Assembly: GCA_019120575.1 (NCBI GenBank)
Contig: DWUU01000048.1
Span: forward strand, 62,001 to 126,000
Length of the DNA: 64,000 nt
Direction: 5' to 3'
Source of the DNA: Candidatus Mediterraneibacter quadrami
GTDB taxonomy: Bacteria > Bacillota > Clostridia > Lachnospirales > Lachnospiraceae
Positions 1 through 64,000 of the stretch are shown here, piece after piece (the first letter of the stretch is position 1; every line of letters starts with the position of its first letter). Under the pieces are notes generated by a model. The model did not search any database, was not told where the DNA came from, and was given only the letters and a program-made list of their open reading frames with translations. The position numbers and the translations under genes are program-made.

Positions 1-2
1 CG

Positions 3-410
3 CCGGAGCAGGATATTATCATCAAAGCCGCTGCGGTGGCGGATTACCGGCCGAAAGCTGTGAGCAGTCAGAAGGTCAAGAAGGCGGAAGGAGAGCTGGT
101 GCTGGAACTGGAGCGCACGCAGGACATTCTCGCGTATCTGGGCGGACACCGGCAGCCGGGACAGATCCTGTGCGGATTCGCCATGGAGACGGAGGATCTG
201 CTGGAGAATGCCCGGAGGAAACTTGAAAAGAAGCATCTCGACATGATTGTGGCCAACAGTCTGCGCGTGGAGGGCGCCGGCTTCGGCGGCGACACGAATG
301 TGGTGACCCTGGTCACAGGATCGGAGGAGATCTCACTCGGGAAATTATCGAAAGAGGAGACGGCCGGCAAGATCCTTGACCGGATCATGAAACTGAGAGA
401 AGCGAAGTAA
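3..410 (+). CDS. coaBC: CoaBC, C-terminal part (phosphopantothenate-cysteine ligase domain), cut by window start
   Basis: This is the end of the bifunctional enzyme that joins cysteine to 4'-phosphopantothenate and decarboxylates the product to 4'-phosphopantetheine in coenzyme A synthesis. The open frame enters at base 3 and about 135 codons are present. The segment AAAVADYRP and the later LVTGSEE stretch are typical of the CoaB ligase half, and KKHLDMIVANSL matches the family pattern near the C terminus. The decarboxylase half and the true start lie upstream. Two coenzyme A-related genes follow on the same strand, which supports the call. Confidence 0.93.
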   Translation, partial: PEQDIIIKAAAVADYRPKAVSSQKVKKAEGELVLELERTQDILAYLGGHRQPGQILCGFAMETEDLLENARRKLEKKHLDMIVANSLRVEGAGFGGDTNVVTLVTGSEEISLGKLSKEETAGKILDRIMKLREAK

Positions 411-475
411 CAGAGAAACAGAGACTCATGTATTGTATCCCCGGACGGGGAATGATAACAGGGAGGACAATAATT

Positions 476-1156
476 ATGAACAATTCAATACAGAAACATG
501 CAGGAAGCAGATACAGTACCATAAGCATGGTCCAGGTGGCGATCTTCGGCGCGATCATATGCATTATGGCCTTCACCCCCTTTCTTGGCTATATACCGCT
601 GGGATTTACACGGGCGACCATCATCCATATCCCGGTCATTATCGCTTCACTGCTGATGGGGCCGAAGAAGGGCGGAGCGCTCGGATTTCTTTTCGGCCTG
701 ACAAGTTTTATCAATAATACGGTTAATCCGACGGTTACATCGTTTGTTTTCACGCCCTTTTACAACCTGGGCGAATTCAGCGGCGGGATCGGGAGCGTGA
801 TCATCTGCTTCATCCCGCGCATCCTGGTGGGGATCGTTCCGTTTTATGTCTATAAGCTGGTCATGCGGTTTGTCAGTGAAGAGACGAAGAAAAAGGGTGT
901 ATCGGGCATCGGCCTGGTGCTGGCGGGCGTATCGGGCGCGCTGGTGAATACCCTGCTGGTTATGAATATGATCTTTCTCTTCTTCAGAGAGGCCTATGCG
1001 CAGGCAAATGAAGTGGCGGCTTCGGCGGTTTATACCTTCATCCTGTCCGTGATCGGAATAAACGGCGTGCCGGAGGCCATTGTCGCGGGAATCCTGACGC
1101 TTTGCATCGGGAAAGTGCTGATGAAGAAAAATATAAGGGAAAGGCTGGGCTTTTAG
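476..1156 (+). CDS. ECF transporter S component, probable pantothenate/precursor uptake (PanT-like)
   Basis: A 226-residue integral membrane protein with about six hydrophobic segments, the size of the substrate-binding S component of energy-coupling factor transporters. These proteins bind a vitamin and dock to a shared EcfA/A'/T module, none of which is in this window. I chose ATG 476 because GGGAGG sits at the right distance upstream; an upstream in-frame ATG at 428 lacks such a site. Its position between coaBC and coaX makes pantothenate or a related precursor the likely substrate. The substrate is inferred from context only. Confidence 0.8.
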   Translation: MNNSIQKHAGSRYSTISMVQVAIFGAIICIMAFTPFLGYIPLGFTRATIIHIPVIIASLLMGPKKGGALGFLFGLTSFINNTVNPTVTSFVFTPFYNLGEFSGGIGSVIICFIPRILVGIVPFYVYKLVMRFVSEETKKKGVSGIGLVLAGVSGALVNTLLVMNMIFLFFREAYAQANEVAASAVYTFILSVIGINGVPEAIVAGILTLCIGKVLMKKNIRERLGF

Positions 1157-1158
1157 TT

Positions 1159-1941
1159 ATGATCCTGGCAGTTGATATCGGCAATACAAATATCGTGATC
1201 GGATGCATCAATGGGAAAGACTGTGTATTTGTTGAGCGGCTTTCCACGGTCCGCACGAAGACAGAGCTGGAGTATGCCATTGACATTAAAAATGTACTTG
1301 ATATTTATCATATTAAACGCACGGATCTGGAGGGCGGGATCATCTCCTCGGTGGTGCCGCAGATCACAACGGCGGTAAAGCTGGCGGTGGAGAAAATCCT
1401 GAAGAAGGAGCCGCTGGTCGTAGGCGCCGGCATTAAGACGGGGCTGAATATCCGGATTGACAATCCGGCGCAGCTCGGCAGCGACCTGGTGGTTGACTCG
1501 GTGGCGGCTCTGGCGGAGTATCCCGCGCCGCTGTTCATTTTCGATCTGGGGACGGCCAATACGGTGTGCGTGATCGACAGGAACAAAAACTATGTCGGTG
1601 GAATGATCTATCCCGGGATCGGCGTATCCCTTGACTCTCTGACCGCGCATGCATCCCAGCTGGGCGGCATCAGTCTGGAGGCGCCCCAGAACATCATCGG
1701 GAAAAATACGGTGGACTGTATGAAGAGCGGGGTGATCTACAGCGCGGCGGCGGCCATTGACGGGATCATTGAGCGGCTGTCGGATGAACTGGAAGGAGAC
1801 CCTACGGTGATCGCCACCGGCGGCCTGGCGGAGAAGATCGTTCCGTACTGCAGAAAAAAGGTGATCCTTGACGACAATCTGCTGTTGAAAGGGCTGGCGG
1901 TCATCTACCGGAAGAATTCGGAGAAAGCGCATCACAGATAA
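1159..1941 (+). CDS. coaX: Type III pantothenate kinase CoaX
   Basis: Phosphorylates pantothenate, the first committed step of coenzyme A synthesis. The 260-residue protein opens with the phosphate-binding motif DIGNTN (residues 6-11), has GSDLVVD (107-113) with the expected catalytic Asp109, and DLGTANT (129-135) as the second nucleotide motif of the ASKHA fold. ATG 1159 gives the conserved MILAVDIGNTN start and lies 3 bases after the upstream stop, so translational coupling is likely. An in-frame start at 1102 inside the previous gene is less likely. Type III kinases need a monovalent cation and escape CoA feedback; this is family knowledge. Confidence 0.95.
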   Translation: MILAVDIGNTNIVIGCINGKDCVFVERLSTVRTKTELEYAIDIKNVLDIYHIKRTDLEGGIISSVVPQITTAVKLAVEKILKKEPLVVGAGIKTGLNIRIDNPAQLGSDLVVDSVAALAEYPAPLFIFDLGTANTVCVIDRNKNYVGGMIYPGIGVSLDSLTAHASQLGGISLEAPQNIIGKNTVDCMKSGVIYSAAAAIDGIIERLSDELEGDPTVIATGGLAEKIVPYCRKKVILDDNLLLKGLAVIYRKNSEKAHHR

Positions 1942-1958
1942 ACAGGTATTGTAAAACG

Positions 1959-1993
1959 GCGGGCGGCTGACTGAACAGCCGCCCGCTATATTT
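1959..1993 (+). terminator. Intrinsic terminator after coaX
   Basis: A perfect 10-bp stem (GCGGGCGGCT at 1959-1968 with AGCCGCCCGC at 1977-1986) and 8-base loop stand 17 bases after the coaX stop. The following TATATTTCT is only moderately T-rich. Confidence 0.75.
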
Positions 1994-2015
1994 CTGCTAA
2001 GAAAACATGCTTTCG

Positions 2016-2044
2016 TTGACACTCCGGCGGATGAATGTTATATT
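2016..2044 (+). promoter_or_regulatory. Sigma-A promoter for the pit operon
   Basis: TTGACA (2016-2021), a 17-base spacer and TATATT (2039-2044). Predicted transcription start is near 2051, giving a leader of about 110 bases before the pit start codon. Confidence 0.7.
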
Positions 2045-2064
2045 TAAGTAAATTCTGCGTAAAA

Positions 2065-2093
2065 CGACCTGGCGTAAACAGGCCGGTTTTTTT
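2065..2093 (+). terminator. Terminator-like hairpin in the pit leader
   Basis: A short hairpin (CGACCTG with CAGGCCG, one mismatch, 7-base loop, 2065-2085) is followed by a run of seven T (2087-2093). It lies downstream of the predicted promoter and upstream of the coding start, so it could attenuate the transcript. The stem is modest, so this is tentative. Confidence 0.45.
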
Positions 2094-2159
2094 GCGCGGA
2101 ATTTCGTGTCCGGATGAAAAGCGGACGCAGTTTACAAAGAAAGAAAAAAGGAGAAATAT

Positions 2160-3212
2160 ATGGACGTTTCTTTTGCAGGATTCTGCCAGCAGGTGTTTTC
2201 AAATCCGGTTCTTCTGGTGACCGTGGCGCTGACGCTGGGCGTGATATTTGTAAACGGCTGGACAGACGCACCGAACGCCATCGCCACCTGCATCGCCACC
2301 CGGTGCCTGAAGGTCAGGACGGCGATCATGATGAGCGCGGTGTTCAATTTCCTCGGCGTGCTGGTTATGACCAAGATCAACAGCTCGGTCGCGTCCACGA
2401 TCAGCAACATGGTTGATTTCGGCGGCCAGACAGATGCGGCGCTGATCGCGTTGTGCGCGGCTTTGTTTTCCATCGTGGTGTACAGTGTGGCCGCTTCGGT
2501 ATTCGGCATTCCGACCAGCGAGAGCCACAGCCTGATCGCAGGCCTCACGGGCGCGGCGATCGCCATCCACAACGGTGTGGGCGGCGTGAATTTTGCCGAG
2601 TGGGTAAAAGTACTTTACGGGCTGGTGCTCAGCCTGGCGCTCGGTTTCTTCATGGGCTGGATCATCTGTAAGATCATTACAGTGATCTGCGCGGGCGTGG
2701 ACCGGCGCAGGACAAACGGCTTCTTTTCGGCGGCACAGATCTTCGGCGCGGCTTTCATGAGCTTCATGCACGGCGCGCAGGACGGTCAGAAGTTTATCGG
2801 CGTACTCTTTCTTGGCGTGGCTTTCTGCAACGGCCAGAGCAGCGTGGAGGGAATGATGATCCCGGTATGGCTCATGCTCCTGTGCAGCGTAGTCATGGGC
2901 GTGGGGACCAGCGTCGGCGGCGAGAAGATCATCAAATCCGTTGGCATGGACATGGTGAAACTTGAGAAGTTCCAGGGTTTTTCCGCAGACCTTGCCGGAG
3001 CGGTCTGTCTGCTCCTGTCAAGCGTATTCGGCATCCCGGTGTCCACCACACATACGAAGACCAGCGCAATCATGGGCGTGGGGGCCGTGAAACGCCTCTC
3101 AGCCATCAATTTCGGCGTGGTAAAGGATATGATGCTGACCTGGATCTTTACATTTCCGGGGTGCGGCCTGATCAGTTTCATTGTGGCAAAGATATTTATT
3201 ACTATATTCTAG
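2160..3212 (+). CDS. pit: Inorganic phosphate transporter, PiT family
   Basis: A 350-residue polytopic membrane protein that imports phosphate with a cation. It carries the two inverted PiT signature repeats: GWTDAPNAIAT at about residues 33-43 and GIPVSTTHTKTSAIMG near residue 300, each with the conserved Asn/Asp or Thr/His residues. About ten hydrophobic segments are visible. The gene starts at ATG 2160 after AAAAAAGGAG. The next gene encodes the DUF47/PhoU-like protein that commonly accompanies PiT carriers, a standard pairing. The coupling ion, H+ or Na+, cannot be read from sequence. Confidence 0.92.
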   Translation: MDVSFAGFCQQVFSNPVLLVTVALTLGVIFVNGWTDAPNAIATCIATRCLKVRTAIMMSAVFNFLGVLVMTKINSSVASTISNMVDFGGQTDAALIALCAALFSIVVYSVAASVFGIPTSESHSLIAGLTGAAIAIHNGVGGVNFAEWVKVLYGLVLSLALGFFMGWIICKIITVICAGVDRRRTNGFFSAAQIFGAAFMSFMHGAQDGQKFIGVLFLGVAFCNGQSSVEGMMIPVWLMLLCSVVMGVGTSVGGEKIIKSVGMDMVKLEKFQGFSADLAGAVCLLLSSVFGIPVSTTHTKTSAIMGVGAVKRLSAINFGVVKDMMLTWIFTFPGCGLISFIVAKIFITIF

Positions 3213-3258
3213 AACCGTGGACGAACAGGTCTTGAATGGAATTCAGGAGGATAAGAAA

Positions 3259-3882
3259 ATGGCAAAAAAACAGGATTCATTTTATTTTGATAATTTTGTG
3301 GCGTGCGCGGAGGATTCCTGCCGGGCCGCGCAGATGCTGAAAGAGGCGCTCACGGATTTCCATCCGGACAGCGTGAAGGATCAGCTGGACCGCCTTCACG
3401 AGGTGGAGCACAGCGCGGATATGAAGAAGCACGATATGCTGGACCATCTGGCGAAGGAGTTCCTGCCGCCCATCGAGCGGGAGGATATTGTTTCCCTCAG
3501 CCAGAACATCGACAATATCACGGATAAAGTTGAGGACGTCATGCTTCGCGTGTATATGAACAACGTTCAGACAATCGAGCCGAATGCTCTGAAGATGACG
3601 GATATTATTATCGGATGCTGCGAGGCGGTCAAAGAACTTCTTGTGGAGTTCAGGAATTTCAAACGCTCAAAGAACATCAAGCAGCTGGTCATCCGGATCA
3701 ATGATCTGGAGGAAGAGGCGGATAAGATGTTCATGGAGAGCATCCGGGGGCTCTATACAGAGTCAGAGGATCCGCTACGGGTCATTGCGTGGCGGGATAT
3801 CTTTATTTATCTGGAGCGGTGTGCGGACGCCTGCGAGCATGCGGCGGATGTGGTTGAGAGCGTAATTATGAAGAATTCATAG
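3259..3882 (+). CDS. DUF47 (PhoU-like) partner of the Pit transporter
   Basis: A 207-residue, mostly helical, acidic cytoplasmic protein of the DUF47/COG1392 family, distantly related to PhoU. It has the repeated pattern of charged helices such as DQLDRLHEVEHSADMKKHD and EREDIVSLSQNIDNITDKVEDV. Such proteins are usually encoded next to a PiT carrier and are thought to regulate it. I chose ATG 3259 because AGGAGG is 9 bases upstream; the longer frame from 3181 would overlap pit. The gap from pit is 46 bases, so they probably share a transcript. Confidence 0.88.
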   Translation: MAKKQDSFYFDNFVACAEDSCRAAQMLKEALTDFHPDSVKDQLDRLHEVEHSADMKKHDMLDHLAKEFLPPIEREDIVSLSQNIDNITDKVEDVMLRVYMNNVQTIEPNALKMTDIIIGCCEAVKELLVEFRNFKRSKNIKQLVIRINDLEEEADKMFMESIRGLYTESEDPLRVIAWRDIFIYLERCADACEHAADVVESVIMKNS

Positions 3883-3902
3883 GAAATACAGGGACGAAAC
3901 GG

Positions 3903-3942
3903 CCCGGAATGTGCAGGAGGCATGCATGTCCGGGTCTTTTTT
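3903..3942 (+). terminator. Probable terminator after the DUF47 gene
   Basis: CCCGGA (3903-3908) can pair with TCCGGG (3929-3934) across a 20-base loop, followed within two bases by six T (3937-3942). The big loop lowers confidence. Confidence 0.55.
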
Positions 3943-4019
3943 ATATTGCAATTTCACACGGCCTATACTAAAATGAAAATACCGATGTTTTCAGTAAATA
4001 TATGCAGGGAGAGGCTGAA

Positions 4020-5639
4020 ATGAGTGAGAGCTACAAATTGCGTTCTCTGATGGACATTATAAATGATATTCTCAGTACAGTGAGAGATTATTATGACGCA
4101 GAGTACGTTTATTATATTGAAAAAGAGCAGGGCGATATTGAAACGATCTATGAGTGGTGCGCTGAAAATGTGGAATGGCAACGTGACCGCCTGAAGCTTA
4201 TGTCGGCAGATCAGCAGCCGAAGTGGCTGAAGGAAGAGATCACGGACACGACGGCAGATTCCTACAGCGTATTCCGGCAGCTCAGTGAAGACGTAACGGC
4301 TGTCCTGGCGGTGGCGGGCGTTCACCGCGGCGGCTGCACGCTGGATCTGATGCGGGCGGTCCTTCCGTATATTCCGCAGGCGATCGCGCTTCACAAGATG
4401 CAGAAGCAGCAGGAATATCTAAGCTACCATGATGATCTGACGGGGCTTCTCAACCGGAACAGCCTGGTGGATTATCTTGGAAAAGCAGACGCTGCAGGCC
4501 TGAAGTCGATCGGAGCGCTCTCCGTGGATATTAACGGCCTGAAGAATTTCAACCAGGAGTTCGGGCGGGACTACGGGGATGAGGTTGTAATCCGTGTGGG
4601 AGAAGTGCTGCAGGAATATTTTCACAGCGCGGATGTATACCGGCTGACGGGAGACGAGTACCTTGTTCTTGCGGATAATGTCAGCTATGAAGAGTTTACA
4701 AAGCGGGTTTATGCCGCGCATACCAGGCTGGACAATATCAGTCTCGGACTGGTATCTATGGGCTACGCCTGGGAAAAAGTGGACATTGATATCGATAAAC
4801 TGGTCAACAGCGCAGAGGTCATGATGCGTGATGAGAAGAAAAAATACTATAAGAACCTGAAAAAAGGGCATCACGAACCGATCATCAAAAAGGACCTTCT
4901 GGAAGATCTTGAGCAGGGGAATTTTATCGTCTGCCTCGTTCCGAAGATCGAGATCGAGACGGGCAGTGTTGCCGGAGCCGAAGCGGTGGTGCGTTATCAT
5001 CATAAGGACCTCGGGATCGTGGATCCGGGGAAATATATTAATCTGCTTGAGGAGACGAAGCTTTCCCATTATCTGGATCTGTATGTGTTCGAGGAAGTGT
5101 GCAAAACGCTGCACCGGTGGGAGATTGAAGATCTTCCGATGATTCCCGTGGCGGTGAACTTTGCGGGCGCGACACTGAAGCAGGAGAGCATCGCGGATAA
5201 GATGCTTCACCTGATTGAAAAATATCATGTGCTCTGCGAATATCTTGAAGTGGAAGTGTCCGAAGCGGGAAATGATATGAATCAGGAGATGCTTGCCGAG
5301 ACAAGCAGTAAGATCCGCAAGGGGAATGTGCGGGTGATTCTGGATCATTTCGGGGCGAAGGACTCCAGCTTTTCGATTCTTTCGCTGATGGAATTTGACA
5401 GCCTGAAGATTGACAAAAGCCTGATCACGGATATTGTCGGGAATTCGCGCAGCCAGATCGTGGCTCAGGCGGTGATCGACATATGCAGACAACTTGGCGC
5501 GACGGTCCAGGCGTCCGGCGTTGAGACACAGGATCAGCTCAATGTGTTAAAAGAGCTGGGATGTGACTATGCGCAGGGATCGCTGTTCAACAAACCGATC
5601 ACCATTGAGACATTTGAAGTCCGATACCTGAAGGGATAA
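4020..5639 (+). CDS. GGDEF/EAL-domain protein with degenerate active sites
   Basis: A 539-residue cytoplasmic protein: an unassigned N-terminal region (1-130, possibly GAF-like), a GGDEF domain (about 135-285) and an EAL domain (about 290-535). The cyclase signature is TGDEY (210-214) instead of GGDEF. In the EAL domain the first motif is EAVVR (321-325) and Asn380, Glu412, Lys463, Glu502 and Gln519 look kept, but the usual double Asp is Asp442-His443, removing a metal ligand. It may bind cyclic di-GMP or another partner without turning it over. ATG 4020 is preceded by GGGAGAGG. The next gene starts 3 bases after the stop. Confidence 0.88.
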   Translation: MSESYKLRSLMDIINDILSTVRDYYDAEYVYYIEKEQGDIETIYEWCAENVEWQRDRLKLMSADQQPKWLKEEITDTTADSYSVFRQLSEDVTAVLAVAGVHRGGCTLDLMRAVLPYIPQAIALHKMQKQQEYLSYHDDLTGLLNRNSLVDYLGKADAAGLKSIGALSVDINGLKNFNQEFGRDYGDEVVIRVGEVLQEYFHSADVYRLTGDEYLVLADNVSYEEFTKRVYAAHTRLDNISLGLVSMGYAWEKVDIDIDKLVNSAEVMMRDEKKKYYKNLKKGHHEPIIKKDLLEDLEQGNFIVCLVPKIEIETGSVAGAEAVVRYHHKDLGIVDPGKYINLLEETKLSHYLDLYVFEEVCKTLHRWEIEDLPMIPVAVNFAGATLKQESIADKMLHLIEKYHVLCEYLEVEVSEAGNDMNQEMLAETSSKIRKGNVRVILDHFGAKDSSFSILSLMEFDSLKIDKSLITDIVGNSRSQIVAQAVIDICRQLGATVQASGVETQDQLNVLKELGCDYAQGSLFNKPITIETFEVRYLKG

Positions 5640-5642
5640 AAG

Positions 5643-6269
5643 ATGGTAAAAGCATGGGCGGCGGACGTCACTCCGCTGTATGACAGAGAATGTTATGAGC
5701 GGTATCATGCGATGGCGCCGGATTTCAGAAAGCAGAAGGCGGACAGAATCCTGCTGCCGGAAATGAAGGCGCAGAGCGTGGGCGTCTGGATCCTGTGGGA
5801 GAAGATCCGGGAGCGGTATCAGATCCCGGAAGACATGCCCCATAATTTCTCCCACTCCGGTTCACTGGTCATGTGCGCGGTCTGTGTGGATGACTGCGGC
5901 GCGCAGGTGGGCTGTGATGTGGAGAAAAAAGGCGATCTCAGACTGAAAGTGGCGCAGCGCTTTTTCTGTCGGGAGGAGTATGACACGATCATAGCAGAAG
6001 ACAAAGAGGAGGACCGGATCGAACTGTTTTACCGGTACTGGGTTCTTAAAGAGAGTTTTATGAAAGCAACGGGAAAGGGCATGGCGCTTCCGGCGGATCA
6101 GTTCTGCATTCGCCTGGGCAGTCCGCCGCTCCTGATCCGGAAGCCGGAGGAATTCGCCGGAGCCTATTATTACTGCGAGTACAGTCCCGGGGGTATGCCG
6201 TACAAAATGGCGGTCTGCAGTTCAGATAAACAGTTTGACACAGAGCTTCATATGGAGTTTACTTTATGA
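5643..6269 (+). CDS. 4'-phosphopantetheinyl transferase, Sfp type
   Basis: Moves the phosphopantetheine arm from coenzyme A to a serine of carrier proteins. The 208-residue protein shows the family motifs in order: NFSHSG (68-73), VGCDVE (89-94) with Mg-binding Asp92 and Glu94, FFCREEYD (107-114) and WVLKESFMK (133-141) with the Lys136-Glu137 pair. The length fits Sfp/Gsp enzymes rather than the short AcpS type, so carrier proteins of secondary pathways are likely substrates. It sits 3 bases after the GGDEF/EAL gene and overlaps the next by 4 bases. No carrier protein is adjacent; the only one in the window is at 56981. Confidence 0.9.
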   Translation: MVKAWAADVTPLYDRECYERYHAMAPDFRKQKADRILLPEMKAQSVGVWILWEKIRERYQIPEDMPHNFSHSGSLVMCAVCVDDCGAQVGCDVEKKGDLRLKVAQRFFCREEYDTIIAEDKEEDRIELFYRYWVLKESFMKATGKGMALPADQFCIRLGSPPLLIRKPEEFAGAYYYCEYSPGGMPYKMAVCSSDKQFDTELHMEFTL

Positions 6270-7084
6270 AATTCATAAAAAATATACAGGACAGAATCGG
6301 CGTCCGGACAGCTATGGCGCTGTGCGGCGGCATTATCGGACTGGCGGCCGGAATACTGATCACGGTTCTGGCTGCACAGAATATCATTTCGGAAGAAAGA
6401 GCAAAGTTTCTGTCAGATAAAGATCAGCTTACAGAGCAGAAGGAGACGCTGGAAGATGAACTGACCAGGGCCAACGCTGCCTGGAACAATGATGAGACAC
6501 TGACAGAAGAGACGGATACACAGGACTGGCGTCTGATCCTGGTAAATGAGGATCATCCTCTGGATGCGGCCTATGTGCCGGAGGCGCTGACGGATATCGG
6601 CGGAAACTGTCAGGTTGACAGCCGGATTGCCGCAGATCTTCAGCAGATGCTGAAAGACGGTGCGGCGCAGGGGTTAAGTATGTATGTGACGTCGGCATAC
6701 CGGTCGTATGACCGGCAGGTGGATACATTTAATTCATCCATGCAGAAAAGGCTTGACCAGAAGATGACGCCGCTGGAGGCATATCTTGAGACCAGCAGCC
6801 AGGTCGCCCTGCCGGGCACCAGCGAGCATGCGACCGGACTGGCTGTGGATATCATATCCTCGCAGTACGGGGAACTGGATGAAAGGCAGGGGGATACGGC
6901 GGAGCAGCAGTGGCTGATGAAGCATTGCCAGGAATACGGTTTTATTCTGAGGTATCCGTCCGACAAATCGGATGTCACAGGAATTATTTATGAACCGTGG
7001 CATTACCGGTATGTCGGGAAAGATGCGGCGAAAGAGATTATGGAACAGGGGATTACCCTGGAGGAATATCTTGGTGCAGACTAA
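6266..7084 (+). CDS. D-alanyl-D-alanine carboxypeptidase, VanY/M15 family, membrane-anchored
   Basis: Trims the terminal D-alanine from peptidoglycan stem peptides outside the cell. The 272-residue protein has one N-terminal membrane helix (about 15-38), a short charged coiled linker (43-70) and an M15B peptidase domain. The zinc motif SEHATGLAVD (186-195) gives ligands His188 and Asp195, and EPWHYRYVG (243-251) gives the catalytic Glu243 and ligand His246, so the active site looks complete. ATG 6266 overlaps the previous stop by 4 bases, showing translational coupling with the transferase gene. No VanR/S genes are nearby, so it is not evidence of vancomycin resistance. Confidence 0.9.
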   Translation: MKFIKNIQDRIGVRTAMALCGGIIGLAAGILITVLAAQNIISEERAKFLSDKDQLTEQKETLEDELTRANAAWNNDETLTEETDTQDWRLILVNEDHPLDAAYVPEALTDIGGNCQVDSRIAADLQQMLKDGAAQGLSMYVTSAYRSYDRQVDTFNSSMQKRLDQKMTPLEAYLETSSQVALPGTSEHATGLAVDIISSQYGELDERQGDTAEQQWLMKHCQEYGFILRYPSDKSDVTGIIYEPWHYRYVGKDAAKEIMEQGITLEEYLGAD

Positions 7085-7121
7085 ATAAAGGGGAAGCTAT
7101 AAATACATAAGGAGGAAGAAA

Positions 7122-8072
7122 ATGGAAGATTTAACATTCGGCGAACAGGTCAAGATTATTCTTGGAAGAAAAGGGATGACGATCAAGCGTCTGGCGGAGC
7201 TGATCGAAGAGCAGACCGGAAAGAAGATGTCGCGTCAGAATCTGACTCAGAGACTCGGAAGGGATAATTTCCAGGAACAGGATATGCGTATGATCGCGAA
7301 GATCCTTGACTGTCCGTTCCATCTGAGCATTATGACGGAGGAGCAGACTCCGGTGCGCAGTACGGCGGCGCTTGAGCAGGAAACGATCGCGCGTACGGAA
7401 GCGGTGGAGAAAGCGGTGGAGAAGGCGGCTTACGAAGTACAGGAAGAGGTTCCGGCAGCGGAAGCGCCGGAAGAGACGGCCCCGGTGCAGGAGCCGGCTG
7501 AAGCGGAGGTGTCTGCACAGGAAACAGCTGAAGCGGAGACTTCTGTACAGGAAGTTCCGGAGCAGGAGACGCCGGCGGAGGAAATGCCGGTTGCCGATGA
7601 GCGGGATATGACGATCGGAGAACTGTACGAAATCCATAAGGAACTGTCTGAGATGGAGAAACAGCCGAAGAAGGAGCGTTTTCATCCGGGAAGCCTGTTT
7701 CTTCGCCGCAAAAATAAAGAAGAAAGCAGAAGGGATGAAAAACCGGCCGCAGAAGAAACAGAAAAATTAACCAGAGCCGACCGCGTGGTGGCTGCGGTTC
7801 AGGAAGAGAAGCAGTATGAGGATTTTGAGCCGGTGATCCGTCACAATGATGCGGAGGAGAACCGGGAACTCGGCGAGATCAACCCATACACAGGCCGTGA
7901 ATACCAGACCGACAGTGTAAGGATGCATCCGACCCGGATCGGCTACGTACAGGTATATGACCGGACGATCCATAAATGGACGGATATGACAGAGTGGGCG
8001 TTCCTCGGCCTGCAGGAGCGGAAGAAAGCACTGCTTGGCAGCGCCTATGAACCGCCGACCTATCTGGATTGA
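7122..8072 (+). CDS. Hypothetical protein with N-terminal helix-turn-helix and Ala/Glu/Pro-rich linker
   Basis: A 316-residue protein with no known function. Residues 5-70 resemble an XRE-type helix-turn-helix (MTIKRLAELIEEQTGKKMS, then the recognition-like SRQNLTQRLGR). Residues 85-160 are a low-complexity stretch rich in Ala, Glu, Pro and Gln with loose repeats of the type xEAEVSAQE. The C-terminal third (about 235-316) has ordinary composition, with NPYTGREYQTDSVRMHP and a Trp/Tyr-rich end, and may be a small separate domain. It starts at ATG 7122 after AGGAGGAAGAAA. It lies between vanY-like and dgt on the same strand. DNA binding is inference only. Confidence 0.7.
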   Translation: MEDLTFGEQVKIILGRKGMTIKRLAELIEEQTGKKMSRQNLTQRLGRDNFQEQDMRMIAKILDCPFHLSIMTEEQTPVRSTAALEQETIARTEAVEKAVEKAAYEVQEEVPAAEAPEETAPVQEPAEAEVSAQETAEAETSVQEVPEQETPAEEMPVADERDMTIGELYEIHKELSEMEKQPKKERFHPGSLFLRRKNKEESRRDEKPAAEETEKLTRADRVVAAVQEEKQYEDFEPVIRHNDAEENRELGEINPYTGREYQTDSVRMHPTRIGYVQVYDRTIHKWTDMTEWAFLGLQERKKALLGSAYEPPTYLD

Positions 8073-8099
8073 TCGATAAGGGAAAGGAAGAGACAACAG

Positions 8100-9506
8100 A
8101 TGGAGTGGAAGAGACTTCTTTCATGCAGTCGGGAACGGGAGAGCGGATCTGCGCGCAAAGCATCCGATCTCAGGAGCGAATTTGAAAAAGACTATCACCG
8201 GATCATAGGGAGCGCGTCGTTTCGAAGGCTTCAGGACAAAACGCAGGTGTTCCCGCTCGACAAGAGCGACTTTATCCGCACCAGGCTGACACATTCTCTG
8301 GAGGTGGCCTCTTTCGGAAAATCGCTGGGGCAGAATATCGGTGAGAATATTCTGTCCGGCCATAGAGACGCCGGATTTACCGGGCAGATGAAAGAAGATA
8401 TCTCGCATATACTGGAATGCGCGGGCCTGCTCCATGATATCGGCAATCCGCCGTTCGGACATTTCGGGGAGATCGCGATCCGGGAATGGTTCCGCAGAAA
8501 TCTCCCGAAGATGAAATTCAAAGGGGTTCCGGTCGCGCAGATGCTTTCTCCGCAGATGCAGGCGGATTTCTGCCATTTTGACGGCAATGCCCAGGCGTTA
8601 CGTCTGGTGACCAGGCTGCACTATCTGGTCGATGAGTACGGAATGAATCTGACCTGTGCGCTTCTGAACACGATTATTAAGTACCCGGTTCCGTCTACGG
8701 AGATTGACGAAGAGGGAAAGGACCTGATCCGGAAGAAGATGGGGTATTTCCTTGCCGATGAAGAGACATTCCGCTATGTTACCGGGAATACCGGCACGGG
8801 GAACCGGCGGCATCCGCTTACGTTTATCCTTGAGGCGGCGGATGATCTTGCATATAAGACGGCGGATGTGGAAGATGCATTTGTCAAGGGATTCATTTCC
8901 TATTATGCACTTCAGCGAGAACTGAAAGAGCTTGAGGAGAGACATCCCGATTCGCCGTTCAGGCCGCTGGAGAAACTGAATCGTTTCTTTGAACGCGGCA
9001 TCGAGAAACAGATCAGCCACCCGGAAGCCTATGCGGTTAAGAACTGGATCGTCAGCGTACAGGGGTTTCTGATCAGCTGCGCAACTTTCGGATTTACATC
9101 CAACTATGACAGCATTATGGCCGGGACATACGGGCACGACCTGTTCTACGGGACATACGGGCAGCATCTGATGGATCTGCTGGGCGATATGGCTGACAGA
9201 CGGGTATTTTCCTCCATGGCGATCTACAAGATGGAAGTATCCGAGTCAGCGATCCTGAATGATCTGATGGATAAGCTTGCCAGAGCCGTCCTGTACTATG
9301 ACACCGGCGTGGAGCAGGACACTATTGACAGACGGGTGATTTCGTTTATATCGGATAATTATAAAAATGCATACCGCCTTCAGGCGCAGGGCAGAGATGA
9401 AAACGGGAAGCTGTATCTCCGCCTGCTTCTGATGACGGATTATCTGTGCGGTATGACCGACAGCTATGCGAAGCGGCTTTATCAGGAGATGAACGGCATT
9501 ATCTGA
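8100..9506 (+). CDS. dgt: Deoxyguanosinetriphosphate triphosphohydrolase-like protein (dGTPase, HD domain)
   Basis: Hydrolyses dGTP, or other dNTPs, to the nucleoside and tripolyphosphate, adjusting nucleotide pools. The 468-residue length fits the family. HD-domain metal ligands are visible: His65 in RLTHSLEVA, His112-Asp113 in LLHDIGNPPFGHFGE, and a later Asp in EAADDLAYKTADVEDA. The early FRRLQDKTQVF motif is also typical of Dgt. It starts at ATG 8100, 27 bases after the previous stop. The 3' end overlaps the convergent gene on the other strand by 8 bases. Substrate range among dNTPs cannot be judged from sequence. Confidence 0.92.
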   Translation: MEWKRLLSCSRERESGSARKASDLRSEFEKDYHRIIGSASFRRLQDKTQVFPLDKSDFIRTRLTHSLEVASFGKSLGQNIGENILSGHRDAGFTGQMKEDISHILECAGLLHDIGNPPFGHFGEIAIREWFRRNLPKMKFKGVPVAQMLSPQMQADFCHFDGNAQALRLVTRLHYLVDEYGMNLTCALLNTIIKYPVPSTEIDEEGKDLIRKKMGYFLADEETFRYVTGNTGTGNRRHPLTFILEAADDLAYKTADVEDAFVKGFISYYALQRELKELEERHPDSPFRPLEKLNRFFERGIEKQISHPEAYAVKNWIVSVQGFLISCATFGFTSNYDSIMAGTYGHDLFYGTYGQHLMDLLGDMADRRVFSSMAIYKMEVSESAILNDLMDKLARAVLYYDTGVEQDTIDRRVISFISDNYKNAYRLQAQGRDENGKLYLRLLLMTDYLCGMTDSYAKRLYQEMNGII

Positions 9507-10287
9507 CGCAGCGGCACCAGTGGCCGAAGTTCACGTTCGTGCTGCATTCATTTTCACTGAGATCAAGGGCGGAGACGCCGTCCTGTGTAAAATGCGGAAA
9601 GCCGAACAGATCGGCTGCACGCGCCTCCCGCGGATCATAGATGCCGGGGACGCCAAGCCAGAGCCGTCCGTCGTCCTCCAGAAGGAGCAGATGGCCGTAA
9701 TTACGATATCCGTGCAGGAGAAAGCTGTTGTTGGCCAGCGGCCAGAACCTGCGCGGCAGCAAAGTGAGATCGGAGCGTTTGATTTTACGCGCCTGGATTT
9801 CACTTTTTTTCTCGGCGGATCCCAGGTCGGCCGGCGGGTCAGTATCTGCCGGTGAAGACAGGCTGTTCGCTGAGTCTTCGGCAGAAGCAGCCGCGGGCAT
9901 AAATATATCAGCCGGCGGGAGCGGATCAGCGGCCACCCAGAAGACCGGCAGAGCAGAAGCGGCCGGGGAATCCTCCGGGCGGCAGATCAGAAAGCCGGAA
10001 AGTTCAGCTAGGGTGCAGCCCTCCGGAAACATCCGGTCCGGGACTGAGAGCCGGGCGGTAAGTTCACTCCGCCGGCAGGCAACGGTGCTGATGCGAGATA
10101 CGACGATCCTGTCTTCCGTAAGACGGAAGGCGGACAGATCAAACCGGTCGTCGTCCGCGGCAGGAATCTGTGTCGCGCGCAGCTGCAGGATGCAGGAATG
10201 AAAATATTCCGTGACATGGATAAAGCCGGCGCAACGTACAGGCCGGCCGTTATTATATTCATAAAGATAAGATGTACCTTGTTCCAT
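9499..10287 (-). CDS. Conserved hypothetical protein, probably DUF6128-like
   Basis: A 262-residue protein I do not recognise functionally. The N-terminal part (1-125) starts MEQGTSYLYEYNNG and has mixed charged and hydrophobic strands. Residues about 125-165 form an Ala/Ser/Pro/Asp-rich linker. The C-terminal part (about 170-262) holds the stretch FWPLANNSFLLHGYRNYGHL and GVPGIYDPREA, which I recall from lachnospiraceal hypothetical proteins annotated DUF6128; that memory cannot be checked here. No signal peptide or membrane segment is visible. It converges on dgt with an 8-base overlap and is divergent from tadA. Confidence 0.65.
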   Translation of the reverse strand: MEQGTSYLYEYNNGRPVRCAGFIHVTEYFHSCILQLRATQIPAADDDRFDLSAFRLTEDRIVVSRISTVACRRSELTARLSVPDRMFPEGCTLAELSGFLICRPEDSPAASALPVFWVAADPLPPADIFMPAAASAEDSANSLSSPADTDPPADLGSAEKKSEIQARKIKRSDLTLLPRRFWPLANNSFLLHGYRNYGHLLLLEDDGRLWLGVPGIYDPREARAADLFGFPHFTQDGVSALDLSENECSTNVNFGHWCRCVR

Positions 10288-10377
10288 AAAATATAACCTC
10301 GGGTCTTGTCTCTTTCATTTCAGTCTATTCAGATGAGAGAGAAAAAAGAACGGAGAAAGGAGGGCGGAGAGGATCAT

Positions 10378-10899
10378 ATGGCTGAGAAAAAAACTGATAC
10401 CTGCATGGAGCAGATAAAAACGGATGAAAAGTATATGCGGGAAGCCATCCGGCAGGCGAAGAAAGCCTGGAAGCTGGATGAAACGCCCATCGGCTGCGTG
10501 ATCGTCCATGAGGGCAGGATCATCGGCCGGGGATATAACCGCAGGAATACGGATAAGAGTCCTCTGGCCCACGCGGAGATCACGGCGATCCGGAAAGCCA
10601 GCAAAAAGACCGGAGACTGGCGCCTGGAAGAGTGCACCCTCTATGTGACGCTGGAGCCTTGCCAGATGTGCGCCGGAGCCATCATACAGTCGCGGATCCC
10701 GAGGGTGGTTGTGGGCTGTATGAATCCCAAGGCGGGATGCGCCGGATCGGTCCTGAACCTGCTGGATGTAAAGGCGTTCAACCATCAGGCGGAGCTTACG
10801 ACCGGCGTGCTGGAGGAAGAGTGCAGCGCGCTGATGACAGGGTTTTTCAAAGAACTGAGAGAAAAAAAGAAGAAAGAGAAAGCGAAGTCCGCTGTTTAA
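10378..10899 (+). CDS. tadA: tRNA-specific adenosine deaminase TadA
   Basis: Converts the wobble adenosine 34 of tRNA-Arg(ACG) to inosine. The 173-residue protein carries the deaminase zinc site: HAE (65-67) with the proton-shuttle Glu67, and PCQMC (94-98) with Cys95 and Cys98. The C-terminal tail is Lys/Glu-rich. ATG 10378 is chosen because the purine-rich AGGAGGGCGGAGAGG precedes it; an upstream in-frame start at 10306 would add 24 residues that do not look conserved. TadA is normally essential, and related cytidine deaminases are distinguished by the PIGCVIV context seen here. Confidence 0.93.
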   Translation: MAEKKTDTCMEQIKTDEKYMREAIRQAKKAWKLDETPIGCVIVHEGRIIGRGYNRRNTDKSPLAHAEITAIRKASKKTGDWRLEECTLYVTLEPCQMCAGAIIQSRIPRVVVGCMNPKAGCAGSVLNLLDVKAFNHQAELTTGVLEEECSALMTGFFKELREKKKKEKAKSAV

Positions 10900-10976
10900 A
10901 TCTTCCACCGACGGAGAGCTGCGTGGTCAGAAGGAGCTGTTCTGCATAAGCGGCTTATATGTGAAACTTTTTTGTA

Positions 10977-11450
10977 TTATGAAGCAGTTTCTTTTTCGTG
11001 AAAGATCAGCCGGAACAGGAACCGTACAAGAGGGCCGGCATAACACATCTGCCAGAAGAACGCCATCGGGAAATTGAAGGCTGTTGTCTGCAGCCAGACG
11101 GCGATAAACTCACTGCCTGCATTTTTAAACAGGATGGTTGCCGTAAGGCTCATAAGCGGGCACATACACATGACAGATACAGCGGAAATGGCCAGGACCA
11201 GATGGAACGGATTCTCTTTTCGCGGGTCAACGATCCGGAATGCGGCGCGTTTTGCCATGTGTCCCACGAGGAAGAAATCAAGGATAAAAGCAACCGGCGC
11301 CATGATGATCAGTTCATGGAACGCAGACAGAAATACACTGCTGTCCAGTCCGCCGATATTAAGGGCGATGTTGTAACAGATCATTGCATACACCATGACA
11401 AATACCATTATAATGGTAAAAATTACTTCCTGAAATTTAGTTTTGGGCAT
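10977..11450 (-). CDS. DUF2798-family membrane protein
   Basis: A 157-residue protein with four hydrophobic segments (about 10-30, 42-65, 82-105 and 122-150). The pattern MPKTKFQEVIFTIIMVFVMVYAM at the start and PVAFILDFFLVG in the second segment fit two copies of the DUF2798 two-helix unit. Function is unknown in the family. An AGGAGG-type site lies just upstream of the start codon on the minus strand. It stands alone, downstream of the SRP RNA gene on the same strand, about 105 bases away. The antisense open frame here is a shadow. Confidence 0.75.
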   Translation of the reverse strand: MPKTKFQEVIFTIIMVFVMVYAMICYNIALNIGGLDSSVFLSAFHELIIMAPVAFILDFFLVGHMAKRAAFRIVDPRKENPFHLVLAISAVSVMCMCPLMSLTATILFKNAGSEFIAVWLQTTAFNFPMAFFWQMCYAGPLVRFLFRLIFHEKETAS

Positions 11451-11555
11451 AAAAAATCCTCCTTACATGATATCCGACAGAAAAATGTGTTGTTCGTTAT
11501 CATTCAGGAGAATGTTTCGTTTCCAATAAAACCAGTTATCTGCTATTCTTTTTTT

Positions 11556-11815
11556 CGTGCATTGCGCTTCGAACATGATCCACAGACGTTACCCCGGCAG
11601 TTGACTCAGCCCAGGCGCCCTTACGGCACCCGGAAGGTCCTGCTTAGTGCTGCTCCGTTCCCGGCCTGACACGGTTCACAGGTTCCCGTCGCGTAAGACC
11701 CGGACATCAACGCCACTTACCGGGGGCAGCTCTGCAGACTGCCGCCCTCCGCGCAATATCACCCCTGCTATAGCGGATTGCAGGTACAAGGTACCGCTAA
11801 CACCCCGGCTGCACG
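11556..11815 (-). ncRNA. ffs: Signal recognition particle RNA, large Firmicutes type with Alu domain
   Basis: Read on the minus strand, this is an approximately 260-nucleotide SRP RNA. The universally conserved helix 8 core is present (GTGAACC, GTCAGGCCGGGAACGGAGCAGC, split here by a short variation of the GGAA tetraloop region, about 11655-11690). The Alu-domain part follows the 5' end, with GGTACCTTGTACCTGCAATC as in Bacillus scRNA. The 5' CGTGC (11811-11815) pairs with the 3' GCACG (11556-11560), closing the molecule. No T-run follows the 3' end, so the mature end is probably made by processing. It binds Ffh for membrane targeting. Confidence 0.93.
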
Positions 11816-11822
11816 AGTCTTA

Positions 11823-11851
11823 ATTGTACATGGTTTTCCCCGAAATGTCAA
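11823..11851 (-). promoter_or_regulatory. Promoter of the SRP RNA gene
   Basis: On the minus strand: perfect TTGACA (11846-11851), 17-base spacer and TACAAT (11823-11828), about 7 bases before the RNA 5' end. It is near consensus, as expected for a highly expressed stable RNA. Confidence 0.85.
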
Positions 11852-11870
11852 CGGATACGGGGAAAACAAA

Positions 11871-11899
11871 TTGCCGAAAAACCGGAACGGTGATAAAAT
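11871..11899 (+). promoter_or_regulatory. Probable promoter of the radical SAM gene
   Basis: TTGCCG (11871-11876), 17-base spacer and TAAAAT (11894-11899), divergent from the SRP RNA promoter 20 bases away. The start codon follows at 11941. Confidence 0.55.
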
Positions 11900-11940
11900 G
11901 ATGTGACGACTAAAATTCAGTTAAGAAATGGAGCACCCGG

Positions 11941-13617
11941 ATGAATATCCTGTTAACAGCCATTAATGCAAAATACATCCATTCCAATCCCGCCGTGTAC
12001 AGCCTGCGCGCCTGTGCGTGCCGGTACGGCGGCAGCAGATATGAAGAAGAGATCCGGATCGCGGAATATACGATCAACCAGCCGGTCGATGAGATCCTCA
12101 TGGATATCTATGTACGTCATCCGGACATCCTGTGCATCTCCTGCTATCTGTGGAACATCAGCTATGTAGAACAGCTGATTCGGGAGATCCCGAAGGTCCT
12201 GCCGGAGACGAAGATCTGGCTGGGCGGCCCGGAAGTGTCCTACAATGCCCGTGAGATGCTGGATGGATACCCCGGACTTGCGGGCATCATGTGCGGCGAA
12301 GGAGAGAGGATATTTCTTGATATGCTTGAGACTTACGCTGCCGGAAATGAGCCGGAAGAGATCCTGACGGCGCGGGAGGCGCTGGATCTGAGCACCCTCC
12401 CTTTCATCTACGAACATATTGAGGACTTTGACAACCGGATCGTTTACTATGAGTCCAGCCGGGGCTGCCCGTTTTCCTGTAGCTACTGTCTGTCCTCCAT
12501 TGATAAATGCCTCCGCTTCCGGGATCCGGACCTGGTGCGGCGGGAACTGCAGTTTTTCATCGATCACGAAGTGCCGCAGGTGAAGTTCGTGGACCGGACA
12601 TTCAACTGCCGGCACGATCATGCTATGGCGGTATGGAGTTATATAAAAGAACATGACCGGGGGATCACGAACTTCCACTTTGAGGTGGCGGCGGATCTTC
12701 TGAATGATGAGGAGATCGCGCTGATCCGCAGCATGCGCCCGGGACTGATCCAGCTGGAGATCGGGGTTCAGTCCACGAATCCGGATACGGTCCGGGAGAT
12801 CCGCCGCCGGATGGATCTGGCGAAAGTGGAGGAGAATGTGGCGGCTGTCCGGGAGGCGCGGAACATCCACCAGCATCTGGACCTGATCGCAGGGCTTCCG
12901 TATGAAGATTACGACAGCTTCGCCCGGTCCTTTGACCGGGTGTATGCCATGAAGCCGGATCAGCTCCAGCTCGGTTTCCTGAAAGTGCTGAAGGGTTCGC
13001 TCATGCATGAGAAGACAGAAGAATACGGACTGGTTTACCAGGACCGGCCGCCCTATGAAGTGCTCTCCACGAAATGGCTTCCCTACAGAGATGTGATCCG
13101 GCTGAAGAAGATCGAAGAGATGGTGGAAGTCTATTATAACAGCGGACAGTTCCGGAACACGATGGAACAGCTGGAGCGGGCGTATGCTTCACCTTTTGAA
13201 ATGTACAGCGAACTGGCGGATTATTACGAAAAGAACGGGCTGTCCAGGATCAGCCACTCCAGGATCGCCAGGTATGAGATCCTGTATCATTTTATAGAAG
13301 AGACCGAAGGCGCGGAACGGATCGCGGAATACAGGGAGTGGTTGACACTGGACCTGTATCTGCGTGATAATGTAAAGAACCGGCCGACATTTCTCGGGGA
13401 GAACCGGGTAAAACCGGATGAGGCGGCGGCCTTCTATAAGGCGGAAGAGGAAGAACGCCGGTATCTGAGCGGGTATGAGGGCTATGACCGGCGGCAGATG
13501 CGGAAGATGACCCATCTCGAGAAGATCGGAGAAGAAGTACTGCTCTTTGATTACCGGAAAAGGAATCCGCTGAACGGTGACGCGGCCATATACAGGATAG
13601 AGATGCCCAAACAGTGA
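11941..13617 (+). CDS. B12-binding-type radical SAM protein with DUF4080 C-terminus
   Basis: A 558-residue radical SAM enzyme. Residues 1-140 look like the Rossmann-type B12-binding domain found in this superfamily (ILCISCYLWN, WLGGPEVS). The cluster motif is CPFSCSYC with Cys176, Cys180 and Cys183, binding a 4Fe-4S cluster and SAM. The core continues to about residue 370, and the last 190 residues match the DUF4080 region by overall pattern. The classical DxHxxG cobalamin-binding motif is not evident, so cobalamin use is uncertain. The reaction is unknown; relatives are often misnamed Mg-protoporphyrin oxidative cyclase. It starts at ATG 11941. Confidence 0.85.
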   Translation: MNILLTAINAKYIHSNPAVYSLRACACRYGGSRYEEEIRIAEYTINQPVDEILMDIYVRHPDILCISCYLWNISYVEQLIREIPKVLPETKIWLGGPEVSYNAREMLDGYPGLAGIMCGEGERIFLDMLETYAAGNEPEEILTAREALDLSTLPFIYEHIEDFDNRIVYYESSRGCPFSCSYCLSSIDKCLRFRDPDLVRRELQFFIDHEVPQVKFVDRTFNCRHDHAMAVWSYIKEHDRGITNFHFEVAADLLNDEEIALIRSMRPGLIQLEIGVQSTNPDTVREIRRRMDLAKVEENVAAVREARNIHQHLDLIAGLPYEDYDSFARSFDRVYAMKPDQLQLGFLKVLKGSLMHEKTEEYGLVYQDRPPYEVLSTKWLPYRDVIRLKKIEEMVEVYYNSGQFRNTMEQLERAYASPFEMYSELADYYEKNGLSRISHSRIARYEILYHFIEETEGAERIAEYREWLTLDLYLRDNVKNRPTFLGENRVKPDEAAAFYKAEEEERRYLSGYEGYDRRQMRKMTHLEKIGEEVLLFDYRKRNPLNGDAAIYRIEMPKQ

Positions 13618-13667
13618 GTAAAAGAGCCTGCGGTGATGAGCGGCGGGCGGAGAAAAGGAGAGAGAAA

Positions 13668-13769
13668 ATGAATTTCCATGATAAAAAATTCAGACGGATC
13701 GTATCGATCATCATTCTCGTGCTTGTGGCGGCCATGGTGCTGACGATGGTGCTGCCTTATGTAGTCTGA
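13668..13769 (+). CDS. 33-residue single-pass membrane miniprotein
   Basis: A short open frame, MNFHDKKFRRIVS followed by a hydrophobic helix of about 18 residues rich in Ile, Val, Leu and Ala and ending YVV. It has a good AAAAGGAGAGAG ribosome site 6 bases before the ATG, a positively charged N-terminus (cytoplasmic by the positive-inside rule) and fits the gap between its neighbours, 14 bases before the next start. These properties favour a real gene over chance. The function is unknown. Confidence 0.65.
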   Translation: MNFHDKKFRRIVSIIILVLVAAMVLTMVLPYVV

Positions 13770-13783
13770 TCAGGAGTGAAATC

Positions 13784-14803
13784 ATGCGGACAGGAAAATT
13801 AACTCAGACGGCCTGGCAGAGGTCGGTCAGGCGGCAGCTGCGGACAAAACGGGATGAAGTGATCTCGGTTCCGTCGCCGTATGAAAACTGCTCCGGGATC
13901 CGGACGGAAAACGGAGCGGAGTTTATGTGGGCGGACGCCTGCGCCGCCGGAAATGGTGCGAAGGCCGGATTTTATGCGGTGCTCCATGCGGCCGGGAATC
14001 TGGCGGCGAAAGGGGCCGGGGCAGCAGGCGTGTCGATCCGCGTCATGCTTCCCGAGGGAGCGGAGGAAGACCTGCTCCGTGACATTGCCGGAGAAGCGGA
14101 GCGCGCCTGCGCAGGGATGAATATACAGATCACAGCCTTTCAGGGAGAGGTGACCATGGCGGAGGCACAGCCGGTTATTTATGCATGCGCGGTCGGGGTG
14201 AGAGAAAATATACCCGGTCGGGATGCAGAGCAGCAGACGGCAGAAAGCAGGAGCGGAGCGGAACTTCTCATGTGCGGCTATGCAGGGCTGGAAGGAACGC
14301 TCCGGATCCTTTCTGAAAGCCGGGCGGATCTGAGTACGCGTTTCACAGATACATTTCTGGATGGGGCGGAGCGGCTGGAAGATGAACTGGTGACGCCGGG
14401 ACAGGTGCTGCGTGTATTTGCAGCAGACGGAAATGCGGCCGTGCGCCAGATCGGAAGCGGCGGGATCCTGGCGGCGCTGTGGGAGCTCTGTGAACAGAAA
14501 GAGGCCGGTTTTGAGATCGATATGCACCGCATCGCACTGAAGCAGGAGACCGTGGAGATCTGTGAGTTCTACCGTCTGAACCCGTACCAGATGACTTCAG
14601 TGGGCAGCTTCCTGATCCTGACGGAGCATGCGGATGAAGTGCTTGCCGCACTGGAAAAGGCAGGCGCCCGTGCGGTCCGGCTCGGGACAGCCGGAAAGCA
14701 GAATGCGCGGGTGATCCGAAACGGGGAAGAGACAAGATATCTCGACCGACCGGCGCCTGACGAGCTGCTCCGGTGGCAGACGGAGAGGAGAGAGACATGT
14801 TAA
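13784..14803 (+). CDS. AIR synthase/HypE-like (PurM superfamily) protein of unknown function
   Basis: A 339-residue protein that resembles the AIR-synthase-related family (COG1973-type hydrogenase maturation factor homologues). Supporting signs are the N-terminal PYENCSGI, the glycine-rich SGGILAALWELCEQKEAGFEID stretch (interrupted here at position about 225-245, like the PurM C-domain TGGG/GIxGALxE motif) and the late PYQMTSVGSFLI. It is not HypE: it lacks the PRxC tail, and a genuine hypE is at 29082. The gene overlaps trmL by 7 bases. No ligand can be assigned; ATP binding is expected from the fold only. Confidence 0.6.
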   Translation: MRTGKLTQTAWQRSVRRQLRTKRDEVISVPSPYENCSGIRTENGAEFMWADACAAGNGAKAGFYAVLHAAGNLAAKGAGAAGVSIRVMLPEGAEEDLLRDIAGEAERACAGMNIQITAFQGEVTMAEAQPVIYACAVGVRENIPGRDAEQQTAESRSGAELLMCGYAGLEGTLRILSESRADLSTRFTDTFLDGAERLEDELVTPGQVLRVFAADGNAAVRQIGSGGILAALWELCEQKEAGFEIDMHRIALKQETVEICEFYRLNPYQMTSVGSFLILTEHADEVLAALEKAGARAVRLGTAGKQNARVIRNGEETRYLDRPAPDELLRWQTERRETC

Positions 14804-15291
14804 ATATCGTACTTCATGAGCCGGAGATCCCGGCCAATACAGGAAATATCGGACGGACCTGCGTGGCGGCCGGAGCACGGCTCCATCTGATCGGGCCGCT
14901 CGGGTTCAGCCTCAGTGAAAAAGCATTGAAGCGGGCAGGGATGGATTACTGGAAAGACCTGGACGTGACCGTGTATATCGATTATAAGGATTTTCTGGAA
15001 AAAAATCCGGGTGCGAAGATCTATATGGCGACGACAAAAGCTGAAAAAGTGTACACGGAAGTCAGCTATGAACCGGACTGCTATATCATGTTCGGGAAAG
15101 AGAGCGCAGGCATTCCGGAGGAGATCCTTGTAGAGAACAGGGAAAACTGCGTGCGCATCCCGATGATGGAGAAGATCCGCTCCCTGAATCTCGGCAATTC
15201 CGCCGCCATCGTGCTGTATGAGGCGCTGCGGCAGAACGGATTCGCCGGGATGGAGAAAGAAGGGGCATTGCACCGGCTGACCTGGGAGTGA
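14797..15291 (+). CDS. trmL: tRNA (cytidine/uridine-34 2'-O-)-methyltransferase TrmL
   Basis: A 164-residue SPOUT methyltransferase that adds a 2'-O-methyl group to the wobble base of certain leucine tRNAs. It begins MLNIVLHEPEIPANTGNIGR, the hallmark of TrmL/YibK, and carries the knot motifs FGKESAGIPEE and RSLNLGNSAAIVLYEALRQ near the C terminus. The length is typical. I chose ATG 14797 after GGAGAGGAGAGAGAC rather than the in-frame ATG at 14773, because 14797 gives the conserved first residue. It overlaps the AIR-synthase-like gene by 7 bases and ends in its own terminator. Confidence 0.94.
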   Translation: MLNIVLHEPEIPANTGNIGRTCVAAGARLHLIGPLGFSLSEKALKRAGMDYWKDLDVTVYIDYKDFLEKNPGAKIYMATTKAEKVYTEVSYEPDCYIMFGKESAGIPEEILVENRENCVRIPMMEKIRSLNLGNSAAIVLYEALRQNGFAGMEKEGALHRLTWE

Positions 15292-15305
15292 CAGGTCAGC
15301 TTTTT
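15276..15305 (+). terminator. Intrinsic terminator overlapping the trmL stop
   Basis: GCTGACCT (15276-15283) pairs with AGGTCAGC (15293-15300), 9-base loop, followed by TTTTT (15301-15305). The trmL stop codon is within the loop. Confidence 0.85.
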
Positions 15306-15376
15306 GCCCACAGCATTGATTATACAGAAAATTCTGCAACAATTATTAATTTTCATTTGCATTTCATATAATTCTT

Positions 15377-15405
15377 TTGAATGTTCAGTTAATCTATTAT
15401 ATAAT
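15377..15405 (+). promoter_or_regulatory. Promoter of the V-type ATPase operon
   Basis: TTGAAT (15377-15382), 17-base spacer and a perfect TATAAT (15400-15405). It is the only good promoter I see before the nine-gene operon; the first start codon is about 110 bases downstream. Confidence 0.75.
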
Positions 15406-15514
15406 AATCCCAAGGTTGTGTTAAAAAACTGCTAAAATCCTTTCCTGTATGAAGCAGGATGATATGGAAAAAACTAATGAGGCAGAAATAAATGGGAAAG
15501 GTGGTGGACAGACT

Positions 15515-15826
15515 ATGGTAGAGGAAACGATCCGGACGATCCGGGAGACGGAGCGGCAGGCGCAGAAGATCGTGGAAGACGCGCAGGCGGAACGGGAACG
15601 GATCCTCGCGGAGGCGGCGGAACGGTCCGGACAGATCCGGGATGAGATCATCGGAAAGGCGAAGGCAGAGGCGAAAGCAAAGGAAAAGCAGGCGGAAGAA
15701 GCTGCCGACAAGCTGGAAAATGAGGCCCGGGCGGCCATTGCCGCAGAGACGGAGAAGCTGAAAAGCTCCGCCGGTGAAAAGAAAAAAGAAGCAGTGGAGG
15801 CGGTTGTCTCGCTGCTGACGCAATAG
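15515..15826 (+). CDS. ntpF: V-type ATPase subunit G/H (peripheral stalk)
   Basis: A 103-residue, almost wholly helical, Ala/Glu/Lys-rich coiled-coil protein, as expected for the stalk subunit that pairs with subunit E and holds the catalytic head to the membrane part. I chose ATG 15515, which gives MVEETIRTIRETERQAQKIV and has GGGAAAGGTGG upstream; an in-frame ATG at 15449 is possible but lacks a good site. It is the first gene of the operon and is followed 28 bases later by subunit I. Assignment rests on composition, size and operon position, since this subunit is poorly conserved. Confidence 0.85.
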   Translation: MVEETIRTIRETERQAQKIVEDAQAERERILAEAAERSGQIRDEIIGKAKAEAKAKEKQAEEAADKLENEARAAIAAETEKLKSSAGEKKKEAVEAVVSLLTQ

Positions 15827-15854
15827 AGCGTTACAGCAAAGGAGGGACTGATAA

Positions 15855-18349
<2,495 letters not shown>

Positions 18350-18361
18350 GGAGACAGGCAT

Positions 18362-18955
18362 ATGAGCGGACTGGATAAAATGAAAGTCCGGATCCTAGAA
18401 GATGCGAAGTGCACGGCGGCGGAGATCACGGGAAAGGCCCGGGAAGAAGCCGGGGCCGCGGTACAGGCCGCAAAGGAGGCCGCAGAAGCGGAGAGCGCGC
18501 AGATCATTGAGCGTGCGGAGCGGAGCGCTTCCGACCATATCCGGAAGGCGGGGTCTTCCATGGATATGCAGCGCAGGCAGGCACTCCTCGGGGCGAAGCA
18601 GGCCGTGATTGGCGAGGTGCTGGACGAGGCATACCGTGCGGTGATGGATCTGGACGATGGATCATATTTTAAACTGCTGGAAAAACTGTTGGAGAAGCAT
18701 GTCCTGCCCGGGGACGGGGAGATCTGTTTTTCCGCGGAAGACCTGAGGCGGATGCCGGAAGGATTCGAAGAGAAGATAAGCCGCATCGCCGCGGCAAAGG
18801 GCGGCAGCCTGAAGGTGTCTGACCGTCCGGCGCAGATGGACGGCGGTTTCCGGCTCGTCTACGGCGGCATTGAAGAGAACTGCACCATCCGGGCTGTGTT
18901 TGACGCAGGAAGAGAGGAAATGTCCGACCGGGTGAACCGGATGCTGTTCGGATAA
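18362..18955 (+). CDS. ntpE: V-type ATPase subunit E (peripheral stalk)
   Basis: A 197-residue protein with a long Ala/Glu-rich helical N-terminal half (about 1-100) and a globular C-terminal half ending in GGFRLVYGGIEENCTIRAVFD, the pattern of subunit E that contacts the top of the AB head. It pairs with subunit G/H to form the peripheral stalk. GGAG lies before ATG 18362, 12 bases after subunit K. Position between K and C matches the common bacterial order. Confidence 0.92.
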   Translation: MSGLDKMKVRILEDAKCTAAEITGKAREEAGAAVQAAKEAAEAESAQIIERAERSASDHIRKAGSSMDMQRRQALLGAKQAVIGEVLDEAYRAVMDLDDGSYFKLLEKLLEKHVLPGDGEICFSAEDLRRMPEGFEEKISRIAAAKGGSLKVSDRPAQMDGGFRLVYGGIEENCTIRAVFDAGREEMSDRVNRMLFG

Positions 18956-18980
18956 AGCGCAGACGTCAGGAGGGATGAAC

Positions 18981-19952
18981 TTGAGTGATACAAAATATAC
19001 TTACGCGGTCGCACGGATCCGTGCCCTGGAAGTATCCCTGTTCTCCGATGCATTTATTGAGCAGCTGCTGGCATGCAGAAATGCGGACCAGGTGCTCCGG
19101 TCGGTGATCGAGAAAGGCTGGGGCGGCATGGACGCCGGAAATGATGCGGAAGCAGTCCTCAAATGCGAAGAGGAGAAAGCCTGGGCGGTGATCCGGGATG
19201 TGGCGCCCGATATGCGGGTGTTCGACGTGCTGTCTTATCCGAAGCTTTACCATAACCTGAAAGCGGCGGTGAAGGAAGTGTACGCAGGCATGAAGAATCC
19301 GTCCATGTTCTATGACGACTGCCCGATCCCGGGCGAAGAGATGTACCGGATCGTTGAGAACCGGGATTTCGGCCGCCTTCCCGGAAACATGGGGCGGACG
19401 GCGCAGGAGGCGCTGGATCTGCTGCTCCATACCGGAGACGGACAGCTGTGCGATATCATGATCGACCGGGCGGCTCTTGACGCCATCGAAGAGGCGGGGC
19501 GCCAGTCAGGTGAGAAGATCATCGCGGACTATGCGGACACGACCGTTGCCATCGCGGACATCAAGATCGCGGTCCGTTCCCAGAAGACGGGAAAGGATGC
19601 CGATTTCATGAGAAATGCTATGGCAGAGTGCGAAAGCATCAGCCGGGACCAGCTGATCCGGGCCGCGCTTTCCGGGGCGGAGGAGATCGCCCGGTATCTG
19701 GAAGGCACATCCTATGCCGGAGGCGCGGAGAGTTTGAGAGAGTCGCCGTCGGCATTCGAACGCTGGTGCGACAACCGGATGATTGAAACGCTGAAGAGCC
19801 AGAAATACGAGACATTTTCAGTGGGGCCGCTTCTGGCCTATCTGGTGGCGAGAGAGACGGAGATCAGGACGGTGCGGATCATCCTGACCGGGAAACAGAA
19901 CGGGTTCTCTGATGATGCGATCCGGGAAAGGATAAGGGAAATGTATGTATAA
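18981..19952 (+). CDS. ntpC: V-type ATPase subunit C (d, central stalk adaptor), TTG start
   Basis: A 323-residue helical protein that connects the rotating central stalk to the K ring. It begins MSDTKYTYAVARIRALEVSL, typical of this subunit. The start is decided by the ribosome site: AGGAGG (18968-18973) lies 7 bases before TTG 18981, whereas ATG 18975 is only one base away from it. TTG 18981 is therefore preferred; the longer reading would add two residues. Its end overlaps subunit F by 8 bases. Confidence 0.93.
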   Translation: MSDTKYTYAVARIRALEVSLFSDAFIEQLLACRNADQVLRSVIEKGWGGMDAGNDAEAVLKCEEEKAWAVIRDVAPDMRVFDVLSYPKLYHNLKAAVKEVYAGMKNPSMFYDDCPIPGEEMYRIVENRDFGRLPGNMGRTAQEALDLLLHTGDGQLCDIMIDRAALDAIEEAGRQSGEKIIADYADTTVAIADIKIAVRSQKTGKDADFMRNAMAECESISRDQLIRAALSGAEEIARYLEGTSYAGGAESLRESPSAFERWCDNRMIETLKSQKYETFSVGPLLAYLVARETEIRTVRIILTGKQNGFSDDAIRERIREMYV

Positions 19953-20268
19953 GATAGCAGTAGTCGGCGATTACGACAGCATTTACGGTTTCGCCACGCT
20001 GGGGCTGGAAATCTGTCCGGCGGGGAACCGGGAGGAAGTACGAAACACACTCCGCCGGCTTGCGGAGGAAGATTACGGGATCATCTACATCACGGAGGCG
20101 GCAGCCATCGGGGTGGAGAGCGACCTGGAAGCTCTGAGGGAAAGAATGCTGCCGGCGGTCATACAGATACCGGGCGTGTCAGGCAATACCGGCGCCGGCG
20201 TACAGGGCGTGCGCCGGACGGTTGAGCAGGCGGTCGGATCGGATATTCTGTTTGGAGGAGTAAGCTAA
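19945..20268 (+). CDS. ntpG: V-type ATPase subunit F (central stalk)
   Basis: A 107-residue small alpha/beta protein that binds subunit D and stimulates its activity in the rotor. [22 protein letters not shown] at the start (broken here only for description) and LPAVIQIPG towards the end fit subunit F. The stop shares one base with the start of subunit A, giving strict translational coupling at TAATG. Confidence 0.92.
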
Positions 20269-22034
20269 TGAGCACAGGAGTGATTAAGAAAGTCGCAGGC
20301 CCTCTGGTCATCGCAGAGGGGATGCGGGATGCAAATATGTACGACGTGGTCCGTGTGTCAGAGCAGCGCCTGATCGGCGAGATTATCGAGATGCATGGCG
20401 ACCGGGCATCGATCCAGGTTTATGAGGAGACGTCGGGACTGGGACCGGGCGAGCCGGTGGAATCCATGGATGTTCCCATGTCCGTGGAACTGGGCCCCGG
20501 GCTGATTACCAGCATTTACGACGGGATCCAGCGGCCCCTGGATGATATTATGAAAATTTCGGGCAGCAACCTGAAGCGGGGCGTGGAAGTGCCGTCCCTG
20601 AAGCGGGACCTGAAGTGGGCGTTCGTCCCTACGGTGAAGGCCGGCGATGAGGTTGAGGCGGGCGATGTGATCGGTACGGTGCAGGAGACGGTCCTCGTGC
20701 AGCAGAAGATCATGGTGCCCTACGGGATGAAAGGAAAGATCCGGGAGATCAGATCCGGAGAATTTACGGTAGAGGAGACGGTAGCTGTTCTTGAGACGGC
20801 GGACGGCGATAAAGAGCTGACGCTGATGCAGAAATGGCCGGTCCGCCGGGGCCGTCCGTACCAGAAGAAGCTTCCGCCGGAGATGCCCCTTGTAACGGGT
20901 CAGCGCGTCATCGATACATTTTTCCCGATTGCCAAAGGCGGCGTGGCGGCAGTGCCGGGCCCCTTCGGAAGCGGCAAGACCGTGATCCAGCATCAGCTGG
21001 CGAAATGGGCGGAAGCCGACATCGTGGTCTACATCGGCTGCGGCGAGCGGGGCAATGAGATGACGGACGTGCTGAACGAGTTCCCGGAACTGAAAGATCC
21101 GAAGACGGGACAGCCGCTGATGCAGCGGACCGTCCTGATCGCCAATACGTCGGATATGCCGGTGGCTGCCCGTGAGGCGTCCATTTACACCGGGATCACC
21201 ATTGCGGAATATTTCCGCGACATGGGCTATTCGGTGGCGCTGATGGCAGACTCCACCTCCCGCTGGGCCGAGGCGCTCCGGGAGATGTCCGGGCGTCTGG
21301 AAGAGATGCCGGGCGAGGAAGGCTATCCGGCCTACCTGGGAAGCCGTCTGGCGCAGTTCTATGAGCGCGCGGGGCATGTGGTCTCCCTTGGGAAAGAGGG
21401 GCGGGAAGGCGCCCTCTCCGTGATTGGCGCGGTATCCCCGCCGGGCGGCGATACGTCCGAACCGGTATCCCAGGCGACGCTGCGCATCGTGAAGGTATTC
21501 TGGGGACTGGATTCCGCGCTTGCCTACAAGCGTCATTTCCCGGCCATCAACTGGCTGAACAGTTATTCCCTGTATCTGGACGATATGGAGAAATGGTTCA
21601 ACGGACATGTGGCGCCGGACTGGATGGAAGGCCGCCAGAAGATGATGACGCTCCTGCAGGAAGAGGCGGAGCTGGAAGAGATCGTGAAGATGGTCGGCAT
21701 GGATGCGCTCTCGCCGGGCGACCGCCTGAAGATGGAGGCGGCACGTTCGATCCGCGAGGATTTCCTGCACCAGAATTCATTCCATGAAGTGGACACCTAT
21801 ACGTCCCTGAAGAAACAGCATATGATGATGCTTCTTGTAAATGCATTTTACGACCGCGCCGTGAAGGCGCTCTCCGAGGGCGCGTCCCTGCAGAAGCTGA
21901 TCGGCATGCCGGTGCGGGAGCAGATCGGGCGTTTCAAATACGTGCATGAGGATGCACTGGATGAAGAATATAAGAAAGTTGACGAGGCGCTGACCGCCCA
22001 GATCGCGGGAGCATTTGTAAAGGAGGGCCGCTAA
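20268..22034 (+). CDS. ntpA: V-type ATPase catalytic subunit A
   Basis: The catalytic nucleotide-binding subunit, 588 residues, the normal length. The Walker A motif GPFGSGKT is at about residues 231-238, followed by the [13 protein letters not shown] motif with the catalytic Glu, and the [22 protein letters not shown] region later. The non-homologous insert (about residues 115-185) that distinguishes A-type subunits from F-type beta is present. The stop codon abuts the subunit B start (22035). Confidence 0.97.
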
Positions 22035-23405
22035 ATGCCAAAAGAGTACAGAACCATACAGGAAATAGCCGGACCGCTGATGCTCGTGCGCGGCGTGGAA
22101 GGCGTGACATACGATGAGCTTGGCGAGATCGAGCTGGTGAACGGTGAGACGAGGCGCTGCAAGGTCCTTGAAGTAAACGGAAGCGATGTGCTCGTGCAGC
22201 TCTTTGAGAGTTCCACCGGCATCAACCTGTCCAACAGCAAAGTCCGCTTCCTCGGACGGAGCATGGAGCTGGGCGTATCCGAAGACATGCTGGGACGCGT
22301 GTTCGACGGCCTGGGACGTCCCATCGACGACGGACCGGAGATCCTGCCGGAGGCCCGCATGGATATCAACGGCCTGCCCATGAACCCGGCGGCCAGAAGC
22401 TACCCGGAAGAGTTTATCCAGACCGGCGTGTCCGCCATCGACGGACTGAACACGCTGGTAAGGGGGCAGAAGCTGCCGATTTTCTCGGCGTCCGGCCTGC
22501 CCCACGCGCAGCTGGCGGCACAGATCGCGCGCCAGGCAAAGGTGCTCGGAAAAGATGAGAACTTTGCCGTTGTATTTGCGGCCATGGGAATTACATTTGA
22601 AGAATCCAACTTCTTCGTGGAAAGCTTCCGCGAGACCGGCGCCCTGGACCGCACCGTGCTGTTCGTCAACCTGGCGAACGACCCGGCCATCGAGCGGATC
22701 GCCACCCCAAGGATGGCGCTGACCGCCGCCGAATACCTCGCATTTGAAAAAGACATGCATGTGCTGGTCATTCTGACCGACATTACAAACTACGCGGACG
22801 CCCTCCGCGAAGTGTCCGCTGCTCGTAAGGAAGTGCCGGGACGCCGCGGGTATCCGGGCTATATGTACACGGACCTGGCGTCCATTTACGAGAGAGCCGG
22901 ACGGCAGAGAGGGAAGAAGGGAAGCATCACCATGATCCCCATCCTCACCATGCCGGAGGATGATAAGACCCATCCGATCCCGGACCTGACCGGATATATC
23001 ACGGAAGGCCAGATCATCCTGAGCCGTGAACTGTACCGCAAGGGCGTGACCCCGCCCATCGACGTACTGCCGTCCCTGTCCCGTCTGAAGGATAAGGGGA
23101 TCGGCGAGGGCAAGACCCGGGCGGATCACTCCAACACCATGAACCAGCTCTTTGCCGCATATGCCCGCGGAAAAGACGCCAAAGAACTCATGGTCATCCT
23201 GGGTGAGGCGGCGTTGACGGAGATCGACCTGATGTACGCGAAATTTGCGGATGCATTCGAGCAGGAATACGTATCCCAGGGCTACAGTACCGACCGCAGC
23301 ATCGAGGAGACGCTGGACATCGGCTGGAAGCTGCTGCGCATGCTGCCCCGCACCGAACTCAAGCGGATCGACGACAAATATCTTGATGTGTACTATGCCG
23401 ATTAG
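22035..23405 (+). CDS. ntpB: V-type ATPase regulatory subunit B
   Basis: The non-catalytic partner of subunit A in the hexameric head, 456 residues. It starts [18 protein letters not shown] and carries the conserved [16 protein letters not shown] in place of a Walker A motif, and [22 protein letters not shown]. The degenerate P-loop is normal for this subunit. The gene follows subunit A with no gap. Unlike all earlier joints in the operon, a 257-base non-coding stretch then separates it from subunit D. Confidence 0.97.
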
Positions 23406-23429
23406 CAGTTCCGCGGTGCGCACATGGAC

Positions 23430-23469
23430 AAAAAGCGGTATGCAGGCTTGCCTGCACATGACGCTTTTT
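23430..23469 (+). terminator. Two-part hairpin after ntpB, possible attenuator
   Basis: AAAAAGCG (23430-23437) pairs with CGCTTTTT (23462-23469), enclosing a second perfect hairpin, TGCAGGC (23441-23447) with GCCTGCA (23450-23456). The five T at the 3' edge make partial termination before ntpD possible; RNA stability is an alternative role. Confidence 0.5.
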
Positions 23470-23538
23470 GGACAGGGGCATAGGGCGGACGCCCGCAGTG
23501 AGATGGAGCGAAGCGGAATCGAACTATCGCGGAACGGA

Positions 23539-23642
23539 AGGCGGAAATACCCCGAAGCGTAAGCGGAGGGGCCTGTCCCGGAAGCCGAAGGCGGAAATCC
23601 CCCGAAGCGTGAGCGAAGGGGCCTGTCCCGGAAGCCGGAGGC
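23539..23642 (+). repeat. 50-bp tandem repeat, two copies plus a short third
   Basis: Copy 1 (23539-23588) and copy 2 (23589-23638) match at 46 of 50 positions, differing at 23550/23600, 23561/23611, 23566/23616 and 23588/23638. AGGCG begins a third, broken copy. The unit contains CCCCGAAGCG and GGGGCCTGTCCCGG. It lies between ntpB and ntpD and ends 21 bases before the ntpD start. Confidence 0.9.
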
Positions 23643-23662
23643 GAGAATAAGGAGGTGGCATT

Positions 23663-24319
23663 GTGGCGGCAAAACAGGTGAACCCGACCAGAATGGAGCT
23701 GACGCGTCTGAAGAAGAAGCGGATCACCGCGATCCGCGGCCACAAGCTTCTGAAAGACAAGCGTGACGAACTGATGCGCCAGTATCTGGACCTGGTCCGG
23801 GAAAATATGGAAGTGCGCAAAAAAGTAGAAGCCGGGATCCGCTCGGCAAACCGGAATTTTGTCATTGCAAAAGCCGGCATGTCGGAAGCGGCGCTCAATA
23901 CAGCGCTTCTTGCGCCGAAACAGGAGATCACCCTGGAAGCAGGCGGGAAGAATGTCATGAGCGTGGACATCCCGACCTTTGAATACAAGACCAGGACGGC
24001 GGATGAGAATGACATCTATTCCTATGGATTTGCATTTACATCCAGCGATCTGGACGGAGCGGTGAAATCCCTGGCGGATATTCTTCCGGACATGATCCGG
24101 CTGGCGGAGTGCGAGAAGGCATGCCAGCTCATGGCGGCGGAGATCGAAAAAACAAGAAGGCGCGTAAACGCGCTGGAGCATGTGATCATTCCGGAGACGG
24201 AGGAGAGCATTAAATATATTACGATGAAGCTGGACGAGAATGAGCGGAGTACGCAGATCCGGCTGATGAAAGTAAAAGATATGATGCTGGAAGAGGCACA
24301 TCATTACAGTGAAAAATGA
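23663..24319 (+). CDS. ntpD: V-type ATPase subunit D (central rotor shaft), GTG start
   Basis: A 218-residue, strongly helical protein that forms the rotating shaft inside the A3B3 head. It starts MAAKQVNPTRMELTRLKKK, typical of subunit D, and ends in a long helix with NALEHVIIPETEESIKYI. GTG 23663 follows AGGAGGTGGCATT at normal distance. It closes the operon. The upstream repeats and hairpin could lower its expression relative to A and B, but subunit D is needed at one copy per three A and B, so this would fit stoichiometry; that is inference. Confidence 0.96.
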   Translation: MAAKQVNPTRMELTRLKKKRITAIRGHKLLKDKRDELMRQYLDLVRENMEVRKKVEAGIRSANRNFVIAKAGMSEAALNTALLAPKQEITLEAGGKNVMSVDIPTFEYKTRTADENDIYSYGFAFTSSDLDGAVKSLADILPDMIRLAECEKACQLMAAEIEKTRRRVNALEHVIIPETEESIKYITMKLDENERSTQIRLMKVKDMMLEEAHHYSEK

Positions 24320-24339
24320 AAGTGCCGGCCGGGATCCGG

Positions 24340-24368
24340 TTGACATTTCCAGCTGCATGTGCTACCCT
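24340..24368 (+). promoter_or_regulatory. Promoter of the T-box-metG transcript
   Basis: TTGACA (24340-24345), 17-base spacer and TACCCT (24363-24368), just upstream of the T-box leader. The transcript would start near 24375. Confidence 0.65.
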
Positions 24369-24397
24369 TTTCTACAGGTCGGCAGACCGGAATGACT

Positions 24398-24740
24398 GAC
24401 AAATGCGATGATGAAGAGAGTAGTCTGAGGGAAGCTTTACAGAGAAATCCTGTTGGATATCCGGAGGGGATATCGTGCTGAGAGGGATGAGCGGAATACA
24501 GATGAACATGGCTTCTGAGCGGCGCACCGAACTGTGGGGAAAATGGAAGCGTCTGAAAGACAGACGTTAAGTGCTCCCGGCGAGGCTGCGATGGGTTCCG
24601 CCCGTTACAGCGGAGAAGTGCTGACAGGCACTTGCAGAGGTTCTGTCCGCGAGGGCGGGACGAAGAGAAGTGGTAACACGGTTAAATATCCGTCTTCTTA
24701 ATTCCTGTATGAGGATTGAGAAGGCGGCTTTTTTATATCC
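24398..24740 (+). promoter_or_regulatory. T-box leader (tRNA-sensing riboswitch) of metG
   Basis: A roughly 340-base leader with the parts of a T-box: GAAGAGAGTAG near the 5' end (the AGAGA element of stem I), a probable specifier ATG at 24508-24510 in the context GAACATGGCTTCTGAG, the T-box sequence TGGTAACACGG (24671-24681) and a terminal terminator hairpin. TGGT can pair with the ACCA end of tRNA-Met. Uncharged tRNA-Met should stabilise the antiterminator and allow metG expression. The specifier position is my reading of stem I and is less certain than the rest. Confidence 0.88.
24690..24734 (+). terminator. Terminator of the metG T-box
   Basis: CCGTCTTCT (24690-24698) pairs with AGAAGGCGG (24719-24727), one G-U pair, followed by CTTTTTT (24728-24734). 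The 5' arm overlaps the antiterminator region after the T-box sequence, as expected. Confidence 0.88.
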
Positions 24741-24782
24741 ACGGGAAAAATTGTTTTCCTGTGTCAGATTAAGGAGGTTATT

Positions 24783-26705
24783 ATGGCAGAGAATCAGAAA
24801 CCAAAGTATTACATTACAACAGCGATCGCCTATACATCAGGCAAACCGCATATCGGCAACACGTATGAGATCGTGCTTGCGGATGCGATCGCGCGCTACA
24901 AGAGAAGTCAGGGCTACGATGTGTTCTTCCAGACCGGTACAGACGAGCACGGACAGAAGATCGAGCTCAAGGCGGAAGAGGCAGGCGTTACACCGAAGGA
25001 ATTTGTGGACAATGTTTCCTCAGAGATCAAAAGGATCTGGGATCTGATGGATACGTCTTATGATAAATTTATCCGTACAACGGACGAGGATCATGAGAGA
25101 CAGGTGCAGAAGATCTTCAGAAAACTGTACGAGCAGGGGGATATTTACAAAGGCTATTATGAGGGACTGTACTGTACGCCCTGCGAGTCATTTTTCACAG
25201 AATCCCAGCTCGTGGACGGCAAGTGCCCGGACTGCGGTCGTGAGGTGCAGCCGGCGAAGGAGGAGGCATATTTCTTCAAAATGAGCAAATATGCGGATCG
25301 TCTGATCGAATACATCAACGAGCATCCGGAGTTCATCCAGCCGGTATCCAGGAAGAATGAGATGATGAACAACTTCCTTCTTCCGGGACTTCAGGATCTG
25401 TGCGTGTCAAGAACCTCATTTAAATGGGGCATTCCGGTGGACTTTGACCCGAAACATGTGACCTATGTATGGCTGGATGCACTGACCAACTATATCACCG
25501 GCATCGGTTATGATGCGGACGGCAGCAGCACGGAGCAGTTTGAGAAGCTGTGGCCGGCGGATCTGCATCTGATCGGGAAGGACATCATCCGCTTCCACAC
25601 CATTTACTGGCCGATCTTCCTGATGGCGCTGGGACTGCCGCTGCCGAAGCAGGTATTCGGACATCCGTGGCTCCTGCAGGGGGACGGCAAGATGAGCAAG
25701 TCCAAGGGAAATGTGCTCTATGCGGATGAACTGGTTGATTTCTTCGGCGTGGACGCGGTGCGCTATTTCGTGCTGCACGAGATGCCGTTTGAGAATGACG
25801 GCGTGATCACCTGGGAGCTGATGGTGGAGCGTCTGAACTCCGACCTGGCGAATACGCTGGGCAACCTGGTGAACCGGACCGTTTCCATGACTAACAAATA
25901 TTTCGGCGGAACCGTGACGGACAAGGGCGTGGCAGAGGATGTGGACGCAGATCTGAAAGTCGTGATCGAGAATACGCCGAAGGCTGTAGAGGCGAAGATG
26001 GACGGACTTCGTGTGGCGGACGCCATCACGGAGATCTTCAACCTCTTCAAACGCTGCAATAAATACATTGACGAAACCATGCCGTGGGCGCTGGCAAAAG
26101 ATGAGGCGAAGAAAGACCGTCTGGAGACCGTGCTGTGGAACCTGATCCAGGGCATCTCAGCGGGCGCGGAGCTTCTCGAATCCTTCATGCCGTCAACGAG
26201 CAGAAAGATCCTGGAGCAGCTGGGCGGCGGCCATGTGACCGACAGGCCGGAGATCCTCTTCCAGAGGCTGGATCTCGAAGAAGTAATGAAAAAAGTAGAG
26301 GAACTTCATCCTCATGTGGAAGAAACGGAAGAGACCGAAGGCGGGGAAGAAAAAGCCGTGATCGATATCGAACCGAAAGAAGAGATCACATTCGACCAGT
26401 TCGGGGCGATGCAGTTCCAGGTGGGCGAGATCATCGCCTGCGAGGAAGTAAAGAAGTCCAGAAAACTTCTCTGCTCCCAGGTAAAGATTGGAAGCCAGGT
26501 AAAACAGATCGTATCCGGCATCAAGGCGCATTACACACCGGAAGAGATGGTGGGCAAAAAAGTCATGGTGCTGGTAAACTTAAAGCCGGCGAAGCTGGCA
26601 GGCGTGCTCTCCGAGGGCATGCTGCTGTGCGCGGAGGACGCGGACGGCAACCTGTCGCTCATGGTGCCGGAGAAAGAGATGCCGGCAGGAGCGGAAATCA
26701 GTTAA
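24783..26705 (+). CDS. metG: Methionine-tRNA ligase with C-terminal tRNA-binding domain
   Basis: Charges tRNA-Met and initiator tRNA. The 640-residue class I synthetase has the HIGN signature (23-26), KMSKS at about 303-307, and a zinc knuckle CTPC...CPDC around residues 127-148. Residues about 535-640 form the OB-fold EMAP/Trbp111-type domain (FDQFGAMQFQVGEI) that aids dimerisation and tRNA binding. AGGAGG lies upstream of ATG 24783. Expression is controlled by the T-box leader directly upstream. Confidence 0.97.
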   Translation: MAENQKPKYYITTAIAYTSGKPHIGNTYEIVLADAIARYKRSQGYDVFFQTGTDEHGQKIELKAEEAGVTPKEFVDNVSSEIKRIWDLMDTSYDKFIRTTDEDHERQVQKIFRKLYEQGDIYKGYYEGLYCTPCESFFTESQLVDGKCPDCGREVQPAKEEAYFFKMSKYADRLIEYINEHPEFIQPVSRKNEMMNNFLLPGLQDLCVSRTSFKWGIPVDFDPKHVTYVWLDALTNYITGIGYDADGSSTEQFEKLWPADLHLIGKDIIRFHTIYWPIFLMALGLPLPKQVFGHPWLLQGDGKMSKSKGNVLYADELVDFFGVDAVRYFVLHEMPFENDGVITWELMVERLNSDLANTLGNLVNRTVSMTNKYFGGTVTDKGVAEDVDADLKVVIENTPKAVEAKMDGLRVADAITEIFNLFKRCNKYIDETMPWALAKDEAKKDRLETVLWNLIQGISAGAELLESFMPSTSRKILEQLGGGHVTDRPEILFQRLDLEEVMKKVEELHPHVEETEETEGGEEKAVIDIEPKEEITFDQFGAMQFQVGEIIACEEVKKSRKLLCSQVKIGSQVKQIVSGIKAHYTPEEMVGKKVMVLVNLKPAKLAGVLSEGMLLCAEDADGNLSLMVPEKEMPAGAEIS

Positions 26706-26707
26706 AA

Positions 26708-26786
26708 AGGGACAGGGCAAATTTCAGTTTGGGACGTAGTAAAATTCAATTTTACTACGTCCCAAACCGCGTTTTGCCCTGTCCCT
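26708..26786. repeat. 79-bp two-arm palindrome between metG and the convergent gene
   Basis: Outer arms AGGGACAGGGCAAA (26708-26721) and TTTGCCCTGTCCCT (26773-26786) are perfect. Inner arms of 19 bp (26728-26746 and 26748-26766, core GGGACGTAGTAAAA) are perfect around a single central C. Six unpaired bases on each side separate the two stems. The element starts 3 bases after the metG stop and overlaps the stop codon of the opposing gene. It could terminate both transcripts; a MITE-like origin is possible. Confidence 0.9.
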
Positions 26787-27870
26787 AAATTGATAATTCA
26801 TGCAAAAGTCTTGTATTATCTTCCGGCATCATGATGCAGAACCTGATGTATTCGCCCTCCAGACACTGGAACGAAGCACAGTCCCGGATCATAAGCCCCT
26901 TCCGGATGCACCGGTCGAATATATCTGCAGATGTAACGCCCTCTTTCAGAATCTTCAGGAGGATGAAATTGGCATAGGGTTCGTATGCTTTGTATTCCGG
27001 CATTTCCGATACTGCACGGTACATCCGGCCGCGTTCGGAGAGGATGAGTTCTCTTGTCCGGCGGATGTAATCCTGATCCTGGAACATTTTTTCTCCGGCG
27101 AACGCGCCGATGCTGTTCAGTGACCAGGGGATCTGTTTTTCTTTCATTTTTTTCAGGAAGTTCATATTGCCGGTGATGCCGTATCCGAACCGCATGCCCG
27201 GCGCCGCGAAGAATTTGGACACGCCCCGCAGCACCATCAGGTTGGTAAAGCGCTTCGTAAATGGTACGGCAGTTACCGTGCTGATGTCCGGAGCGAATTC
27301 TACATAGGTTTCATCGATCATTACGAAGATATCATGTTCTGAACAGAAGGTGAGCAGCTGTTCCATATCATCGTGAAGGATTGCAGATGATGTAGGATTG
27401 TTCGGATTGCAGATGATCAGGAAATCGAATCCTGTCTCCAGCGTCCGGCAGAGATCATCCACATCGAGCCTGAAATCCTGTGCTTCTTTCAGGTGATAAT
27501 ATTCCTGCGTGCTGCCGGACAGGGCGAGCTCCCGGGAATATTCTGAATAGGTCGGGCCCAGGATGAGGGTGCGCTTTGGGGCGCGTGCATCGATGAGCAG
27601 CGCGATCAGTTCGCTGGATCCGTTCCCTGGCAGAATGAATTCTGCGGGAATACTGCAGTATTCTGAAATGGTTTCCCGGAGGGATGTGTATTCCCGGTCC
27701 GGATAGGAGGAGAGCAGATCCACATGGGCGGTAATATCCGCCTTTACTTTTCCGGAGATTCCGAGCGGGTTGACGTTGGCACCGAATCTGACGATCTCAT
27801 TTTTATTTAAATGATAGTATTCGCATATTTTCTCAATATCGCTTCCGTGGAAGACAGGTTTTGTATCCAT
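26785..27870 (-). CDS. PLP-dependent aminotransferase, CobD/HisC-like
   Basis: A 361-residue fold-type I pyridoxal-phosphate enzyme. The opening FHGSD with NVNPLG resembles threonine-phosphate decarboxylase CobD, while the overall length also fits histidinol-phosphate aminotransferase. The cofactor lysine is in GVSKFFAAPGMRFGYG (about residues 215-230), and CNPNNPTS and the DETYVEF Asp are the expected ring contacts. No cobalamin or histidine genes are nearby, so neither pathway can be assigned. The start lies 3 bases after the DegV stop on the minus strand, suggesting one transcript. Confidence 0.85.
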   Translation of the reverse strand: MDTKPVFHGSDIEKICEYYHLNKNEIVRFGANVNPLGISGKVKADITAHVDLLSSYPDREYTSLRETISEYCSIPAEFILPGNGSSELIALLIDARAPKRTLILGPTYSEYSRELALSGSTQEYYHLKEAQDFRLDVDDLCRTLETGFDFLIICNPNNPTSSAILHDDMEQLLTFCSEHDIFVMIDETYVEFAPDISTVTAVPFTKRFTNLMVLRGVSKFFAAPGMRFGYGITGNMNFLKKMKEKQIPWSLNSIGAFAGEKMFQDQDYIRRTRELILSERGRMYRAVSEMPEYKAYEPYANFILLKILKEGVTSADIFDRCIRKGLMIRDCASFQCLEGEYIRFCIMMPEDNTRLLHELSI

Positions 27871-27873
27871 AGT

Positions 27874-28797
27874 TTAATGCTCCTGTTTTGTTTCAAATAA
27901 GATTCCAAGTGTATTCGGGCCGCAGTGGCATGAGATGGTGCAGCTTGCTCTGGTGACATGGATTTCTCTGAAAGCCATGGTCTCTTCCACTGTCCTGCGC
28001 ACCAGGTCGATGTAGTCCTGCGGGATGCCGGAGTGGGTGATGAAAAGAAGATCCGTGTCGATATCAGAATATTTCCCCAGTTCGTCTTTTACATATTTCA
28101 CAAGAACTTTATCCAGCGCGCCGCGGTATTTCTTTCCGACGCCCATGCTTCCGTCGCGGTTGTCCACCTGGATGCATGGCTTGAGCTTCAGCATGTTTGC
28201 ACCAAATGCAGCGACAGCCGAGCAGCGTCCGCCTGCACTTAAAAACGTGAGCGTATCAAGGATAAAACTGCCGTGGCGTCTGCCGGTTCCTTCGCGAAGC
28301 TTTTCTGCAATGGCAGCGGCGATCTGCCCGGTGTCCGGCCTGCCGGCGCCCGGTTCTGAAATGACTTCTTCGGCTTCCCGGAGCAGTTTTCCGGCGGCTG
28401 CCACGGTCAGTCCGGTGCCGGTGGAGAGATTGCAGCTGTCTACGACATGGACATGGCCCAGTTCCCGGGCTGCAAGGCAGCAGTTCTGATAAGAACTGGA
28501 CAGGGCATGGCCGAGATTGACATGGATAACCTCATAACCTGCTTCTACCCAGGGACGGAAATGGTCGATGTATTCCTGCACATTGACCGCCGCGGTCTTT
28601 GGCAGTGTTCTATGGTCATAATATTCCTGATAGATCTCTTCCGGTGTGATGTCTATATTGTCAAGATAATCCTTCCCGTTCAGGTTGATATGAAGCGGGA
28701 AATAATGGACGTTGTAACGTTCTTTAAGCTCTTCATCAAGATCGCAGGTGCTGTCTGCGCTCAGGATGATTTTCAGTTCTGTCTGTTTGCCCGGCAT
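27874..28797 (-). CDS. DegV family fatty-acid-binding protein
   Basis: A 307-residue DegV protein, the family that includes FakB, which presents a fatty acid to the kinase FakA. The N-terminal IILSADSTCDLDEEL has the conserved DSTCDL loop and later TAAVNVQEY, HVVDS and FITHSGIP match the fold. I chose the ATG at 28797, which has GGAGGGA upstream; an in-frame start at 28848 would add 17 residues. It is probably cotranscribed with the aminotransferase. Which lipid it carries is unknown. Confidence 0.9.
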   Translation of the reverse strand: MPGKQTELKIILSADSTCDLDEELKERYNVHYFPLHINLNGKDYLDNIDITPEEIYQEYYDHRTLPKTAAVNVQEYIDHFRPWVEAGYEVIHVNLGHALSSSYQNCCLAARELGHVHVVDSCNLSTGTGLTVAAAGKLLREAEEVISEPGAGRPDTGQIAAAIAEKLREGTGRRHGSFILDTLTFLSAGGRCSAVAAFGANMLKLKPCIQVDNRDGSMGVGKKYRGALDKVLVKYVKDELGKYSDIDTDLLFITHSGIPQDYIDLVRRTVEETMAFREIHVTRASCTISCHCGPNTLGILFETKQEH

Positions 28798-28928
28798 GAT
28801 TGATCCCTCCGTATCTGGATGTATATTTTTAAGGTGACTGATGATCATTTATCAATTATACAGCCGGGGAAATGGTATTTCAAGGATAATCCACGATGGA
28901 CGCGACGGATGTGGTGCATGAGATTTAT

Positions 28929-29083
28929 AAACCGTCCGTCTGCCATGCAGCAGTTCGAATCCACCCTGCGGGTGTATTCTCACTGTATGGCGTCCGCAAT
29001 ATATCGGTCTTATCGTCAGCCGTCATATGCAAGTAAACTTGCATGACGGCTGCCAATAACCCCACTGCATGGCAGACTGGTTT
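28929..29083. repeat. 155-bp three-stem palindromic element downstream of hypE
   Basis: A closing stem of GTCTGCCATGCAG (28938-28950) with CTGCATGGCAGAC (29065-29077), extended by AAACC/GGTTT, encloses two perfect hairpins: one at 28957-28979 (CACCC/GGGTG inside GAAT/ATTC) and one at 29018-29051 (AGCCGTC and ATGCAAGT with their complements, a 2-base bulge). This is a three-way junction on paper. The right edge overlaps the hypE stop codon. On the minus strand it would be the 3' end of the hyp transcript or the leader of degV. Confidence 0.85.
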
Positions 29084-30089
29084 AACATATCCTCGGGAGT
29101 TGGATGCCGGTGAGTTTGGCGAGGATGCGGCGGCCGCCGATGGGGGTCCGGAGCAGGACTTTCCCGGGCATGTCCTCTGTGACGGTGCCGATCCGGGCGG
29201 CGTTTTCTCCTCCGGGGACGGCGCGGACCGCCGCCAGGATCTGATCGGCGGAGCCGGGGCTGCAGATGATGAGCATCCGTCCTTCGCAGGCGCAGTAGAG
29301 GGGATCGAGTCCCAGCATGTCGCAGGCGGCCTCTACGGCGGGATCGACAGGCAGGACGGATTCGCCAAGTTCGATGGAGAAAGGCATGCCCTCCGTGAAT
29401 TCGTTCAGTGTGGTGGCGATGCCGCCTCTGGTGGGATCACGCAGCACCCGGATATCGGGTCCGGCGGCATTAAGTGCGGCGGCGCTGATCTCATGGAGCG
29501 GGGCACAGTCGGAGCGTAAAGGACTGTTTTCCGCCAGCATTCCGGAACGGGCCATCATGACGGCGGCTCCGTGGCAGCCGATGGTGCCGCTTACGAGCAC
29601 TGCATCCCCGGGGCGGATGGATTCTTTTCCGGGCAGATCAGCGCGCTGGAACCCGATGCCGGCTGTATTAATATAGATGCCGTCGCCTTTGCCGGCGTCT
29701 ACGACTTTCGTATCGCCGGTTACGATGGACACGTCGCAGGCACGGGCTTCTTCAGCGACAGATGAGACAATGTCCCTGAAATCCTGAAAAGAGAAGCCTT
29801 CTTCTATGATGAAAGAGAGGCTCAGATATTTCGGTGCACCGCCGGCCATGCATACGTCGTTGACGGTGCCGCAGACGGAAAGCTTTCCGATATCTCCGCC
29901 GGGAAACCGCCAGGGGGAGACAACGAAGCTGTCCGTTGAAAATACAAGTTTATCACTGCCGGGAAGAACGGCGCCGTCCCCGAGCCGGGAGAGGGCGTCG
30001 TTTTTAAATGCGGGAAGCAGGATGGATTCGATCAGTTCTGACGTTTTCAGTCCGCCGCTTCCGTAGTCAAGTGTGATTTTCTCATCCAT
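29082..30089 (-). CDS. hypE: Hydrogenase maturation protein HypE
   Basis: Dehydrates the carbamoyl group placed on its C-terminal cysteine by HypF, giving the cyanide ligand of the Ni-Fe site. The 335-residue protein has the PurM-like ATP-binding fold (LDYGSGGLKTSELI, DPTRGGIATTLNE) and ends in the diagnostic PRIC with Cys335 as the last residue. It is the last gene of the minus-strand hyp run, 22 bases after hypD. Confidence 0.97.
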   Translation of the reverse strand: MDEKITLDYGSGGLKTSELIESILLPAFKNDALSRLGDGAVLPGSDKLVFSTDSFVVSPWRFPGGDIGKLSVCGTVNDVCMAGGAPKYLSLSFIIEEGFSFQDFRDIVSSVAEEARACDVSIVTGDTKVVDAGKGDGIYINTAGIGFQRADLPGKESIRPGDAVLVSGTIGCHGAAVMMARSGMLAENSPLRSDCAPLHEISAAALNAAGPDIRVLRDPTRGGIATTLNEFTEGMPFSIELGESVLPVDPAVEAACDMLGLDPLYCACEGRMLIICSPGSADQILAAVRAVPGGENAARIGTVTEDMPGKVLLRTPIGGRRILAKLTGIQLPRIC

Positions 30090-30111
30090 TTTTTTGTCAC
30101 CTCATTTTCAG

Positions 30112-31206
30112 CTATTCGCCGTACTGATATGCCGCGGCGCATGCGCCCTCGCCGGATACCATACAGGGGCCCACCGGATTGTCGGGGGTGCAGGCTGTCT
30201 TAAAGAGCGGGCACTGTGCCGGCCGCATGACGCCCCGGATGATCTGTGCGCAGCGGCATCCGGGAATGTCTTTTGGTTCGGAAGGACGCAGAGCATATTT
30301 TTTTGCGGCATCCCATTTTTCATATTGTTTCCGGATGGCATAGCCGCTGTTCTCGATCAGGCCGAGTCCGCGCCAGTCGGACGGGGCGGCCTCAAACACC
30401 TGGTCAATGAGTGCCAGCGCCGCCGGATTGCCGCCGGAACGGACCAGACGGGTATACTCGTTTTTCAGATCCGGCCGGCCGGAGGCGATCATCTCCGTTA
30501 ATGCCAGGATGGAGTAGAGAAGATCCGCCGGTTCGAAGCCGGCCACAACGCCCGGGAGCCGGTAATCTTCCGGGAGAAAGCGGAAACCGTTCGCGCCGGT
30601 GACGGCGGCCACATGGCCGGGGCACAGGAATCCGTCTACGGCGAAATCATCCGCTTCGATCAGGGACCGGATGGCCGGCTCTGTCCGTTTCAGAAGAGAC
30701 AGGATGGAGAAATTTTCCACATTCCGTACGACCGCTTCCTGAATGCAGGCCGCTGTGCCGGGCGCGGTTGTCTCAAAGCCGACGCCGAGAAAAATGACTT
30801 CCGTATCCGGGCGTTCTTCCGCGATGCGGACCGCATCCATGGGTGAATAGACGGACTCCACTTTTCCGCCCAGCGCGCGGCGGGAGAGCAGGCTGTCCCC
30901 GTGCTTTGAGCCGGGGACGCGCAACAGGTCGCCGTAGCTTGTGATAAGGACGCCGGGCTGCTGTGAGAGATCCAGTACCATATCGATCATATTAGCCGGG
31001 GTGACGCAGACCGGGCATCCGGGTCCGGAGAGCAGCTGTACATTTTCCGGCAGGATGCTGCGGATCCCGCTCCTGGCGATGGACATGGTATGGGTTCCGC
31101 AGACTTCCATCAGCCGGATCGGTCCGGTCCGGTCGCTGTATTTCCGGATCTTTTCCAGGATCAGCGGTACGTCTTCAGGGTTTTTAAACCAGCGGTCATA
31201 AAGCAT
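30112..31206 (-). CDS. hypD: Hydrogenase maturation protein HypD
   Basis: Scaffold on which the Fe(CN)2CO unit is assembled together with HypC. The 364-residue protein has Cys36 in EVCGTHT, GPGCPVCVTP with Cys64 and Cys67, and the C-terminal cysteine-rich region CRCAQIIRGVMRPAQCPLF that holds the 4Fe-4S cluster. Its start overlaps the hypC end by 11 bases on the minus strand, so the two partners are translationally coupled. Confidence 0.97.
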   Translation of the reverse strand: MLYDRWFKNPEDVPLILEKIRKYSDRTGPIRLMEVCGTHTMSIARSGIRSILPENVQLLSGPGCPVCVTPANMIDMVLDLSQQPGVLITSYGDLLRVPGSKHGDSLLSRRALGGKVESVYSPMDAVRIAEERPDTEVIFLGVGFETTAPGTAACIQEAVVRNVENFSILSLLKRTEPAIRSLIEADDFAVDGFLCPGHVAAVTGANGFRFLPEDYRLPGVVAGFEPADLLYSILALTEMIASGRPDLKNEYTRLVRSGGNPAALALIDQVFEAAPSDWRGLGLIENSGYAIRKQYEKWDAAKKYALRPSEPKDIPGCRCAQIIRGVMRPAQCPLFKTACTPDNPVGPCMVSGEGACAAAYQYGE

Positions 31207-31414
31207 TTTTCAGTTCCTCCAGAAGCTCCATGTTTTCAAGCGCTTCTTCTTCCGTCATCCGCTCGATGGCGAATCCGGCGTGGACCATGACGTAGTCCCC
31301 GGGTTTCGGATCTTTGATGAAATCGATGCGGATGTTCTGCGTCAGTCCGCCGGCCTCGCATTCTGCGGATGAGCCGTCGATCTTATTGATTTTCATTGGC
31401 ATTGCCAGACACAT
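31196..31414 (-). CDS. hypC: Hydrogenase maturation chaperone HypC
   Basis: A 72-residue chaperone that carries the iron unit and delivers it to the large subunit. It starts MCLAMP, with Cys2 being the iron ligand after Met removal, and has HAGFAIERM with His45. Its first 32 bases overlap the end of hypF and its last 11 overlap hypD. Confidence 0.96.
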   Translation of the reverse strand: MCLAMPMKINKIDGSSAECEAGGLTQNIRIDFIKDPKPGDYVMVHAGFAIERMTEEEALENMELLEELKNAL

Positions 31415-33827
31415 GCTCTATTCTCCTTTTTGTGCAGGCGATGGCAAGCTGTCCGAGACAGATGCCCTCGTCGTTTGTTGATATTCTGTGGTGTGTATAT
31501 ACCTTATATCCGAGCCGTTCCAGTTCGGCGGTGAGGCCGTGCAGCAGGAAGCGATTCTGGAAGACGCCGCCGGACAGGACGACTGGAAGGCCCCCGGGAT
31601 TGAGCGCCCGGCATTGATCGAGCGCCATGCGGATCAGTGTGTTCATGAAGCGCATGGCAGTCAGGCCGGGCGATATCCCGTCACGGATATCATTCAGCAG
31701 ATTGTGAATCATCGGACGGGTGTCAAAGATCCGCAGATCATTCTGTTCATAAAAATGTACTTCGTAAAATGTCCCGTCAGGCCCGGACGCTTCTTCAGGC
31801 GAGAGTGCCTCCACGAGGGCGGCGCCTTCTCCGTCATAGGAAACCTCGCCCCGGCCGGTGATGAGGGCGCAGACGCCGTCAAACAGCCGTCCAATGCTGC
31901 TGGCCGCCGGCACAGATGAGGACTGCGGGGCTGCGGCTTTACAGAAAGACGTGCCGCCTGCATGATCAAGCAGTTTTACCAGCATCCACCGTTTATCTTC
32001 GGGAAGCGGCACGGCTGCCAGAGCAGTTTCAAGTGCAGTTCCCGGATCCGGACTTTCCGTGTGAAAAGTGTCGTATACCAGAGACAGGGCGATCCGTCCG
32101 ATCTCGTATACCGCCCGGTCTCCGCCGGGGAGTGCGACCGGACGGATGGAGCCGGCCCGGCGGAAGGATGCGGCGTCGCCGACGAGGAATTCGCCGCCCC
32201 AGATGGTTCCGTCTGTTCCCAGTCCGGTGCCGTCCCAGATGATTCCGAAGCAGGGGCCGGAAAGATCGTTGTCCGCCATGCAGGAGACCATATGCGCCCA
32301 GTGGTGCTGGACCTGCATGAGCGGGATCCCCCCGGCGGCCGCTCTGCGCCGGGCTTCCCCGGTGGACAGGTAGTCCGGATGGAGGTCGCATACACAGAGG
32401 GACGGCTTCAGGCGGAACAGTTTTTCATAAGTGCCAAGTGCTTCGGTGTAGTGCTTAAATGTCTCAGCATTTTTCAGGTCGCCGATATAAGGACTCAGGA
32501 ATATATGTGAATCCCGGCCCAGGGCGAAAGAGGCCTTCTGCTCCGCGCCCATGGCGAAGATCCCGTCTGCATCCTTCCGGCAGAGGGCGGATGTGACCGG
32601 GGCGGGCGCATAGCCTCTGCTCCGGCGCAGGAAATAAGGAGCTCCCTGCCATTCCATGATCAGGGAATCGTCGCAGCGGTTCCGGATCCTGCGGTTATGG
32701 AGGAGAAAACCATCTGCGACATCTTTAAGCGCGGACAGCGCCTCTTCATTGTCCGTAAGGACCGGGCAGCCGGAAATGTTGCCGCTTGTCATGACCAGGA
32801 TATCCGGCCCGCCGGATGTGCCGTCCAGCAGCAGCGCGTGGAGCGGTGTGTAGGGAAGCATTACGCCAAGCCCGGGGCTGAAGCTGAGCAGATCGAGAGC
32901 CTGTCGGATGCGTTCATCTCCGGGAGCGGAATGTCCGGCGTTTTTTTTCGCCAGCAGTACGATGGGCCGCTCCGGTCCGGTGAGAAGTTTCTCTTCTGCC
33001 GGTGTGATCTCGCAGATTCGGCGGGCGGATTCCAGGGAATGGCACATGAGCGCCAGCGGCTTCTCCGGACGGTGCTTTCGTTCCCGCAGTTTTTTAACGG
33101 CCTCCGGGTTCAGGGCATCACAGGCAAGATGGATGCCGCCGATTCCTTTTACGGCCAGGATGCCGCCGGCTGCAAGGAGCTTCTGAGAGCGGCGAAATGC
33201 ATCGTCTCCGCTGACAGATGTCTTCTCTGAAGTTCCGGTATAGAACACTTCCGGCCCGCATGTCCCGCAGCAGTCTGGCTGCGCGTGATAGCGCCGGTTG
33301 CGGATGTCATTGTATTCGGCCGCACAATCCGGGCACATGGTAAATTCATTCATAACGGTGCGCGCCCGGTCATAGGGCAGGTCTTCGATGATCGTATATC
33401 TCGGCCCGCAGTTCGTACAGTTGATAAACGGGTAGCGGTACCGCCGGTCGGCCGGATCGTAAAGCTCGGCCTCACATTCCGGGCACATGACCATGTCCGG
33501 GGAAACCAGTGTGGCGCCCGGCCGGATATGGCTCTCCCGGATCGTGAACCGGTCAAACGGACCGGACGAGATGTCAGAAGTCCGTACTGCTTCGATCTGC
33601 GCCATGGGCGGAGCGTCATCCTGAAGCTTTGCCTGGAAAGATTCAAGGTCCCGGGCGGTTCCCTGTAAAACCCCCTCCAGTCCGGCAGAGGTGTTGCGCA
33701 CCCAGCCGGTGATCCGGTGCCCGTCTGCCAGCCGGTGGAGAAAGGGGCGGAATCCGACACCCTGAACGATCCCTTCGATCTCGATATGGATTTGTTTTAT
33801 CGCTGCTTCGCCGTGAATTTGGTTCAT
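31383..33827 (-). CDS. hypF: Carbamoyltransferase HypF
   Basis: Makes the cyanide precursor from carbamoyl phosphate and ATP and passes it to HypE. The 814-residue protein has all domains in order: acylphosphatase with VQGVGFRPF (21-29); zinc-finger region with cysteine pairs at 115/118, 137/140, 165/168 and 187/190; YrdC-like domain (about 200-385); and a Kae1-like domain with HHWAHMVSC and the late LSGGVFQNRFL. ATG 33827 overlaps the hypB stop by 4 bases. Confidence 0.97.
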   Translation of the reverse strand: MNQIHGEAAIKQIHIEIEGIVQGVGFRPFLHRLADGHRITGWVRNTSAGLEGVLQGTARDLESFQAKLQDDAPPMAQIEAVRTSDISSGPFDRFTIRESHIRPGATLVSPDMVMCPECEAELYDPADRRYRYPFINCTNCGPRYTIIEDLPYDRARTVMNEFTMCPDCAAEYNDIRNRRYHAQPDCCGTCGPEVFYTGTSEKTSVSGDDAFRRSQKLLAAGGILAVKGIGGIHLACDALNPEAVKKLRERKHRPEKPLALMCHSLESARRICEITPAEEKLLTGPERPIVLLAKKNAGHSAPGDERIRQALDLLSFSPGLGVMLPYTPLHALLLDGTSGGPDILVMTSGNISGCPVLTDNEEALSALKDVADGFLLHNRRIRNRCDDSLIMEWQGAPYFLRRSRGYAPAPVTSALCRKDADGIFAMGAEQKASFALGRDSHIFLSPYIGDLKNAETFKHYTEALGTYEKLFRLKPSLCVCDLHPDYLSTGEARRRAAAGGIPLMQVQHHWAHMVSCMADNDLSGPCFGIIWDGTGLGTDGTIWGGEFLVGDAASFRRAGSIRPVALPGGDRAVYEIGRIALSLVYDTFHTESPDPGTALETALAAVPLPEDKRWMLVKLLDHAGGTSFCKAAAPQSSSVPAASSIGRLFDGVCALITGRGEVSYDGEGAALVEALSPEEASGPDGTFYEVHFYEQNDLRIFDTRPMIHNLLNDIRDGISPGLTAMRFMNTLIRMALDQCRALNPGGLPVVLSGGVFQNRFLLHGLTAELERLGYKVYTHHRISTNDEGICLGQLAIACTKRRIEHVSGNANENQ

Positions 33828-34480
33828 GACTGTGCGTTCCTGATCTGCTCCGAGATAAAGCCGGCAAGTTCTTCTATGCCGTCGCCCGTGCGGCTGCTGA
33901 TCCGGAAGAGGGACGCGCCGGGATTCACGGTCCCGTAGTTGGCGAGCACCCGTTCCTCATCAAAATCAAAATAAGGCAGCATATCATATTTGTTCAGAAC
34001 CAGGCAGTCGGTATCCGTGAACATGAGCGGATATTTCTCTACCTTGTCGTCGCCTTCCGGAATGCTCAGGATCGTGATGCGCAGTGATTCGCCGATCCGG
34101 AATTCTGCAGGGCATACCAGATTGCCGATATTTTCCACAAAGATCACATCCAGGTCTTCAAGGGGCAGTTCCGGCAGGATATGCTGAATGCTCATGGCCT
34201 CGATGTGGCAGGCGCCGTCCGTGTTGAGCTGGACGGCGGGCACGCCGAGAGAAGCGATGCGCTCCGCGTCCACCTGGCCGGCGATATCCCCTTCAATGAC
34301 GCCAATGCGAAATGTGCCGCGGAGGCGTTCTATCAGCGCGGTGATCATGCTTGTCTTGCCGGCCCCGGGGCTGCCCATCACGTTGACCATGCAGATATGG
34401 TGCTCTGCAAGGGCGCCTTTTACTTCCTCGCTTACATCTTCATTCCAGTCCATTACCTGGTGAAGTACTTTGATCTCCAT
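33824..34480 (-). CDS. hypB: Hydrogenase nickel-insertion GTPase HypB
   Basis: A 218-residue SIMIBI GTPase that, with HypA, inserts nickel. The P-loop GSPGAGKT is at residues 36-43, followed by EGDIAGQVDAERI and the NLVCPAEF region whose Cys binds metal, and NKYDML as the base-recognition motif. It lacks the N-terminal His-rich nickel-storage tail of some HypB proteins. Its 5' end overlaps hypA by 41 bases. Confidence 0.97.
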   Translation of the reverse strand: MEIKVLHQVMDWNEDVSEEVKGALAEHHICMVNVMGSPGAGKTSMITALIERLRGTFRIGVIEGDIAGQVDAERIASLGVPAVQLNTDGACHIEAMSIQHILPELPLEDLDVIFVENIGNLVCPAEFRIGESLRITILSIPEGDDKVEKYPLMFTDTDCLVLNKYDMLPYFDFDEERVLANYGTVNPGASLFRISSRTGDGIEELAGFISEQIRNAQS

Positions 34481-34823
34481 TTATATCTACCTCCAGACTT
34501 TTGATATAGAATTCTTTCCCGGACAGGAGCTTCAGCCGCAGGCTGCCGCAGTGGGGGCATTCCAGATGATGCGGGGTGATCTCGCCGTCTCCGCCGCAGT
34601 CCAGGCAGTGGATTTTGACGGGCAGGGTCTCGGATTCGATCCTTGCGCCTTCGGCGATGGTCCCCTCTGCCAGCATGTCCAGGTAGATCTGGATGCAGTC
34701 CGGGACGATCCCGCGCAGTTCCCCGATGCAGAGACGGATGACCCGGATCCGGGATGCATTCTGCCGTCCGGCCTCGCGCAGACAGTCTTCCAGAAGGTGT
34801 TCGGTTATACTCAGTTCATGCAT
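34440..34823 (-). CDS. hypA: Hydrogenase nickel-insertion chaperone HypA
   Basis: A 127-residue metallochaperone. MHELSI at the start supplies the nickel ligand His2, and two Cys pairs (73/76 and 89/92, in CLDCGG and CPHCGS) form the structural zinc site. It is the first gene of the hypABFCDE run on the minus strand and is divergent from the Ech operon, with 176 bases between the two coding starts. Confidence 0.96.
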   Translation of the reverse strand: MHELSITEHLLEDCLREAGRQNASRIRVIRLCIGELRGIVPDCIQIYLDMLAEGTIAEGARIESETLPVKIHCLDCGGDGEITPHHLECPHCGSLRLKLLSGKEFYIKSLEVDINGDQSTSPGNGLE

Positions 34824-34911
34824 GGCGTCTTCTCCTGTTATTTTGTTTAATTTCCACTGCCCATTTTAACATATTTTTAGCAAAAATAAACATAAAAATC
34901 GCATTCAAGTC

Positions 34912-34940
34912 TTGTAAAAAAACTGAATCGGGATTATAAA
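34912..34940 (+). promoter_or_regulatory. Promoter of the Ech hydrogenase operon
   Basis: TTGTAA (34912-34917), 17-base spacer, TATAAA (34935-34940). The region between hypA and echA is strikingly A/T-rich compared with its surroundings and must also hold the hyp promoter; on the minus strand a TATGTT/TTAAAAT region near 34868-34878 is a weak candidate for that. Confidence 0.6.
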
Positions 34941-34999
34941 TAGAAGAGATGGTTTTTTAAGAATGAATCTGAAGAATGAGTGAAAGGGGGATTACGCGA

Positions 35000-36889
35000 A
35001 TGATACCATTACTGATCGGTATTCCGGCAGCGCTGGCGGTGTTGTTCCAGATCATCCGAAATGAAAAGGTACGGGGATATATTGTATACGCGGGCGCCGG
35101 GATCATTATGATTACGACGGTTCTGTTTATCGGAACCTGGATCCGTGACGGGGCGCAGACATGGATGTTCTATCCCGAGACTGAGATGATCGATCATCTG
35201 ATGACCGTGGGGGATATCTTCCTCATGTGCCTGATCATTTATCTGAGCGTAAAACACGGGAAGGTGCTTCCCATTATCCTGTCCGTTGTGCAGACCGCGC
35301 TTGTGATCTATACGGAGTTTACCGCGGAGGTGACTGAGGGGCCGCACATGATGGTGGACTGGCTGGCAATCCTGATGTGTGTGATCATTGCGTTTATCGG
35401 CGGTTTTATCTGTATCTATACAGTTGGGTACATGAAAGGCTATCATCATCACCACAAAGAGGTGAAAGACAGACAGCCCTTCTTTTTCTCCATGCTGTTT
35501 CTGTTCCTTGCGGCAATGTTCGGACTGGTCCTTTCCCAGAACCTGGTCTGGATCTATTTCTTCTGGGAGATCACCAGTGTGATCTCGTTCCTGATGATCG
35601 GCTATACGCAGTCCGATGAAGCGGTAAACAACAGCTTCTGCGCCCTGTGGATGAACCTGCTGGGCGGTCTGGGATTCGCGGTGGCGATCGCGCTGATGGC
35701 GCAGCTCCACGGAACGCTTCAGCTTCTTGAGGTTGTAAATATCGGGGCGCTTCTGCCGCTCATGTGTCTGTCTCTTGCAGGCATGACCAAGTCGGCGCAG
35801 CTCCCGTTTTCTACATGGCTCCTGGGGGCGATGGTGGCGCCGACTCCGTCCAGTGCACTGCTGCATAGCGCAACGATGGTGAAGGCGGGCGTCTATCTGC
35901 TGATCCGCATCTCACCGGCGCTGGAAGGCAACCTGGTGGGGATCATCGTATCCAGCATCGGCGGATTTACATTTATCATGGCAAGTATGATGGCGATCGC
36001 CCAGAACGACGCCAAGAAAGTGCTGGCCTTCTCTACAATTTCCAATCTGGGACTGATCGTTGCATGTTCGGGCATCGGTGTGGAGGAGACGGTCTGGGCG
36101 GCTGTATTCCTGATGGTCTTCCACGCGGTCAGCAAGTCCATGCTGTTCCAGTCGGTGGGCGCCACAGAGAATACGCTGGGTTCCAGGGATATCGAGGACA
36201 TGCACGGCCTGATCATCCGCGTGCCGAAACTGGCCTATATCATGGGCATCGGCATCGCCGGGATGTACCTGGCGCCTTTCGGAATGCTGATCTCCAAGTG
36301 GCTGGCGCTGAAGGCTTTCGTGGATTCGGGCAATGTGATCCTGGTGCTCTGTATTGCATACGGAAGTGCGACGACCATGTTCTACTGGACGAAATGGCTG
36401 GCCAAGCTTCTGTGCTACCATATCCCGCGTGACACGGTGAAAGATGTGACGCGCAAAGACGAGTATATATCCATGTCGTTCCATGCCATCGTCATGCTGC
36501 TGCTCTGCCTCTTCCTGCCGGTCGTTGCGATCACGGTCGTAAACCCGATCGTCCGGGAACTGTTCGGCAATACACACGACGTGCTCTCCATGAGCGTGCT
36601 GACGACCATGGCGATCATGCTTGTTTCAATCTTTATCGTTCCGGTTGTCATGTTCTTCATCAGCCGGAGATCCCACCAGGAGCTGGTGCCGATCTATATG
36701 AACGGCATCAACGAGGGAGACAACCGTTTCTTCACCAACAGCTTCGGCGGGAAAGACCACCTTTACTTAAGCAACTGGTATCTGCGCTTTGAATTCGGGC
36801 GCAGGCACTTAAGAATCCCGTCCATTATCGTAGCGACAGCTGTGCTCGTCGTCGGGTTCTGTCTTGTCATAGGAGGTGTGTCATGGTGA
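35000..36889 (+). CDS. echA: Ech hydrogenase subunit EchA (NuoL/Mrp-type ion-translocating subunit)
   Basis: A 629-residue membrane protein of the complex I NuoL/MrpA family, with about 16 hydrophobic segments and the proton-translocation core LSLAGMTKSAQLPFSTWL, broken here by normal loops, and the LLHSATMVKAGVYLLIR helix with the conserved Lys. ATG 35000 is preferred because AAAGGGGG (34984-34990) stands at the right distance; the in-frame ATG 34976 lies before that site. It starts the six-gene operon echABCDEF and overlaps echB by 7 bases. Confidence 0.92.
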   Translation: MIPLLIGIPAALAVLFQIIRNEKVRGYIVYAGAGIIMITTVLFIGTWIRDGAQTWMFYPETEMIDHLMTVGDIFLMCLIIYLSVKHGKVLPIILSVVQTALVIYTEFTAEVTEGPHMMVDWLAILMCVIIAFIGGFICIYTVGYMKGYHHHHKEVKDRQPFFFSMLFLFLAAMFGLVLSQNLVWIYFFWEITSVISFLMIGYTQSDEAVNNSFCALWMNLLGGLGFAVAIALMAQLHGTLQLLEVVNIGALLPLMCLSLAGMTKSAQLPFSTWLLGAMVAPTPSSALLHSATMVKAGVYLLIRISPALEGNLVGIIVSSIGGFTFIMASMMAIAQNDAKKVLAFSTISNLGLIVACSGIGVEETVWAAVFLMVFHAVSKSMLFQSVGATENTLGSRDIEDMHGLIIRVPKLAYIMGIGIAGMYLAPFGMLISKWLALKAFVDSGNVILVLCIAYGSATTMFYWTKWLAKLLCYHIPRDTVKDVTRKDEYISMSFHAIVMLLLCLFLPVVAITVVNPIVRELFGNTHDVLSMSVLTTMAIMLVSIFIVPVVMFFISRRSHQELVPIYMNGINEGDNRFFTNSFGGKDHLYLSNWYLRFEFGRRHLRIPSIIVATAVLVVGFCLVIGGVSW

Positions 36890-37749
36890 TGAAAATCGTT
36901 TACGTTGTTTTGTTTCTGATCTTTGCGCCCTTCATCGGCGGCCTGCTGGACGGCATCGACCGGATCATCAGCGCCCGCATGCAGCGGCGCAAAGGACCGA
37001 GCATCTTCCAGCCGTTTTACGATCTGGGCAAGCTCTTCTCAAAAGAGATGATCGCGGTAAATAACGTTCAGCTCCTGCTGAACTTAAGCTACCTGGTGAT
37101 CCTGGTGATCGCCGGCGCCATGCTTTTTGCGGGCACGGACCTTCTGATGGTGCTCTTTATCCTGAGTACGGCGGATATGTTTCTGATCATGGCGGCGTCC
37201 TCGGATTCCTCGCCATATGCGAACATGGGCGCCAGCAGAGAGATGATGCAGATGATGGCCTATGAGCCGCTGACTCTGCTCGTGGCGGTGGGGTTCTACC
37301 TGACCACCGGTTCCTTCCATGTGGAAACGATCATCCGGCAGCCGGTAAGCGCGGTTCTCTGGATGCCGGGCCTTCTGGTCGGCTTCATGTTTACGGCGGC
37401 GATCAAGTTCCGTAAATCCCCGTTTGACCTGTCTACCAGCCACCACGCGCATCAGGAGATGGTCAAGGGCATCACGACGGAAATGTCCGGAACTACGCTG
37501 GCAATTATGAATATCGCAGAATACTACGAGATAGTCGTTATTCTGGGAATCTTCTTCCTGTTCTTCGTGAACAGCACCTGGTGGAGCTGGATCGTGGCGC
37601 TCACAATCTGCTTTATTGTATTCCTGATGGAGACGTTCTGGGACAATATCAGCGCCCGCCTGAAATGGAAGACCGTGCTCTACGGCTGCTGGGTGGTGAC
37701 CCTGGTAGCCGGCGGCGTGAACATACTGATCTTAATGCTGGACAAATAG
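36883..37749 (+). CDS. echB: Ech hydrogenase subunit EchB (NuoH-like)
   Basis: A 288-residue membrane subunit related to NuoH/HycD, linking the soluble hydrogenase module to the ion pump. About eight membrane helices are visible; GLLDGIDRIISARMQRRKGPSIFQP near the start corresponds to the conserved quinone-side loop of NuoH, split here by function rather than sequence. KFRKSPFDLSTSHHAHQE is also typical of group 4 hydrogenases. AGGAGGTGTGTC precedes ATG 36883. Confidence 0.94.
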   Translation: MVMKIVYVVLFLIFAPFIGGLLDGIDRIISARMQRRKGPSIFQPFYDLGKLFSKEMIAVNNVQLLLNLSYLVILVIAGAMLFAGTDLLMVLFILSTADMFLIMAASSDSSPYANMGASREMMQMMAYEPLTLLVAVGFYLTTGSFHVETIIRQPVSAVLWMPGLLVGFMFTAAIKFRKSPFDLSTSHHAHQEMVKGITTEMSGTTLAIMNIAEYYEIVVILGIFFLFFVNSTWWSWIVALTICFIVFLMETFWDNISARLKWKTVLYGCWVVTLVAGGVNILILMLDK

Positions 37750-37762
37750 GAGGGAGACAATT

Positions 37763-38200
37763 ATGGCAAAAGTGTCAAAATCACCGTGGCTGCTCCACTA
37801 TGACGCCAGCAGCTGCAACGGATGCGATATCGAAGTTCTGGACTGCCTGACGCCAAAATACGACATCGAGCGGTTCGGAGTGATCAATACAGGCGACCCG
37901 TTCCAGGCGGATATCTTCCTGATTACCGGCGGCGTGAACAGCCAGACCGAGAGTGTGGTAAAGCAGATCTACAGCCAGATGCCGGAACCAAAAGTGGTGG
38001 TGGCGGTGGGGATCTGTGCCTGCACCGGCGGCGTGTTTAAGGAATGTTATAATATCAAAGGCGGGATCGACACCGTGATCCCGGTGGACGTATATGTGCC
38101 GGGCTGCGCGGCCCGTCCGGAAGCAATCATAGACGGGGTGCTGAAAGCCCTGAAGGTGCTGGACGCCAAACAGGCGGCGCTGGAAGCGAAAGGCAGGTGA
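37763..38200 (+). CDS. echC: Ech hydrogenase small subunit EchC (NuoB-like)
   Basis: A 145-residue small subunit carrying the 4Fe-4S cluster nearest the Ni-Fe site. The cluster ligands appear in SSCNGCDIE (Cys18 and Cys21), GICACTGG (Cys85) and PGCAARPE (Cys115), the same layout as NuoB. Short length, without the extra C-terminal clusters of uptake hydrogenases, fits Ech. It starts 13 bases after echB, with AGGAGG upstream. Confidence 0.95.
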   Translation: MAKVSKSPWLLHYDASSCNGCDIEVLDCLTPKYDIERFGVINTGDPFQADIFLITGGVNSQTESVVKQIYSQMPEPKVVVAVGICACTGGVFKECYNIKGGIDTVIPVDVYVPGCAARPEAIIDGVLKALKVLDAKQAALEAKGR

Positions 38201-38206
38201 CCCAGA

Positions 38207-38557
38207 GTGGATGATTACAGAAGCGAGATCAGAAAAATCTCAATGTCGGAGTTTTTCCCGGCCATTGTGCATATGAAAACGGATAAATGGAGACTCGTGC
38301 AGATCTGCGCCACAACGGTCGAGGGCGGATATGAGATGAGCTATTCATTCTGCAGAGGATACGATATGGTGACGCTCCGGCTGGAACCGAAGGAAGACGA
38401 GGAAGTGGCCAGCATCACGCAGATCTATCCGTGCGCGTATATTCAGGAAAATGAGGCGGCAGAGCTGTTCGGCGTGAAGATCGGAAGGATCAAGCCGGAT
38501 TATCAGGACAGGCTGTACCGGATCGACCAGACGGTGCCGTTTAAGGATAAGGAGTAG
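38207..38557 (+). CDS. echD: Ech hydrogenase subunit EchD (NuoC-like), GTG start
   Basis: A 116-residue hydrophilic subunit equivalent to NuoC. It reads MDDYRSEIRKISMSEFFP and contains ASITQIYPCAYIQENEAAELFGVKI, close to the conserved NuoC pattern of PSA...EREAYDLFGI. GTG 38207 is the only in-frame start near the ribosome site AGGCAGGTGA; the ATG four bases later is out of frame. It lies 6 bases after echC and 5 before echE. Confidence 0.92.
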   Translation: MDDYRSEIRKISMSEFFPAIVHMKTDKWRLVQICATTVEGGYEMSYSFCRGYDMVTLRLEPKEDEEVASITQIYPCAYIQENEAAELFGVKIGRIKPDYQDRLYRIDQTVPFKDKE

Positions 38558-38562
38558 GGAAT

Positions 38563-39642
38563 ATGGCAAAGAGAAGTATTATACCGTTCGGACCCCAGCA
38601 TCCTGTGCTCCCGGAGCCGGTGCATCTGGATCTGGTGCTGGAGGATGAGACGGTGGTCGGTGTGATCCCGAGCATCGGATTCGTCCACAGAGGGCTGGAG
38701 AAGCTGGTAGATAAAAGAGATTTCAAACAATACACCTATATCGCGGAGCGAATCTGCGGGATCTGCAGCTGCGGACACGGCCTTGGATACTGTCTGGCCG
38801 TAGAGCAGATCATGAATATCGAGGTGCCTGACCGGGCGAAATATCTGCGCACCATCTGGGTGGAGATGAGCCGTGTGCACAGCCATCTGCTGTGGCTCGG
38901 CCTGCTGGGAGACGCCATGGGATTTGAAAGCCTCCACATGGAGAGCTGGCGGTTGAGAGAGAAGATCCTTGATATGTTCGATGAGACCACCGGCGGCCGG
39001 ATCATCCATTCCGTCAACCAGGTGGGCGGCGTGCAGAAGGATATGGACAGCACCATGCTCAATGACATCCTCCGTGCTATCGATGAGATCGAGCGTGAAT
39101 TGCAGCCGATCGCAAAAACATTCCTGCACGACTATACGGTGCAGAGCCGTCTGAAAGGCGTTGGCATCCTTTCAAAGGACGACGCCATCGCTCAGGGCGC
39201 GGTAGGCCCCATGCTCCGTGCCAGCGGCGTGGAGTATGACGCCCGCCTGCTCGGGTACGGCGCGTATAAAGACCTGACCGTGGAGCCGGTGATTTCAAAA
39301 GACGGCGACTCCTACGGAAGATGCGAGGTCCGCATAAAAGAACTCTTCCAGAGTTTCGATCTGATAAGGGAAGCCATCGGCAAGATCCCCCAGGGGGACA
39401 TCAGCGTGCCGGTGAAAGGCAATCCGGACGGCGAATATTTCGTGCGGATCGAGCAGCCCAGAGGCGAGGCCATCTATTATGTAAAGGGCAGCGGAAAGAA
39501 GTTTGTCGACCGGTTCCGCCTGCGCACGCCGACGACGAGCAACATCCCGCCGATGGTGGAGATGCTGAAAGGCTGCCAGCTGGCGGATGTGCCGATCCTG
39601 ATCCTGACCATCGACCCGTGCGTGAGCTGCACGGAGCGCTAG
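38563..39642 (+). CDS. echE: Ech hydrogenase large (Ni-Fe) subunit EchE
   Basis: The catalytic subunit, 359 residues. Nickel ligands are in RICGICSCGH (Cys65, Cys68) near the start and DPCVSCTER (Cys353, Cys356) at the very end. Only three residues follow the last ligand, so there is no C-terminal peptide to be cut off by a maturation protease, and no such protease gene is in the cluster. PFGPQHPVLPEP at the start is typical of group 4. The subunit also resembles NuoD. Confidence 0.97.
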   Translation: MAKRSIIPFGPQHPVLPEPVHLDLVLEDETVVGVIPSIGFVHRGLEKLVDKRDFKQYTYIAERICGICSCGHGLGYCLAVEQIMNIEVPDRAKYLRTIWVEMSRVHSHLLWLGLLGDAMGFESLHMESWRLREKILDMFDETTGGRIIHSVNQVGGVQKDMDSTMLNDILRAIDEIERELQPIAKTFLHDYTVQSRLKGVGILSKDDAIAQGAVGPMLRASGVEYDARLLGYGAYKDLTVEPVISKDGDSYGRCEVRIKELFQSFDLIREAIGKIPQGDISVPVKGNPDGEYFVRIEQPRGEAIYYVKGSGKKFVDRFRLRTPTTSNIPPMVEMLKGCQLADVPILILTIDPCVSCTER

Positions 39643-39657
39643 GAAGGAGGGAACGGT

Positions 39658-40233
39658 ATGGAAAAGACGAAAATGTTTACACTTGCCGGCCGGATCGTGG
39701 GCAACCTTTTCAAAAAGCCGGCAACCACGCAATATCCTTTTGAACCTGTGGAATTTCCGGAGCGGATGCGCGGACACATTTCGATCAGGATCGAGGACTG
39801 CATCACCTGCGGCCTGTGCGCGAGAGCCTGCCCGTCCCTGGCGATCCAGGTGGACCGCAAGGCCGGGACATGGACCATCAGCCGGTTTGACTGCGTACAG
39901 TGCGGAAGCTGCGTGCTGGTCTGCCCGAAGAAATGCCTGACCATGGAGAAAGGCTACACAGAACCGGACATCATGAAGAAGAGCGACACGGTCGTGAAAC
40001 CGCAGGAAGAGAAGAAAGAGGCGGCCGGCGACGGCGCGGCGGCAGCAGCCGGCAAGCCGGTGATGGATGCGGAGAAGTGCGTATACTGTACGCTCTGTGC
40101 GAAGAAATGCCCGCAGGAAGCGATCCGGGTTGACCGGAAGGAAAAGATCTGGGAGCTGGACGAAGAAAAATGCGTGGAGTGCGGGATCTGCGCGGGAGCG
40201 TGCCCGAAGAAAGCAATCGAGATGAAAGGATAA
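39658..40233 (+). CDS. echF: EchF iron-sulfur subunit with an extra ferredoxin domain (four 4Fe-4S motifs)
   Basis: The electron-entry subunit, 191 residues, equivalent to NuoI. The first half has two CxxCxxCxxxCP motifs (Cys48/51/54/58 and 79/82/85/89), as in ordinary EchF. After an Ala/Lys/Glu-rich linker (about 105-135) comes a second ferredoxin-like domain with two more motifs (Cys141/144/147/151 and 172/175/178/182). The standard subunit has only the first pair, so this is an EchF-ferredoxin fusion with a predicted four clusters. A terminator follows. Confidence 0.95.
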   Translation: MEKTKMFTLAGRIVGNLFKKPATTQYPFEPVEFPERMRGHISIRIEDCITCGLCARACPSLAIQVDRKAGTWTISRFDCVQCGSCVLVCPKKCLTMEKGYTEPDIMKKSDTVVKPQEEKKEAAGDGAAAAAGKPVMDAEKCVYCTLCAKKCPQEAIRVDRKEKIWELDEEKCVECGICAGACPKKAIEMKG

Positions 40234-40245
40234 ATACGTCATTTG

Positions 40246-40277
40246 AAAATGCAGCGCGGATTTGTGCTGCATTTTTA
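40246..40277 (+). terminator. Terminator of the ech operon
   Basis: Perfect 10-bp stem AAAATGCAGC (40246-40255) and GCTGCATTTT (40266-40275), 10-base loop, with T continuing after the stem. It stands 13 bases after the echF stop. Confidence 0.85.
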
Positions 40278-40292
40278 TTGAAACTGAAAAAA

Positions 40293-40340
40293 CTTGAAAA
40301 CGTGATAAAACAGGCATGTAAAAATCTTGAAAACGTGATA
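40293..40340 (+). repeat. Direct repeat CTTGAAAACGTGATA before the endonuclease Q gene
   Basis: The 15-base sequence occurs at 40293-40307 and again at 40326-40340, 33 bases apart (about three helical turns). The first copy includes a possible -35 (TTGAAA, 40294-40299) with TGTAAA at 40317-40322 after 17 bases. It could be a pair of binding sites or chance duplication. Confidence 0.5.
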
Positions 40341-40356
40341 TTTGAGGTGAGAAACC

Positions 40357-41598
40357 ATGTATATCGGAGATTTACACATTCATTCCCGGTATTCCCGGGC
40401 GACGAGCAAAGACTGTACGCCTGAATATCTGGATCTCTGGGCGCGGCGCAAGGGGATCCACATCGTGGGAACCGGTGATTTTACCCATCCGGCGTGGCGG
40501 GAGAAACTGAAAGAGAAGCTGGAGCCGGCGGAAGACGGACTCTATGTGCTGAAAGACGGATACCGGATCAAAGAAGATCCGGTGCCGGGAGAGAGGATCC
40601 CCCGGTTTGTGGTGACCGGGGAGATCAGCTCGATCTATAAGAAGAACGGGAAAACCCGCAAGGTCCACAGCCTTATCCTCCTGCCGGGGCTGGAGGATGC
40701 GGAGCGGATCTCGGCCAGACTGGAACAGATCGGAAATATCCATTCGGACGGCAGGCCCATCCTGGGGCTGGACTGCCGGGATCTGCTGGAGATCGTTCTC
40801 GAACTGTGCCCACGGGCCGTCTGTGTGCCGGCGCATATCTGGACGCCTCATTTTTCCATGTTCGGGGCATTCTCAGGTTTTGACAGTGTGGAGGAATGTT
40901 TTGAAGATCTGACGCCTTATATCCATGCGGTGGAGACGGGACTTTCCTCGGATCCGCCGATGAACTGGCGCGTGTCCGCGCTGGACCGGTTTCAGTTGCT
41001 CTCCAACTCGGATGCACATTCGCCAGCAAAGCTGGGGCGGGAGGCGAACCTGTTCGACATTCAACTTTCTTATGAGGGATTGTATCAGGCTATACAGACC
41101 GGGGATGGACTGGGCGGCACGATCGAATTCTTTCCGGAGGAAGGCAAGTATTACATGGACGGCCACCGGAAATGCAGTCTCTGCCTGACACCGTCCGAGA
41201 CGATGAAATATAACGGGAAGTGCCCTGTATGCGGACGCAGGATCACCATCGGAGTCTCCCACCGGATCGGGGAGCTGGCGGACCGGCCGGAGGGGTATGT
41301 GAAACCCGGTGCGAAACCGTTTGAGCGTCTGATGCCGCTTCCGGAAGTAATTGGCGCGTCCGTGGGACGCGGGGCGGCCGGGGTAAGAGTGCAGAGAGAA
41401 TATCAGAGGCTGCTCGCGGAACTGGGAGCGGAATTTGAGATCCTGCGGAATATCCCGCTCGAAGACGTCCGCCGCACGGCGGGAAGCCGCGTGGCGGAAG
41501 GGATTCAGAGACTGCGGAACGGGCAGGTGGAATGTGTTCCCGGATTTGACGGAGAGTACGGTGTGATCCGGCTGTTCAGTGCGGAAGAAAAGCATTGA
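40357..41598 (+). CDS. Endonuclease Q-like PHP-domain DNA repair enzyme
   Basis: A 413-residue protein with a PHP phosphoesterase domain. It opens MYIGDLHIHSRYSRATS (His7 and His9 as metal ligands), continues with GTGDFTHP and AHIWTPHFS, and has SNSDAHS near residue 215. A zinc ribbon follows (CSLC...CPVC, about 277-293), then a helix-hairpin-like end with GRGAAGVRV. This order matches endonuclease Q, which cuts 5' of deaminated bases (uracil, hypoxanthine) and abasic sites. It is often misannotated as a UvrD-like helicase; no helicase motifs are present. Confidence 0.85.
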   Translation: MYIGDLHIHSRYSRATSKDCTPEYLDLWARRKGIHIVGTGDFTHPAWREKLKEKLEPAEDGLYVLKDGYRIKEDPVPGERIPRFVVTGEISSIYKKNGKTRKVHSLILLPGLEDAERISARLEQIGNIHSDGRPILGLDCRDLLEIVLELCPRAVCVPAHIWTPHFSMFGAFSGFDSVEECFEDLTPYIHAVETGLSSDPPMNWRVSALDRFQLLSNSDAHSPAKLGREANLFDIQLSYEGLYQAIQTGDGLGGTIEFFPEEGKYYMDGHRKCSLCLTPSETMKYNGKCPVCGRRITIGVSHRIGELADRPEGYVKPGAKPFERLMPLPEVIGASVGRGAAGVRVQREYQRLLAELGAEFEILRNIPLEDVRRTAGSRVAEGIQRLRNGQVECVPGFDGEYGVIRLFSAEEKH

Positions 41599-41623
41599 CA
41601 ACCGGCCGTCAATCCATTAGATT
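41595..41623 (+). promoter_or_regulatory. Promoter of the cvfB-like gene
   Basis: TTGACA (41595-41600), 17-base spacer, TAGATT (41618-41623). The -35 box overlaps the stop of the endonuclease Q gene; the next start codon is at 41684. Confidence 0.6.
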
Positions 41624-41683
41624 AAAGAAAGCCGGAGCGGATATGTTTCCGGGAGGTTTTGAATTTAAGAGGAGACAACAGAC

Positions 41684-42511
41684 ATGCGATTAGGAGAAAA
41701 ACAGGTCCTGACGGTTGTAAAAAAAGTAGATTTCGGCGTTTATCTCGGAACGGACGAGGAGCGCGTGCTCCTTCCGAAGAAGCAGGTTCCGGAAGGGATC
41801 GAACCGGGCGATCCGGTGGAAGTATTTCTTTATAAAGACTCCTCCGACCGGATGATCGCCACCACGCACGAACCGAAGATTACGCTGGGCGGACTGGCGG
41901 TGCTGGACGTCGCGGACGTGGGACGCATCGGAGCGTTTCTGGACTGGGGGCTTGAGAAGGACCTGCTGCTTCCGTATAAAGAGCAGACGGTGAAAGTGGA
42001 AAAAGGCGACCGCTGTCTGGTCAGCCTTTATATAGACAAGAGCGGACGGCTCTGTGCGACCATGAAAATATCTCAGATGCTGCGTACGGACTCCCCGTAT
42101 CAGAAGGATGACACTGTACACGGAACGGTTTACGGCGTGAGCCGGGAATACGGCGTTTTCGTCGCAGTTGATAATAAGTATTCCGCGCGGATCCCGCAGA
42201 AGGATGTATACGGGAAAATGTATCCGGGGCAGGAGATCGAAGCCCGCGTAGCCGGTGTGAAAGCCGACGGCAAGCTGGATCTGAGTCTGCGTCGCAGGAT
42301 CCCGGAGCAGATGGACGCAGATGCGGAGAGGATCATGGAGCGCATTGAAAAGAACGGCGGAGAGCTCGGTTTTACGGACAAGGCGGACCCGGACCGGATC
42401 CGGGAAGAGTTCGGGATGAGCAAGGCTGCGTTCAAACGGGCGGTCGGCCGGCTTCTGAAAGAGGGCCGGATAAAAATCGACAATAAAAAAGGAAAAATCT
42501 TGCATTCCTAA
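41684..42511 (+). CDS. cvfB: S1-domain RNA-binding protein, CvfB family
   Basis: A 275-residue cytoplasmic protein made of S1-type OB folds and a C-terminal winged helix. The repeats are visible as VVKKVDFGVYLGT (about 10-22), VADVGRIGAFLDWG (about 76-89) and VYGVSREYGVFVAV (about 148-161), and the tail AAFKRAVGRLLKEGRIKI is the winged helix. CvfB affects virulence-factor expression in Staphylococcus aureus; a role here is unknown beyond RNA binding. It starts at ATG 41684 after AAGAGGAG. Confidence 0.88.
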   Translation: MRLGEKQVLTVVKKVDFGVYLGTDEERVLLPKKQVPEGIEPGDPVEVFLYKDSSDRMIATTHEPKITLGGLAVLDVADVGRIGAFLDWGLEKDLLLPYKEQTVKVEKGDRCLVSLYIDKSGRLCATMKISQMLRTDSPYQKDDTVHGTVYGVSREYGVFVAVDNKYSARIPQKDVYGKMYPGQEIEARVAGVKADGKLDLSLRRRIPEQMDADAERIMERIEKNGGELGFTDKADPDRIREEFGMSKAAFKRAVGRLLKEGRIKIDNKKGKILHS

Positions 42512-42527
42512 ATAAATCAGGTATAAT
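42500..42527 (+). promoter_or_regulatory. Promoter of the 80-residue protein gene
   Basis: TTGCAT (42500-42505), 16-base spacer, perfect TATAAT (42522-42527). It overlaps the end of the cvfB-like gene. The leader includes an AGGAGT...ACTCCT inverted repeat that might fold. Confidence 0.65.
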
Positions 42528-42607
42528 AATCAGTAGGAGTGCACATCGTAAAACAGACGGTGAGACTCCTGCGAATAAGAAGGCATTGAAGAAAGGAGAA
42601 CCTGTAA

Positions 42608-42850
42608 ATGAAAGTTCAGAATATCACAGATATAGAAGGATTCTTTAAAGTTGTAGACGAGTGCAAGGGAAAAGTTGAACTCGTTACAGGCGAGGGAGAC
42701 AGACTGAATCTGAAGTCAAAGCTTTCCCAGTATGTATCCATGGCGAACATTTTCTCCAACGGTGAGATCCCGGAGCTGGAAGTGATCGCATATGAGAAAG
42801 AGGATACAGACAGACTGATCCATTTTATGCTGGATGGCGGACAGCAGTAA
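42608..42850 (+). CDS. Small conserved protein, possibly HPr-like fold
   Basis: An 80-residue protein with no signal or membrane segment. The pattern of strands around KVELVTGEGDRLNLKSKLSQYVSMANIFSN, broken by short helices, with a C-terminal helix LIHFMLDG, resembles short HPr-family proteins of Clostridia that lack the phosphorylatable His. Homologues are, as I recall, often found before dnaE, as here, and sometimes misnamed polyA polymerase. It has its own promoter and terminator. Phosphotransfer is not expected. Confidence 0.6.
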   Translation: MKVQNITDIEGFFKVVDECKGKVELVTGEGDRLNLKSKLSQYVSMANIFSNGEIPELEVIAYEKEDTDRLIHFMLDGGQQ

Positions 42851-42879
42851 GCTGATCCGTTATTAAAATGAGATTTAAG

Positions 42880-42911
42880 GGCGGTTCCCGCAGAGTGGAA
42901 ACCGCCTTTTT
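42880..42911 (+). terminator. Intrinsic terminator before dnaE
   Basis: GGCGGTT (42880-42886) pairs with AACCGCC (42900-42906) and is followed by TTTTT. It ends 21 bases before the dnaE start, so dnaE transcription may depend on read-through or an undetected promoter. Confidence 0.85.
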
Positions 42912-42932
42912 CTGATTTTACAGAGGTGTGCC

Positions 42933-45900
42933 ATGAGTTTTGTGCATTTGCATGTCCATACAGAGTACAGTCTGCTGGATGGATCCAATAAAATCAAAGA
43001 ATATGTCGCGCGGGTGAAAGAGCTCGGAATGAACAGCGCTGCGATCACAGATCACGGTGTGATGTACGGTGTGATCGATTTCTACAGGACTGCGCGCGCC
43101 CAGGGCATTAAACCGATCCTGGGATGCGAGGTCTATGTGGCGCCGAATTCCAGGTTTGACCGGGAAGTGACCGGCGGGGAAGACCGGTATTATCATCTGG
43201 TCCTTCTGGCAGAAAATAATGAAGGATACGATAACCTTGTGAAGATTGTATCAAAAGGCTTTACAGAGGGATACTATTACCGCCCACGCGTCGATAAAGA
43301 ACTTCTGAGGAAGCATCACAGCGGCCTCATAGCCTTAAGCGCCTGCCTTGCGGGGGAGGTCCAGCGGTATATCGTGAAAGGGCTTTATGACGAGGCGAAG
43401 AAGACGGCGCTGGAATACAGGGACATCTTCGGTGAAAACAACTATTTCCTGGAATTGCAGGATCATGGGATACCGGATCAGAAACTGGTTAATCAGCAGC
43501 TTATGAAAATGTCATCGGAAACCGGTATTGAACTTGTTGCAACCAACGATGTTCACTATACGTATGAGGATGACGCTGTTCCGCATGACGTGCTGCTCTG
43601 CCTTCAGACCGGCAAGAAATTTTCTGACGAGAACCGGATGCGCTATGAAGGCGGACAGTATTATGTGAAATCCCCGGCGGAGATGGAAAAGCTGTTCCCG
43701 TATGCTCTGCAGGCGCTGGACAATACACAGAAAATCGCAGACCGGTGCTCGGTGGAGATTGAGTTCGGCGTGCTGAAACTCCCCCAATATGATGTGCCGG
43801 ACGGATACACGTCCTGGGAATATCTGCAGAAGCTCTGCAGGGAAGGAATGGAGCGCAAGTACGGCGAACAGGCGGCTGGACTGAATGACAGGCTGGAATA
43901 TGAACTGAATACGATCAGGGATATGGGATTTATCGACTACTTTCTGATCGTCTGGGATTATGTAAAATACGCGAAGGATAACGGCATTCTGGTCGGACCG
44001 GGAAGAGGGTCGGCGGCTGGAAGTCTTGTATCGTACTGCCTGGATATTACAACCATCGACCCGATCCGGTACCAGCTTCTGTTCGAGCGGTTCCTGAATC
44101 CGGAACGTGTGTCCATGCCTGATATTGACGTGGATTTCTGCGATGTGAGACGGCAGGATGTGATTGACTATGTGGTGCAGAAATACGGGGGGGACAAGGT
44201 CGTTCAGATCATCACCTTCGGTACGCTGCAGGCCAGAGGCGTGATCCGCGATGTGGGGCGCGTGATGGATCTTCCGTATGCATTTGTAGACCAGATCGCA
44301 AAGATGATTCCGAAGGAGCCGGGCATTACCATTAACAGGGCGCTGCAGATCAGCCATGAACTGAGGAGCATCTGTGATTCGGACGACAGGGTCCGGGAGC
44401 TGATCGAAATGTGCAAACGGCTGGAAGGTCTGCCCCGGCATGCGTCCATGCATGCCGCGGGAGTCGTTATCAGCGGAAAATCCGTGGATGAGTACGTGCC
44501 GCTTTCACGGGCGGCTGACGGAACGGTTACAACCCAGTTTGTCGCACCGGAGCTTGAGGAACTGGGACTTCTGAAAATGGATTTCCTGGGGCTGCGCACC
44601 CTGACGGTGATCCAGAATGCAAGCGATATGGCCAGGAAGAAACAGCCGGATCTCAATATGTATACGATCGACTATGATGATCAGAAAGTATGGGATTATA
44701 TCGGAACAGGAAAGACGGAAGGCGTATTCCAGCTGGAAAGCGCGGGCATGAAGAACTTTATGACAGATCTTAAACCAAACAGCCTGGAGGAACTTATAGC
44801 CGGTATCTCGCTGTACCGCCCGGGGCCGATGGATTTTATCGATCAGTATATTGCCGGGAAAAATGATGCGTCTACGATCACGTATGAGTGTCCCCGACTG
44901 AAACCGATCCTGGAGCCGACGTACGGCTGTATCGTTTATCAGGAACAGGTCATGCAGATCGTGCGGGATCTTGCCGGATACACCCTGGGGCGCAGCGATC
45001 TTCTGCGCCGCGCCATGTCCAAGAAAAAAGCGGATGTGATGGAGAAAGAGCGGCAGATCTTCATCTACGGAGATCCGGATACCGATGTGCCAGGATGCAT
45101 AAAGAACGGCATAGATGAAAAGATTGCGAACCATATCTATGATGAGATGACGGATTTTGCCAAATACGCGTTTAATAAATCCCATGCGGCGGCCTATGCG
45201 GTCGTGGCGTATCAGACCGCCTGGCTGAAATATTATTATCCGCTTGAATTTATGGCGGCGCTGATGACATCCGTGATCGATACACCATCCAAAGTGGCCG
45301 GCTATATCTACACCTGCCGCCAGATGGGCATTAAGATCCTGCCGCCGGATATTAATCATGGAGAGGCGGATTTCTCCGTGGACGGTGAAAATATCCGGTA
45401 TGGACTGGCTGCGATCAAGAGCATCGGCCGTCCGATCGTTAATGCGATCGTGGAAGAGCGGACGGCGTTCGGTCCGTTCAGTAATCTGGAAGATTTTATT
45501 ACCCGGATGTCCGGAAGGGAGAATGTCAACAAACGGGCAATCGAGAATCTGATCAAATCCGGCGCGCTGGATACACTGGGCGGCACCCGCAAGCAGTTCA
45601 TGGTTATCTATATCCAGATCATGGATCATGTGAATCTGGAGAAAAAACATTCCATGTCCGGGCAGATGAGCCTTTTTGATCTGGTCAGTGAAGAACAGAA
45701 GAGCGAGTTTCAGATCCGCATGCCGGATGTCGGGGAATACTCAAAGGATAATCTTCTGGCGTTTGAGAAAGAAGTGCTCGGGGTCTATATCAGCGGGCAT
45801 CCGCTGGAGGAACACGAGGAAAAGTGGCGGAAAACCATTTCTGCGACAAGTCTCGATTTTCAGCTTGACGAGGAAACCGGGGCCTCGAAAGTCCGGGACG

Positions 45901-46406
45901 GTGCGAAAGAGATCATCGGCGGCATGATCGTTGACAAGACGGTGAAGCAGACAAAGACAAACCAGATGATGGCTTTTGTTACGGTCGAGGATCTCCTTGG
46001 AACGGTCGAGGTCGTGGTTTTTCCGAGGGATTATGAAAAAAGCCGGGAATATCTTGAGGTCGACAGTAAAGTGTTTATCCGGGGCAAAGTGTCTGAGGAA
46101 GATGAAAAGGCCAGCAAGCTGATCTGTGAGAAAGTGATCCCTTTTGAGAAGACAAAGCGGGAGCTGTGGATCCGGTTCCCGGACAAGGCGGCGTTTCTCG
46201 ATGAAGAGCAGATCGTCTACGGATACCTGGCGGATTCCGAGGGCGAGGATGAAGTCGTTATTTACTGTGCGAAAGAGCGGGCGGTAAAACGGCTTCCGCG
46301 AAACCGGAATATCCGGATTAATAATCAGATTCTGAGCAGACTGATGAACCACTACGGGGAGAGCAGCGTGAAAGTGGTTGAAAAAGTTATTGAAAACCAC
46401 TTCTAA
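42933..46406 (+). CDS. dnaE: DNA polymerase III alpha subunit, DnaE
   Basis: Replicative C-family polymerase, 1157 residues, the usual length for DnaE1-type. It begins with a PHP domain (HLHVHTEYSLLDG, residues 5-17). The palm carries PDIDVDF at about residues 392-398, the catalytic Asp pair, and the GRGSAAGSLVSY motif just before. The finger region, helix-hairpin-helix and a C-terminal OB domain (VDKTVKQTKTNQMMAF) follow. Firmicutes usually also have PolC, which is not in the window. The ribosome site is a modest AGAGGTG. Confidence 0.97.
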   Translation: MSFVHLHVHTEYSLLDGSNKIKEYVARVKELGMNSAAITDHGVMYGVIDFYRTARAQGIKPILGCEVYVAPNSRFDREVTGGEDRYYHLVLLAENNEGYDNLVKIVSKGFTEGYYYRPRVDKELLRKHHSGLIALSACLAGEVQRYIVKGLYDEAKKTALEYRDIFGENNYFLELQDHGIPDQKLVNQQLMKMSSETGIELVATNDVHYTYEDDAVPHDVLLCLQTGKKFSDENRMRYEGGQYYVKSPAEMEKLFPYALQALDNTQKIADRCSVEIEFGVLKLPQYDVPDGYTSWEYLQKLCREGMERKYGEQAAGLNDRLEYELNTIRDMGFIDYFLIVWDYVKYAKDNGILVGPGRGSAAGSLVSYCLDITTIDPIRYQLLFERFLNPERVSMPDIDVDFCDVRRQDVIDYVVQKYGGDKVVQIITFGTLQARGVIRDVGRVMDLPYAFVDQIAKMIPKEPGITINRALQISHELRSICDSDDRVRELIEMCKRLEGLPRHASMHAAGVVISGKSVDEYVPLSRAADGTVTTQFVAPELEELGLLKMDFLGLRTLTVIQNASDMARKKQPDLNMYTIDYDDQKVWDYIGTGKTEGVFQLESAGMKNFMTDLKPNSLEELIAGISLYRPGPMDFIDQYIAGKNDASTITYECPRLKPILEPTYGCIVYQEQVMQIVRDLAGYTLGRSDLLRRAMSKKKADVMEKERQIFIYGDPDTDVPGCIKNGIDEKIANHIYDEMTDFAKYAFNKSHAAAYAVVAYQTAWLKYYYPLEFMAALMTSVIDTPSKVAGYIYTCRQMGIKILPPDINHGEADFSVDGENIRYGLAAIKSIGRPIVNAIVEERTAFGPFSNLEDFITRMSGRENVNKRAIENLIKSGALDTLGGTRKQFMVIYIQIMDHVNLEKKHSMSGQMSLFDLVSEEQKSEFQIRMPDVGEYSKDNLLAFEKEVLGVYISGHPLEEHEEKWRKTISATSLDFQLDEETGASKVRDGAKEIIGGMIVDKTVKQTKTNQMMAFVTVEDLLGTVEVVVFPRDYEKSREYLEVDSKVFIRGKVSEEDEKASKLICEKVIPFEKTKRELWIRFPDKAAFLDEEQIVYGYLADSEGEDEVVIYCAKERAVKRLPRNRNIRINNQILSRLMNHYGESSVKVVEKVIENHF

Positions 46407-46418
46407 ATACGGTAAAAT
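46390..46418 (+). promoter_or_regulatory. Promoter of pfkA
   Basis: TTGAAA (46390-46395), 17-base spacer, TAAAAT (46413-46418), overlapping the last codons of dnaE. It predicts a leader of about 70 bases. Confidence 0.65.
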
Positions 46419-46493
46419 ATTTTCGGAATTGTTGAAGATTTGAGTTTCGTAAATTTTAACAATTATCTGACTCAGGGAAAGGTGGAGGAAAAC

Positions 46494-47510
46494 ATGGCAG
46501 AAGAGTATAATGAAATGGAAAGATATGCAGAGGACTTTGAGGACCGCATCCGTACGATCGGCGTCCTGACCAGCGGCGGCGATGCGCCGGGAATGAATGC
46601 AGCGATTCGTGCAGTTGTCCGTACAGCACTTTCAAAGGGGCTGAAAGTACGCGGAATCCGCAGAGGATACCACGGACTTCTCAGAGAAGAGATCATCGAT
46701 CTCTCCGCCCGCGACGTATCCGATACGATCCAGCGCGGCGGTACGATCCTGCAGACAGCGCGTTGTAAATCCATGCGCACAGAGGAAGGACAGCAGAAGG
46801 CGGCTGCGATCTGTAAGAAATACGGCATTGACGGTCTTGTCGTAATCGGCGGAGACGGTTCATTTGCCGGCGCTCAGAAACTGGCGAACCTGGGCGTCAA
46901 CACAGTCGGCATCCCGGGAACGATCGATCTGGACATCGCATGTACAGATTATACGATCGGATTTGATACAGCAGTCAACACGGCCATGGAAGCGATCGAC
47001 AAGGTGCGTGATACGTCCACATCTCATGAGCGGTGCAGTATTATAGAGGTTATGGGCCGTGACGCCGGATATCTTGCACTCTGGTGCGGTATCGCCAACG
47101 GCGCGGAGCGCATCCTGATGCCGGAGGAGCATGATTTCGATGAAAACGAGATCATCGCGGACATCAAAGAATGCCAGAAGAGAGGCAAGAAGAACTATAT
47201 CATTATCAATGCAGAGGGTATCGGTGATTCCATCAATATGGCGAAGAGGATCGAGGCCGCTACCGGCATGGAGACCAGAGCGACGATCCTGGGACACATG
47301 CAGCGCGGCGGAAGCCCGACATGTAAAGACAGGGTTTATGCATCCATCATGGGATCCATGGCGGTTGACCTGCTCCTTCAGGGCAAGACAAACAGAGTAG
47401 TCGGCTACAAGGGCGGTCAGTTCACTGACTTCGATATTGAGGAAGCGCTGGCAATGAAGAAAACAATTTCTGATTACCAGTATGATGTTGCAAAGGTACT
47501 TGCTCTTTAA
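46494..47510 (+). CDS. pfkA: ATP-dependent 6-phosphofructokinase
   Basis: Phosphorylates fructose 6-phosphate in glycolysis. The 338-residue protein has GGDAPGMN (28-35), IGGDGSFAGA with the Gly that marks ATP rather than pyrophosphate use, and PGTIDLD, where the usual Asn between the two active-site Asp is Leu. An acidic N-terminal tail of about 20 residues precedes the core. I chose ATG 46494 after GGTGGAGG, not the TTG-started frame at 46440. The Leu variant appears common in Lachnospiraceae from memory. Confidence 0.95.
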   Translation: MAEEYNEMERYAEDFEDRIRTIGVLTSGGDAPGMNAAIRAVVRTALSKGLKVRGIRRGYHGLLREEIIDLSARDVSDTIQRGGTILQTARCKSMRTEEGQQKAAAICKKYGIDGLVVIGGDGSFAGAQKLANLGVNTVGIPGTIDLDIACTDYTIGFDTAVNTAMEAIDKVRDTSTSHERCSIIEVMGRDAGYLALWCGIANGAERILMPEEHDFDENEIIADIKECQKRGKKNYIIINAEGIGDSINMAKRIEAATGMETRATILGHMQRGGSPTCKDRVYASIMGSMAVDLLLQGKTNRVVGYKGGQFTDFDIEEALAMKKTISDYQYDVAKVLAL

Positions 47511-47592
47511 TAACAGACAAACAATCACAGCGCCGGTGTGCGGGCAGACAAACTGCCTGTATATCGGCGCTTATGAACAGGAGATTGAAAAC

Positions 47593-48420
47593 GTGAGTGC
47601 AGAGAACAGGAAGACGGTGCCGGTGGGCGTCTTTGATTCCGGTGTGGGCGGACTGACGGTTGCAAGAGAAATATCCCGTCAGCTCCCGAATGAGAATATC
47701 GTTTATTTCGGAGATACGGCCCGGGTGCCGTACGGAAGCAAATCTCAGAACACAATCATCCGTTTTTCGGAGCAGATCATCCGCTTCCTTAAGACAAAGC
47801 AGGTCAAGGCCATTGTCATTGCCTGCAATACGGCCAGTGCACTGGCCCTGGATGCGGTCCGGGATGAATTTGACGTACCGGTGATGGGCGTGGTCATTCC
47901 CGGTGCGCGGGCGGCGGTAGAAGCGACAAAGAACCGGAAAATCGGGGTGGTCGGGACAGACGCCACCGTCCAGAGCGGGATGTACACGAAGATCATTCAC
48001 GAGATGGCGCCGGACATAGAGGTGATCGAGAAAGCCTGCCCGCTGTTTGTGCCGCTTGTGGAAGAAGGGTTCAAAGAACATGTGGTGACAGAGGAGATCA
48101 TCGAATACTATCTGGAGTCCATGCGGAATTCGGATATCGACGCCATGATCCTGGGCTGCACCCACTACCCGCTTCTCCGTTCAAAGATCCGAAGCTATAT
48201 GGGGGAAAAGATCCAGATCGTCAATCCGGCATATGAGACGGCCATGGATCTGAAAAAACTCCTTGCGGAGCATGACATGGAAAATGACGGCAGTACGGCG
48301 TCGCACAGCAGGTATTCATTCTATGTGAGCGACGCGGCGGAGAAATTCCGCAGGTTCGCCAACACCGTGATGCCCTTCGATGTGCCGACCACGAATGTAG
48401 TAAATATAGAAGAATTTTAA
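47593..48420 (+). CDS. murI: Glutamate racemase, GTG start
   Basis: Makes D-glutamate for peptidoglycan. The 275-residue reading begins at GTG 47593, with AGGAG 10 bases upstream; starting at 47482 would give a 37-residue tail that overlaps pfkA and shows no family features. Catalytic motifs are VFDSGVGGLTVAREI, ACNTASA (first Cys) and GCTHYPL (second Cys). The C-terminal tail is typical in length. It follows pfkA by 82 bases and is probably transcribed with it or from an unseen promoter. Confidence 0.93.
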   Translation: MSAENRKTVPVGVFDSGVGGLTVAREISRQLPNENIVYFGDTARVPYGSKSQNTIIRFSEQIIRFLKTKQVKAIVIACNTASALALDAVRDEFDVPVMGVVIPGARAAVEATKNRKIGVVGTDATVQSGMYTKIIHEMAPDIEVIEKACPLFVPLVEEGFKEHVVTEEIIEYYLESMRNSDIDAMILGCTHYPLLRSKIRSYMGEKIQIVNPAYETAMDLKKLLAEHDMENDGSTASHSRYSFYVSDAAEKFRRFANTVMPFDVPTTNVVNIEEF

Positions 48421-48431
48421 CGGGTAAAAAA

Positions 48432-48911
48432 ATGACAAAGGATGTATTAGTCAGTATTTCAGGAAAACATATCGATATTATGGAAGACCCGACCGCAGGA
48501 TACGAGACGGGCGACGACAGCATAGAAGTCGTTACGCCGGCCAGCTATTACTGCAAAAACGGGAAACATTACATCATTTACGATGAGATCCTTGAAGGAA
48601 AGGCAGGCACGATCCGCAACAAGATCCGGATCACCGGCAACGAAACGGTGGAGATCATGAAAAGCGGCGCGGCCAGCTCCCATATGATATTCCAGAAAAA
48701 TCAGAAAAACCAGACTTACTATCAGACCCCGTACGGTCAGATGCTCATCGGCGTCAACACAAAGAATATGGAAGTCGATGTGGCTGAGGACCGGATCAAC
48801 GTCAGCCTGGACTACGAGCTCGACGTCAATCATGAGCCGCTGGCAGACTGCAGGATCCGGATGGGGGTTATGTCTAAAACAACATTCCCGGGCGTGCAGA
48901 TTCCCAGTTAG
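48432..48911 (+). CDS. DUF1934 beta-barrel protein
   Basis: A 159-residue lipocalin-like beta protein (DUF1934, YwiB type). Alternating strands such as DVLVSISGKH, KHYIIYDEI and NRIRITGNETVEI (paraphrased from the strand pattern) and the late RIRMGVMSKT are typical. Function is unknown. It starts 11 bases after murI, within one operon. A large palindromic element begins 13 bases after its stop. Confidence 0.85.
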   Translation: MTKDVLVSISGKHIDIMEDPTAGYETGDDSIEVVTPASYYCKNGKHYIIYDEILEGKAGTIRNKIRITGNETVEIMKSGAASSHMIFQKNQKNQTYYQTPYGQMLIGVNTKNMEVDVAEDRINVSLDYELDVNHEPLADCRIRMGVMSKTTFPGVQIPS

Positions 48912-48924
48912 TGATATAATATAC

Positions 48925-49106
48925 GTGCCCGGCATCTGTATCACATTGCAAAACCGTTCCGCTCTACCTCAAAGATTTGGGCGGATGTAACGCTGTCCTC
49001 AAATGTTCGTCCAGAGGGACTCCATTTGGAACAGCTAACATCCGGCGCAAATGCTTTTCGGAACGCTCCACTTGAAGTTTTGCGTTGTGATACAGATGCC
49101 GGGCAC
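48925..49106. repeat. 182-bp long imperfect palindrome, MITE-like
   Basis: Terminal arms are a perfect 21-bp inverted repeat (48925-48945 and 49086-49106, beginning GTGCCCGGCATCTG). Pairing continues inwards with gaps: GCAAAAC with GTTTTGC, CGTTCC with GGAACG, GGATGT with ACATCC, ending in GTCC/GGAC near 49009-49020. It has no coding capacity. It could form a long hairpin in RNA or a cruciform in DNA, and can act as a terminator for the gene before it. Confidence 0.88.
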
Positions 49107-49204
49107 TTACTTTATCCCCGACAGAAAATCCTCCGCTCGTCTGAAAATGCATTTTATGCATATAAAGCCTGTAGGGCGGGAACGGACATTTTTCAAATAA
49201 TCGA

Positions 49205-49645
49205 TCAGGATTTATTCCGCCGGAAGAACCCTTTCTTCTTCACCGGCTGTTCGATCGATCCGCCTCTTACGCTTTTGATCCCTGTTATGTAAAGTCCGCT
49301 GACTACGGCTTTGATCTCTTTCTTTACAGGGATGACTTCGAATACTTTGCTGTCGCACATAAGCGTCATGATCTTCGGTCCGATTTTGGCTTTTACGACC
49401 GGCACTTTTGTGCGTCTTAAATATTTTGGCGTATTTTCCAGTACAATGGCAGGCAGTCCTGCCTCTTTCAGTTTCATTTTCTTTTTATCAATGACGAGCA
49501 TGCTTACCGTCTGTGCCGCCGCATCGATCTGTTCCTGCTGTTCGGCCTGTTTTTTCTGAGCTCTCTTGCCGAAAAAGTACAGTACGATGCAGGCGATGAT
49601 CAGTACGACAAGGATGACGGTCATCACGATTGCTGGTGTACTCAC
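49205..49645 (-). CDS. Single-pass membrane protein of unknown function, GTG start
   Basis: A 146-residue protein with one N-terminal membrane helix (about 6-24), then a basic and Gln-rich linker (KRAQKKQAEQQEQ) and a soluble domain with TVSMLVIDKKKMKLKEAGLP and a basic tail KKKGFFRRNKS. The general layout resembles YajC but I see no firm family match. GTG 49645 has GGAGGG 7 bases upstream on the minus strand. Convergent neighbours place it alone. It is conserved-looking in composition but I cannot assign a role. Confidence 0.7.
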   Translation of the reverse strand: MSTPAIVMTVILVVLIIACIVLYFFGKRAQKKQAEQQEQIDAAAQTVSMLVIDKKKMKLKEAGLPAIVLENTPKYLRRTKVPVVKAKIGPKIMTLMCDSKVFEVIPVKKEIKAVVSGLYITGIKSVRGGSIEQPVKKKGFFRRNKS

Positions 49646-49752
49646 GTTTAAACCCTCCTAAATGTTACACTTTTCCGCCTTCAGCGCTTTTAGTATTTTA
49701 TCATTGTTTCAGGACAAGTGCAAGATAATAAGCGTATTTTCACGGTTTAGGG

Positions 49753-49782
49753 TTTACTTTTGCAGGCGGGAGCGGGTATACT
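49753..49782 (+). promoter_or_regulatory. Possible promoter of the cardiolipin synthase gene
   Basis: TTTACT (49753-49758), 18-base spacer, TATACT (49777-49782); start codon at 49806 with AAAGGAG between. Confidence 0.45.
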
Positions 49783-49805
49783 GTTATGGAAAAGGAGTTT
49801 TTACT

Positions 49806-51281
49806 ATGGCAGAAATGATTTGGAACGGAGTGGTGGCGGTCTATGATTTTATCATGGACAATATCGTCATTATCAACGTCCTTCTGGCGCTGATCATTGT
49901 GTTTTTCCAGAGACGGTCTCCGCAGACGGTGTGGACGTGGCTGCTTCTGCTGTATTTTATACCGATACTTGGATTTATCCTGTATCTGGTCATCGGACAG
50001 GATTTTCACAAGAGCCGCATGTTCAAGGCAAAAGAGATCGAGGGCGAACTCAAATTCGCCGTGCGGCATCAGGAAGAGACAATTTATCACAGACGGCTGC
50101 GGCTTGCCAATCCGGAAATGGAGCGGTTCAAAGACCTGATCCTCTATAATCTTGAGGCCGGAGAGTCGGTCCTGACGGACAATAATGACATCCGGGTCTA
50201 TACGGACGGGCATGAGAAGTTCCGGGCGCTGATTGATGAGATGCGTCAGGCAAGGCGCTACATTCATGTTCAGTATTATATTATAAGAAATGATGAACTC
50301 TGGCAGGCCATTGAGAAGGTCCTGATCGAGAAGGCCCGTGAGGGCGTGGAGGTCCGGGTGCTGTTTGACAGCATGGGCTGCAGGACCATGAAGAACCGGG
50401 ACTGGGAGCGGCTGGAGAGTGAAGGAATCCAGGTGGCGGAGTTTTTTCCTGCCGTGCTCGGGAAGCTTCAGCTTCGGGTAAATTACCGCAACCACCGGAA
50501 GATCGTGGTGATCGACGGAAGGATCGGTTTCGTCGGCGGCTTCAATGTTGGCCGGGAGTACCTGGGGCTTGATGAGAAGTTCGGCTACTGGCGCGATACC
50601 CATCTGTGCATTGAGGGCGCGGCCGTGACGTCGCTGGCCGTCCGGTTTGTGCTGGACTGGAATTATGCGGCGAAGGAGAATCTGTTCCTGCAGGATTCTC
50701 TTTTTGAGATCCCACAGTACATAAGACGGGGACGGGATCCGGTACAGATCATCTCCAGCGGACCGGACTCGCAGATTAAGACGATCCATGACAATTATCT
50801 GCGGCTCATACACAGCGCGAAAGACCATGTGTATATCCAGACGCCGTATTTCATCCCGGATGAGTCGATCTTCGATGCGCTGAAGATCGCCAGCCGTTCC
50901 GGAGTTGACGTACGCATCATGGTTCCCTGCAAGCCGGATCATCCCTTTGTATACTGGGCAACCTATTCATACATCGGGGATATGGTCGCGGCGGGAGCCA
51001 AATGCTATGTATACAACAACGGGTTCCTTCATGCGAAGACTCTGACTGTAGACGGGATGGTGGCCTGTGTGGGAACGGCCAATATGGACATCCGCAGTTT
51101 CGGGCTTAATTTTGAAGTCAATGCCGTGATCTACAGCGAGCCGACCGTCCAGAAGCTGGAACGGGCCTTTGAAAATGATATGAATCAGTGCACGCATGTG
51201 ACACGGAAGGTTTATGATGAACGGAGCCTGATTATTAAAGGGAAAGAACAGTTCTCAAGGCTCCTGTCCCCGCTTCTTTAG
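49806..51281 (+). CDS. cls: Cardiolipin synthase
   Basis: Condenses two phosphatidylglycerols to cardiolipin at the membrane. The 491-residue protein has two N-terminal membrane helices (about 12-32 and 42-62) and two phospholipase D motifs: NHRKIVVIDGRIGFVGGFN (around residue 230) and HAKTLTVDGMVACVGTANMD (around 405), both with HxK(x4)D. ATG 49806 is chosen after AAAGGAG; an upstream frame from 49662 has no ribosome site. It is followed 39 bases later by the lipoprotein gene. Confidence 0.95.
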   Translation: MAEMIWNGVVAVYDFIMDNIVIINVLLALIIVFFQRRSPQTVWTWLLLLYFIPILGFILYLVIGQDFHKSRMFKAKEIEGELKFAVRHQEETIYHRRLRLANPEMERFKDLILYNLEAGESVLTDNNDIRVYTDGHEKFRALIDEMRQARRYIHVQYYIIRNDELWQAIEKVLIEKAREGVEVRVLFDSMGCRTMKNRDWERLESEGIQVAEFFPAVLGKLQLRVNYRNHRKIVVIDGRIGFVGGFNVGREYLGLDEKFGYWRDTHLCIEGAAVTSLAVRFVLDWNYAAKENLFLQDSLFEIPQYIRRGRDPVQIISSGPDSQIKTIHDNYLRLIHSAKDHVYIQTPYFIPDESIFDALKIASRSGVDVRIMVPCKPDHPFVYWATYSYIGDMVAAGAKCYVYNNGFLHAKTLTVDGMVACVGTANMDIRSFGLNFEVNAVIYSEPTVQKLERAFENDMNQCTHVTRKVYDERSLIIKGKEQFSRLLSPLL

Positions 51282-51320
51282 GGGACAAATATGATACAGC
51301 AACAGGAGGAAGAAGTAGAA

Positions 51321-52406
51321 ATGAAAAAGAAATTTGTAATTGTAATGAGCGCGGCTGCCGTGGCGGGACTGCTTGCGGGATGCAGCGGGGAGCTTTCAAA
51401 CGAGTATGTGACGGTAACCCAGTACAAGGGTCTTGAGGTGCCGCAGGCATCCGGTTCGGTGGAAGAAGTGACGGACGAACAGGTGGATCAGATGATCGAA
51501 GGAACGCTTTCCACATATGCGGAGCGGGAGGAAGTTACAGACCGGGCGGCTCAGGAAGGCGATATTGTAAATATTGATTACACCGGATACCTTGACGGCG
51601 AAGCCTTTGACGGCGGTTCGGCCGAAGGCGCGGATCTTGAACTGGGAAGCGGATCCTTTATCGGCGCGACGGATGATTATGCCGGTTTTGAAGAGCAGAT
51701 CGAGGGCCATAACCCGGGAGACGAGTTTGACATTCAGGTCCAGTTCCCGGATCCGTATAATCTGAATCCGGATATGTCGGGGGCAGTGGCGGATTTCCAT
51801 ATCGTGCTGAATTCCATTGCAGTGGAGAATGTTCCGGAACTGACAGACGAGTGGGTGAAAGAGAACAGTGAAGATTCAGAGACAGTAGAGGAGTACCGCG
51901 AAGAAGTCCGGGCGGCTCTCGAAGAAGAGCAGCAGGCGGCGGTGGATTCTGAACTGGCTTCATCCGTGCAGAGTGCGCTGCTTGAGAAGATTGAGATAAA
52001 AGCATATCCGGAAGAGGAAGTGAATGAACAGATCACACAGCTTACGGATACGTACGCGCAGATGGCGGAAATGTACGGGATGGAGCTGAGTGAGTTCCTG
52101 GAGTCCTATATGCAGACAACGGAAGAGGATTTTAATGCCCAGGTTAAGGAGGCGGCGCAGACTTCCGCAGCTTTTGATGAAGCGGTAAAGCTGATCGCCG
52201 AAAAGCAGCATCTGGAGCTCTCGGATGCAGAGTATGAAGAAAAGGCGCTTGAATACGCACAGTCTGCGGGCATGGATGATGTGGAGGCCTATGAGGAACA
52301 GGTGGGGGAAGATCTGCTGAAGCGGGTGATCCTCCGGGAAGCTGTCATGGATTATCTGGTGGATGAGTGCATCCAGGTGGAACAGACAGACAGCAGCGCG
52401 GAATAA
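51321..52406 (+). CDS. Trigger-factor-like FKBP peptidyl-prolyl isomerase lipoprotein
   Basis: A 361-residue exported lipoprotein. The signal peptide is MKKKFVIVMSAAAVAGLLAGC with the lipobox LLAGC and Cys21 as the lipid anchor. An FKBP-type isomerase domain follows (about 75-170; VNIDYTGYLDGEAFDGGSAEG), then a helical trigger-factor C-domain (about 180-350). The ribosome-binding N-domain of trigger factor is absent, as expected outside the cytoplasm. It probably helps fold secreted proteins. ATG 51321 lies after AGGAGGAAGAAG. Confidence 0.88.
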   Translation: MKKKFVIVMSAAAVAGLLAGCSGELSNEYVTVTQYKGLEVPQASGSVEEVTDEQVDQMIEGTLSTYAEREEVTDRAAQEGDIVNIDYTGYLDGEAFDGGSAEGADLELGSGSFIGATDDYAGFEEQIEGHNPGDEFDIQVQFPDPYNLNPDMSGAVADFHIVLNSIAVENVPELTDEWVKENSEDSETVEEYREEVRAALEEEQQAAVDSELASSVQSALLEKIEIKAYPEEEVNEQITQLTDTYAQMAEMYGMELSEFLESYMQTTEEDFNAQVKEAAQTSAAFDEAVKLIAEKQHLELSDAEYEEKALEYAQSAGMDDVEAYEEQVGEDLLKRVILREAVMDYLVDECIQVEQTDSSAE

Positions 52407-52447
52407 TGCTGCTTCGGGGAAATAAATATATATAAGGAGGCATCACT

Positions 52448-53317
52448 ATGAAACTGGAAAATGAAAGGCTGAGCGTGGAAATCTCAGAAGTGGGAGCGGA
52501 AGTTACGAGGATTTTTGACAGGAAGACTCAGACGGATATCCTGTGGGAGGGCGATCCGGCTTTCTGGAAAAGACATTCTCCGGTCCTTTTCCCGAACGTG
52601 GGCAAGACGTATCACAATGTAGTGCTCATCAATGGCACACATTATCCCACATCCCAGCACGGGTTCGCCCGGGACGGTCATTTTAAATGCATCTGTGAAA
52701 CGGGAAATAAAGCGTCGTTCCTGCTGACATCCGGCGAAGAATCAAAGGAAGTCTATCCGTTTGACTTTGAACTGATTATTACGTACACACTGGAGGGGCC
52801 GGTCCTTCACGTCGAGTGGGAAGTTCGCAACACCGGCGATGAAGACATGTACTTTACAATCGGCGGGCATCCGGCGTTTCGCTTTGCGGGGAAGGACGAA
52901 GTGAAGACCGATTATCTTCTGCGGTTCCCCGGGAAAGACGCGCTGGAGTATATTATTGTAAATGAGGCCGAGGCGGCGGCAGATCCGGACACCATTTTCA
53001 GGCTGGAGCTTGACCATGAATGCTGCGGATTATCGGAGGAGCTCTTTGATATCGACACGCTGATCTTCGACCACGGACAGATCGATGAAGTGTGGCTCTG
53101 TCATAAAGACGGCACGCCATATGTCGGGATGAAATGCGAAGGCTTCCCGAACTTCGGGATCTGGTCCATGAAAAATGCGCCTTTCGTATGTCTGGAGCCG
53201 TGGATGGGACGCCTGGATGATGTCGGATTCGACCGGGAGATCTCTGAGAAGCCGGATATTAATAAGGCGGTTCCCGGCGGAAGTTTTAAACAGGATTATA
53301 CGATCCTGCTGCCGTAA
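52448..53317 (+). CDS. Aldose 1-epimerase family protein (LacX-like)
   Basis: A 289-residue galactose-mutarotase-like beta protein. SPVLFPNVGKTYHN, THYPTSQHGFAR with its His, GGHPAFR and CLEPWMGRLDD match the LacX/YihR branch. The reaction is interconversion of alpha and beta forms of a hexose; the sugar is unknown. AGGAGG precedes ATG 52448. It ends in a shared hairpin with the convergent tetR gene. Confidence 0.88.
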   Translation: MKLENERLSVEISEVGAEVTRIFDRKTQTDILWEGDPAFWKRHSPVLFPNVGKTYHNVVLINGTHYPTSQHGFARDGHFKCICETGNKASFLLTSGEESKEVYPFDFELIITYTLEGPVLHVEWEVRNTGDEDMYFTIGGHPAFRFAGKDEVKTDYLLRFPGKDALEYIIVNEAEAAADPDTIFRLELDHECCGLSEELFDIDTLIFDHGQIDEVWLCHKDGTPYVGMKCEGFPNFGIWSMKNAPFVCLEPWMGRLDDVGFDREISEKPDINKAVPGGSFKQDYTILLP

Positions 53318-53330
53318 GATTGAATATGAA

Positions 53331-53375
53331 GAAAAAACAGGCACCTGCAGAAGAGTTTGTACTTCTGCAGGTGCC
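53331..53375 (-). terminator. Terminator of the tetR gene, between convergent genes
   Basis: A perfect 14-bp stem (GGCACCTGCAGAAG, 53340-53353, with its complement 53362-53375) and 8-base loop. On the minus strand it is followed by TGTTTTTTC, so it terminates tetR; on the plus strand the T-run is missing, though the hairpin may still protect the epimerase mRNA. Confidence 0.85.
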
Positions 53376-53380
53376 TTGCA

Positions 53381-53992
53381 TTATGCCATCAGGAAATTCA
53401 GCGATCCGGGCGGATTGTCCGTCCCTTTCTCAAGCAGCGCGATCAGCGCGGCGATGGTATTCTCGATCTCTTCCCGGGAAGCAGGAGCGATGGTGTTGTC
53501 CATCTTTACGGACAGTACGATCAGTGCGATCTCGGCCAGCTCTTCCGGCCGGTCGAAACGGATCTCGCCCGCAGAGATTCCCTGCTTAATGATCTCGGCC
53601 AGCACCGGCTTGAATTCGCTGATGAGATGGTTCATGTATTTCTGGTGGAGCAGCGCCTTCTCCGGAGCGCCCACGCTGCTTTCCTGGCCGGATTTCATAT
53701 AGTCGGCCGAGGAATTGCGGCATGCCTGGAAGATCATGGCCATGCGGGTAAACGGCGGGATGTCCGGCTGGGAAGCCAGATTCTTGGCTGTCGTCAGCGG
53801 CTGTTCATAGTTCCGCTCGACCAGCGCTTCCAGGATGGCGTCTTTGGAAGGGAAATAATAATAGATGCTGCCCTTTGCGATCCCGGCCTCCTCAGCGATG
53901 TCGCTGACAGAGATTGTCGGAAGTCCGCGGCTTGCCAGAAGTTTCTGCAGAGAATCAAGGATCAGGTTGTATTTGTCATTCCGTTCAGCCAT
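53381..53992 (-). CDS. TetR/AcrR family repressor of the NRPS-like cluster
   Basis: A 203-residue TetR-type regulator. The helix-turn-helix is at about residues 27-50 (TISVSDIAEEAGIAKGSIYYYFPSK). The C-terminal ligand domain is family-specific; overall it looks like lipid-responsive TetR proteins, but the ligand is unknown. ATG 53992 with AAAGGTG upstream is preferred over an in-frame GTG three codons earlier. It is divergent from the SCP2 gene, and two palindromic operators lie over the intervening promoter. Confidence 0.9.
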   Translation of the reverse strand: MAERNDKYNLILDSLQKLLASRGLPTISVSDIAEEAGIAKGSIYYYFPSKDAILEALVERNYEQPLTTAKNLASQPDIPPFTRMAMIFQACRNSSADYMKSGQESSVGAPEKALLHQKYMNHLISEFKPVLAEIIKQGISAGEIRFDRPEELAEIALIVLSVKMDNTIAPASREEIENTIAALIALLEKGTDNPPGSLNFLMA

Positions 53993-54139
53993 GTCGGTCA
54001 CCTTTCTTAATAAAGAAGATTCATTCTCGATCTGATATCAATTCAGCACTCATTGTAACACATTCCACGGGAAAGAGCCAGCAAGAAAAACGCACAAAAA
54101 AGATCAGGAAAAATAGGATGTTTTTGATAAAACAGCATG

Positions 54140-54168
54140 TTGACCGACAGTCAGAAAGATGTTAATCT
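54140..54168 (+). promoter_or_regulatory. Promoter of the NRPS-like operon
   Basis: TTGACC (54140-54145), 17-base spacer, TAATCT (54163-54168). The -35 box is inside operator 1, so repressor binding should block RNA polymerase. Confidence 0.7.
54141..54153. promoter_or_regulatory. TetR operator 1
   Basis: TGACCGACAGTCA: an inverted repeat TGAC-N5-GTCA covering the -35 region. It matches operator 2 at 11 of 13 positions. Confidence 0.7.
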
Positions 54169-54183
54169 AACAGATGAAAAGGA

Positions 54184-54196
54184 TGACCGCCGGTCA
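54184..54196. promoter_or_regulatory. TetR operator 2
   Basis: TGACCGCCGGTCA: inverted repeat TGACC-N3-GGTCA, 43 bases after operator 1 (start to start, about four helical turns), downstream of the predicted transcription start and upstream of the first ribosome site. Confidence 0.7.
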
Positions 54197-54230
54197 AAAA
54201 ATGGTGAATGCGGTCGAAAAGGAGGAAATT

Positions 54231-54563
54231 ATGACCTACGCAGATATGTTTTCAAGAGTTAAAGGAATGCTGATGGATGCGGATGTGAGCGATATTCATG
54301 AACATCTGGCGTATCAGTTCAATATCACCGGAGAGGCGGAAGGAATCTTCTACGCCGAAGTGAAGGACGGAAAGCTCTCCATTGAGCCGTACGAGTATTT
54401 CGACCGGGATGCGATGTTCACCTGCAGCGCGGAGACTCTGTTCAAGATCGCGGACGGGAAGACGGATCCGATTCTGGCGGTGACGCTCGGGAAACTGAAA
54501 GTAGAAGGAAATATTGATAAAGCGCTGAAACTGAAGGACCTCATTAACAGCAGGAGAAAGTAA
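54231..54563 (+). CDS. SCP2 sterol-carrier-domain protein
   Basis: A 110-residue single-domain SCP2 protein, a fold that binds hydrophobic molecules such as fatty acids, acyl-CoA or sterols. The pattern YQFNITGEAEGIFYAEVKDGKLSIE and the end DPILAVTLGKLKVEGNIDKALKL fits. ATG 54231 has AAGGAGG upstream; an in-frame ATG at 54174 precedes operator 2 and would lie before the ribosome site. First gene of the cluster, it may present a lipid to the ligase or accept the product. That role is inference. Confidence 0.85.
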   Translation: MTYADMFSRVKGMLMDADVSDIHEHLAYQFNITGEAEGIFYAEVKDGKLSIEPYEYFDRDAMFTCSAETLFKIADGKTDPILAVTLGKLKVEGNIDKALKLKDLINSRRK

Positions 54564-54587
54564 TCACATCAGAAGGAGATGCAGGCA

Positions 54588-55532
54588 ATGAGCAGGATAC
54601 TGAAAATTGCGGCGGCTCTTCTCGGGTCGGCGGCAGCGGCGGAAGTCGCGGGAAGCGCCTACCTGTACAGAAGGACCATGATCCGCTATAACGCGAAGAC
54701 AGAACGGACGATGAAGATGTCCGGCGTGGACTGGGAGAAATATATTCCCATGATGAAGGAACGCAGGGAGTGGATGATGGAACAGCCCCACGAGGATGTG
54801 TGGATCACGTCCCACGACGGCCTGAAGCTTCACGGTACATATTTTAAAGGTGATGAGGGAAATAAAGCCGTGATCTGCTTCCACGGATATACGAGCGAAG
54901 GACTCAATGATTACGGAAGCCTTTCCAATTACTATCTGAAGCACGGGTTCCGGATGCTGCTCATCGACCTGCGGGCGCACGGAAGGAGCGAGGGCGAGCA
55001 TATCGGATTCGGAAATATGGACCGGCTGGACGGGAAGCGCTGGGTCGAGTGGATGATCGAAAAGATCGGCGACGACGCACAGATCATCCTTCACGGCAAT
55101 TCCATGGGAAGCGCCACGGTCTGCATGATGAGCGGGCTGGATCTGCCGCCCCAGGTAAAAGGGATTATTTCCGACTGTGCATTTACGTCCATGAAGGATG
55201 TATTCACCCATGTGCTCCACAGCATGTACCACATTCCGGCGTTCCCCATGCTGCAGCTTGCGGACTGGGCGAATAAAAGACAGGTCGGCTACGGCCTTGA
55301 CGACTGCGATTCATCCAGGGAAGTAAGGCGCGCAAAAGTGCCGTTCCTCTTCATCCACGGGAAAGAGGATGTGTTCGTTCCCTGCTGGATGACGGAGAAG
55401 ATCTATGAGAACTGCGCGGCGCCGAAGACGAAGTTCATCGTCGAGGGCGCGGGACACGGGGAAAGCTACTACAAGGACACCGAAGGATATGAGAAAGCCA
55501 TGGATTCATTTTTAGGAGGAGTCATAAAATGA
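54588..55532 (+). CDS. Alpha/beta hydrolase, membrane-anchored
   Basis: A 314-residue serine hydrolase with an N-terminal hydrophobic helix (about 5-25). The nucleophile is Ser172 in GNSMGSAT; the acid is the Asp of HGKEDVFVP and the base the His of GAGHGESYY near the end. HGYTSEG at about 99-105 forms the oxyanion side. ATG 54588 is used because AAGGAG is directly adjacent to the ATG at 54579. In the cluster it could act as a thioesterase releasing product from the carrier, or hydrolyse an amide or ester. It overlaps the next gene by 4 bases. Confidence 0.85.
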   Translation: MSRILKIAAALLGSAAAAEVAGSAYLYRRTMIRYNAKTERTMKMSGVDWEKYIPMMKERREWMMEQPHEDVWITSHDGLKLHGTYFKGDEGNKAVICFHGYTSEGLNDYGSLSNYYLKHGFRMLLIDLRAHGRSEGEHIGFGNMDRLDGKRWVEWMIEKIGDDAQIILHGNSMGSATVCMMSGLDLPPQVKGIISDCAFTSMKDVFTHVLHSMYHIPAFPMLQLADWANKRQVGYGLDDCDSSREVRRAKVPFLFIHGKEDVFVPCWMTEKIYENCAAPKTKFIVEGAGHGESYYKDTEGYEKAMDSFLGGVIK

Positions 55533-56935
55533 TGAGGACAAGAAAGGGATACAAAGTATACCCGCTGACTGTAGCACAGAGATTTCATCTTTTCTATCTG
55601 CCGTACAGCCCGACCGCGGCCGTGCTGAACATCGGTACCAGCCTGACCATCGAGGTCGAGATCGACTGGGACGTACTGAAACAGTCCATCAACAAAGCCT
55701 ATGAGCGGAGTGAAGGGATGCGGATCCGTTTCGCGAAAGATAAAGAAGGCAACTATTATCAGTACATCGTGGATCATGAGGATCAGGACATCGAATTCGT
55801 GGACTTCACCGGAAAGACCATGGAGGAAGCTGAGGAGATCATGAAGGAGTGGACGAGAGTTCCCTTCAAGATGACGGATACCCAGCTTACGAGAGTTGTC
55901 ATGATCAAGACGCCGGACGGTTTCAGCGGCGTCTATTTCCTGGGACATCATATGATCGTGGACGCCCAGTCCCTGATCGCATTCCTCAAGGACATCATTG
56001 AGATCTACTGTAATGCGAAATACGAAGGCGTTCCCTATCCGAAGGAGATGACCTCCTATATCGAACAGCTCCAGAAAGATCTGGCGTACGAGGCCGGCAG
56101 CAGGGCGCAGGCAAGAGACGCCGAGTACTTTGAGAAGGAGATCGAGAAAGGCGAGCCGATCTTCAGCGGCATCAACGGCCGGGACAAGCTGGAGGCGGCA
56201 AGGGAGATGTTTAAGAATCCGGAGCTGCGTTCCGCGTTCAGCGCAAGCGACGACACGAAATCAGCCCTGGATATCTTCCACCTGGAAGAGGAGCCGACAC
56301 AGCGCCTGATGGATTTCTGTGAGAAATATCATGTATCGCTGGCATGTCTGCTGCTGATGGGCCTGAGGACCTACCTGCAGAAAATGAACGGATTCGAGGA
56401 CGTGTCCATCAACAACGCCATCGCAAGACGCGCTACACTGAAGGAGAAGAAATGCGGCGGTACAAGGATCCACTCCTTCCCGCTGCGGACCATTTTCCCG
56501 GAGGATATGAAGTTCATCGACGGCGTGTTCGCGATCCGCGACAAGCAGAATGAGATCTTCCGTCATGCAAACTATGACCCGACTGCGTATTTTGCGCACC
56601 GTCATAAAGTATACCCGCAGCCCCATGCAGGACTGACCTACGAGCAGATCTCCCTGACGTATCAGCCGCTTACACTGAAAGAGAAGGGACTCAACGATCT
56701 GGGCGACATCCGGTACAAGACGAAATGGTATCCTAACGGATCCTGCCCGCAGGCAATGTACCTGACCGTAATGCACCGGCCGGAGGATAACGGACTGGAC
56801 TTCAACTTCGAGCATCAGATCAAGGCGGTGTCGAGAGAAGAACTGGAATACCTGTACTACTATCTGTGCAAGATCATGTTCAAGGGTGCGGAGAATCCGG
56901 ACCTGACCATCGGAGAGATCATTAAGTTAGTATAG
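55529..56935 (+). CDS. Free-standing condensation domain (NRPS C-domain/acyltransferase superfamily)
   Basis: A 468-residue stand-alone condensation enzyme. The active-site motif is HHMIVDA (140-146): His140, the catalytic His141 and Asp145 are kept, while the usual final Gly is Ala. The N-terminal YPLTVAQRFHLFY resembles the C1 motif and ISLTYQPL lies near the C-terminal latch. Such proteins join an acyl-thioester on a carrier protein to an amine or alcohol. No adenylation or carrier domain is fused; both are supplied by the next two genes. The nucleophile substrate is unknown. Confidence 0.85.
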   Translation: MMRTRKGYKVYPLTVAQRFHLFYLPYSPTAAVLNIGTSLTIEVEIDWDVLKQSINKAYERSEGMRIRFAKDKEGNYYQYIVDHEDQDIEFVDFTGKTMEEAEEIMKEWTRVPFKMTDTQLTRVVMIKTPDGFSGVYFLGHHMIVDAQSLIAFLKDIIEIYCNAKYEGVPYPKEMTSYIEQLQKDLAYEAGSRAQARDAEYFEKEIEKGEPIFSGINGRDKLEAAREMFKNPELRSAFSASDDTKSALDIFHLEEEPTQRLMDFCEKYHVSLACLLLMGLRTYLQKMNGFEDVSINNAIARRATLKEKKCGGTRIHSFPLRTIFPEDMKFIDGVFAIRDKQNEIFRHANYDPTAYFAHRHKVYPQPHAGLTYEQISLTYQPLTLKEKGLNDLGDIRYKTKWYPNGSCPQAMYLTVMHRPEDNGLDFNFEHQIKAVSREELEYLYYYLCKIMFKGAENPDLTIGEIIKLV

Positions 56936-56980
56936 GGCCGGACGCAGAAAATAAATTTTACAGAGAAAAGGAGAAAGATC

Positions 56981-57214
56981 ATGTTTGAGAAATTAGTAGA
57001 TATCATCTGCAACTATGTTGAAGTAGAGCCGGAGAACATCCATCCGGAGTCTCGTTTCATGGAAGACCTGGGCTTCACATCATTTGACTTTATGAGCATG
57101 CTCGGCGAGATCGAGGACGAATTCGATGTGGAAGTAGAGCAGGCAGAAGCTGCAAACATCCGTACAGTGGGAGAAGCGGCGGCATATCTTGAGAAACTGT
57201 CATCCGAGTCATAA
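56981..57214 (+). CDS. Free-standing acyl/peptidyl carrier protein
   Basis: A 77-residue acidic four-helix carrier protein. The attachment site is GFTSFDFM with Ser34; the usual Asp-Ser-Leu is Thr-Ser-Phe here. Helix 2 continues MLGEIEDEFDVEVEQ, typical of carriers. It needs 4'-phosphopantetheine on Ser34, which the Sfp-type enzyme at 5643 could supply. It lies 45 bases after the condensation gene and 25 before the ligase start. The altered motif and context argue it is not the fatty-acid-synthesis ACP. Confidence 0.92.
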   Translation: MFEKLVDIICNYVEVEPENIHPESRFMEDLGFTSFDFMSMLGEIEDEFDVEVEQAEAANIRTVGEAAAYLEKLSSES

Positions 57215-57239
57215 GCTGGGGAAAGGGAAGGGAAGATCT

Positions 57240-58748
57240 ATGCTTTGTACGACAGTCCGCCAGATCCTGGCCAACACAGAGAAAAAATACGGTCCGGAAG
57301 ACGCGGTCCGCTATAAGATCAGTAAAAATGAGATCGAGGCAAAAACATATACACAGTTAAAAGAGGACAGCGAAAGCTTTTCCAATGTCCTGAAAAACCT
57401 GGGCGAGCAGGGGAGTCACATTTCCGTGATCGGCGCCACATCTTATCCGTGGCTTGTGACCTACTTCGGAACGGTCAACAGCGGCAGCGTGATCGTGCCG
57501 CTGGACGTGAATCTTCCGGCGGAGGATGTATGTGATCTGATCGACCGGTCTGATTCAACCATCCTGGTGTATGATGAAGTGAGAAAAGACGTGGCGGCGA
57601 TCGCAAAAGAACGCTGCCCGAAACTGAAAACCCTGATCTCCATGCAGCAGGCGGAGCATGACGACCATGCGTCTTCCTGGCGGAAGCTGCTGGAGGAGAA
57701 CCGGGGCGGCTTCGAGTATGAGCCGGAACCGGACCAGCTGTGTACGATCATGTTTACATCCGGGACAACGGGGAAGAGCAAGGGTGTTATGCTCACTCAC
57801 AGAAATGTGGCGGAGAATGCGACCTGCCTGGATATGAAGATCCCGGAGCGGACGGTGATCCTGTCCGTGCTGCCGATCCATCACGCATACTGCCTGAGCA
57901 TGGATGTCCTGAAAGGCATTTCCCTCGGGTCCGTGATCTGCATCAATGATTCTCTGATGCGTGTGGCGAAGAATATCAAACTCTTCAAGCCGGAAATGAT
58001 CCTGATGGTGCCTCTGATGATCGAGACCATGGCGAAGAAGCTGGAGGAGGCCTCCCTTCTGCCGGCGAAGATCGTCAAGAGCCAGGTGTTCGGGAAGCAG
58101 CTGCACACCATCTGCAGCGGCGGGGCATATCTGGATCCGGCATACATCGACCTGTTTAATAAATACGACATCACCATCCTGCAGGGTTACGGCATGACCG
58201 AATGCGCGCCGGTCATCAGCACGACGGTCAGCTGGAACATCCGCAAGGATTCCGTGGGTCAGCTCATCCCGAACTGCGAGGCAAAGACCGTGGACGGCGA
58301 GCTCTGGGTGCGGGGAAGCAGTGTGATGCAGGGATACTATAAGATGCCGGAGGAGACCGCCGAGACACTGGAAGACGGCTGGCTCAAGACCGGGGATCTG
58401 GGCTATGCGGACGAGGACGGATTCGTCTATCTGACCGGCCGCAAGAAGAACCTGATCATCACTAAGAACGGTGAAAACGTTTCTCCGGAGGAACTGGAGA
58501 ATGCGCTCAGTACGAACCGCCTGGTGGGCGAGGTGCTGGTGCGCGAGAAGAACGGCGTCATCGAGGCCGAGATCTATCCGGATCAGGACTATGTAAAGAA
58601 GAAACGGATCAAAGACGTGCGGGCAAAACTGCAGGAGGTTATCGATGAGTATAACCTGAAGGCGGCGCCGCAGAAAAAGATCTACAGCCTGATCGTAAGG
58701 GATACGGAGTTCGAGAAGACAACAACAAGAAAGATCAAGAGATTTTAA
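57240..58748 (+). CDS. AMP-dependent ligase / adenylation enzyme (acyl-CoA synthetase superfamily)
   Basis: A 502-residue adenylate-forming enzyme that should activate a carboxylic acid with ATP and load it on the carrier protein. The core motifs are FTSGTTGKSKG (172-182), GYGMTECAP (316-324), TGDLGY (384-389) and GRKKNLI (400-406), and the last residues TTTRKIKRF supply the catalytic Lys498. ATG 57240 follows GGGAAGGGAAG. The lack of a clear amino-acid pocket signature and the neighbouring SCP2 gene favour a fatty or aryl acid; this is inference. Confidence 0.92.
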   Translation: MLCTTVRQILANTEKKYGPEDAVRYKISKNEIEAKTYTQLKEDSESFSNVLKNLGEQGSHISVIGATSYPWLVTYFGTVNSGSVIVPLDVNLPAEDVCDLIDRSDSTILVYDEVRKDVAAIAKERCPKLKTLISMQQAEHDDHASSWRKLLEENRGGFEYEPEPDQLCTIMFTSGTTGKSKGVMLTHRNVAENATCLDMKIPERTVILSVLPIHHAYCLSMDVLKGISLGSVICINDSLMRVAKNIKLFKPEMILMVPLMIETMAKKLEEASLLPAKIVKSQVFGKQLHTICSGGAYLDPAYIDLFNKYDITILQGYGMTECAPVISTTVSWNIRKDSVGQLIPNCEAKTVDGELWVRGSSVMQGYYKMPEETAETLEDGWLKTGDLGYADEDGFVYLTGRKKNLIITKNGENVSPEELENALSTNRLVGEVLVREKNGVIEAEIYPDQDYVKKKRIKDVRAKLQEVIDEYNLKAAPQKKIYSLIVRDTEFEKTTTRKIKRF

Positions 58749-58782
58749 AAAACTGAGCGGTTTTTGAGCCGCTCAGTTTTTT
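58746..58782 (+). terminator. Bidirectional terminator after the ligase gene
   Basis: CTGAGCGG (58753-58760) pairs with CCGCTCAG (58769-58776), flanked by AAAAAA and TTTTTT. It serves the plus-strand cluster and the convergent lacI-type gene. Confidence 0.9.
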
Positions 58783-58787
58783 GCGTA

Positions 58788-59807
58788 TCAGAACAGAGAA
58801 ACAACAGACTGCCGTGCAACGATCTCAACGTTTGTTGTTACTTTGGAAGGACCGGACAGCGTTCCGGTCTGTATTTTTTCGAGAAGAAGATTCACTGCGG
58901 TAGTTGCCTTTTCCGTCACATTCTGTGAAACAGAGGAAAGTTTGGGATAAGTATACTGGCACAGTGAAAGGTTATCATATCCCATGATAGACAGATCGAT
59001 GGGGATCCGGCATCCGCCGAGCCGTGCGCCTTCCATAACACCGATAGCACATATATCGGCCGTTGTGACGGCAGCAGTAGCGCGGTTGCGCGATGAGGCA
59101 AGCATTTTTCCGGCTTCGATCCCGCCTTCGTACGAAGGGGGAACCGGATAGACAAGTTCCGGACGGTATTGGATCCCGTTTTCTTCCAGTGCCTGTCTGT
59201 ATCCCTCAAAACGGCGGGATATAACAACACCGGTACCGCGGTCTCCGATGAATGCGATCTGCTGGTGGCCGTTGTTTATGATATATTTTGTCGCCAGATA
59301 TAATCCCTGCTGATCATCAGAACATATGTTGATCAGATCAGGATCGGTGATCGCACTGTCAAATACAGCGATCGGACAGGAAGCTACAGGTAGAAACTCT
59401 TCCAGATACTGATCGCAGTTCGGGTACAGAAAAATGATCCCGTCCACGCTCCAGTTCTTCAGCAATACAGACAGATCGGACAGGCTGAAGATAGAACGGA
59501 CAAGGATGTAGTAACCCTGATTGCGCAGTTCCCGCTCGATCGTTCCTACCATTGAACTGATATAGGGGTTTTCCAGAAAATTGATCTCAGGTTCCGGCTC
59601 GTGCCAGGTAATGATGACGCCGATGATGTTAGTCTTGCGGTTTGTAAGACTGCGGGCGCTGAGGTTTGGGACGTAGCCGGATTCTTTGATGATAGCATTT
59701 ATGCGGGCAGCGGTCTGGGGGGATACCCGGTTTGTTTTTTTATTGATCACATTTGATACCGTCATCATACTGACGCCGGCTTTTTCTGCAATGTCTTTTA
59801 GGGTCAT
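58788..59807 (-). CDS. LacI family transcriptional regulator
   Basis: A 339-residue LacI-type repressor with helix-turn-helix at residues 2-22 (LKDIAEKAGVSMMTVSNVIN), hinge LSARSLTNRKT and a periplasmic-binding-like sensor domain for a sugar. It is divergent from the ABC transporter operon, whose promoter is followed by a perfect TTTAGCGCTAAA palindrome, so it is the likely local repressor. GGAGGAAC lies upstream of its start. The effector is unknown; an alpha-glucoside or related sugar is suggested by the GH31 gene. Confidence 0.93.
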   Translation of the reverse strand: MTLKDIAEKAGVSMMTVSNVINKKTNRVSPQTAARINAIIKESGYVPNLSARSLTNRKTNIIGVIITWHEPEPEINFLENPYISSMVGTIERELRNQGYYILVRSIFSLSDLSVLLKNWSVDGIIFLYPNCDQYLEEFLPVASCPIAVFDSAITDPDLINICSDDQQGLYLATKYIINNGHQQIAFIGDRGTGVVISRRFEGYRQALEENGIQYRPELVYPVPPSYEGGIEAGKMLASSRNRATAAVTTADICAIGVMEGARLGGCRIPIDLSIMGYDNLSLCQYTYPKLSSVSQNVTEKATTAVNLLLEKIQTGTLSGPSKVTTNVEIVARQSVVSLF

Positions 59808-59860
59808 TATTGTTCCTCCGTTTTCAGCGGATGTAGTTTCCGGATGAATAAAATATATGC

Positions 59861-59922
59861 TTAGATTTATAAACTAAAATTAAAATAATAAATCCAGTTT
59901 ATAAACTTATATATAAAACTGG
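59861..59922. repeat. Inverted repeats in the A/T-rich lacI-transporter intergenic region
   Basis: TTAG...TTTATAAA...CTAA (59861-59877) is nearly palindromic, and CCAGTTT (59894-59900) is mirrored by AAACTGG (59916-59922). The 348 bases between lacI and the first transporter gene are far richer in A/T than the rest of the window. These repeats may be regulator sites near the lacI promoter; no start site is clear. Confidence 0.45.
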
Positions 59923-60045
59923 TTTAACGGTTTATTATATTATATCTAAAATATAAATAAAATCAAGAAAAATCAAAAACACAAGTAATATTACACAAAA
60001 AATGGTATGAAAATATGTGAAATAATACGAAAAAATATAAAAACA

Positions 60046-60074
60046 TTGACATGCTGTTAGAGCGGTGGTACTTT
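60046..60074 (+). promoter_or_regulatory. Promoter of the sugar ABC transporter operon
   Basis: TTGACA (60046-60051), 17-base spacer, TACTTT (60069-60074). Transcription should start near 60081, at the edge of the LacI operator. Confidence 0.7.
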
Positions 60075-60083
60075 TAGAATAGA

Positions 60084-60095
60084 TTTAGCGCTAAA
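60084..60095. promoter_or_regulatory. LacI-type operator
   Basis: Perfect 12-bp palindrome TTTAGCGCTAAA with the central CG typical of LacI-family sites, placed just after the predicted transcription start, a classic blocking position. Confidence 0.8.
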
Positions 60096-60155
60096 CTTAA
60101 AGAGGGATGTTCCTAAGTATCAGGCCTGAAAATTAAAAGATGAGGAGTGAAAAAG

Positions 60156-61529
60156 ATGAAAAAGAAGTTCATGGCATTGTTAATGGCATCGGCTATGGCG
60201 GTCGGTCTGCTTTCAGGATGCGGCGGCGGTTCATCGGAGGAGAAGGAACAGGTAGAAGTTCCTACAGAACCGTTTGGAGATACGATCAAGTATGATCCGG
60301 CAGCTGAGATCAATAATGGAGAAGATATTACGATTGAACTCTGGGAGTGGGGCAGCGACGATCTGTTCCAGGAGATCATCGATGGTTACACGGCAATGCA
60401 TCCCAATGTAACTATCAAACTTGTAAATAACCCGTGGGAAGATTACTGGACGAAACTGCCGCTTGCGCTTGACGGAGAAGAAGGCCCGGCACTTTTCAAT
60501 GTACATAACAGTTATCACGAGAACCTGATCAATTACATGGCTCCTCTTGAGATCCCGATCGAAGATCTTGAAGCGGATTTTACAGGCGTCAATGCTCATG
60601 TCATTGACGGAGAAGTATACTATATCGATTACGGAATGATGACCGGAGCAGTATACTACAACAAGGATATGTGGGAGGCGGCTGGTCTCACAGAAGAGGA
60701 TATCCCGAAGACATGGGATGAGCTGATCGAAGTGGCTAAGAAGCTGACGATCAAAGACGGAGACACATTGATCCAGGCCGGATTAAACTTCAACGATGAC
60801 TTCCATCAGAATTATCTTCTCGGCCTGAACTACCAGCTTGGCGAGAACCTGTTCCAGGATGATGGAAGAACGCCGAATGTTAATTCTGAGACAATGGTCC
60901 AGATCATGCAGATGCTTGTCGACATGTACAGAGTAGACGGTATCGGTTCTGAGAACTTCGGAGAGAAGGCGCCAGACAGTTTCGGACAGGGCCAGTCAGC
61001 TATGGTGATCCAGTGGGGGCATTACTATAACACGCTGAATACGACATGGAGCAATATTGATTTCGGTGTATTTGAGATCCCGACATTTGACGGAGAAGTT
61101 CCGTATGCATATAACCGCTATAATGGTGAGTCCACATTCGGCATCAATAAAAATGCCCCGGCAGACCAGCAGGCGGTTGCACAGGATTTCGTCAAATACT
61201 TCCTGGCGAATGATGATGCGCAGATCGCATTTAATCTGGCTATGAGTACTTTCCCGGCGAAGAAATCGCTGGCCGACAGTGAAGAGGTTATGGCGAATCC
61301 GTCTCTGGCGATCCTGGCGGATCACATTGACCGCTATATCTGGCCGGGCCCGATGCCGGCTACCGTAGAAAATTCACTGAAAAAAGCCGGCCAGGATGTA
61401 TTCTATAATGGCGTTGATATTCAGACTGCACTGGATGAAGCACAGGAGTCTATTGTCAGAGATATGAGAAACAGCTCCTTTGAATCTGTAGAAAATCTCT
61501 ATACTTATGCGTCAGAGAGAACCCAGTAA
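60156..61529 (+). CDS. ABC transporter sugar-binding lipoprotein
   Basis: A 457-residue extracellular solute-binding protein of the carbohydrate (family 1) type. The signal peptide ends in the lipobox LLSGC with Cys22 as anchor. Aromatic-rich stretches such as NNPWEDYWTKLP and the GQGQSAMVIQWGHYYN region fit the sugar-binding fold. ATG 60156 has GAGGAG upstream; an in-frame GTG at 60147 lies inside that site and is not used. Two permease genes follow; no ATPase gene is in the window, so a shared MsmX/UgpC-type ATPase is likely. Confidence 0.92.
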   Translation: MKKKFMALLMASAMAVGLLSGCGGGSSEEKEQVEVPTEPFGDTIKYDPAAEINNGEDITIELWEWGSDDLFQEIIDGYTAMHPNVTIKLVNNPWEDYWTKLPLALDGEEGPALFNVHNSYHENLINYMAPLEIPIEDLEADFTGVNAHVIDGEVYYIDYGMMTGAVYYNKDMWEAAGLTEEDIPKTWDELIEVAKKLTIKDGDTLIQAGLNFNDDFHQNYLLGLNYQLGENLFQDDGRTPNVNSETMVQIMQMLVDMYRVDGIGSENFGEKAPDSFGQGQSAMVIQWGHYYNTLNTTWSNIDFGVFEIPTFDGEVPYAYNRYNGESTFGINKNAPADQQAVAQDFVKYFLANDDAQIAFNLAMSTFPAKKSLADSEEVMANPSLAILADHIDRYIWPGPMPATVENSLKKAGQDVFYNGVDIQTALDEAQESIVRDMRNSSFESVENLYTYASERTQ

Positions 61530-61555
61530 ACAGAATGGCAGCAGATGATGCCGGA

Positions 61556-61585
61556 TCAGCACCGGGTCAAAAGGCCCGGTGCTGA
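61556..61585 (+). terminator. Intercistronic hairpin after the binding-protein gene
   Basis: Perfect 11-bp stem TCAGCACCGGG (61556-61566) with CCCGGTGCTGA (61575-61585), 8-base loop and no T-run. It probably protects the binding-protein mRNA so that more of it is made than of the permeases. Confidence 0.7.
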
Positions 61586-61618
61586 TGATTATCAGAAAAG
61601 GATGGGGAGGAGGATTCT

Positions 61619-62497
61619 ATGTTTAAAAAATCACATCCTCTGCAGAGCAAGAGCGAGATTATCCTTCGGAATATCGTTGTGGTGGCAATGGTCATTTTCT
61701 TTACGGTTTTTCTGATCGTGCCTATCGCTATTGCGTTTGCGGGAAGCTTCCATGACTGGAACCCACTGAGCGGAACTTACAATTTTCTCGGGGTTCAGAA
61801 CTATATTGATGTATTTACAAGCGGACTGTTCTGGAATTCCATGCTGAACACGCTTATATTTTCTGTTGTTGTTATTATTTTCCGTGTGGGGCTGGGACTT
61901 GCCATTGCCTATGCGATCTACTCGACACTGGTGAAGCATAAAAGCTTTTTCCGTGCCGTTTATTATATGCCGGTTGTCACACCGATGGTTGCGGTAGCTT
62001 TTGTGTGGAAATTTATGTATAATCCGCAGATCGGTACCATTAATCAGATATTCGGTCTGGATGTGAACTGGCTGATGAATCCGAAAACCGCGCTGGCGGC
62101 GGTCATGATCATGACAATATGGAAAGATTTCGGATATGCGGTTGTTATGTATATGGCAGGTCTTTACTCACTTCCGGCGGATGCGCTTGAAGCGGCGAAA
62201 GTGGACGGGGCAAATGCATGGCAGACATTTAAATATATTACATTTCCGTTGTTAAAACCGATGACGATGTTTGTAACGATCACGTCGATCATTTCCTATA
62301 TTCAGGCATATGTCCAGATCCTGATCATGACGGAAGGCGGTCCGGGAACAGCGACGTATCTGTCTTCCTATATCATTTATGACGAAGCGTTTGTAAAATA
62401 TAATTTCGGATATGCTTCAGCGCTGTCATTTGTACTGTTTGTAATTACAGCGTTTTTCACATGGTTATCCTTCAGGGTATCCGGAAGCGAAGAGTAG
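61619..62497 (+). CDS. Sugar ABC transporter permease (MalF/UgpA type)
   Basis: A 292-residue membrane permease with six helices. The cytoplasmic EAA loop that contacts the ATPase is visible as LPADALEAAKVDGANAWQTFKYITFPLLKP, the typical EAA...G motif region, split here by normal variation. The start follows GGGGAGGAGG. It pairs with the next gene as a heterodimer. Confidence 0.93.
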   Translation: MFKKSHPLQSKSEIILRNIVVVAMVIFFTVFLIVPIAIAFAGSFHDWNPLSGTYNFLGVQNYIDVFTSGLFWNSMLNTLIFSVVVIIFRVGLGLAIAYAIYSTLVKHKSFFRAVYYMPVVTPMVAVAFVWKFMYNPQIGTINQIFGLDVNWLMNPKTALAAVMIMTIWKDFGYAVVMYMAGLYSLPADALEAAKVDGANAWQTFKYITFPLLKPMTMFVTITSIISYIQAYVQILIMTEGGPGTATYLSSYIIYDEAFVKYNFGYASALSFVLFVITAFFTWLSFRVSGSEE

Positions 62498-62508
62498 GAG
62501 GGAACGGC

Positions 62509-63330
62509 ATGACAAGAAAGATAAGCAAAATCGCATTGAATTTAATCCTGCTGCTGCTTGGTGTCGTTACAGTTTATCCATTTGTCTGGATGCTTGCGTC
62601 TTCATTTAAAAAGAACAGTGAGATCATGGCACTGGAACAGCATCTTCTTCCGCAGATATTTACTGCAGAAAACTACATTAACATGAATGAACGCTTCAAT
62701 TTTATGCGTTTTTTCGCGAACAGTTTATTTGTCACGATCGCGATTACGGTTATTGTGATCTATACGAGTACGATCTGCGGTTTTGTACTCAGCAAATATC
62801 GTTTTAAGGGCAGAAACCTTATATTCGGATTTGTGCTCTCTACGATGATGATCCCGTGGTGCGTTACGATCATTCCCAAATATTCCATGATCCAGGCGTT
62901 TGACTGGATGGACAGTTATAAAGCACTGATCATTCCGGCGATGTTCAGCGGTTTCGGAATCTTTATGATGAAGCAGCACATCGCTTCACTGCCGGATGAG
63001 ATATTGGAGGCGGCCAGAATAGACGGCGCCAATGAATTTTATATATTCCACAGGATTGTTTTCCCGATGTCAAAGAATGGTATTTCCAGTATTGCGATAT
63101 TCCAGTTCCTCTGGGCTTGGGAAGATTACCTCTGGCCTTACCTGGTTATCAATACACAGGAAAAACAGCTTCTGTCTGTCGGACTGAAAATGTTCAACGG
63201 ACAGTATTCAACAGATTACGGTGCGCTGTTCGCGGCGACTGCGATCTCGATCATACCGGTCCTGCTGATCTATCTGTTCTTCCAGAAACAGTTTATTGCA
63301 GGTATTGCGGCATCGGCCGTAAAAGGATAA
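62509..63330 (+). CDS. Sugar ABC transporter permease (MalG/UgpE type)
   Basis: A 273-residue permease, the second half of the channel, with six helices and an EAA loop (LPDEILEAARIDGANEFYIF). ATG 62509 is preceded by AGGAGGGAACGGC; the frame open from 62461 overlaps the previous gene and has no ribosome site. It starts 11 bases after the MalF-type gene. Confidence 0.93.
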   Translation: MTRKISKIALNLILLLLGVVTVYPFVWMLASSFKKNSEIMALEQHLLPQIFTAENYINMNERFNFMRFFANSLFVTIAITVIVIYTSTICGFVLSKYRFKGRNLIFGFVLSTMMIPWCVTIIPKYSMIQAFDWMDSYKALIIPAMFSGFGIFMMKQHIASLPDEILEAARIDGANEFYIFHRIVFPMSKNGISSIAIFQFLWAWEDYLWPYLVINTQEKQLLSVGLKMFNGQYSTDYGALFAATAISIIPVLLIYLFFQKQFIAGIAASAVKG

Positions 63331-63336
63331 TATGGG

Positions 63337-63364
63337 TTCAGGAACGCGGCTGCGCGTTCCTGAA
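63337..63364 (+). terminator. Perfect 12-bp hairpin between permease and GH31 genes
   Basis: TTCAGGAACGCG (63337-63348) pairs with CGCGTTCCTGAA (63353-63364) around a GCTG tetraloop. There is no T-run, so it may stabilise mRNA or cause partial termination before the glycosidase. Confidence 0.65.
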
Positions 63365-63383
63365 TTTGATATAGGAGGCAGAC

Positions 63384-64000
63384 ATGAACGAAGTATACAG
63401 AATAAAAACATCTCCGCTGGCACTTGAAGCAAATATGGTTACCGGAGAAAAGTACAGGATCACAATGCTTACCGAAGCGCTTGTGCGTCTGGAGTACAGT
63501 GAGGACGGGGAGTTTGAAGACAGGGCGACTCAGATGGTGTTCTGCCGGGATTTCCCGAAGACAGAGTACCGCGTGGTCCATACGGATGGCGGAATAGAAA
63601 TACATACGTCCCGCCTGCATCTTATTTATAATGAAGAAGATTTTACTCCCAATGGGTTGAGTATACAGGTAAAGGGCAACCTTACGGCATATCACAGTAT
63701 CTGGCGGTTTGGAGATGAACCGACCGATCTTGGCGGAACGGCAAGGACGCTTGATGAAGCGGACGGTGCGATCCCGCTGGACCACGGCGTTGTGTCGACA
63801 AACGGATTTTCCGTGCTGGATGACAGCCGTTCACAGGTTATTCTTGATAACGGGTGGGTTGCGCCCAGAAAACACGGGATCAAAGATATGTACTTCTGGG
63901 GATACGGACATGATTATAAACAGGCGATAGCGGACTTTCTCCGGCTGACAGGAGGAACCCCCATGCTGCCCAGATATGCGCTCGGCAACTGGTGGAGCCG
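63384..64000 (+). CDS. Glycoside hydrolase family 31 (alpha-glucosidase/xylosidase type), N-terminal part, cut by window end
   Basis: The first 205 codons of a GH31 enzyme. The N-terminal beta domain is seen, with ALVRLEYSEDGEFEDRATQM, then GGTARTLDEADG and FSVLDDS, and the beginning of the catalytic barrel at MYFWGYGHDYKQAIADF and LPRYALGNWWSR. The catalytic Asp residues lie beyond the window. AGGAGG is upstream of ATG 63384. In this operon it should cleave an alpha-linked sugar taken up by the transporter; no signal peptide is present, so it acts inside the cell. Confidence 0.9.
   Translation, partial: MNEVYRIKTSPLALEANMVTGEKYRITMLTEALVRLEYSEDGEFEDRATQMVFCRDFPKTEYRVVHTDGGIEIHTSRLHLIYNEEDFTPNGLSIQVKGNLTAYHSIWRFGDEPTDLGGTARTLDEADGAIPLDHGVVSTNGFSVLDDSRSQVILDNGWVAPRKHGIKDMYFWGYGHDYKQAIADFLRLTGGTPMLPRYALGNWWS

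Follow-up and report, generated by a model that had tools for sequence, protein, structure and literature searches.

The window, a stretch of 64,000 nucleotides from Candidatus Mediterraneibacter quadrami, carries a set of genes that is one of the fatty-acid amide (FAA, "CTA") cassettes known from gut Lachnospiraceae. We put the probability at about 0.85 that five of these genes form an operon for making fatty-acid amides (N-acyl amides), under a dedicated repressor. As far as its sequence tells, the gene set very probably serves to couple fatty acids with small amines, giving hormone-like lipids.

Genes of the cassette and their active sites

All six genes that a sequence-only reading had claimed for this region proved to be real and in the place given, each with a Pfam match above the curated cut-off. 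A gene for a TetR-family repressor (53381-54001, minus strand; TetR_N, PF00440, and PF21303) is divergent from five genes on the plus strand. These encode an SCP2 domain protein of 110 amino acids (54231-54563; SCP2, PF02036), an alpha/beta hydrolase with a hydrophobic N-terminal helix and a Ser/Asp/His triad (54588-55532; Hydrolase_4/Abhydrolase_1, PF12146/PF00561), a free-standing condensation (C) protein with the motif HHMIVDA (55529-56935; Condensation, PF00668), an acyl carrier protein (56981-57214; PP-binding, PF00550) and an acyl-AMP ligase of 502 amino acids (57240-58748; AMP-binding, PF00501). The start of the C gene overlaps the stop of the hydrolase gene, and a hairpin with a T-run 3' of the ligase gene (58752-58782, plus strand) reads like an intrinsic terminator. 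The genome was found to contain no other SCP2 domain than the one at 54231 and no other PF00668 match than the C protein.

The C protein (468 amino acids), the carrier (77 amino acids) and the ligase are distinct chains, as the same reading had proposed. A canonical multidomain NRPS would combine C, A and PCP in one chain and have an acceptor PCP; the unit has neither, its single carrier gene and the absence of an acceptor carrier protein being what an FAA/CTA cassette requires. Separate genes for C, carrier and fatty-acid ligase lie in one operon in the order C-T-A. The carrier serine is present, as is a gene for an Sfp-size phosphopantetheinyl transferase (5643-6269, plus strand), a candidate activator of the carrier, which is located about 48 kb from the cassette and is the only PF01648 match found in the genome.

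The active-site residues had been named correctly: Ser34 of the carrier, His141 and Asp145 of the C protein, Lys498 of the ligase and Ser172 of the hydrolase. The last two are numbered from the ATGs at 57240 and 54588, which are the better starts, and correspond to Lys515 in the 519-amino-acid ligase frame and Ser175 in the long hydrolase frame. In the C motif, H140-H141-M-I-V-D145-A, the His and Asp are conserved in 115/115 rows. Among the rows that passed the E-value and length filters, the hydrolase triad (Ser175, Asp264 and His293 in long-frame numbers) is present in 97/97, and carrier Ser34 and ligase Lys515 are conserved in at least 97% (124 carrier and 88 ligase rows).

Conservation and putative control of the unit

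We scanned contigs for relatives of the cassette and analyzed the best 80 of 160. The TetR gene, divergent and followed by SCP2, hydrolase, C, carrier and ligase genes in this order, occurs in 72 of 80 close loci. In an even draw across the family, 38 of 55 loci were of the window type, 35 of the 38 with all five structural genes, and the full-order unit was present in 30 of the 55. The exceptions among the 38 were five loci lacking only a recognised TetR gene, two lacking SCP2 and TetR, and one lacking the carrier. Within the genus, 41 of 58 genomes have C, SCP2 and hydrolase and 15 have none of them; one has SCP2 alone, and in another a contig end leaves SCP2 and a partial hydrolase. Hence, the genes were found together in related genomes; they were not scattered, as they would have to be to refute the sequence-only reading by its own criterion, and synteny and co-occurrence argue that the cassette is not a chance assembly. 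No further gene is conserved beside the six, with no family in more than 19 of 73 flanks, and plasmid carriage of the cassette was dismissed, the search giving a single match of 22.9%, in Bacillus.

Upstream of SCP2 we identified a promoter, TTGACC-17 bp-TAATCT (54140-54168, plus strand), and the pattern TTGACC-N16-18-TAnnnT is present in 77 of 78 close regions. Its -10 box at 54163-54168 puts the transcription start near 54175. The longest SCP2 frame, from 54174, was rejected because it begins upstream of this position. As 41 of 77 close loci also have a stop codon within the additional 19-codon leader, and all 77 have a start codon at the position equivalent to 54231, we place the SCP2 start at 54231.

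Two palindromes resembling GACC-N3-GGTC, neither assigned to a strand, are putative operators: O1 (54140-54155), which has one core mismatch here, overlaps the -35 box, and O2 (54183-54198) lies just downstream of the inferred transcription start. Such a pair upstream of SCP2, one of the two on the -35 box, is present in 76 of the 78 close regions, counted as the window plus 77 loci (L037 was omitted as short, and L090 and L097 lack SCP2 and so have no such region). The two regions without the pair both lack TetR; absence of the pair thus goes with absence of the repressor. In the window's own genome, the 16-base consensus with up to two mismatches had 34 sites, some on both strands, against 125 in the control; O2 was the only site with one mismatch, O1 and 32 others having two. 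A pattern derived from the window gave three matches (O1, O2 and C6:32243) against one in the control, and C6:32243 was discarded as a regulon site since it falls inside a coding frame. These scans against controls gave no support for a wider TetR regulon in this genome. Because the consensus count did not exceed the control and O1 itself has two mismatches, the case for the operators is based on how well they are conserved across genomes. The best structure match of TetR was the AcrR-family regulator 3b81 (E 8.5e-13), followed by EthR, the fatty-acid regulator 3whb (E 1.6e-8) and others; with so many TetR proteins matching, solved structures were not decisive for the ligand.

Relation to known fatty-acid amide systems

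The C protein aligns over its full length (residues 9-467) with OaaC (PDB 12KH; E 5.6e-112, 40% identity). OaaC belongs to the oaa cluster of Coprococcus eutactus (OaaA, OaaACP, OaaC; oleoyl aminovaleric acid), which likewise has a free-standing C protein, ACP and fatty-acid ligase (PMC13142362), and that paper reports in vitro amide formation by OaaC together with its ligase and ACP. It also gives (D/H)HxxxD, with Ser or Ala usually next, as the pattern of FAA condensation domains (PMC13142362). With 115 rows compared, HHMIVDA fits this range, (D/H)HxxxD(S/A), and shares the second His and the Asp with the Oaa motif, DHRLMDS. The link to gut clostridial fatty-acid amide clusters that the sequence-only reading had drawn is thus borne out by a full-length OaaC homologue, the C-ACP-ligase order and the active-site pattern. 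CTA operons of gut Lachnospiraceae were reportedly described by Chang et al. in 2021. Those of Blautia and other Lachnospiraceae in the available text of PMC13060934, found by requiring that C and ligase each reach 70% identity or more with a protein catalogued by Chang et al., share C-T-A order and family with the window, so that an acyl-amine output is expected. They are presented there as three genes, whereas the window has five plus a repressor, and the words SCP2, hydrolase, TetR, repressor and sterol do not occur in its main text. According to the same paper, oleoyl-, palmitoyl- and linoleoyl-ethanolamine were produced in larger amounts by two CTA+ Blautia species (cassette type unspecified) than by two CTA- species, and growth was inhibited by fatty acids and rescued by some amines (PMC13060934).

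The window C clade and the Oaa clade split with 98/95 support in a tree of 75 of the 115 alignment rows, in which group labels denote C clade and do not imply gene content. Thus contig ends truncate L083, L090 and L097, SCP2 and TetR are missing from L124, and TetR is missing from L128; L145-L149 are labelled Oaa-type, though L145-L147 are lone C genes, and L148 and L149 sit on long branches. L150, whose C is a fragment, was left out of alignment and tree. Given this split and the 40% identity, the acyl acceptor could differ from that of OaaC; we found no biochemistry on the window clade in the literature. No SCP2 was seen at the 17 Oaa-type or divergent loci of the family draw (the C. eutactus locus is not among them, and L138, L140 and L144 have less than 1.8 kb on one side of C). 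The TetR genes near some of these loci match the window TetR weakly (E 3e-6 to 1.5e-4). The earlier remark that SCP2 and hydrolase are unusual partners therefore holds relative to the Oaa type, but not within the window clade, where both are the rule.

Proposed pathway, alternatives and a possible cholesterol link

We infer that the ligase would convert a free fatty acid to acyl-AMP and load it onto the phosphopantetheinylated carrier. With the loaded carrier as donor, the C protein would then acylate a small, freely diffusing amine and release the amide. SCP2, as a soluble lipid-binding carrier, may bring the fatty acid or take up the amide. The hydrolase, probably membrane-anchored, may be an esterase or lipase that supplies the fatty acid, or may trim the product. 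TetR on O1 and O2 would block the promoter, and an incoming lipid would bind TetR and release it. The cell could benefit by capturing and detoxifying fatty acids from the diet or the host, the resulting lipid being active on the host.

The predicted structure of the hydrolase (AF2, pLDDT 89.3) has esterases as its best fold matches, and fold and sequence together favour esterase Pf2001, feruloyl/cinnamoyl esterases and monoglyceride lipases. These point to an ester substrate but are not decisive, and thioesterase DcsB (7d78) is also among the fold matches. Moreover, 5 of the 17 Oaa-type or divergent loci have a hydrolase homologue close to C, which links the hydrolase to C more widely than SCP2. 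Around the same amide core, the hydrolase might hence cleave amides or thioesters for proofreading or product turnover, and SCP2 might only shield the membrane from the product, an arrangement that we hold possible yet rather unlikely.

The SCP2 model (AF2, pLDDT 91.5) has a predicted SCP2 fold, and its fold matches include 1pz4, a mosquito SCP2 in complex with a C16 fatty acid; the SCP2 alignment (A2) holds 23 of the 35 rows first listed. In PMC13029680, an SCP2-like protein of Blautia hominis HA2291, RS03310, is upregulated with cholesterol, binds it and is read as a sterol enzyme, on an assay of NAD-dependent cholesterol oxidation; a predicted link to the condensation protein RS03300 is noted. 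By locus tag RS03310 is next but one to RS03300, and in its size and in 12/12 named residues it agrees with the SCP2 from a complete cassette at another locus (L201). The L201 protein ends in a Lys-rich C-terminal tail, which is absent from the window SCP2. By all signs in these comparisons, RS03310 is probably the SCP2 of such a cassette, and its orthology to the window SCP2 is supported. The only published assay on an SCP2 of such a cassette hence concerns cholesterol oxidation and no handling of fatty acids, which counts against the role proposed above. Two values in that paper do not match this identification. The PCR product in a legend is 795 bp against about 525 bp for a 174-amino-acid gene, an excess for which vector flanks could account, and identity to rabbit SCP2 1C44 is given as 63% (PMC13029680), against 28% for the window SCP2. 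The text of PMC13029680 lacks the words "amide", "acyl amine" and "N-acyl", and that of PMC13142362 and PMC13060934 lacks "cholesterol" and "sterol". The link between RS03310 and the cassette SCP2 is new; it fits the sequence comparisons and would join the cholesterol and amide literatures.

These cholesterol data, together with the confinement of SCP2 to the window clade among the loci sampled, might suggest that the cassette has sterols or bile lipids as its substrates, with SCP2 delivering cholesterol or a related alcohol and C acylating its hydroxyl, or that it is a sterol-modifying operon as in PMC13029680. We consider this improbable, as the abstract of that paper has cholestenone and epicholestanol and no sterol esters, the C protein is a homologue of OaaC, which uses an amine, and a fatty-acid-bound SCP2 is among the fold matches. 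Finally, models of acyl-CoA ligases give the highest scores with the ligase, though below their cut-offs; in NCBIfam the top one represents a long-chain acyl-CoA ligase subfamily. That the parts serve acyl-CoA or ordinary lipid metabolism with C as a relic is nevertheless highly improbable given its invariant His and Asp and the lack of internal stops in all 42 C matches of the genus.

Within the preferred reading of a fatty-acid amide operon, a tentative extension is that the operon is a host-lipid switch, in which fatty acids or cholesterol from the host or the diet release TetR from its two operators and the dedicated SCP2 supplies the C protein with lipid or accepts its product. Human GPCRs are targets of N-acyl amides from gut Clostridia, and for Blautia the production of such amides has been connected with gut hormones and with tolerance of fatty acids (PMC13142362, PMC13060934). 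The form with SCP2 and hydrolase was the commoner one in the family draw, yet structure work has been done on the other clade, and the conserved repressor of the SCP2-hydrolase form, with two operators, offers a handle on the timing of lipid production. If the switch is real, the cholesterol response and binding of the Blautia SCP2 would be a glimpse of an N-acyl amide pathway, and gut sterol and lipid levels would be tied to the bacterial output of host receptor ligands.

A probable amide-making operon with intact active sites

Five genes on the + strand of the window encode, in this order, an SCP2-like protein, an alpha/beta hydrolase, a condensation (C) protein, an acyl carrier protein (ACP) and an AMP-forming ligase, and a divergent TetR gene adjoins them. 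Starts fitting ribosome sites lie at 54231 (SCP2), 54588 (hydrolase) and 57240 (ligase), the start of C falls within the hydrolase stop, and a hairpin with a T-run, read from the sequence, lies 3' of the ligase (58752-58782). The SCP2 start is supported by all 77 close loci. A longer SCP2 frame was rejected, being interrupted by a stop in 41 of these 77. The residue numbers of the sequence-only reading fit the starts at 54588 and 57240, and the active sites that it named are intact, namely carrier Ser34, His141 and Asp145 of C, ligase Lys498 and the hydrolase triad. Conservation is complete for the His and Asp of C (115 of 115 rows) and for the Ser-Asp-His triad of the hydrolase (97 of 97), and is at least 97% for the carrier Ser (124 rows) and ligase Lys (88 rows).

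The C protein matched PDB 12KH with an E-value of 5.6e-112 over residues 9-467 of 468. This entry is the structure of OaaC, the condensation protein of the oaa cluster of Coprococcus eutactus (PMC13142362), and the match bears out the link to gut clostridial fatty-acid amide clusters raised in the sequence-only reading. According to that preprint, OaaC forms an amide from acyl-ACP and a free amine, gives no product with oleoyl-CoA, and exists as a dimer that holo or acyl ACP opens; the C proteins of fatty-acid amide (FAA) clusters share the motif (D/H)HxxxDS, with Ser (42%) or Ala (36%) after the Asp. The motif in the window is HHMIVDA, and its first position varied among D, H, N, Q and S in our 115-row C set. 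In a second preprint (PMC13060934), acyl ethanolamine output was higher in two Blautia species with the C-carrier-ligase gene set (CTA+) than in two CTA- species, whose lower amounts were made via other enzymes, and some amines rescued growth under toxic fatty acids. We consider the operon an amide-making cassette with a probability of roughly 0.85. Its amide-making core is already known; in the literature examined, the scope of which did not extend to the founding work of Chang et al. 2021, we found no description of this five-gene arrangement with two operators as a conserved unit.

The genome carrying the window (2.19 Mb, 61 contigs, 94% complete) yielded one condensation protein and one SCP2 domain in searches of its own sequence. 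A phosphopantetheinyl transferase of Sfp size (5643-6269) was the only PF01648 match found, and the genome, at 94% completeness, showed no separate AcpS. At locus L149 a frame (11073-11714) resembling an Sfp-type phosphopantetheinyl transferase by eye lies directly 3' of a divergent C-ligase-carrier set.

Conservation and distribution of the cassette

We compared the 80 loci with a related C protein (the best 80 of 160 relatives). Judged by the C protein, the nearest named relatives among these best 80 belong to Mediterraneibacter; Candidatus Mediterraneibacter guildfordensis has the closest one, with 100% identity in the best segment. The order of divergent TetR, SCP2, hydrolase, C, ACP and ligase occurs in 72 of the 80; five of the remaining eight are truncated by contig ends (L037, L042, L083, L090, L097) and three lack a recognised TetR (L026, which retains a 36-residue match, L062 and L074). 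Among 58 genomes of the genus, C is present in 41, SCP2 in 43 and the hydrolase, counted at E up to 1e-60, in 42. All three occur together in 41 and none in 15, and the clustering proposed from the window holds in its relatives. The other two carry SCP2 only (G039) and SCP2 with an incomplete hydrolase located at the end of a contig (G044). A genome of the same genus has a solitary SCP2 homologue (L203:6520-6960), with no other cassette genes in 14 kb.

No flanking gene family was shared by more than 19 of 73 loci. Downstream genes in 15-19 of the 73 (L030, L034 and others) resemble dus, greA and lysS, or coaX by eye; the remaining loci have other neighbours. Because the flanks vary while the six genes stay together, the cassette is a discrete unit found at differing genomic locations.

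OaaC was also used to search an evenly drawn sample of 397 family genomes. Of these, 73 had any match, and 56 places, including the window, lay at E < 1e-40; the other 55 were examined with their flanks. The window type accounts for 38 of the 55, and 30 of these have all six genes in order. Five lack only a recognised TetR (L207, L213, L223, L232, L238), and L204 and L222 lack SCP2 and TetR, L222 starting close to a contig end. The last, L150 (5972-9426), has fragmentary C and TetR genes and no carrier, from decay or assembly error. The other 17 loci are Oaa-type or divergent; none had an SCP2 at E 1e-3 with a window-clade profile, three of them (L138, L140, L144) having little sequence on one side. 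A homologous hydrolase lies near five of the 17, and three are C genes without partners. These lone Oaa-like genes (L145, L146, L147) are from three genomes of 5.7-6.9 Mb, and neither carrier nor ligase turned up within about 7 kb. When 75 C proteins were placed in a tree, with group labels that denote C clade and not gene content, the window clade separated from the Oaa side at 98/95.

Predicted paired operators and the TetR repressor

A promoter, TTGACC-N17-TAATCT, spans 54140-54168 in the gap between TetR and SCP2. Its -35 element is overlapped by a palindrome whose GACC-N3-GGTC core has one mismatch, and a second, perfect palindrome lies 43 bp beyond the first; we term these predicted operators O1 and O2. 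With one mismatch allowed per core, 76 of the 78 close regions, made up of the window and 77 loci, had at least two cores, compared with 9 of 7800 regions after base shuffling; the first core spacing was 43-45 in 74 and the promoter was found in 77. The two regions without a pair, L062 and L074, also lack a recognised TetR. A third half-site, GGTCGAAAAGGAGG (54210-54225), overlapping the SCP2 ribosome site, was recognised by eye in many close relatives.

When the comparison was extended to 39 regions (35 from family loci, 4 from a Blautia genus), at least two sites were present in 31 and the promoter in 33. Four loci with SCP2 and no TetR match (L207, L213, L223, L232) have no operator pair. 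L238 keeps the sites though no TetR was recognised; it shares a contig with L026, which has the TetR remnant. Not every locus follows this pattern: at the stringency used, fewer than two sites are present in L209, L219, L220 and L201 despite their TetR, whereas L230, L199 and L200 retain the pair with an equally diverged TetR. The joint loss of TetR and site pair supports the prediction that the cassette TetR recognises the paired palindromes. Operator-pattern searches supported no further TetR target in the window's own genome.

SCP2, the hydrolase and a possible route to amides

We scored SCP2 proteins for 12 pocket residues named in a Nutrients 2026 paper (PMC13029680) on RS03310, the SCP2-like protein of Blautia hominis HA2291, which is reported to be upregulated with cholesterol and to bind it. 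The best of 91 SCP2 proteins near that of the window had 7 of 12 and the window protein 5; random letter placements never reached 7 in 2000 trials and reached 5 or more in 9. In the genus of genome G085, three large genomes have SCP2 proteins at 57-60% identity that match 9, 10 and 12 of the 12 with the best start codon. The 12/12 protein (genome G460) has 174 aa and 19.7 kDa; the tagged RS03310 band was reported at about 20.6 kDa. Its locus (L201) reads TetR, SCP2, hydrolase, C, carrier, ligase, retains the promoter and O2, and has more than one mismatch in O1. SCP2 and C are two genes apart there, as the locus tags RS03310 and RS03300 (the condensation protein) suggest. Two published details fit less well: the PCR product is 795 bp compared with about 525 bp for a 174-aa gene, for which vector flanks are a possible cause, and 63% identity to rabbit SCP2 (1C44) is given compared with 28% for the window protein. 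Judged by pocket residues, size and gene order, RS03310 very probably belongs to an FAA cassette as its SCP2 protein. No paper found in the literature searched, Chang et al. 2021 being outside its scope, places SCP2 within an FAA cassette, and the literature examined does not state that the cholesterol SCP2 is a cassette member. The SCP2 proteins of large-genome Blautia (L196, L198) have a long Lys-rich C-terminal tail, which the window SCP2 lacks.

In the structure model of the hydrolase (mean pLDDT 89.3, with lower values at the first 50 residues), a long helix at the N-terminus spans residues 2-33 and precedes an alpha/beta hydrolase; the hydrophobicity of this helix is borderline (Kyte-Doolittle 1.58 over 19 residues). 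Its best fold match is the esterase Pf2001; feruloyl esterases, the thioesterase DcsB and monoglyceride lipases rank lower. In our reading of the model, the hydrolase may be an esterase releasing fatty acids at the membrane; alternatively, it might act on an amide or thioester. In the most likely mechanism, a lipid would relieve TetR repression, and the hydrolase and SCP2 would supply the fatty acid; we give these hydrolase and SCP2 roles about even odds. The ligase would load the holo carrier, and C would pass the acyl group from the carrier to a free amine; we favour no particular one.
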